IMG/VR virus record: IMGVR_UViG_3300006919_013261
Span: 1 to 22,358 of that record
DNA: 22,358 bases
Direction: 5' to 3' (one strand)
DNA from: a virus
A program made the translations under genes and the position numbers. The stretch's first letter is position 1. Each line of letters begins with the position of its first letter. Below the pieces are notes generated by a model. That model did no database searches, was not told the DNA's origin, and saw only the letters and a program-made list of their open reading frames with translations. Below are positions 1 to 22,358 of this stretch, piece after piece.

Positions 1-2
1 CA

Positions 3-332
3 GCTTTTAGAATGGGAAATTGGGATGCTGATAAAGTAGGTTATTTTACTCCTTATTTAAATACTGATAAATTTGGTATTTTACAAGATGGAGAAATATT
101 ATGTAACAAATTAAATATTGAATTCGATGAAGTCTATTCTAGAACTAATACTAGTTATAAGCCTTTTCCTAGTGGGAACAGTGATTATAAATCTGCTTCA
201 TCTGTTGAACGAATTGAAGCTTTTATTGCGTTGGGTAGGAAAGACCCTGTACAATATGAAGACGAAACTGGTCCAGTAGATTATGAAGTAGCGAAAGCCC
301 ATGTAGTTCAAGTTCTTGCTGAATATGTATAG
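3..332 (+). CDS. queC: QueC-like 7-cyano-7-deazaguanine synthase, C-terminal part (5' end outside window)
   Basis: The frame is open to the window edge, so this is the C-terminal part of a longer gene; the first Met (base 12) need not be the start. QueC converts 7-carboxy-7-deazaguanine to preQ0 using ATP and ammonia. The fragment follows the QueC C-terminus: a TPYLNTDK segment where the family has the 'PL..K.eI' stretch, then TNTSY in place of TWSCY, then SVERIEAF and GRKDPVQYE matching the usual 'C.ER.EAF..AG..DP..YE' ending. All four zinc-binding cysteines of the family are absent: SCY reads TSY, and the CxxCxxC stretch reads D-Y-K-S-A-S-S. The only Cys visible lies upstream, in GEILCNKL. 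It is followed by queD, queE and folE, which supports the assignment. The variant may be a QueC paralogue with a changed reaction. Family assignment is good; activity is uncertain. Confidence 0.75.
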   Translation, partial: AFRMGNWDADKVGYFTPYLNTDKFGILQDGEILCNKLNIEFDEVYSRTNTSYKPFPSGNSDYKSASSVERIEAFIALGRKDPVQYEDETGPVDYEVAKAHVVQVLAEYV

Positions 333-360
333 TAATATATAAATTAAATAATTATTAGCA

Positions 361-504
361 ATGCAAAAATCAGAACAAACAAACGGTAATACTCAATTGA
401 ATACTGAAAGAGACCAACTTAATAAGAGAGTTAGCAAATTTAGTATGTTAAGTAAATCTAAGAAAGTACAGTGGGACGGAATGAGAAGACATCGTACCAT
501 TTAA
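361..504 (+). CDS. Hypothetical 47-residue polar protein
   Basis: ATG at 361 opens a 47-codon frame ending TAA at 502-504, 28 bases after the queC-like stop. The product is polar and rich in Lys, Gln, Asn and Arg (starts MQKSEQTNG, ends MRRHRTI), with no membrane segment, signal peptide or motif that I recognise. It sits at the head of a run of three micro-genes with tight spacing, which is how real phage small genes are usually packed. No function can be proposed. Confidence is limited by its length and by the absence of a recognised family. Confidence 0.5.
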   Translation: MQKSEQTNGNTQLNTERDQLNKRVSKFSMLSKSKKVQWDGMRRHRTI

Positions 505-518
505 TTTTAGGAGAGGCA

Positions 519-707
519 GTGAAAAAATTTATAGAATTTTCTTTAATATGGTATAGTCAACAAATGGCAATCCCCTTTTGGGTTGTAGGTCATGTTCACC
601 TTAGTATAAATACTTATAAAGACATTCATGAAATAATTGCTAGTTTAGGTTTAAACCTCTTAGTAGCAATTGGGTTTATAATAGATTATAAAAAAAATGG
701 GAAATAA
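519..707 (+). CDS. Small putative membrane protein (about 62 residues)
   Basis: I chose GTG at 519 because the sequence AGGAGAGG (509-516) just upstream is one of the few Shine-Dalgarno-like stretches in the window, and because this start clears the preceding gene. GTG at 471 in the same frame would add 16 residues and overlap that gene by 34 bases. The product has a hydrophobic N-terminal stretch (FIEFSLIWY, then AIPFWVVGHV) and a second hydrophobic segment near the end (LGLNLLVAIGFII), followed by a basic tail DYKKNGK. This looks like a two-segment inner-membrane micro-protein with its C-terminus in the cytoplasm. Its end overlaps the next gene by 11 bases. Function unknown. Confidence 0.55.
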   Translation: MKKFIEFSLIWYSQQMAIPFWVVGHVHLSINTYKDIHEIIASLGLNLLVAIGFIIDYKKNGK

Positions 708-867
708 AAAACAAGAATTACCAGATGCAAGAAAGCATCAACAAATAAGTTTCATTAAATCAGGTATCCGTATTTTAGGTTATGGAGCTTTATGGTGGAG
801 CTTGGATATTGCAGTTACTTTACTTATATTGAGTGAAATAGTTGGAATAGGAGAAGAATTAGTATAA
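697..867 (+). CDS. Small single-pass membrane protein (56 residues)
   Basis: ATG at 697 lies inside the end of the previous gene and the frame closes with TAA at 865-867. The N-terminus is polar and charged (MGNKKQELPDARKHQQ). A 30-residue hydrophobic region follows (SGIRILGYGALWW, then DIAVTLLILSEIVGI) and the protein ends in acidic GEELV. The pattern is a small single-pass or hairpin membrane protein. Similar short proteins with an 'IR..GY' and 'E..GI.EEL' pattern occur in T4-like marine phages as far as I recall, but I cannot name the family. The overlap suggests translational coupling with the previous membrane micro-gene. Role unknown. Confidence 0.6.
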   Translation: MGNKKQELPDARKHQQISFIKSGIRILGYGALWWSLDIAVTLLILSEIVGIGEELV

Positions 868-883
868 CAATTAAAAATTAAAT

Positions 884-1126
884 ATGAATAAAATTTATTA
901 TTTTAGTGCACCCTGGTGTGGTCCATGTAAAATGTTAGGACCTGTAATGGATAAAAGTGGGTTACCTTTCCAAAAAATTAATGTAGATAATGATTCAACA
1001 TTATCAGCTAAATATGGAATTAGAAATGTTCCTACTTTAGTAAAAGTAGATGCTAATGGAAATGAAATTAGTAGATTAGTAGGTAATAATCCTTTAGATA
1101 AAATTAAAATTTGGTATAATGGGTAA
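884..1126 (+). CDS. Mini-thioredoxin / glutaredoxin-like protein
   Basis: An 80-residue thioredoxin-fold protein with the classic active site WCGPC at residues 11-15 after a beta strand (KIYYFSAP), the NVDND element that follows strand 2, and the cis-proline motif NVPTL with Pro at residue 50. It is shorter than host thioredoxin (about 105-110 residues) because it starts directly at the active-site strand, as many phage thioredoxins do. It would reduce disulfides or act as electron donor in the cytoplasm; phage ribonucleotide reductase is the usual partner but none lies in this window. Its last bases overlap the start of queD by 8, so the two are probably translated from one message. The redox identity is strong; the partner is unknown. 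Confidence 0.88.
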   Translation: MNKIYYFSAPWCGPCKMLGPVMDKSGLPFQKINVDNDSTLSAKYGIRNVPTLVKVDANGNEISRLVGNNPLDKIKIWYNG

Positions 1127-1583
1127 ATTTCAATCAAGCAAAGTATTTGACGGTTTTTCTACAGTATTCCGTCAATGGAAAGCAGAAACAACTCACTGTA
1201 GATTTGTACATGGTTATGGAATTTCATTTAAAGTATATTTTGAAGGAGAATTAGATGAAAGAAATTGGGTATGGGATTTTGGTGGAATGAAAAGAGCTAA
1301 AACTTTAATTGATGGTAAACAACCAAAAGCATGGATGGATTATATGTTTGATCATACTATGATTATAGCTGAAGATGATCCTGAAGTAAAAGCATTTCAA
1401 CAAATGGAAGTTGCTGGTGTAGCCCAAGTGAGAATAATCCCAGCTACTGGTGCAGAAAAATTTGCTGAATATATTTATACTAAATTAAATAGTTTTGTTA
1501 AAGCTGAAACCGATAATCGAGTAAGAGTAACGAGAGTGAAATTTATGGAACACGGGAAAAATGCAGCAAGTTATAGTGAATAA
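1119..1583 (+). CDS. queD: 6-carboxytetrahydropterin synthase (QueD / PTPS family)
   Basis: A 154-residue QueD/PTPS-fold enzyme that would convert 7,8-dihydroneopterin triphosphate (the FolE product) to 6-carboxytetrahydropterin, the QueE substrate. Visible landmarks are the catalytic Cys27 in THCRFVHGY, the ELDERNWVWDFG segment equivalent to 'LD..G.v.DF..lk', the DH pair at residues 78-79 (FDHTMII) and Glu113 in ATGAEKFAEYI, the 'T.E..A..i' motif. The textbook zinc triad is altered: the N-terminal AAH reads VFR and HGH reads HGY. From memory the same FRQW...HCRF.HGY pattern and EHG.N.A.Y ending occur in an alphaproteobacterial subfamily, so I read this as a known divergent branch rather than a dead enzyme. 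It overlaps the thioredoxin gene and leads into queE. Confidence 0.85.
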   Translation: MGKFQSSKVFDGFSTVFRQWKAETTHCRFVHGYGISFKVYFEGELDERNWVWDFGGMKRAKTLIDGKQPKAWMDYMFDHTMIIAEDDPEVKAFQQMEVAGVAQVRIIPATGAEKFAEYIYTKLNSFVKAETDNRVRVTRVKFMEHGKNAASYSE

Positions 1584-1626
1584 AAGTACAACAGTGAATG
1601 AAAAACCACTTAAAAAAATTAACAAT

Positions 1627-2412
1627 ATGCACAAGCAATTAAAAAGGGTTACAGACTACGAAAAAAACTTACCCATTGTAGAAATTTACACAGCAGTACA
1701 ATCAGAAGGATCAAGAGCAGGATACCCTACAGTAGTCATTAGAACTACAGGGTGTACACACAGATGTTATTTTGGAGAAGGAGGATGGTGTGATAGTTGG
1801 TATACGAGCATCCACCCAGAAAAAGGACATTTTAATTTTAAAGATATTATTAAAGCATATGAGGATAACCCTCATATAAAGGAAATGATGTTAACAGGAG
1901 GATCTCCTACAATGCATCCCGCTTTAGTAAACGAATTAACCCATTTTGCTCATGAAAACAATATATTCATTACTATTGAAACTGAAGGAAGCCATTTCTT
2001 ACCAACTGATTATCCTATTAATTTGCTTTCTATTAGTCCTAAGTTCTCCAATAGTGTACCTGTACTTGGGGTATCAACGCCTCAAGGAGCTGTTACAGAT
2101 CAAAGAATGATCGATAGACATAATAAACTTAGACTTAATTATGAATCGATAAAACAATCAATTGCTTACCATTCAGATTATCATATTAAACCTGTATGGG
2201 ATGGAAAAGATAAAGGAGCATTAGCTGAAATTATGGAATGTATTTCTATATTAGACGTTAAGCCTGAAAAAGTATGGTTTATGCCTGCTGGAGATAGTAG
2301 AGAAGCATTATTTAAATCTTATCCTGTATTATTTGATTGGGTTAGAGATAATGGCTATAGAATGACATGGAGACCCCACATTATTGCTTTTGAAGACCAA
2401 CGTGAAGTATAG
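1627..2412 (+). CDS. queE: 7-carboxy-7-deazaguanine synthase (QueE, radical SAM)
   Basis: A radical SAM enzyme of about 261 residues that ring-contracts 6-carboxytetrahydropterin to 7-carboxy-7-deazaguanine (CDG). Residues 17-32 (PIVEIYTAVQSEGSRAG) match the QueE substrate segment 'EiF.siQGEG...G'. The cluster cysteines are C43, C47 and C55, that is CX3CX7C in TGCTHRCYFGEGGWCDSWYT, longer than the canonical CX3CX2C. LTGGSPTMHP is the GGE-type SAM motif, with S in place of the usual E, and TIETEGS is the substrate/SAM strand. I prefer ATG 1627; an in-frame ATG at 1561 would add 22 unconserved-looking residues and overlap queD by 23 bases. The stop TAG overlaps the GTG of the next micro-gene. 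Function is well supported by neighbouring queD and folE. Confidence 0.88.
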   Translation: MHKQLKRVTDYEKNLPIVEIYTAVQSEGSRAGYPTVVIRTTGCTHRCYFGEGGWCDSWYTSIHPEKGHFNFKDIIKAYEDNPHIKEMMLTGGSPTMHPALVNELTHFAHENNIFITIETEGSHFLPTDYPINLLSISPKFSNSVPVLGVSTPQGAVTDQRMIDRHNKLRLNYESIKQSIAYHSDYHIKPVWDGKDKGALAEIMECISILDVKPEKVWFMPAGDSREALFKSYPVLFDWVRDNGYRMTWRPHIIAFEDQREV

Positions 2413-2555
2413 TGGACAAAGAAGAGGCATTAGAAATATTAGAAGAAATAGCAGATAATGTACATACATGCTGTGCCATAACAATGGAACCAGATGAAGT
2501 ATTAGTATTAATAGATAAATTAAAAAGTTATATAGAAAATGGAGAACAAACGTAG
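2412..2555 (+). CDS. Hypothetical acidic micro-protein between queE and folE
   Basis: A GTG at 2412 sharing its G with the queE stop (TAGTG) opens 47 codons to TAG at 2553-2555, overlapping the folE start at 2539 by 17 bases. The product is strongly acidic and helical (starts MDKEEALEILEEIADN, reading GTG as Met), has a CC pair near residue 20, and ends DKLKSYIENGEQT. Without it there would be a 126-base gap between two tightly packed enzyme genes, and the junction geometry matches other couplings in the window. No family is recognised. It may be a small regulator or an enzyme partner, but nothing in the sequence shows that. Confidence 0.55.
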   Translation: MDKEEALEILEEIADNVHTCCAITMEPDEVLVLIDKLKSYIENGEQT

Positions 2556-3234
2556 AAAAGTTCACGAAGAACTAGAAGTTGTAAAAGTAGGTTATGCAAA
2601 TGGTGTTGCAGAAGGATTTCCCTTTACAGATAAACAAAAATTAAAAATGATTAGTAATGCAGAAAAGGCTTATGGTAAGTTTTTAGATGCATTAAAATGT
2701 GATTGGAGAAATGACCCCAATTCAATGGAAACACCTCGTAGAGTAGCTAAAGCTTATGTAAACGATTTATGGGCTGGTAGATATACTGCAATGTCTCCTA
2801 TTACTTCATTCCCCTCAGATGGTTATGACGGTATTGTTATAGAACGTAATATACCATTAACTTCAATGTGTTCACATCACCACCAAACAATTGGAGGTGT
2901 GGTTCATATAGGTTATATACCAGGAGAAAATGGTCAAGTAATTGGTTTATCAAAACTAAATAGAATTGTAGAATTATTTGGTAGAAGAGGTGCAATACAA
3001 GAACAATTAACATCAGCAATTCATAATGCTGTAGATAAAATTACAGACGAAAATAAAGGAGTTATTGTTACTATAGTTGGAACACATAATTGTGTTAGTT
3101 GTAGAGGTGTTAAACACCAAGGTGCTGCAATGGTAACCACTAAAGCATCAGGTGTGTTTAGAGAAAATGATAACCTAGCTAGAAAAGAATTTTTTGATAG
3201 TTTAAAAATTAATAACGGAGGTCACAATATATAG
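2539..3234 (+). CDS. folE: GTP cyclohydrolase I (FolE type IA)
   Basis: A 231-residue FolE that makes 7,8-dihydroneopterin triphosphate from GTP, the entry step for both tetrahydrofolate and 7-deazaguanine synthesis. Family landmarks in order: ETPRRVAKAYVNDLW (residues 64-78), the zinc/active-site segment TSMCSHHHQTIGGVVHIGYIP with C111 and H114, the IGLSKLNRIVELFGRR segment (135-150), and HNCVSCRGVKHQGA with C185 as the second zinc Cys. The usual CEHH reads CSHH and MRGV reads CRGV, so an extra Cys (C188) lies next to the metal site. Together with queD and queE this completes the route GTP to CDG inside the phage. Ends 2 bases before the phosphoribosyltransferase gene. Confidence 0.93.
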   Translation: MENKRRKVHEELEVVKVGYANGVAEGFPFTDKQKLKMISNAEKAYGKFLDALKCDWRNDPNSMETPRRVAKAYVNDLWAGRYTAMSPITSFPSDGYDGIVIERNIPLTSMCSHHHQTIGGVVHIGYIPGENGQVIGLSKLNRIVELFGRRGAIQEQLTSAIHNAVDKITDENKGVIVTIVGTHNCVSCRGVKHQGAAMVTTKASGVFRENDNLARKEFFDSLKINNGGHNI

Positions 3235-3236
3235 TT

Positions 3237-3773
3237 ATGTTAAAAATAGGTGAAAATAAATTAAAATTAAGTTGGGATGATGTTAGTAGATCAGTAGATG
3301 ATTTATGTAGAAAAATCCCAATGGAATTACCTTTAATAGATTCAGTACATGGTATAGCAAGAGGAGGTTTAATACCTGCTGTTATGATATCCCATAAACT
3401 AGATTTACCTTATGTAAAGGCTGTTGGACCTAATACTTTAGTAATAGATGACATAGCAGATAGTGGAGTTACTTTAGAAAAAGCACCTGGTGTTTATACA
3501 GCTGTTTTACATTATAAACCCCATACTTCTTGTTTTAAACCTAATTTATGGGCAGACTTACATGAAAGTGATGAGTGGTTAATTTATCCTTGGGAAAAAT
3601 ATGATTCAAAACCAATGCAAGATTATCTACAAAGCAAAGAATTTTCAGAGTTTGCGGAAAATGAAGATAATAGTTTGGTTTGGCCCGAAGAAGATTGTAA
3701 ATTACATACCGTAGGAGGATTAACAAATGATAAAGAAGGATCATTTATGAAATTTCAAAATAAAATAAAATAA
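3237..3773 (+). CDS. Type I phosphoribosyltransferase (purine-PRTase-like)
   Basis: A 178-residue protein with the type I PRTase fold. HGIARGGLIPAVMISHKL (residues 38-55) is the PPi-loop region, and NTLVIDDIADSGVTL (66-80) is the PRPP-binding loop with its DD pair. DEWLIYPWE (112-120) is the C-terminal hood motif seen in xanthine/guanine PRTase-like proteins. Residues 125-178 form an extra tail without recognised motifs. Such enzymes join a base to PRPP to give a nucleotide. Placement directly after folE/queDE makes a deazapurine or guanine base an attractive substrate, but that is inference from position only; ordinary purine salvage is equally possible. Followed 1 base later by the MazG-like gene, so the pair may act on nucleotide pools. 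Confidence 0.85.
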   Translation: MLKIGENKLKLSWDDVSRSVDDLCRKIPMELPLIDSVHGIARGGLIPAVMISHKLDLPYVKAVGPNTLVIDDIADSGVTLEKAPGVYTAVLHYKPHTSCFKPNLWADLHESDEWLIYPWEKYDSKPMQDYLQSKEFSEFAENEDNSLVWPEEDCKLHTVGGLTNDKEGSFMKFQNKIK

Positions 3774-3774
3774 A

Positions 3775-4290
3775 ATGAACAAACAATTAAAATTATTTTC
3801 AGAAGAAGAATTACCTGTATGGGTTAATGAAGTTCCGTTTGTATCGGAAGTAGAAACTTTTAATCGTACGTTCGGAAAACCAAATAATTATGAGCCAACA
3901 ATACCAGAAAAAAAGGAATGGCAATTCGTATACGACTTTATACTTGAAGAATTGGAAGAATATAGACAAGCTTGCGAAAACGGAGACATCGTGGAAGTTT
4001 TGGATGCTTTGTGTGATATTACTTACGTTTCCCTTGGGAACGGTACTATGTTACACGGTCTTAAAGATAAGATATGGCCAGCGTATCAAGAAGTACAAGC
4101 AAATAATATGTCGAAGTCTTGTAGCACTGAAGAAGAAGCCATGGAAACTGTCACCCTCCGCTCTAAAGAACAAGCTGAGCCATGTCATTATGAGCAAGTG
4201 GAGAAAAGATTCGTAGTATATAGAACAAGAGATAGAAAAGTTATGAAATCAATTAATTACTTTAGACCAGATTTAAAACAATTCTTTTAA
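3775..4290 (+). CDS. MazG-like / PRA-PH-type nucleoside triphosphate pyrophosphohydrolase
   Basis: A 171-residue protein whose residues 50-115 form an all-alpha NTP pyrophosphohydrolase domain: the helix FILEELEEYRQA carries E58, E59 and E62, and DIVEVLDALCDITYV carries D77 and D81, the paired acidic metal ligands. WPAYQEVQANNMSK is the usual 'f..V..sNmsK' ending of the domain. The C-terminal 55 residues are not recognised. The family hydrolyses (d)NTPs to monophosphates; phage versions are thought to adjust nucleotide or alarmone pools. Roughly 3960-4200 has higher GC and codon use unlike the flanks (CTC, CGC, ACC, TCG). Its stop TAA overlaps the polymerase ATG (TAATG). The domain call is firm, the substrate unknown. 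Confidence 0.85.
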   Translation: MNKQLKLFSEEELPVWVNEVPFVSEVETFNRTFGKPNNYEPTIPEKKEWQFVYDFILEELEEYRQACENGDIVEVLDALCDITYVSLGNGTMLHGLKDKIWPAYQEVQANNMSKSCSTEEEAMETVTLRSKEQAEPCHYEQVEKRFVVYRTRDRKVMKSINYFRPDLKQFF

Positions 4291-6032
4291 TGTATAAAAA
4301 GTGTTATCAAGGTAAAAAATTAGGACATAATGTTTGGGAAATGCATCTTTGGGAAGAAGATAAAGGTCATCAAGTTATTCCTTATGAAAATATAGCATAT
4401 CAAGAATGTAAGGAAGGTGAACACACAAATATTGGATTAAATGGTGAATATTTAAAACATACAAATAATTGGTATTTCTCAAAAAACCCTAATTATAGTG
4501 ATAAAAATACTCCTGGTCTTCATTTTCATGATATGAAACTTCATCAAAAATTCCTAGTTGAAAGATATGGAATTAATGATGTACCTTCTACAGGACATAG
4601 AGAAGTATTTTTTGATATTGAGTGTGAAATTGGAGGGGCATTAACTGAAGAATATATTGAAAGTGCCCCAATGCCTATTACATCAATTGCTTGGTGGGAT
4701 AAAACACCAGATACTTGGCATATTTTAATTCTTGATAAAAAGAATCAACTTAAACATACTAAAGCTAGAAATAAAGAAATTATACCTTGCAGTACTGAAA
4801 GTCAATTACTAGCTAAATTCATTGAAATAATTAGAGATATAGATCCCGATATTTTAATTGGTTATAATTCAGATTATTTTGACATACCTTATTTATATTA
4901 TAGAATGTGTAATACAATAGGTAAGGAATTTGCTGATCATTTATCACCTTTAGGTAAAGTAGAATCTAAAAAATTCTCTAAATTTTTCTATAAACGAAAT
5001 CAGTTTGTTGATATTATAGGAGTTGAATCACTTGATTATATTCGTTTACATAAAAAATATAGTTGGAAAGATGAACCAAGTTGGAAACTAGATGCTATTG
5101 GAGAGAAATATGTTGGTATGAATAAAGTTGAGTATGAAGGAAATTTAGATCAACTATTTGAAACCGATATACAAAAGTTTATTCAATATAATTTTGTTGA
5201 TGTTGAAATACTTCAAAAATTAGATGAAAAGCTACAATATATTGCTTTAACTAAAAACTTATCACATAAAGGTAAACATAACTACAGTGAAGTTTATTCT
5301 AATAGTGTAACCCAAGACGGAGCAATTTCAGCTTATTTATTATCTCAAAATATAATCCCACCACCTAAAGAACCTAACCCTCAAAAGAAAGATGGTTATG
5401 CTGGAGGATACCTTTTTTGCCCCAAAGCAGGATTATACAAGTATATGTTTGATGAAGATTTAACATCACTGTATCCATCTATAATTATGTCGATTAACAT
5501 TGGTAAAGAAACATTCGTGGGTCGTATTATAGATGCAGATGATCGTAATAATAGATTGGGCCTTAACGATTTAAAAGAACGTAATCCTAAAGATTTATTA
5601 TTAGTTGAAAATGGAAAACGACGTCATACTAATGTTGAAGCTGGAGAATTAGTGAAAATAATTGAATCACAAAATTTAGCTGTAGCAGCTAATGGTTCAA
5701 TGTTCAGAACAGATAAAGAAGCAGTATTATCAACTATACTTAAAAAATGGTTTGAAGAACGTGTTTTATATAAAGGGCGTATGAAAAAAGCATATAAGTC
5801 TGGGGATAAAGAAGCAGGTGAGTATAATCATTTAATGCAATACACAATGAAAATTTTGCTTAATAGTTTATATGGAGCCACAGCTTTACCTTCATTTAGG
5901 TACGGAATGAACCAATCAATATTAAGTGAAGCAATTACATTATCTGGCCACAGAATTATACAAGAATCAGCTCTTTGCGCTAATAGACATATGAATAAAG
6001 TTATGCGTGGGGAATTAAAATTAGAAATATAA
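4290..6032 (+). CDS. 43: T4-type DNA polymerase gp43, N-terminal fragment (exonuclease, palm motif A, motif B)
   Basis: 580 residues covering the first two thirds of a family B polymerase. The 3'-5' exonuclease motifs are intact: Exo I FFDIE (D109/E111), Exo II GYNSDYFD (D198), Exo III YNFVDVE (Y300/D304). Palm motif A is DLTSLYPSII (from D390) and fingers motif B is KILLNSLYGA (521-530). It stops about 50 residues after motif B, before motif C, which is encoded separately from 6664. The end shows no intein-like or homing-endonuclease residues. 580 plus 311 residues equals the size of an unsplit T4 gp43 (about 898), so the halves appear complete and must associate for activity. The stop overlaps the ATG of a cupin gene (TAATG). 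Confidence 0.95.
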   Translation: MYKKCYQGKKLGHNVWEMHLWEEDKGHQVIPYENIAYQECKEGEHTNIGLNGEYLKHTNNWYFSKNPNYSDKNTPGLHFHDMKLHQKFLVERYGINDVPSTGHREVFFDIECEIGGALTEEYIESAPMPITSIAWWDKTPDTWHILILDKKNQLKHTKARNKEIIPCSTESQLLAKFIEIIRDIDPDILIGYNSDYFDIPYLYYRMCNTIGKEFADHLSPLGKVESKKFSKFFYKRNQFVDIIGVESLDYIRLHKKYSWKDEPSWKLDAIGEKYVGMNKVEYEGNLDQLFETDIQKFIQYNFVDVEILQKLDEKLQYIALTKNLSHKGKHNYSEVYSNSVTQDGAISAYLLSQNIIPPPKEPNPQKKDGYAGGYLFCPKAGLYKYMFDEDLTSLYPSIIMSINIGKETFVGRIIDADDRNNRLGLNDLKERNPKDLLLVENGKRRHTNVEAGELVKIIESQNLAVAANGSMFRTDKEAVLSTILKKWFEERVLYKGRMKKAYKSGDKEAGEYNHLMQYTMKILLNSLYGATALPSFRYGMNQSILSEAITLSGHRIIQESALCANRHMNKVMRGELKLEI

Positions 6033-6397
6033 TGGAAAGTCAATTTGATTGGGTAATAACAAAAAAACAAAAACCTTGGGGTTGGTATGAAGTATTATTA
6101 GATTCACCTGAATGTAAAGTAAAACGAATAACAATAAACCCAGGTCAAAGATTATCATACCAATACCATAGCAAAAGAAAAGAAACATGGACTGTAGTTA
6201 AAGGTAATTTAACAATTATTTTAGATGATGATAAATTATTCAGAGGGCCGGGACAATCAATAAAAATAAGTTTAGGAGATAAACATAGAGCTTGGAATGA
6301 AACTGAAGAAATAGTTCAATTTATAGAAGTTCAAACCGGAACTTATTTCGGAGAAGATGATATTGTTAGAGTAAAAGACGATTATAACAGAAAATAA
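6032..6397 (+). CDS. Cupin protein of the mannose-6-phosphate isomerase / ManC C-terminal type
   Basis: A 121-residue single-domain cupin that matches the type II phosphomannose isomerase domain throughout: KPWGWYEVLL at 14-23, CKVKRITINPGQRLSYQYH at 28-46, ETWTVVKG, GPGQSIKIS, DKHRAWN (H85), and the diagnostic ending FIEVQTGTYFGEDDIVR. In the first cupin motif the usual HxH reads H46-S-K48, with E51 kept, so one metal ligand appears replaced. The family isomerises fructose-6-P and mannose-6-P for GDP-mannose synthesis, which would suit the sugar genes 9 kb downstream. It lies between the two polymerase halves, coupled by TAATG to the first. The domain is certain; catalysis is uncertain. Confidence 0.88.
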   Translation: MESQFDWVITKKQKPWGWYEVLLDSPECKVKRITINPGQRLSYQYHSKRKETWTVVKGNLTIILDDDKLFRGPGQSIKISLGDKHRAWNETEEIVQFIEVQTGTYFGEDDIVRVKDDYNRK

Positions 6398-6398
6398 T

Positions 6399-6662
6399 AT
6401 GGCATTAAAAAAACAATCAATTAGAAATAACATGCACATAACAGTGGATGGGAAAGAAATAATTAAAGATGATTTAATACTTTTAAGTGAAGAATGGAAT
6501 GAAACCCAAGAAAACTTTTTTAGAAAAATGTTAAGGCAAGGCGGACATTTTAGATTAAAAGGCCGTAAATTTATAGTTGAATTAAAAGAAAGAGCAGATT
6601 TAGATTCAAATGGTGACAAACCAGTTAACTTACCCCCAATCCCAGGAGAAAGATCATTTTAA
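6399..6662 (+). CDS. Hypothetical 87-residue basic protein inside the split polymerase locus
   Basis: An 87-residue protein between the cupin (1-base gap) and the second polymerase fragment (1-base gap). It reads as a short beta segment (MHITVDGKEIIKDD), a helix with aromatic and basic residues (NETQENFFRKMLRQG), a strand pair (HFRLKGRKFIVEL) and a Pro-rich tail (NLPPIPGERSF). There are no cysteines, no membrane segment and none of the HNH, GIY-YIG or LAGLIDADG motifs expected of a homing endonuclease. I do not recognise a family. Its place may reflect an insertion event that split the polymerase, or it may bridge the two halves; neither is shown by the sequence. Confidence 0.75.
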   Translation: MALKKQSIRNNMHITVDGKEIIKDDLILLSEEWNETQENFFRKMLRQGGHFRLKGRKFIVELKERADLDSNGDKPVNLPPIPGERSF

Positions 6663-6663
6663 A

Positions 6664-7599
6664 ATGAAACATTTAGAAGAAACACCTTGGTGGATATGTG
6701 ATGCAGATGATGAAAATTATTGTGCATATGTGGATACTGACTCTAATTATTTTAATGCTGAACCTATATTACTTCACTTATATCCTAATTTTGAAGAATT
6801 TAGTGATAAAGAAAAGGATGATATTTTAGAAAAAGTAGCACTTAAATATCAAGATGTTATTACAGATCATTATGATATTTTAGCTAAGGAATGTTTCAAT
6901 GTCTCAGAACATAGACTTGAAATGAAAACTGAGTGTGTAATTAGATCTGCTTATTTTAGAGCAACAAGGCGTTACGCACAATGGATTACTAAACAAGAAG
7001 GTATTGAAAAAGAAACTTTAGATATTAAAGGTTTAGAGTTTATGAAAGCAAATTTCCCACCTATTTTAGGGGAATTTTTTAATGACATACTCCAACAAGT
7101 ACTTAAAGGTGAAGAAAAATCAAGTATAATTGATCAAATTAAAGTATTTAAAAAACAAATATTAGGTGGTAAAATATCATTAGCAAAATTAGGCAACCCT
7201 ACAGCTGTTAAAAAATTAGAAAAATACTCAGGTACGAGTGCTAGAGCAGGTGAGATGTTTACTGAAATCCTTAAAGGAGCTCCTGCACCTGTAAGAGCAG
7301 CTATTAGATATAATGATTTATTAAAATTATGGAAATTAGATAGAAAACATAATTTAATAACAATGGCTGATAAAGTAAAATGGATTTATTGTAAAGATAA
7401 TCCCTATAAAATAGAAGCATTAGCATTTTTTGATTATGATATACCAGAAAAGGTTCAAGACTTTTTAAATAGATATGCTGACAGACAAAAAGTATTTGAT
7501 TCAATACTATTAAATAAATTAGAAGGTTTTTTTAGTGATTTGCAATGGTCATTAGATTTAAATCCTTACACAAATGCACTAAGTTCCTTTGAAATTTAA
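6664..7599 (+). CDS. 43: T4-type DNA polymerase gp43, C-terminal fragment (motif C, thumb)
   Basis: 311 residues starting at ATG 6664, 1 base after the previous stop; an upstream in-frame GTG at 6610 would lie inside that gene and is not needed. Palm motif C, AYVDTDS with catalytic D24 and D26, lies near the start, followed by a palm/thumb region including SAYFRATRRYAQWI and LDIKGLEFMKANFPPI, which correspond to the 'KKRYA' and 'GME..K...P' segments of gp43. The C-terminus ALSSFEI is short and hydrophobic and could be the clamp-binding tail, by analogy with RB69/T4 polymerase. The sliding clamp gene follows 23 bases later. It supplies the metal-binding aspartates missing from the first fragment, so neither half should polymerise alone. 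Confidence 0.94.
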   Translation: MKHLEETPWWICDADDENYCAYVDTDSNYFNAEPILLHLYPNFEEFSDKEKDDILEKVALKYQDVITDHYDILAKECFNVSEHRLEMKTECVIRSAYFRATRRYAQWITKQEGIEKETLDIKGLEFMKANFPPILGEFFNDILQQVLKGEEKSSIIDQIKVFKKQILGGKISLAKLGNPTAVKKLEKYSGTSARAGEMFTEILKGAPAPVRAAIRYNDLLKLWKLDRKHNLITMADKVKWIYCKDNPYKIEALAFFDYDIPEKVQDFLNRYADRQKVFDSILLNKLEGFFSDLQWSLDLNPYTNALSSFEI

Positions 7600-7617
7600 A
7601 ATAAAATTCGTATATTC
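7588..7617 (+). promoter_or_regulatory. Candidate promoter-like motif upstream of the sliding clamp gene
   Basis: TTTG at 7588-7591 is followed after 19 bases by TATATTC (7611-7617), within TTCGTATATTC. This spacing resembles the Bacteroidota -33 TTTG and -7 TAnnTTTG promoter, although the last bases of the -7 box differ. The same TTCGTATATTC occurs exactly at 9571-9581. The ATG begins only 5 bases downstream, so a transcript from here would be leaderless or nearly so, which weakens the call. Confidence 0.35.
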
Positions 7618-7622
7618 CAGTT

Positions 7623-8345
7623 ATGATAAATAAGTCAACACTAACCTCAGTTATTTCCAAATATTACCTAAATGGTTTAAATAACCAGGTAAAATGGAGA
7701 ATTAAAGATAATAAACTAACTATTTACGCAGGTGAATCAGGTAGAGTATGTAAAATAGAGCATAATAATTTCCCACTAGAAGATTCAGAATTAGGTGTTT
7801 TTGATACACATAAATTAAGTAAGTTAATATCTATCACTAATGGTGAATTAATGGTATCATTAGAAAAAATAAAATCTGTGTATATTAAAATGCATATTGC
7901 TGATTTAAATTTCGATTTAACCTACTCATTAGCTGATATTCTTATTTTAGGAAAAAATACATACTATGAAGACCCAGATTCATTTGAAATGGAGCTTGAT
8001 TTAGAAAGAGAAGATATTGACCATTTAATTAAAGCTAAAAGTGCATTAGCAGATGTAAATAATATGTTACTTACAAGTACTACAGATATGGATGGGAATA
8101 ACATTTGTGAGTTTATATTTGGTGATAATACTGGATTTTCAAATAAAATTACATATCAAATTCAAGGTAATATAACTAAAAGTGATATAGAAATACCTTT
8201 TGATTCTGATATATTTAAAGATATTCTAAATTCTAATAAAGATATGGATAAAGGTACTTTAAAACTATCAGACCAAGGAATGTTAAAATTAAACTTCTAT
8301 TCAGAAGAAGTAAATAGTGAATATTTTATAGCAAGAAATGAGTAA
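7623..8345 (+). CDS. 45: Sliding clamp, T4 gp45-like
   Basis: A 240-residue protein (T4 gp45 is 228) that follows the polymerase C-fragment as expected of the replication module. It is the trimeric ring that tethers polymerase to DNA and, in T4, activates late transcription. The sequence shows the alternating beta/alpha pattern of a clamp: two similar halves, GVFDTHKLSKLISITNGELMVSL with ADLNFDLTYSLADI in the first and IPFDSDIFKDILNSNKDMDKGTLKLSD with GMLKLNFYSEE in the second, and a net acidic charge. The identification rests on this architecture, length and synteny with gp43, gp44 and gp62 rather than on one short motif. The last bases overlap the 2OG-Fe oxygenase gene by 8. Confidence 0.85.
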   Translation: MINKSTLTSVISKYYLNGLNNQVKWRIKDNKLTIYAGESGRVCKIEHNNFPLEDSELGVFDTHKLSKLISITNGELMVSLEKIKSVYIKMHIADLNFDLTYSLADILILGKNTYYEDPDSFEMELDLEREDIDHLIKAKSALADVNNMLLTSTTDMDGNNICEFIFGDNTGFSNKITYQIQGNITKSDIEIPFDSDIFKDILNSNKDMDKGTLKLSDQGMLKLNFYSEEVNSEYFIARNE

Positions 8346-9012
8346 AAAAATAATAGATAGAGATAACAATAAAGAATCTGAATATGGACCTATCCATTCT
8401 AACAGATTTAGTGTAAATCCAAATGCTAATAAAAGGATTTGGGTAGTAGATAATTTTTATAAAGATCCTTTAGCTGTTAGAGAACATGCATTATCTCAAA
8501 CTTACCATGATGATCCTGGGTATTTAGGTAAACGTACTAGAAAACAGTGGTTCTTTGATGGGATGAAAGAAAAATTTGAAGAAACTTTAGGAAAAAAAAT
8601 TACTAAATGGGAACATTATGGGATGAATGGGAGATTTCAATCAAATATAGCAGGTACAAAATTAGTTTACCATTGTGATGAACAATCATATGCTGCTGCT
8701 ATTTATTTAACTCCTTATGCTCCTTATTGGACTGGTACTTCTTTTTGGGCATATAAACATTACAACCCAGGTCAATTAGGGAGTGCTCATTCTATTAGAC
8801 ATGATAGCCACCCTGATTTAAATCAAGCATTTCCTGTAGGTAAAGAAACTTTTGTAGACAGATCTCCTTATGATTTAGTTGATGTAGTAGGAAATGTATT
8901 TAATAGATTAGTTCTATGGGATGCTGGTTTAATCCACTCAGCATCTGAATATTGTGGTTGGGATCTTGAATCAAGTAGATTATTTCAAATATTTTTCTTT
9001 GATGCAGAATAA
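8338..9012 (+). CDS. 2-oxoglutarate/Fe(II) oxygenase-like (double-stranded beta-helix) protein
   Basis: A 224-residue protein with the ligand set of a 2OG-Fe(II) dioxygenase: H112-C-D114 in LVYHCDEQSY, distal H200 in DAGLIHSASEY, and R214 in SSRLFQIFFFD for 2-oxoglutarate. The strands between (AAIYLTPYAP, TGTSFWAYKH, NRLVLWDAG) suit a double-stranded beta-helix. The N-terminal IWVVDNFYKDPLAVREHAL resembles the start of small prolyl-hydroxylase-like phage proteins. Genes of this superfamily are common in T4-like cyanophages, with unknown substrates; protein, base or sugar hydroxylation are all possible. Here it is coupled to the sliding clamp gene by an 8-base overlap. The fold is well supported, the substrate unknown. 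Confidence 0.8.
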   Translation: MSKKIIDRDNNKESEYGPIHSNRFSVNPNANKRIWVVDNFYKDPLAVREHALSQTYHDDPGYLGKRTRKQWFFDGMKEKFEETLGKKITKWEHYGMNGRFQSNIAGTKLVYHCDEQSYAAAIYLTPYAPYWTGTSFWAYKHYNPGQLGSAHSIRHDSHPDLNQAFPVGKETFVDRSPYDLVDVVGNVFNRLVLWDAGLIHSASEYCGWDLESSRLFQIFFFDAE

Positions 9013-9020
9013 AAAATTAA

Positions 9021-9038
9021 CATACGTATAATAAAATA
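9021..9038 (+). promoter_or_regulatory. Candidate promoter-like element in the hsp20 leader
   Basis: The 95-base gap between the oxygenase stop and hsp20 begins with CATACGTATAATAAAATA. It contains a TATAAT box (9027-9032) and shares GTATAnTAAAATAA with the gap at 15341-15360. It would give a leader of about 70 bases containing the hairpin at 9078-9092. No convincing -35/-33 partner is visible. Confidence 0.35.
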
Positions 9039-9077
9039 ACATTGTAGCTAGGGCACAAGTTATATTTTTAATTAATC

Positions 9078-9092
9078 GGGAGCTTCGGCCCC
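9078..9092 (+). promoter_or_regulatory. cUUCGg-tetraloop hairpin in the hsp20 5' leader
   Basis: GGG-A-GC-TTCG-GC-CCC folds into a 5-bp GC stem with one bulged A and a C(UUCG)G tetraloop. It ends 15 bases before the hsp20 ATG. There is no run of T on either side, so it does not look like an intrinsic terminator. cUUCGg hairpins were first described in phage T4 messages as unusually stable RNA caps. It may mark a message end or processing point, or control hsp20 translation. Confidence 0.55.
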
Positions 9093-9107
9093 ATAAAACT
9101 AAATGAT

Positions 9108-9533
9108 ATGAGTACATTACAATTACTAGAGAGGCATCTAAGTCCTTTCGACATTCTTTTTAAGAATCACTTCAATGCTGAAGAGAAATTTGCACCAGCA
9201 TTAAATTCAAAACAACCACATCCACTTAATATTTTCTATGATGATAAAGGACTTCATTTTGAAGTTGCCTGTACTGGGTTAACTAAAAAAGATGTTATTC
9301 TTGACATCGAAGGAGATATTTTAAAAATTACCTATAAAAAACCTGAAGATAAAGGGGATAATTTTGAAGGGTATATTTATCATGGTTTATCTAAAAAGTC
9401 ATTTGACTTAAGATATAAAATAGCACCTAAATTTGATTTATCAATAACTGAAGCAGAAATGCTTGATGGTTTATTGAAAATTTTTATACCTTTAGCTGAT
9501 GAAGCTAAACCAAAGTCTATTAAAATAAAATAA
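9108..9533 (+). CDS. Small heat-shock protein, Hsp20 / alpha-crystallin family
   Basis: A 141-residue sHsp. The alpha-crystallin domain spans about residues 42-130: FYDDKGLHFEVACTGLTKKDVILDI, then EGDILKITYKK, and near the end MLDGLLKIFIPLAD, the conserved 'a...nGvL.i.iPk' strand. The C-terminal tail ends SIKIK, an I-x-I type motif that packs dimers into oligomers. The N-terminal arm (LSPFDILFKNHF) is typical. sHsps hold unfolding proteins for later refolding; T4-like cyanophages carry homologues. Here it stands upstream of phage groES and groEL, so captured clients could pass directly to the phage chaperonin. Its leader has a promoter-like box and a UUCG hairpin, suggesting separate control. 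Confidence 0.93.
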   Translation: MSTLQLLERHLSPFDILFKNHFNAEEKFAPALNSKQPHPLNIFYDDKGLHFEVACTGLTKKDVILDIEGDILKITYKKPEDKGDNFEGYIYHGLSKKSFDLRYKIAPKFDLSITEAEMLDGLLKIFIPLADEAKPKSIKIK

Positions 9534-9570
9534 AAGTTTTACCAAAAAAGCGTGTCCTAGCGCAATATTA

Positions 9571-9581
9571 TTCGTATATTC
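9571..9581 (+). promoter_or_regulatory. TTCGTATATTC motif upstream of the chaperonin genes
   Basis: This 11-mer lies in the 71-base gap after hsp20 and is identical to the one before the sliding clamp gene. It ends 23 bases before the next ATG, a spacing that would allow a short A/T-rich leader. There is no TTTG box at the Bacteroidota spacing. The repeat of an exact 11-mer in two of the few intergenic gaps is the main evidence. Confidence 0.4.
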
Positions 9582-9604
9582 ACGTCTAAATAAATAAGTT
9601 ATAT

Positions 9605-9925
9605 ATGGCAAGAAAACCAAAATCATTGACAACCATTTCAGATCCTTTAATGGAACCCTATTACATAACCAAAGATGAGTTATGTTTTACAGTAAACGAA
9701 AGGATTACCCCTGATAAAAATCATTTTAGATCAAAAGGGAATGGAACTGAATATGCAAAACCCCAAGGATATTATCCTGAATTTCAACAAGCACTTATAA
9801 AAGTAGCTAAAGAAAAATTACACACTCGAAAAGATTATAAATCTCTTTCTGAGTTTTTAAATGAATTTAAATTAATAGAAACTAACATTAAAAATTACAC
9901 AGATGGCCTTAGAAGCACTATTTGA
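9605..9925 (+). CDS. Hypothetical phage protein (106 residues) preceding groES
   Basis: A 106-residue soluble protein with a short basic N-terminus (MARKPKSL), a beta region (DPLMEPYYITKDELCFTVNERITP), a glycine-rich turn with several charged residues, and two helices at the end (FQQALIKVAKEKL and YKSLSEFLNEFKLIETN). The 'DPLMEPY.I.kD..C.T' start followed by a 'GYYP.F..AL' segment resembles conserved T4-like phage hypotheticals as I recall them, but I cannot attach a name. It overlaps groES by 23 bases and is therefore probably co-translated with the chaperonins. It follows a promoter-like motif, so it could be the first gene of that transcript. Function unknown. Confidence 0.8.
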   Translation: MARKPKSLTTISDPLMEPYYITKDELCFTVNERITPDKNHFRSKGNGTEYAKPQGYYPEFQQALIKVAKEKLHTRKDYKSLSEFLNEFKLIETNIKNYTDGLRSTI

Positions 9926-10265
9926 TGCGGTTATAGTTAAACCGATCGAAATCGAAGAAACCACTTATGGGAATATAATAGTCCCAGATTTAGGTAAAGA
10001 AAAAAACGAAACAGGAACTGTTATTGCAGTTGGTCCTGGAAAATCTACAATAACAGGAGATTTTATTCCAACCCAAATAAAAATAGGAGATAAAGTAGTA
10101 TTACCTACTATGGGATTCACTAAATTACCCTATAATGGAGATGAATATTATGTAGGTCCAGAAAACCAAATCTTAGCAAAAATTACAGAAACAGTAACTG
10201 TTGGAGAAGTATTAGCTGAAACAGAAGTAAATTCAATTGATAAAGAAAATTTAGAAAATATATAA
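9903..10265 (+). CDS. groES: Co-chaperonin GroES (Cpn10)
   Basis: A 120-residue GroES, 20-odd residues longer than the bacterial protein (about 97). The core is plain: LFDAVIVKPIEIEETTYGNIIVPDLGKEKNETGTVIAVGPGK covers the 'RVLVKP' strand, the mobile loop (TTYGNIIVPD, with the hydrophobic tripeptide that docks GroEL), and 'G.V.AVG.G'. IKIGDKVVLPTMGFTKLPYNGDEYYVGPENQILAKI matches the 'GD.V.f....g..v...g.ey.i..e.dIla.i' end. The acidic tail after residue 98 is extra. It caps the GroEL chamber. The neighbouring groEL begins 3 bases later, so the pair is a bacterial-type groES-groEL operon carried by a phage. T4 itself has only the GroES substitute gp31. Confidence 0.93.
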   Translation: MALEALFDAVIVKPIEIEETTYGNIIVPDLGKEKNETGTVIAVGPGKSTITGDFIPTQIKIGDKVVLPTMGFTKLPYNGDEYYVGPENQILAKITETVTVGEVLAETEVNSIDKENLENI

Positions 10266-10268
10266 TAA

Positions 10269-11912
10269 ATGGAAACAGAAATTAAATACGGAAAAGTAGC
10301 AAGAGAAGGGTTAATGCAAGGCATTAATAAACTAGCAGATGCAGTAGTATCAACATTAGGACCTGCAGGTAGAAATGTAGTAATTTATAAGGGAGTAATG
10401 GAAGCACCACTTTCAACTAAAGATGGTGTAACTGTAGCTAAATCATTTGTCCAAACTAATCCAAGTGAACAATTAGGTCAATTATTAGTTAGACAGGCAG
10501 CCATGAAAACAGGAGAAAAAGCTGGTGATGGGACAACAACATCTACTTTACTAGCTAGAGAAATGATTAAACATGGATTACAGGCACTTGATAGTGGGGA
10601 AAATGCTGTTAAAATAAAAAGAGATATTGATGAAGCAACATCAAATGTTATAAAAAAATTAAGAGGAATATCAGAAGATATTTCAGGTGAAGAACAATTA
10701 GAACAAATTGCAACTATTTCATCAAATAATGATAGTGAAACAGGAAAGTTAATTGCTACTGCTATTGAAAAAGTAGGATTAGAAGGAGTTGTCCATATAG
10801 AAGAATCAAAAACCGGAGAGACTTATTTAGAAACTGTTGAAGGGTTACAGTTTGATAGAGGTTACAAATCACCTTATTTTGTTACAAATAACAATGATAT
10901 GACTTCTGTACTGGACAATCCCCTTATCCTAATAGCAGATCAAAAATTAACACAAGTTAAAGAATTATTACCCATTTTAGAGAGTGTATCTTCACAAGCA
11001 AGATCACTTTTAATTATTGCCGAAGACATTGATAATGAAGCTTTAGCTACTCTTATTGTTAATAAAATGAGAGGGACTATGAGTGTATGTGCTGTAAAAG
11101 CACCTGATTTCGGTGATAGAAGAAAATTAGTTTTAGAAGATATTGCAATAACAACTGGAGGTACAGTATTTGATACTCAAAAGGGTATGAAATTAGATAA
11201 ATTTAGTTGGGATTGGTTTGGAGAAGCTAGAACTGTAACTGTAGAAAAAGAATCTACAACAATAGTAGATGGTAAAGGTGATGTTAAAGTAATTGAATCA
11301 CGTATTGAAGAATTACAAAAACAAATAGACAAAGCAACAACCCCATTTGAAATTGAAAAATTACAATCAAGGTTAGCAAAATTTGTTGGAGGGGTTGCTA
11401 TTGTCCATGTAGGTGGAAATACTGAAACAGAAATGCTAGAAAAAAAAGATAGAGTTGATGATGCCCTACATGCAACAAAAGCAGCAATTGAAGAAGGAAT
11501 ATTACCTGGAGGAGGAGTTGCTTTATTATATGCTTCTCAAATTTTAGAAGGAAAAACAACAGGTAATCAAATTGTATCTTTATCTTGTAAAAAACCATTT
11601 GAACAAATTCTAATTAATGCTGGTTATGATAGTACTGAAGCACAAATGTTAGGTAAATATAAACTAATAGAATCAGGAAATAATGAATGGGCAGGTATTG
11701 ATGTTGATAGTGGAGAAGTTGTAGATTTTAAATCAAGAGGCGTGATTGACCCAATGAAAGTTACTAGATTAGCGCTAGAAAATGCAGCATCAATTGCTGG
11801 TACTGTATTATTAACAGAATGTACTTTATCCCAAGATAAAAATTCAGTTGAAGAAAAATTAAGACACGTACATTCAGCTACTCAGGGATCAATGCAAGGA
11901 GAATTATATTAA
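10269..11912 (+). CDS. groEL: Chaperonin GroEL (Cpn60), full length
   Basis: 547 residues, the usual GroEL length, uninterrupted. ATPase residues sit at the same numbers as in E. coli GroEL: K51-D52 in STKDGVTVA, D87 in GDGTTT, and D398 in DRVDDALHATKAAIEEG followed by LPGGGVALL. The apical domain (about 190-375) contains the substrate/GroES-binding region, FDRGYKSPYFVTN, and APDFGDRRKLVLEDIAITTGG. Differences: GPKGRN reads GPAGRN near residue 33, and the flexible GGM repeat tail is missing, ending GSMQGELY. It should form the 14-mer chamber with the adjacent GroES. Base composition matches the rest of the window, so it is not a recent host gene capture. Confidence 0.96.
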   Translation: METEIKYGKVAREGLMQGINKLADAVVSTLGPAGRNVVIYKGVMEAPLSTKDGVTVAKSFVQTNPSEQLGQLLVRQAAMKTGEKAGDGTTTSTLLAREMIKHGLQALDSGENAVKIKRDIDEATSNVIKKLRGISEDISGEEQLEQIATISSNNDSETGKLIATAIEKVGLEGVVHIEESKTGETYLETVEGLQFDRGYKSPYFVTNNNDMTSVLDNPLILIADQKLTQVKELLPILESVSSQARSLLIIAEDIDNEALATLIVNKMRGTMSVCAVKAPDFGDRRKLVLEDIAITTGGTVFDTQKGMKLDKFSWDWFGEARTVTVEKESTTIVDGKGDVKVIESRIEELQKQIDKATTPFEIEKLQSRLAKFVGGVAIVHVGGNTETEMLEKKDRVDDALHATKAAIEEGILPGGGVALLYASQILEGKTTGNQIVSLSCKKPFEQILINAGYDSTEAQMLGKYKLIESGNNEWAGIDVDSGEVVDFKSRGVIDPMKVTRLALENAASIAGTVLLTECTLSQDKNSVEEKLRHVHSATQGSMQGELY

Positions 11913-11913
11913 T

Positions 11914-12186
11914 ATGAGCAAACCAGAAACAAAAATAATTGAAGATTATATCCTAATTGCCAGGCGAGTTCCGCCTGGCGATAAATGGAGATTAGTCGCA
12001 AATGAACCTGATGGTCCTGTCCATAAAACTCTAACTGATACTTTAGAAGCTTATATGACAAAAACAGGATTTAGAGGTGAGTATAGATTAGCCCCATTAA
12101 AAAGCCAATTATACGCTATCAATACAGATGAAGTAGAAGTTAAAATTGAACCCGAAAAGAAATATTCTATTTATGGAGAATACTAA
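11914..12186 (+). CDS. Hypothetical 90-residue protein downstream of groEL
   Basis: A 90-residue protein starting 1 base after groEL. The sequence begins MSKPETKIIEDYILIARRVPPGDKWRL and continues with alternating short strands and a helix (TLTDTLEAYMTKTG), ending in a charged strand EVEVKIEPEKKYSIYGEY. No family recognised. Codons 16-23 are encoded by a perfect 8-bp GC-rich inverted repeat, whose codons (AGG, CGA, CCG, GGC) differ from the AGA/CCA/GGA style of the rest; this could be an inserted palindromic element or a selected RNA structure. The 3' end overlaps the clamp loader gene by 14 bases, linking groEL to the clamp loader in one transcript. Confidence 0.75.
   Translation: MSKPETKIIEDYILIARRVPPGDKWRLVANEPDGPVHKTLTDTLEAYMTKTGFRGEYRLAPLKSQLYAINTDEVEVKIEPEKKYSIYGEY
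11957..11981 (+). repeat. Perfect GC-rich inverted repeat (8-bp stem, 5-base loop) within a coding region
   Basis: GCCAGGCG (11959-11966), loop AGTTC, CGCCTGGC (11972-11979), extendable by a G-U and an A-U pair to 11957/11981. Seven of the eight stem pairs are G-C in a window that averages roughly 30% GC. No T-run follows, so it is not a standard terminator. It lies about 45 bases into the gene after groEL. Confidence 0.85.
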
Positions 12187-13084
12187 CCATAGTTTATTAG
12201 TAGAAAAATATCGACCATTTAAATTAAAAAATTATGTGGGGAATAAAAATATTAAAAAATCCATTTCCCAATATTTAGAACAAAATGATATTCAAAACCT
12301 AATATTTTACGGACCTGCGGGTACAGGTAAAACTACATTAGCTAAAATAATAATTAAAAATTTAGATTGTGATCACATTTATATTAACGCTTCTGACGAG
12401 CGTGGGATCGAAACTATTAGGGATAAAGTCTCTAGTTTCGCATCGGTTGCTTCATTTAAGCCCCTCAAGGTTGTTATCTTGGACGAGGCGGATTTTCTCA
12501 CGATTCAAGCGCAAGCATCACTCCGAAACATAATAGAAACATTTTCTAGAACTACAAGATTTATTATGACTTGTAACTTTGTAGAGCGTATTATTGATCC
12601 TCTACAATCAAGATGTCAAGTACTTAAAATTGTACCTCCATCTAAAAAAGAGGTTGCTAAACATTTAAATTGGATCCTAGAACAAGAATCTATTGAACAT
12701 GATATAAATGATTTAGTGCCATTAGTTAATCAATATTATCCTGATTTACGTAAATGTATTAATACTATACAATTATCTACACAAAATAATATATTAAAGT
12801 TAGACCAATCAATATTAGTATCATCTAATTATATAGATAAAGTTATTACTGCTTTATCAAATAAATCTAAATTTAATGATATTCGTCAAATTATAGCTGA
12901 TGCTAACGTAGATGATTTTGATGAGTTATTTAAAGCATTATTTGAGAGATCAACTGAATACTTACCAGGTAAAGAAGGTACAGTAGCTATCTTAATAAAT
13001 GAACACCAATATAAAGCTAATTTCCGCATCGACAAGGAAATAAATACAATGTCGTTAATTCAAAACTTAATAAATAATAAATAA
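12173..13084 (+). CDS. 44: Clamp loader ATPase large subunit, T4 gp44-like (AAA+)
   Basis: 303 residues from ATG 12173 (T4 gp44 is 319); an in-frame TTG at 12146 would extend it into the preceding gene and is less likely. EKYRP (11-15) opens the RFC/DnaX-type AAA+ domain. Walker A is GPAGTGKTT (47-55), Walker B is VILDEAD (101-107), sensor 1 is IMTCNF (131-136), and the arginine-finger motif SRC is at 146-148. The C-terminal half is helical collar. It loads gp45 onto primer-template using ATP, together with gp62 encoded 230 bases downstream. About 140 bases (12391-12530) coding for the region from just after Walker A through Walker B have distinctly higher GC and different codons than the flanks. 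Confidence 0.95.
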   Translation: MENTNHSLLVEKYRPFKLKNYVGNKNIKKSISQYLEQNDIQNLIFYGPAGTGKTTLAKIIIKNLDCDHIYINASDERGIETIRDKVSSFASVASFKPLKVVILDEADFLTIQAQASLRNIIETFSRTTRFIMTCNFVERIIDPLQSRCQVLKIVPPSKKEVAKHLNWILEQESIEHDINDLVPLVNQYYPDLRKCINTIQLSTQNNILKLDQSILVSSNYIDKVITALSNKSKFNDIRQIIADANVDDFDELFKALFERSTEYLPGKEGTVAILINEHQYKANFRIDKEINTMSLIQNLINNK

Positions 13085-13086
13085 TT

Positions 13087-13329
13087 ATGCAACAAGCACC
13101 ACAACAACCTCAAATTGATTTAAAAAACACTACTGAAGTTAAAAATTTTAATGGTGGATCAATTTTCCAACAAGGAGTAATTTTACGTAAAGTATCTCGT
13201 TTTGTAACAGGAACAGACGATGATGCCGTATTACCTATCCCAGTATTTTATGATCCTGAAACTAAAAAAATATTAACTGATTCTGTACCTAAGGATTTAA
13301 GAGAAGAGTTAGCTGATGAATTGTGCTAA
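13087..13329 (+). CDS. Conserved-looking hypothetical protein between the clamp loader subunit genes
   Basis: An 80-residue protein between gp44 (2-base gap) and gp62 (14-base overlap). It has a disordered Gln/Pro-rich start (MQQAPQQPQIDL) followed by GSIFQQGVILRKVSRFVTGTDDDAVLPIPVFYDPETKKIL and an acidic helix at the end (PKDLREELADEL). From memory, T4-like phages have related small proteins with a 'LRKVS..ltg...d..iPiP.f.c..cg' pattern that often carry a zinc ribbon; here the cysteines of such a ribbon are absent (only the last residue is Cys). Its place between the two clamp loader genes suggests a replication-linked role, but none is known to me. Confidence 0.78.
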   Translation: MQQAPQQPQIDLKNTTEVKNFNGGSIFQQGVILRKVSRFVTGTDDDAVLPIPVFYDPETKKILTDSVPKDLREELADELC

Positions 13330-13735
13330 TATATTTGATTGGCTCAAACATATAAACCAATATAAAACCCCAGTCGATAAATTTTCAGATAAAGACTGGG
13401 ATGTTTTTAATAGTTATATGGTTCATAGGTTTTTGTCTATGAATAAGGATTATCTTGAAATAGTAAATTATGTTCAAGAATACCCACCTCAAGAAAAAAG
13501 AGCTATATATCAAGTATATAAAGAATTTATACCTCAAAATAGTAAATGGAATAAATATATTAAATCAAAATCAAACCAACCTAATAAAGATTTAATTATT
13601 TATATCAAAGATTATTTTGAATGTTCCAGTAAAGAAGCAAAAGAATATATAAATATATTGGATACCCCAGAAATTAGTCGTATATTAAATAATATAGGAT
13701 TAAATAAAAAAGAAATTAAACCCTTAATAAAATGA
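13316..13735 (+). CDS. 62: Clamp loader small subunit, gp62-like
   Basis: 139 residues, shorter than T4 gp62 (187). It begins NIFDWLKHINQYKTPVDKF and has SYMVHRFLSMNKDYLEIVNYVQ in the first half. This pattern I associate with the gp62 of T4-like marine phages: a fixed 'iN..kFm...alS..P..' equivalent in a small all-helical protein. The second half (DYFECSSKEAKEYINIL) aligns in style with T4 gp62 YQVNTNDAINYKSIL. It is all-helical, with no enzymatic motif, as expected for the subunit that bridges the gp44 ring and DNA. The 3' end overlaps the next gene by ATGA. Support is synteny plus partial pattern, so the call is good but not certain. Confidence 0.78.
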   Translation: MNCANIFDWLKHINQYKTPVDKFSDKDWDVFNSYMVHRFLSMNKDYLEIVNYVQEYPPQEKRAIYQVYKEFIPQNSKWNKYIKSKSNQPNKDLIIYIKDYFECSSKEAKEYINILDTPEISRILNNIGLNKKEIKPLIK

Positions 13736-13956
13736 ACAAATTAATAGATATGTTACGTACGTCTGCATTGGCAGATAAAGCAAAAGCACTGTTATCACTT
13801 GAATTATTAGGTGATAGAGCAGTTGGTATTGGTGATCACACAACAGGAGATTTTTATAAAAATGCTGAAGAAGCATTAGCTATGTTAGTTGATGCTGATG
13901 ACAGATTAGCAACAATAGATAAATATTTTTCCTTAGAACAGCAAATTAATGGGTGA
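13732..13956 (+). CDS. Hypothetical 74-residue helical protein
   Basis: A 74-residue helical protein coupled to gp62 by ATGA and overlapping the next gene by 8 bases. It reads as two or three amphipathic helices: MLRTSALADKAKALLSLELL, then a glycine-containing turn (GDRAVGIGDHTTGDF), then YKNAEEALAMLVDADDRLATIDKYF. It has no Cys and no membrane segment. The pattern suggests a small helical-hairpin oligomer or a partner of the replication proteins. Similar short proteins occur next to gp62 in marine T4-like phages as far as I recall, but no function is known to me. Confidence 0.75.
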   Translation: MNKLIDMLRTSALADKAKALLSLELLGDRAVGIGDHTTGDFYKNAEEALAMLVDADDRLATIDKYFSLEQQING

Positions 13957-14359
13957 TTCAGTTAAAAAGTATTTTACAGATATGAGTGATAGAGAAATTA
14001 TGAATGCAAAATCAGGATTAAAATCAGATGTAAAGGTATTTGAAAAAGAATACCCAGAATTATCTAAAGAATTTAAGCAAATCCAAAAAGAAATGTATGA
14101 AATGTTTGCCCGTAAACATATGGATTATGGTTTAAACAATATTGCTTTAGGTGGGGATATTATTAATAATAATAATGATAAACAGTTTTCATTAACAGGA
14201 CTGTGTATTAGATTAACTGATAAAATATCACGTTTAAAAAATTTGTTAATTAATGGTAGGTCCTTTGTTGAAGGTGAAGGTATACAAGATACATTTATTG
14301 ACATTGCCAATTATGGAATAATCGGTCTTTTAGTTGGTCGCGATAAATGGAAAAAATAG
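13949..14359 (+). CDS. DUF1599-like (nucleotide modification associated domain 1) protein
   Basis: 136 residues. The central and C-terminal region reads MFARKHMDYGLNNI, then LTGLCIRLTDKISRLKNLL, then IQDTFIDIANYGIIGLLV. This is the recognisable signature of PF07659 (DUF1599, also called Nmad1): 'r..K..DYG...i', a 'g...R..DK..Rl..l' helix and 'eS..DT..DlA.Y.i'. The family is all-alpha and MazG-like, found in phages and associated by comparative genomics with nucleotide modification or turnover. The N-terminal 50 residues form a charged helix. It overlaps the previous gene by 8 bases. With a 7-deazaguanine block in the same region, a role in handling modified or competing nucleotides is reasonable inference. 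Confidence 0.8.
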   Translation: MGDSVKKYFTDMSDREIMNAKSGLKSDVKVFEKEYPELSKEFKQIQKEMYEMFARKHMDYGLNNIALGGDIINNNNDKQFSLTGLCIRLTDKISRLKNLLINGRSFVEGEGIQDTFIDIANYGIIGLLVGRDKWKK

Positions 14360-14360
14360 T

Positions 14361-15332
14361 TTGGCTAAAAAAATCCCAAAAATAGTAAAGGAGATTAGAA
14401 ATAATCCCCCATCACCTATAAATTTTGCATTTCAAAAGAATATTTCTTATTCTCAAATGTCAATATTTAGAGGATGCCCTCATAGGTGGAAATTACAGTA
14501 TAAAGACAAAATTAAACGATTTACGTCTTCTATACACACTGTATTTGGGACAGCTGTACATGAATCAATGCAACATTATTTAGATGTAGCATACGAAAAA
14601 TCATTTGCAGCAGCAGATAGGGAAATAAATATAGAAGATCATTTCCAAAATGCTTATATATCTGAATACCAAGCTCAATACAAGAAAAATAATAATGAAC
14701 ATTTTTCTGATGCTTCAGAAATGAGAGAATTTTTTGAAGATGGTGTAGCAATATTAGAGTGGTTTAAAAAAAAACGTAGTAGATATTTTAGTAAAAAAGG
14801 TACATATTTAGTTGGTTGTGAGTTACCAATTATAATTGCACCAAATAAAATGTATAGCAACGTATTATACATGGGGTATCTAGATGTTGTCACATACCAT
14901 GAAGAAACAGAGACATTCAAAATAATCGACATAAAAACCAGTACTAAAGGTTGGAATGATTATGCTAAAAAGGATGAAGATAAACAATATCAATTATTAT
15001 TATATAAACAATATTTTTCTGAACAATATGGAATACCATTAGATAAGATTGAAATTGAGTTTATGATATTAAAAAGAAAAGTGTTAGATATTGATGACGA
15101 AAATATTATGTCACCATATCAAGCATATAGAGTACAACAATTTACACCTCCAAGTGGTAAAATAAAATTAGGTAGAGCAAAAAGTGCCATTAGTGATTTT
15201 ATTAATGAGTGTTTTACCTCAAATGGAGGTATTAAAGAAAAAACATATCCTAAAACACCATCAAAATGGACTTGTAATTTTTGTCCTTATAAAGAAGAAA
15301 AAGAATTATGTGGGGAAGGTATAATCTACTGA
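14361..15332 (+). CDS. Cas4/RecB-like PD-(D/E)XK nuclease with putative Fe-S cysteines
   Basis: About 323 residues from TTG 14361, 1 base after the previous stop (an in-frame TTG at 14334 would overlap that gene). The nuclease core shows H67 in FGTAVHESM, a Glu at about 154 (VGCELPI), D175 in GYLDVV, the D190-I-K192 pair in IIDIKTSTKGW, and the Q-motif KQYQLLLYKQYF (about 208-219). Cysteines C39 (FRGCPHRW) and the cluster C305, C308 and C317 (TCNFCPYKEEKELC) match the four-Cys iron-sulfur arrangement of Cas4/AddB-type nucleases. It probably resects DNA ends in phage recombination or replication, and belongs with the clamp loader neighbours. It could equally help degrade host DNA. Confidence 0.87.
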   Translation: MAKKIPKIVKEIRNNPPSPINFAFQKNISYSQMSIFRGCPHRWKLQYKDKIKRFTSSIHTVFGTAVHESMQHYLDVAYEKSFAAADREINIEDHFQNAYISEYQAQYKKNNNEHFSDASEMREFFEDGVAILEWFKKKRSRYFSKKGTYLVGCELPIIIAPNKMYSNVLYMGYLDVVTYHEETETFKIIDIKTSTKGWNDYAKKDEDKQYQLLLYKQYFSEQYGIPLDKIEIEFMILKRKVLDIDDENIMSPYQAYRVQQFTPPSGKIKLGRAKSAISDFINECFTSNGGIKEKTYPKTPSKWTCNFCPYKEEKELCGEGIIY

Positions 15333-15340
15333 TATCCCAA

Positions 15341-15360
15341 TATATGTATACTAAAATAAT
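15341..15360 (+). promoter_or_regulatory. Candidate promoter-like element before the small DNA-binding-like gene
   Basis: In the 46-base gap after the nuclease gene, TATATGTATACTAAAATAAT shares GTATAnTAAAATAA with the hsp20 leader (9026-9039). It ends 18 bases before the ATG at 15379. It may start transcription of the small gene and the sugar block. No clear second box is visible. Confidence 0.35.
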
Positions 15361-15378
15361 GTTATTAAAATCAAGATT

Positions 15379-15567
15379 ATGAATATTAAAAAACCAATGA
15401 CACTTACAAGTGTAAAAGTCAAAAGCGATTTATTCGAGAATTTCAAGATTGAATGTGTGAAACGAAAGTTTTCATTTCAAAAACTTGCTGATCGATCTAT
15501 TTATCTGTTTCTTACAGATGAAAATTTCCGTAAAGCTATCACAAATCAAACAGATCTCGAACTATAA
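15379..15567 (+). CDS. Small putative DNA-binding protein (ribbon-helix-helix-like)
   Basis: A 62-residue protein: a short strand (MTLTSVKVKSDLFENF) followed by two helices (FKIECVKRKFSFQKLADRSIYLFL and DENFRKAITN). The strand-helix-helix layout with 'vkv...l.e.fk..c..r..s.q.l..r.i..fl' resembles ribbon-helix-helix repressors, where the strand reads the DNA major groove. It stands alone between two gaps, with a promoter-like motif upstream, as a regulator might. Codon use is less A/T-biased than its neighbours (CGA, CTT, ATC, CTC). The RHH reading is inference from pattern; a small structural or replication protein is possible. Confidence 0.65.
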   Translation: MNIKKPMTLTSVKVKSDLFENFKIECVKRKFSFQKLADRSIYLFLTDENFRKAITNQTDLEL

Positions 15568-15579
15568 ATTGTATTAAAA

Positions 15580-17025
15580 ATGAATAAAAGTTTTAAGCAT
15601 CTTCCTAAAGAAAAAAGGAAGAAAATATTGTTAATATGTGACGATATTAGAGTACACTCAGGTGTAGCAACTGTAGCAAAAGAAATAGTATTACATACTG
15701 CCCATCACTTTAACTGGGTACAAATGGCAGGTGCTATAAAACACCCAGAAAAGGGCAAAAGATTAGATCTTTCTGTAGATACTAATAAAAATATAGGAAT
15801 AAAAGATGCATCAGTATTTTTATATCCAGTTGATGGGTATGGGAATGAAAGTCTAGTAAGGGAAATTATTAATATTGAAAATCCTGATGCTATAATGTTA
15901 GTTACTGATCCAAGATATTTTACATGGCTATTTAATATGGAAAATGAAATCCGTAAAAAAATTCCAATTACATATTTAAATATTTGGGATGATTATCCTG
16001 CTCCAATGTATAATAGACCATATTATGAAGCATGTGATTTGCTAATGGGTATTTCTAAACAAACTGTTAATATTAATAAACTAGTTTTAGAAGGTGTTGA
16101 AAATAAATTATTTAAATATATTCCCCATGGTTTAGATCATACTAAATATTTTCCTATTGGAGAAAAAGATAAACAATATAAAGAATTTAAAAAATTTAGG
16201 AAATCAATATTAGGAGATGATGATCCTGAATTTGTAGTATTTTTTAACTCTAGAAATATTAGACGAAAACAAATCCCAGATACTATGTTAGCATTTAGAA
16301 GCTTTTTAGATAGTTTACCTGAGGATAAAGCTAAAAAATGTTATTTAGTACTTCATACGGAAATGGTATCACAAGCAGGTACTGATTTAAATAAAGTAGC
16401 AGAGTTTTTATTTAATGAAAAGTATGAAAATAATATAAAATTTTCAACTGCAAAATTAAACCAAGAAAAACTAAATTTTTTATATAATATGGCAGATGTT
16501 CAAATATTATTAACATCTAATGAGGGATGGGGATTAACCATTACAGAAGCAATGTTATCAGGTACACCTATTATAGCTAACACAACAGGTGGAATGCAAG
16601 ACCAAATGAGATTTGTTGATGATAATGAAAAATGGTTTACACCAAGTGCTGATATACCTTCTAATCATAGAGGTACTTATAAAAAACATGGTGAATGGGC
16701 ATTTCCAGTTTATCCAACAAGTAGGTCAATTCAAGGTTCACCTCCAACACCTTATATTTTTGATGATAGATGTAAATGGGAAGATGCTTATAAAAGATTA
16801 GGACAAGTATATTCTTTATCCCCAGAAGAAAGAAAATCTAGAGGATTAAAAGGTAGAGAATGGGCTTTAAGTGAAGAAGCAGGATTTACTTCAAAACATC
16901 AAGCAAAAAGAGTTATAGAGGCATTTAATGAATTATTTGAAACATGGAAACCTAAGGAAAAATATGAAATTGTAAATGCAACAGAACATAAAGGAAGAGT
17001 TTTAAACCATAAATTAATATATTAA
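15580..17025 (+). CDS. GT-B glycosyltransferase, GT4-like
   Basis: 481 residues with a two-domain GT-B layout. The N-terminal domain begins KKILLICDDIRVHSGVATVAKEI, the 'sGva.va..l' acceptor-side opening of GT4 enzymes. The C-terminal nucleotide-sugar domain contains FFNSRNIRRKQIPDTMLAF (about 225-243) and NEGWGLTITEAMLSGTPIIANTTGG (about 311-335), the EX7E-type motif and following loop. There is no signal peptide or membrane segment, so it acts in the cytoplasm using a nucleotide sugar. It is 12 bases after the small putative regulator and coupled by TAATG to a second glycosyltransferase. Donor and acceptor are not predictable. The long spacer before the final helix (SADIPSNHRGTYKKHGEW) is unusual for GT4. 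Confidence 0.9.
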   Translation: MNKSFKHLPKEKRKKILLICDDIRVHSGVATVAKEIVLHTAHHFNWVQMAGAIKHPEKGKRLDLSVDTNKNIGIKDASVFLYPVDGYGNESLVREIINIENPDAIMLVTDPRYFTWLFNMENEIRKKIPITYLNIWDDYPAPMYNRPYYEACDLLMGISKQTVNINKLVLEGVENKLFKYIPHGLDHTKYFPIGEKDKQYKEFKKFRKSILGDDDPEFVVFFNSRNIRRKQIPDTMLAFRSFLDSLPEDKAKKCYLVLHTEMVSQAGTDLNKVAEFLFNEKYENNIKFSTAKLNQEKLNFLYNMADVQILLTSNEGWGLTITEAMLSGTPIIANTTGGMQDQMRFVDDNEKWFTPSADIPSNHRGTYKKHGEWAFPVYPTSRSIQGSPPTPYIFDDRCKWEDAYKRLGQVYSLSPEERKSRGLKGREWALSEEAGFTSKHQAKRVIEAFNELFETWKPKEKYEIVNATEHKGRVLNHKLIY

Positions 17026-18314
17026 TGAGCAAACCAAGATTTGTAATATCCTCCCCATTTGATACTTATTCAGGGTATGGAGCTAGATCAAGAGACGTTA
17101 TTAAGTCAATTATAAAAAGTGATAAATATAAAGTAGAATTATTATCTCAGAGATGGGGTACTACATTATGGGGTTTTTGTCAAGAAAATCCTGAATGGTC
17201 TTTTTTACTAAACCATTTAGCATCACCTGATTGGCAAAAGGTAAAACCAGAAATTTGGATGCAAATAACAATTCCAAATGAATTCCAACCAGTTGGAAAG
17301 TATAATATAGGTTGTACAGCAGGAATAGAAACAACTGCATGTCAAGCTGAATGGATACAAGGTTTAAATAGAATGGATATCAATTGGGTATCTTCTAAAC
17401 ATTCTAAAAAAATATTTGAACAAGTAAAATATACACAAACTCATCCTCAAACAAAAAAACCAATAGGAGAAATAAAATTAGAAAAACCAATTGAAGTTGT
17501 TTTTGAAGGAGCTAATTTAGACATATATAAACAAATTTCATCTAATGAAATTAAAAATGTAAAATTAGATAATATTAAGGAATCATTCTGTTATTTATTT
17601 GTAGGACATTGGATGCAAGGTGAATTTGGCCATGATAGAAAAAATGTAGGTAAATTAGTAAAAGCATTTTTAGAAATATTTAAAAATAAACAAAATAAAC
17701 CTGCATTAATATTAAAGACTACAACAGGGGTTACCTCATATATTAGTAGAGAAGAAATTTTAAATAAAATAAACATTCTAAAAAAATCAGTAAATTCAAA
17801 AGATTTACCTAACATTTACATATTAAATGGAGATTTTACAGATAGTGAAATGAACGAAGTATACAATAATCCAAAAGTTAAAGCTATGGTTAGTTTAACT
17901 AAAGGAGAAGGGTATGGGAGACCTTTATTAGAATTTGGTTTAACAGGTAAACCTATTATAGCATCAGGATGGAGTGGTCAAATTGATTTTTTACATAAAA
18001 ATAATACTTACTTAATTCCAGGTAAATTAGAGCATGTTCATGATAGTGCTGCTAATAAATGGTTAATTAAAGAGTCTAAATGGTTCCAAGCTGAGGATAC
18101 TCATATAGGACAATATTTTGAAGAAGTTTATAAAAAATATAATAAGGCACTTAAAAAATCTAAAAAACAAATAAAATATGTTAAAAATAATTTTAGTTGG
18201 ATAAAAATGGATGAATTAATAAATAATATTTTAAATTCAAACATACCTGAATTTCCAAAACAAGTTCAACTAAATTTACCAGAGTTAAGTTTACCAAAAC
18301 TAGAAAAAATATAA
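17025..18314 (+). CDS. GT-B glycosyltransferase (second, GT4-like)
   Basis: 429 residues, different from the preceding enzyme. The start KPRFVISSPFDTYSGYGARSRDVI is a Rossmann-type opening with a 'sGyG..sr' glycine turn. Middle landmarks are WMQITIPNEFQP and ETTACQAEWIQGLNRMDINWVSS, which I associate with phage and O-antigen glycosyltransferases that recall 'gietd....w....n..d.viv.S'. The donor domain has KGEGYGRPLLEFGLTGKPIIASGWSGQIDFL (about 291-321). The C-terminus is Lys-rich and ends in a Leu-Pro repeat (LNLPELSLPKL). Its start codon overlaps the previous stop, so the pair should be made together and may work in sequence on one glycan. Confidence 0.88.
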   Translation: MSKPRFVISSPFDTYSGYGARSRDVIKSIIKSDKYKVELLSQRWGTTLWGFCQENPEWSFLLNHLASPDWQKVKPEIWMQITIPNEFQPVGKYNIGCTAGIETTACQAEWIQGLNRMDINWVSSKHSKKIFEQVKYTQTHPQTKKPIGEIKLEKPIEVVFEGANLDIYKQISSNEIKNVKLDNIKESFCYLFVGHWMQGEFGHDRKNVGKLVKAFLEIFKNKQNKPALILKTTTGVTSYISREEILNKINILKKSVNSKDLPNIYILNGDFTDSEMNEVYNNPKVKAMVSLTKGEGYGRPLLEFGLTGKPIIASGWSGQIDFLHKNNTYLIPGKLEHVHDSAANKWLIKESKWFQAEDTHIGQYFEEVYKKYNKALKKSKKQIKYVKNNFSWIKMDELINNILNSNIPEFPKQVQLNLPELSLPKLEKI

Positions 18315-18317
18315 ATT

Positions 18318-18737
18318 ATGAAATTTGATGCTTTACAAGAATGTAGTCGCTGTGGTTCTGATGCTTGTTATACCCAAGAAGTAACTAAAGACATATCTAT
18401 AGAATTATGTTATGGATGTGGATTTCAATCTAATTCTTTAATGAAAAAAGGTTCAAAATTTTTTAATGAACAATTTGAATTATTACCTGAACTTCATAAA
18501 GAATTAATGGATGAAGAAGAAGATACTGGTAAAGTATGGATGCCTACTATTATTAACATTAAAGATAAAGGAATGGTATTTGCTAATGGAAATGGTAGAT
18601 ATGATTGGGGGTGGTCAGCTGTAAAAGCAATTCCAGATGAAGAAAAAGAATTTAAAATGGATATGACTACATTATCTAATTATAAAGAACGTGATTTTAT
18701 GGATGCTCTTTCGTATATTGGGGTATTACCAGAATAG
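18318..18737 (+). CDS. Zinc-ribbon hypothetical protein
   Basis: 139 residues. The N-terminal 35 carry C9-x2-C12, C17 and C31-x2-C34 (ECSRCG and CYGCGF), the outline of a zinc ribbon. The remainder is acidic (LHKELMDEEEDTGKVW), then a likely beta domain (MPTIINIKDKGMVFANGNGRYDWGWSAVKAIP) and a C-terminal helix. No catalytic motif is recognised. It sits between two glycosyltransferase genes but does not look like a sugar enzyme. Similar small zinc-ribbon proteins in T4-like phages have no known role. The sequence TTCGTATATT (18710-18719) near its 3' end repeats the promoter-like motif and precedes the next ATG by 20 bases. Confidence 0.78.
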   Translation: MKFDALQECSRCGSDACYTQEVTKDISIELCYGCGFQSNSLMKKGSKFFNEQFELLPELHKELMDEEEDTGKVWMPTIINIKDKGMVFANGNGRYDWGWSAVKAIPDEEKEFKMDMTTLSNYKERDFMDALSYIGVLPE

Positions 18738-18739
18738 AT

Positions 18740-19351
18740 ATGAAAATAAGTTATGCAATAACAGTTTGTAATGAAGTTAATGAAATTAAGAAACTCATTC
18801 CTATTCTTCTTGAAGGTAAAAGACAAGAAGATGAAATAGTTGTTTTGTTTGATAAGCAAAACGGTACAGCTGAAGTTTGGTCTTATCTACAAGAACAGGA
18901 TGTTAAATGTAAAGCTAAGTCTTTTAATCATCATTTTGCTGACTGGAAAAATTACTTAACCACACTATGTTCAGGTGATTATATATTTCAAATAGATGCT
19001 GATGAATATCCACATGATAGTTTAATATCACAATTACCAGTAATATTAGAAGCTAATCCTGAAAATGAAGTTTATGTTGTACCCAGAGTTAATACAGTAA
19101 AAGGATTAACTGATGATCATATTCAACAGTGGAGGTGGAATGTAAATGAAAAAGGTTGGGTTAATTGGCCTGATTATCAATGGAGAGTATGGAAAAATTT
19201 ACCACATATTAAATGGAAAAATAAGGTACATGAAAAATTAGATGGTTATAAAACATATGCCGCATTACCTACTATGGAAGGGTTAGCATTATATCACCCA
19301 AAAGAAATCAAACGACAAGAAAAACAAAATAAATATTACGAAACATTATGA
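18740..19351 (+). CDS. GT2-family glycosyltransferase (GT-A fold)
   Basis: 203 residues. The opening ISYAITVCNEVNEIKKLIPILL is the GT2 first strand and helix, followed by DEIVVLFDKQNGT, and then QIDADEYPHDSL with the D-A-D metal/nucleotide motif at about residues 84-87. HFADWKNYLTTLCSGDYIF precedes it, as in the 'f....ar..a...a.gdwil.lDaDE' pattern of phage and LPS glycosyltransferases. WRVWKNLPHIKWKNKVHEKL is the typical 'r.Fr....i.y.g.vHE' acceptor-side motif. It is short for GT2 (usually 250 or more) but has the full core. It is coupled by ATGA to the PLP enzyme gene, so sugar synthesis and transfer are linked. Confidence 0.88.
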   Translation: MKISYAITVCNEVNEIKKLIPILLEGKRQEDEIVVLFDKQNGTAEVWSYLQEQDVKCKAKSFNHHFADWKNYLTTLCSGDYIFQIDADEYPHDSLISQLPVILEANPENEVYVVPRVNTVKGLTDDHIQQWRWNVNEKGWVNWPDYQWRVWKNLPHIKWKNKVHEKLDGYKTYAALPTMEGLALYHPKEIKRQEKQNKYYETL

Positions 19352-20490
19352 GAAAAATATGGTACGCCCCTTATAAACACGAAGCATACGGTCAAGAAGA
19401 AATTGATGCCGTAGTTGAATCCCTTAAATCAGGATGGTTAGGTGGACAAGGTCCTAAATCTATAGAATTTGAAGAAAAGATAGCAAAAACCTTTGGAAAA
19501 AAATATGGTGTTTTTGTTAATTCTGGTTCCTCTGCCTGTTTACTAGCAATAGCAGCCTTAGATTTACCTAAAGGAACTAAAATTATAACCCCTGCTTGTA
19601 CATTTGCTACTACATTAGCTCCTATTATTCAATTAGGATATGTACCTGTATTTGTAGATGTAGGTTTAAATACATATTGTGCTATTATAGATCAAGTAAT
19701 AGCCAAAGTAACAAGTGATACATCAGCAATTATGTTACCAAACTTAATAGGTAATAAACCAGATTGGGACAAATTAAAAAGATATTTAGTTGAAATGGGT
19801 AGAGAAGATATTTTCTTAATTGAAGATTCAGCTGATACTTTAACTAAAACACCTGTAACAGATGTTGCTACTACAAGTTTTTATGCCTCACACGTTATTA
19901 CAGCTGGAGGTGTAGGTGGAATGGTAATGTATAATGATAAAAAACACGTTACTAAATGTTTACAATATAGAGATTGGGGTAGATTAGGTGATGATTCGGA
20001 AATTATGGATGATAGATTTAACCACATTGTAGATGGGATACCTTATGATCATAAATTTTTATATAGTGTATTAGGTTATCATATGAAAGCAAGTGAAATG
20101 AATGCTGCATTTGGTATTGTTCAATTAGAAAGGTTTGGTGTTAATGCTAAAATTAGAAGAGACAACATTGAACGTTATTTAAAGAATTTAAAAGGTGTTG
20201 GTGATTTAATTTTACCTGATGACAGTATTGAACCAAATTGGTTAGCTATGCCTTTACAAACTGAAAATAGATTAGAATTATTAACATTTTTAGAAGAACA
20301 AAATATTCAAACACGGGTTACATTTGCTGGTAATGTTACTAGACACCCAGTTTATAGAGAATATTTAGAAGATTTTAAAAATTCGGATATTATTATGAAA
20401 AATGGTTTCTTATTAGGGGCGCACCATGGTATGACAGTTGAAGACGTTGATTATGTATGTGATAAAGTAAAAGAATTCTTTGCAAAATAA
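19348..20490 (+). CDS. DegT/DnrJ-fold PLP sugar enzyme with Lys-to-His change (ColD-like 3-dehydratase)
   Basis: 380 residues of the DegT/DnrJ/EryC1 fold. Landmarks: GWLGGQGPKSIEFEEKIA at 29-46, VNSGSSACLLAI (cofactor-phosphate loop), TFATTLAPI, IEDSAD with D160 (PLP pyridine N), then TSFYASHVITAGGVGG. In ordinary aminotransferases the last segment reads SF.p.K..T.GEGG with the Schiff-base Lys; here that position is H182. The same Lys-to-His change marks ColD and RfbH/E1, which remove the 3-OH of 4-keto-6-deoxysugars. RDWGR (208-212) and PYDHKFLYSVLGYHMKASEMNAAFG also match that branch. The Fe-S cysteines of RfbH are absent, so ColD is the closer model. Probable product: a 3,6-dideoxy or 3-deoxy sugar. 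Confidence 0.85.
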   Translation: MRKIWYAPYKHEAYGQEEIDAVVESLKSGWLGGQGPKSIEFEEKIAKTFGKKYGVFVNSGSSACLLAIAALDLPKGTKIITPACTFATTLAPIIQLGYVPVFVDVGLNTYCAIIDQVIAKVTSDTSAIMLPNLIGNKPDWDKLKRYLVEMGREDIFLIEDSADTLTKTPVTDVATTSFYASHVITAGGVGGMVMYNDKKHVTKCLQYRDWGRLGDDSEIMDDRFNHIVDGIPYDHKFLYSVLGYHMKASEMNAAFGIVQLERFGVNAKIRRDNIERYLKNLKGVGDLILPDDSIEPNWLAMPLQTENRLELLTFLEEQNIQTRVTFAGNVTRHPVYREYLEDFKNSDIIMKNGFLLGAHHGMTVEDVDYVCDKVKEFFAK

Positions 20491-21160
20491 AATATTAATA
20501 TTAGGAGATGGATTGCTAGGAACAGAATTAGCAAATCAAACAAATTGGGATTTCATTAGTAGAAATACCCATGATCTTGATTTTACTGATTTAACCCCTT
20601 GGTTTCAATACTTAGTTAAATACGATATAATAATTAATTGTATAGCACATACTGATTCTTATTCATCAGACCCAATCCCACATTATAATATTAATTATAA
20701 ATCAGTATCAAGGTTATCTGACTGGTGTTCAGAATATGGTAAAAAATTAGTACATATATCTACGGAATTTGTTTATGCTAATAACCCAAAACCACCATCT
20801 GAAGATGATTTACCATTTCCTGCTCAATCATGGTATGCTTATACTAAATTATTAGCAGATGAATATATTAAATTAAATAATAAAAATTATCTTATTTGTA
20901 GAGAATTACATAAACCTAATCCTTTTATTTATGATAAAGTTTGGAAAGTTCAAACATCTGGAGATACTGTTGATAAAATAGCAGGATTAATAATTCAATT
21001 AATAAATAAAAATGCTAGTGGGGTTTTTAATGTAGGCACCGGAGATAAATGGTTAAAAGAACTTGCACCGAAAACAAGTAAAGTAATACCACCCCCATTT
21101 AAAACTCCATTTGACACCAGAATGGATTTAACTAAACTTAACAAATTTTTAAATGGATAA
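20480..21160 (+). CDS. Short-chain reductase, RmlD-like NAD(P)-dependent sugar dehydrogenase
   Basis: 226 residues from TTG 20480, overlapping the PLP enzyme by 11 bases. ILILGDGLLGTELA (5-18) is the NAD(P)-binding GxxGxxG loop, INCIAHTDSYSSD is the RmlD '.inaaAyt.Vd..e' segment, HISTEFVYA holds the catalytic Thr (T95), and YAYTK (119-123) is the YxxxK pair. VFNVGTGD is the family's late '..yh..g.' strand. It is shorter than RmlD (about 290), with the C-terminal substrate domain trimmed. The likely job is reduction of a 4-keto group on the sugar made by the adjacent ColD-like enzyme, or an epimerase-type step. Fold and cofactor are well supported; the substrate is inferred from position. Confidence 0.85.
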   Translation: MQNKILILGDGLLGTELANQTNWDFISRNTHDLDFTDLTPWFQYLVKYDIIINCIAHTDSYSSDPIPHYNINYKSVSRLSDWCSEYGKKLVHISTEFVYANNPKPPSEDDLPFPAQSWYAYTKLLADEYIKLNNKNYLICRELHKPNPFIYDKVWKVQTSGDTVDKIAGLIIQLINKNASGVFNVGTGDKWLKELAPKTSKVIPPPFKTPFDTRMDLTKLNKFLNG

Positions 21161-22106
21161 ATCAATTATATTTTTATCTCAAATGGGATTTAAAGGTAAA
21201 ATACCTAGAAATCATCCAAATATGAGAGTAGAATTTGCCCAAATGTGTACTTTACAGGCGGATCATGATAATTTATTTAATATTAATTCTATAACAACAA
21301 AATATGATATAGCTGTACTATTAATTCCTAAAACAGGTAAAGATAGAGATAAATTAGAAACAGTTGATATAGTATCCGAAGCAAAAAAAATAGCAAATAA
21401 AGTTTTATTTATGCAAGAAGGCCCTAGTTGGATATTTCAGGACATGAGGGTAGAGCAACAAATATGGCATTATAATTTATTATCTAATGTAGATGGTATT
21501 TTAACCGAAAATAAAACAGATATACCTTATTTCCAAGGTATAAACCCATCAATTCCTGTAAGTGACATTACTTCTTTAATGGTAACTGACTCAGTTGAAG
21601 AAGCATTAAAAATTAAAAAAGAAAATAAAGCAATTATAGGGGGTAACTTTACTAGATGGTATGGTGGATTTGATAGTTTTGTAACAGCAAGACACTTTCA
21701 GACTCCAATATTTGCACCCTCTATGGGTAGAAGACAACCCAATGAAGAACAATTAGTAACACATTTACCTTACATGCAGTGGGTAGAATGGATTTACAAA
21801 TTAGCTGAATTCAAATACGCTGTCCATCTTATGCCTACTATAGCTGCCGGTACTTTTGCTATGAATTGTGGTTTTCTAGGTATACCGTGTATAGGTTATA
21901 GTGAATTAGATACACAACGTAATATACATCCTAATTTAAGTGTAGAAATGAATGACACAGCATCTGCCATTAAATTAGCATCTAAATTAAGAGATGATAA
22001 AGAATTTTATAATGAATGTAGTAAAAATGCTAAGTTAAATTATCAAAAATATCATAGTGAAGAAGTAGTTAATAAATATTTAAATAAATTTTTTAACTCA
22101 TTATGA
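21153..22106 (+). CDS. Glycosyltransferase-like protein (probable GT-B donor domain)
   Basis: 317 residues, overlapping the reductase gene by 8 bases and the next by 4. The sequence alternates strands and helices in Rossmann style: YDIAVLLIPKTGKD, NKVLFMQEGPSWIFQDM, GILTENKTDIPYFQGI, KAIIGGNFTRWYGGFDSF, then AGTFAMNCGFLGIPCIGYSEL, a late segment with the 'G...E.......G.P.ig' shape of a GT-B nucleotide-sugar site, and FYNECSKNAKLNYQKYHS, the usual final helix of such enzymes. The GT4 EX7E motif is not clear. I have seen this protein type in T4-like phage sugar clusters, but I do not recognise a precise family. Context makes a glycosyltransferase most likely. Confidence 0.68.
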   Translation: MDKSIIFLSQMGFKGKIPRNHPNMRVEFAQMCTLQADHDNLFNINSITTKYDIAVLLIPKTGKDRDKLETVDIVSEAKKIANKVLFMQEGPSWIFQDMRVEQQIWHYNLLSNVDGILTENKTDIPYFQGINPSIPVSDITSLMVTDSVEEALKIKKENKAIIGGNFTRWYGGFDSFVTARHFQTPIFAPSMGRRQPNEEQLVTHLPYMQWVEWIYKLAEFKYAVHLMPTIAAGTFAMNCGFLGIPCIGYSELDTQRNIHPNLSVEMNDTASAIKLASKLRDDKEFYNECSKNAKLNYQKYHSEEVVNKYLNKFFNSL

Positions 22107-22358
22107 ATTTAAATGTAGTTATACCAATTGATGACACTCATCCTAATATTGGGTGGGGTATGCCTGATGATGAATGTACCAAATACTTAACATTATTAAA
22201 CCAGGAATATGGTTGTAAATTTACTCATTTTATACCATCTAATTACCATGAAAAATTTCCAATATCTAAATTTAAAGAATGGATAGATTTTTGGAATAAA
22301 TTTGATTGGATTGAATTAGCAGCACATGGTCATTATCATAAACGTAATGTTATAGATC
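22103..22358 (+). CDS. Polysaccharide-deacetylase-like protein, N-terminal part (3' end outside window)
   Basis: The gene starts at ATG 22103 (ATGA overlap) and runs off the window after 85 codons. MNLNVVIPIDDTHPNIGWG gives the paired-aspartate strand of the NodB/DUF2334-type deacetylase barrel, and WIELAAHGHYHK gives the H-x-H-x-H metal segment. Such enzymes remove N-acetyl groups from sugars or are inactive relatives. It ends the visible glycan block and would fit modification of the transferred sugar. The family call is moderate because the catalytic C-terminal half is not visible. Confidence 0.65.
   Translation, partial: MNLNVVIPIDDTHPNIGWGMPDDECTKYLTLLNQEYGCKFTHFIPSNYHEKFPISKFKEWIDFWNKFDWIELAAHGHYHKRNVID

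Follow-up and report, generated by a model that had tools for sequence, protein, structure and literature searches.

A zinc-less QueC-like protein of a phage 7-deazaguanine locus is probably a zinc-independent preQ0 synthase

The four-cysteine zinc motif is described as a hallmark of QueC in PMC13329287, and its loss is easily taken for a lost or changed activity. We analyzed a stretch of viral DNA (the window; 22,358 bases, a whole IMG/VR virus record) whose first open frame (3-332, + strand) encodes a QueC-like protein in which all four of these cysteines are replaced. An earlier note, made from the sequence, had proposed a QueC derivative with a changed end point, e.g., activated CDG or an amide. 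We consider it probable that the protein is instead a zinc-independent QueC, most likely a preQ0 synthase that feeds a TGT-fold, DpdA-like enzyme, a reaction that we infer from its context. The features of the window are given in Table 1.

Table 1. The QueC-like gene fragment, its two replaced blocks and the neighboring genes in the window.
Feature	Position	Strand	Evidence or remark
Zinc-less QueC-like protein, C-terminal 109 residues	3..332	+	Gene cut by record start
TNTSYKP block	144..164	+	Ser (codon 153-155) in place of first zinc Cys, then conserved Tyr
SDYKSASSVER block, replacing CxxCxxC	180..212	+	Codons of Asp 183-185, Ser 192-194, Ser 201-203
Thioredoxin-like protein, between queC and queD	884..1126	+	PF00085 4.3e-14
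QueD-like protein, lacking two of the three zinc His	1119..1583	+	PF01242 2.8e-15, phrog_2389
QueE-like radical SAM protein	1561..2412	+	phrog_2076 4.1e-51
FolE (GTP cyclohydrolase I), with intact metal ligands	2539..3234	+	PF01227 7.9e-44
Phosphoribosyltransferase-like protein	3237..3773	+	PF00156 1.3e-4, phrog_8995 2.8e-14

The frame reads ...RTNTSYKPFPSGNSDYKSASSVERIEAFIALGRKDPVQYEDE..., which matches the text of the earlier note. By itself, this 109-residue fragment had no PF06508 match. An IMG/VR contig (L002) is 100% identical to the window over the 109 residues and contains the complete open reading frame (L002:7542-8330, 262 aa). Extension upstream, which had been proposed as a check, recovered the ATP-PP motif on this contig: the protein carries SGGMDS, together with YGQKHxxE, VPNRN and YPDC. 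It matched the QueC profile PF06508 with an E-value of 6.1e-37 and 127.6 bits (gathering cut-off 22), which bears out its membership of the QueC superfamily. Against the NCBIfam equivalog TIGR00364, it scored 130.1 bits, i.e., below the cut-off of 150.3. The only PDB sequences that matched at E<=1 were the QueCs 2pg3 and 3bl5. A fused glutamine amidotransferase domain gave no Pfam match at E<=1; the 262-aa protein is single-domain, unlike Gat-QueC. A scan of viral contigs yielded 197 relatives, of which 80 loci were kept (77 full length, 3 partial), and the nearest named phage was immuto, a Flavobacterium phage that came from a Baltic Sea mesocosm.

The canonical arrangement TWSCY...HCGxCxxCVERxEAF corresponds to TNTSYKP...SDYKSASSVERIEAF in the phage protein. 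Cysteines 1 to 4 are replaced by Ser 204, Asp 214, Ser 217 and Ser 220, respectively (L002 numbering). Our alignment comprised 336 rows, repeated contigs included; the 165 phage rows of SDSS type represent 126 distinct proteins, and all of them have S, D, S, S instead of C(x)8CxxCxxC. The replacement of the four zinc cysteines that had been read from the fragment is thus confirmed. Alignment with QueC relatives did not place the cysteines elsewhere, and a frame error hiding an intact CxxCxxC was ruled out, as the replaced segment recurs in 80/80 kept loci. Twelve of 14 comparison proteins aligned with the phage protein keep all four cysteines, the exceptions being those of phage immuto and Rhizobium phage RHph_N17. 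Partial sites were also seen: a Pirellulaceae protein (L450, genome G101) has CTTD, with the first cysteine alone kept, and a viral protein (L295) has CCCD, with the fourth alone lost.

S204, D214, S217 and S220 were invariant in 126/126 distinct phage proteins, despite being encoded by 6, 2, 5 and 6 different codons, respectively. The mean frequency of the top residue in these proteins was 0.99 in the two replaced blocks versus 0.83 over the whole protein; the loop joining the two blocks varies in length and sequence. SGGxDS, the Y, Q, H and E of YxQxHxxE, RN, YPDC and the conserved Lys and Tyr were kept in 165/165 phage rows, with one D-to-N exchange in YPDC as the sole departure. The same motifs were found in the zinc-less rows from archaea, Pirellulaceae, Rhizobium phages and Poribacteria/Rhodothermus, where exceptions were confined to one archaeal row that starts late and one unknown letter. 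Because the substitutes are invariant and the catalytic motifs intact, we regard the zinc site as remodelled under selection and not decaying.

E. coli QueC variants Y35A, R99A, Y131A and Y189A are reported as inactive (PMC13329287). The same source describes clusters without the four-cysteine motif, which are LarE-like and GMP-synthase-like. In QatC, according to PMC13279940, zinc completes the fold, which fits a structural role. All four positions, Y35, R99, Y131 and Y189 of E. coli QueC, are conserved in the phage protein. Tyr 205 was matched to Y189 because both follow the first cysteine position, for which we presumed the exact E. coli numbering.

An AlphaFold2 model built on 56 aligned proteins reached a pLDDT of 93.4 and a pTM of 0.92; in the stretch of residues 201-230, the block means were 94, 94 and 97. 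Its fold neighbors, for which we also used Foldseek, were Cap9 9nto (Z 19.7, rmsd 2.0, 178 aligned), QueC 3bl5 (Z 19.6, rmsd 2.6, 189 aligned), QueC 2pg3 (Z 18.8, rmsd 2.9, 193 aligned) and QatC (Z 17.8); the next protein, outside the QueC family, followed at Z 13.4. Structure prediction, another check named earlier, hence returned a QueC-family fold. As the scores for Cap9 and QueC are tied, the fold alone leaves the choice between them undecided.

A genome scan produced close cellular relatives. Among the matches listed, proteins of Thalassarchaeaceae and Pirellulaceae had E-values from 7e-65 to 7e-60, followed by one truncated relative at 3e-44 and the next match at 5e-33. These archaeal and planctomycete proteins also lack the zinc cysteines (SSSD, SHTD), which rules out an oddity confined to phages; the earlier premise that the zinc site is near-universal in QueC needs correcting. 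At E<=1e-12, PF06508 matched in 53/60 Thalassarchaeaceae genomes, once per genome, and in 76/80 Pirellulaceae genomes; no match at this threshold was found in the other 7 and 4, respectively. No cysteine was left in the motif in 52/52 readable Thalassarchaeaceae proteins, the gene in genome G025 being truncated. By our sorting, the only match in 12/80 Pirellulaceae genomes was a protein of 106-148 bits standing in for canonical QueC; 11 of these 12 lack all four cysteines, and the twelfth is L450. In 61 Pirellulaceae genomes, the best match exceeded 200 bits, and 30/30 retrieved proteins were CCCC. Three genomes were left out of both groups, i.e., G106 (truncated), G136 (a CCCC fragment) and G137 (divergent, CCCC). 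Further PF06508 matches in the five genomes containing L199-L203 were weak and partial (20-24 bits). The cellular genomes are mostly metagenome-assembled, and a second QueC may have been overlooked in them.

The gene order folE, queE, zinc-less queC, queD was found in three archaeal contigs. By eye, an MsrB-like domain is fused to or lies beside the Thalassarchaeaceae zinc-less QueC at L199:2989-4080, L200:2974-4098 and L201:3749-4186. TGT was detected in 7/8 genomes tested, with exactly one in each of G020-G024, which have a full-length zinc-less queC; among the eight it was not found in G025, the genome with the truncated queC gene. QueF scored above the cut-off in 4/8 genomes, including the Pirellulaceae G023 and G024, and none of the archaea among the eight was positive. 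This pattern is what the queuosine route in Pirellulaceae and the archaeosine route in archaea would need from a preQ0 synthase.

We calculated a tree of 98 proteins, chosen for diversity, from an alignment with the ligand region removed. The phage, archaeal and Pirellulaceae zinc-less QueCs formed one clade (100/95) among zinc-bearing QueCs. The next branch outside it (97/94) is L350, a phage protein that bears the zinc site; the bootstrap had not settled (0.975). A Rhizobium-phage group (RHph_N17, RHEph06 and relatives) and a Poribacteria/Rhodothermus pair sit elsewhere in the tree. A single origin of all zinc-less QueCs was rejected (p-AU 1.8e-6); the zinc site was lost at least twice. A joint loss in the Rhizobium-phage group and the Poribacteria/Rhodothermus pair had a p-AU of 0.086, so that the total may be two losses or three.

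That the phage gene lies beside queD, queE and folE, as had been noted, was verified by Pfam and PHROG matches at 1119-3234 of the window. We compared the gene content of 20 phage records, most of them fragments, i.e., 19 of the 80 kept loci on longer contigs plus immuto. A DpdA-like family (phrog_19058) occurs in 18/20 of them; its gene lies upstream of queC (L002:6546-7349), outside the window. The DpdA-like protein had no Pfam match, and the Pfam TGT family PF01702 was found in 0/20 records at E<=0.1. A provisional reading of the latter result, that these phages have no transglycosylase, was dropped when the DpdA-like family was found and its fold checked: Z 16.6 to arcTGT 1iq8 (rmsd 3.2, 232 aligned) and Z 16.4 to DpdA 7ui4 (rmsd 3.3, 232 aligned). 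The copy in immuto (gp206) is annotated as DpdA, and on this basis the protein is a putative inserter of deazaguanine into DNA.

QueF was present in 10/20 phage records, including immuto, whose protein has both QueF domains; it was not found in 10/20, several of which are fragments. The substrate of QueF is preQ0, the nitrile. In one QueF-bearing record (L041), QueC is 79% identical to L002 QueC. As QueF and a zinc-less QueC occur in one phage, preQ0 is most simply made by the zinc-less QueC. A formyltransferase-like gene was found in exactly the same 10/20 records as QueF. In the retrieved flanks alone, QueF occurred at 9 loci and the formyltransferase at 6 with partial overlap because the flanks end early; overlap was full in whole records. 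In immuto, the formyltransferase-like gene gp204 (L104:8040-8567) is located between the gene for the DpdA-like protein and that for QueF. This would be consistent with formylated preQ1, a base known from phage DNA.

A phosphoribosyltransferase-like protein is encoded alongside 7-deazaguanine genes in 18/20 phage records. Its gene was located at L104:4932-5327 and on L486 and L487, and Campylobacter and Cellulophaga phages are among those that have relatives of it. A gene annotated as FolE in Stenotrophomonas phage Bhz54 contains the match within its N-terminal part, and in phiST the gene adjoins ribonucleotide reductase genes. The window protein (3237-3773) has a C-terminal tail, some 45 residues long, that ends in TVGGLTNDKxGSFMKFQxKI. 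The same tail is found on a mannose-6-phosphate-isomerase-like cupin (L041:12411-12938), which suggests a shuffled tail. One record labelled as an Acinetobacter phage (L084, CAKLQF020000007.1) resembles a bacterial chromosome: next to queE-queC it has dapD and a gene for a sulfate transporter among its contents.

Phage QueD was altered as well. In 111/111 related loci, two of the three His that bind zinc in the QueD family are F/I/L and Y, whereas the third zinc His, the catalytic Cys and the Asp-His pair are retained. The same change is found in Cellulophaga phage phi47:1 and Rhizobium phage RHEph06. Phage phi47:1 retains the QueC cysteines, and because it has only the QueD change, the zinc losses of QueD and QueC are not strictly coupled. 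The archaeal zinc-less QueC is paired with an ordinary QueD. The metal ligands of FolE were kept in 73/73 proteins, and the window QueD had no match among PDB sequences at E<=0.1. With such a change in the phage QueD, the pathway may depart from the ordinary one. QueC and QueD have both lost zinc ligands in these phages; that they belong to a largely metal-stripped pathway leading to a non-canonical base, which would be the amide in phages of the window type or a formylated preQ1 in those of the immuto type, we regard as doubtful.

As a zinc-independent QueC, the phage protein would be an ATP-dependent enzyme that converts 7-carboxy-7-deazaguanine via the amide to preQ0. In its C-terminal lobe, the conserved Ser/Asp/Ser/Ser turn stands where QueC has the structural zinc knuckle and may take over its role. 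preQ0 would presumably be handed to the TGT-fold, DpdA-like enzyme for insertion into phage DNA. The end base would be preQ0 in window-type phages and, after QueF, a preQ1 derivative in immuto-type phages. An enzyme halting at the amide, with the resulting ADG then put into phage DNA, we think unlikely, though conceivable in window-type phages, in which QueF was not found. The 10/20 records in which QueF was not found include the longest window-type contigs, and dADG is described in phage DNA, at high levels in Campylobacter phages, in PMC6884629; yet in two such phages, CP220 and CP21, QueC has its full set of cysteines (CCCC), so that we rejected zinc loss as a mark of an amide-making QueC. 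Moreover, the changed end point proposed earlier, whether activated CDG or amide, is not supported, in view of the conserved positions of Y35, R99, Y131 and Y189, of the closely similar zinc-less QueC of QueF-bearing phages and of the cellular zinc-less QueC, which is the sole QueC match in TGT-bearing archaeal and planctomycete genomes and is accompanied by QueF in the two Pirellulaceae tested.

The tied fold scores would also suit a ligase like Cap9 or QatC that joins deazaguanine to protein, for instance in phage counter-defence, and QueC-family proteins have been recruited for protein linkage (PMC13329287, PMC13279940). We consider this very improbable, as a full 7-deazaguanine gene set and a DpdA-like gene are adjacent, neither CD-NTase nor QatB was found among the window genes scanned (part of the gene set), Cap9 and QatC retain their zinc cysteines according to the same two sources, and the archaeal and planctomycete relatives replace QueC. 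That a hallmark site has lost every one of its four ligands might further point to a decaying or inactive QueC retained as a scaffold. This is hardly credible for a protein with its catalytic motifs kept, with substitutes invariant despite free synonymous change and with cellular relatives that are the sole QueC match beside TGT. In the reading we prefer, a zinc-independent preQ0 synthase, zinc looks dispensable and the chemistry not changed, because the normal role of QueC seems to be filled by close relatives of the protein in marine archaea and in some of the planctomycetes. As the protein fails both the zinc motif and the TIGR00364 tests, we describe it as a member of a zinc-less PF06508 subfamily working like QueC.

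For one family of archaea and some members of a planctomycete family, the zinc-less form appears to be the enzyme that underlies tRNA archaeosine and queuosine, respectively. Annotation by the motif or by an equivalog cut-off may wrongly exclude such proteins. They make the role of the QueC zinc directly testable, and immuto is an isolated virus whose modified base could be measured. A search of titles and abstract starts in the open-licence literature found no paper on zinc-less QueC.

Compared with canonical QueC (PDB 3BL5, 2PG3), the phage protein shares the fold, SGGxDS, YxQxHxxE, VPxRN, YPDC, the conserved Lys and Tyr and the neighboring genes queD, queE and folE; it differs in the missing zinc cysteines and the score below the TIGR00364 cut-off. 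Cap9 of type IV CBASS has the same fold; according to PMC13329287, however, it has about 185 aa with CxxCxxC, in contrast to 262 aa without zinc cysteines, and its gene adjoins that of a CD-NTase. QatC shares the core fold but differs in its substrate residues, in its extensions and in its four zinc cysteines (PMC13279940), with a Thr pair for the Tyr and Asp of YPDC, which the phage protein keeps. In the DpdA systems of phage 7-deazaguanine DNA modification (PMC6884629), a single phage likewise has folE, queD, queE, a queC-like gene and a gene for a TGT-fold protein. Here, in contrast, QueC and QueD are without zinc ligands, and the TGT-fold protein is not recognized by PF01702. Replacement of a zinc-dependent protein by a zinc-free version is known from ribosomal proteins, DksA2 and FolE2, and queC is Zur-regulated in Neisseria meningitidis (PMC6103462, PMC8000910). 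Those paralogues are described there as Zur-regulated spare copies; by contrast, the genomes examined here have no QueC match besides the zinc-less form.
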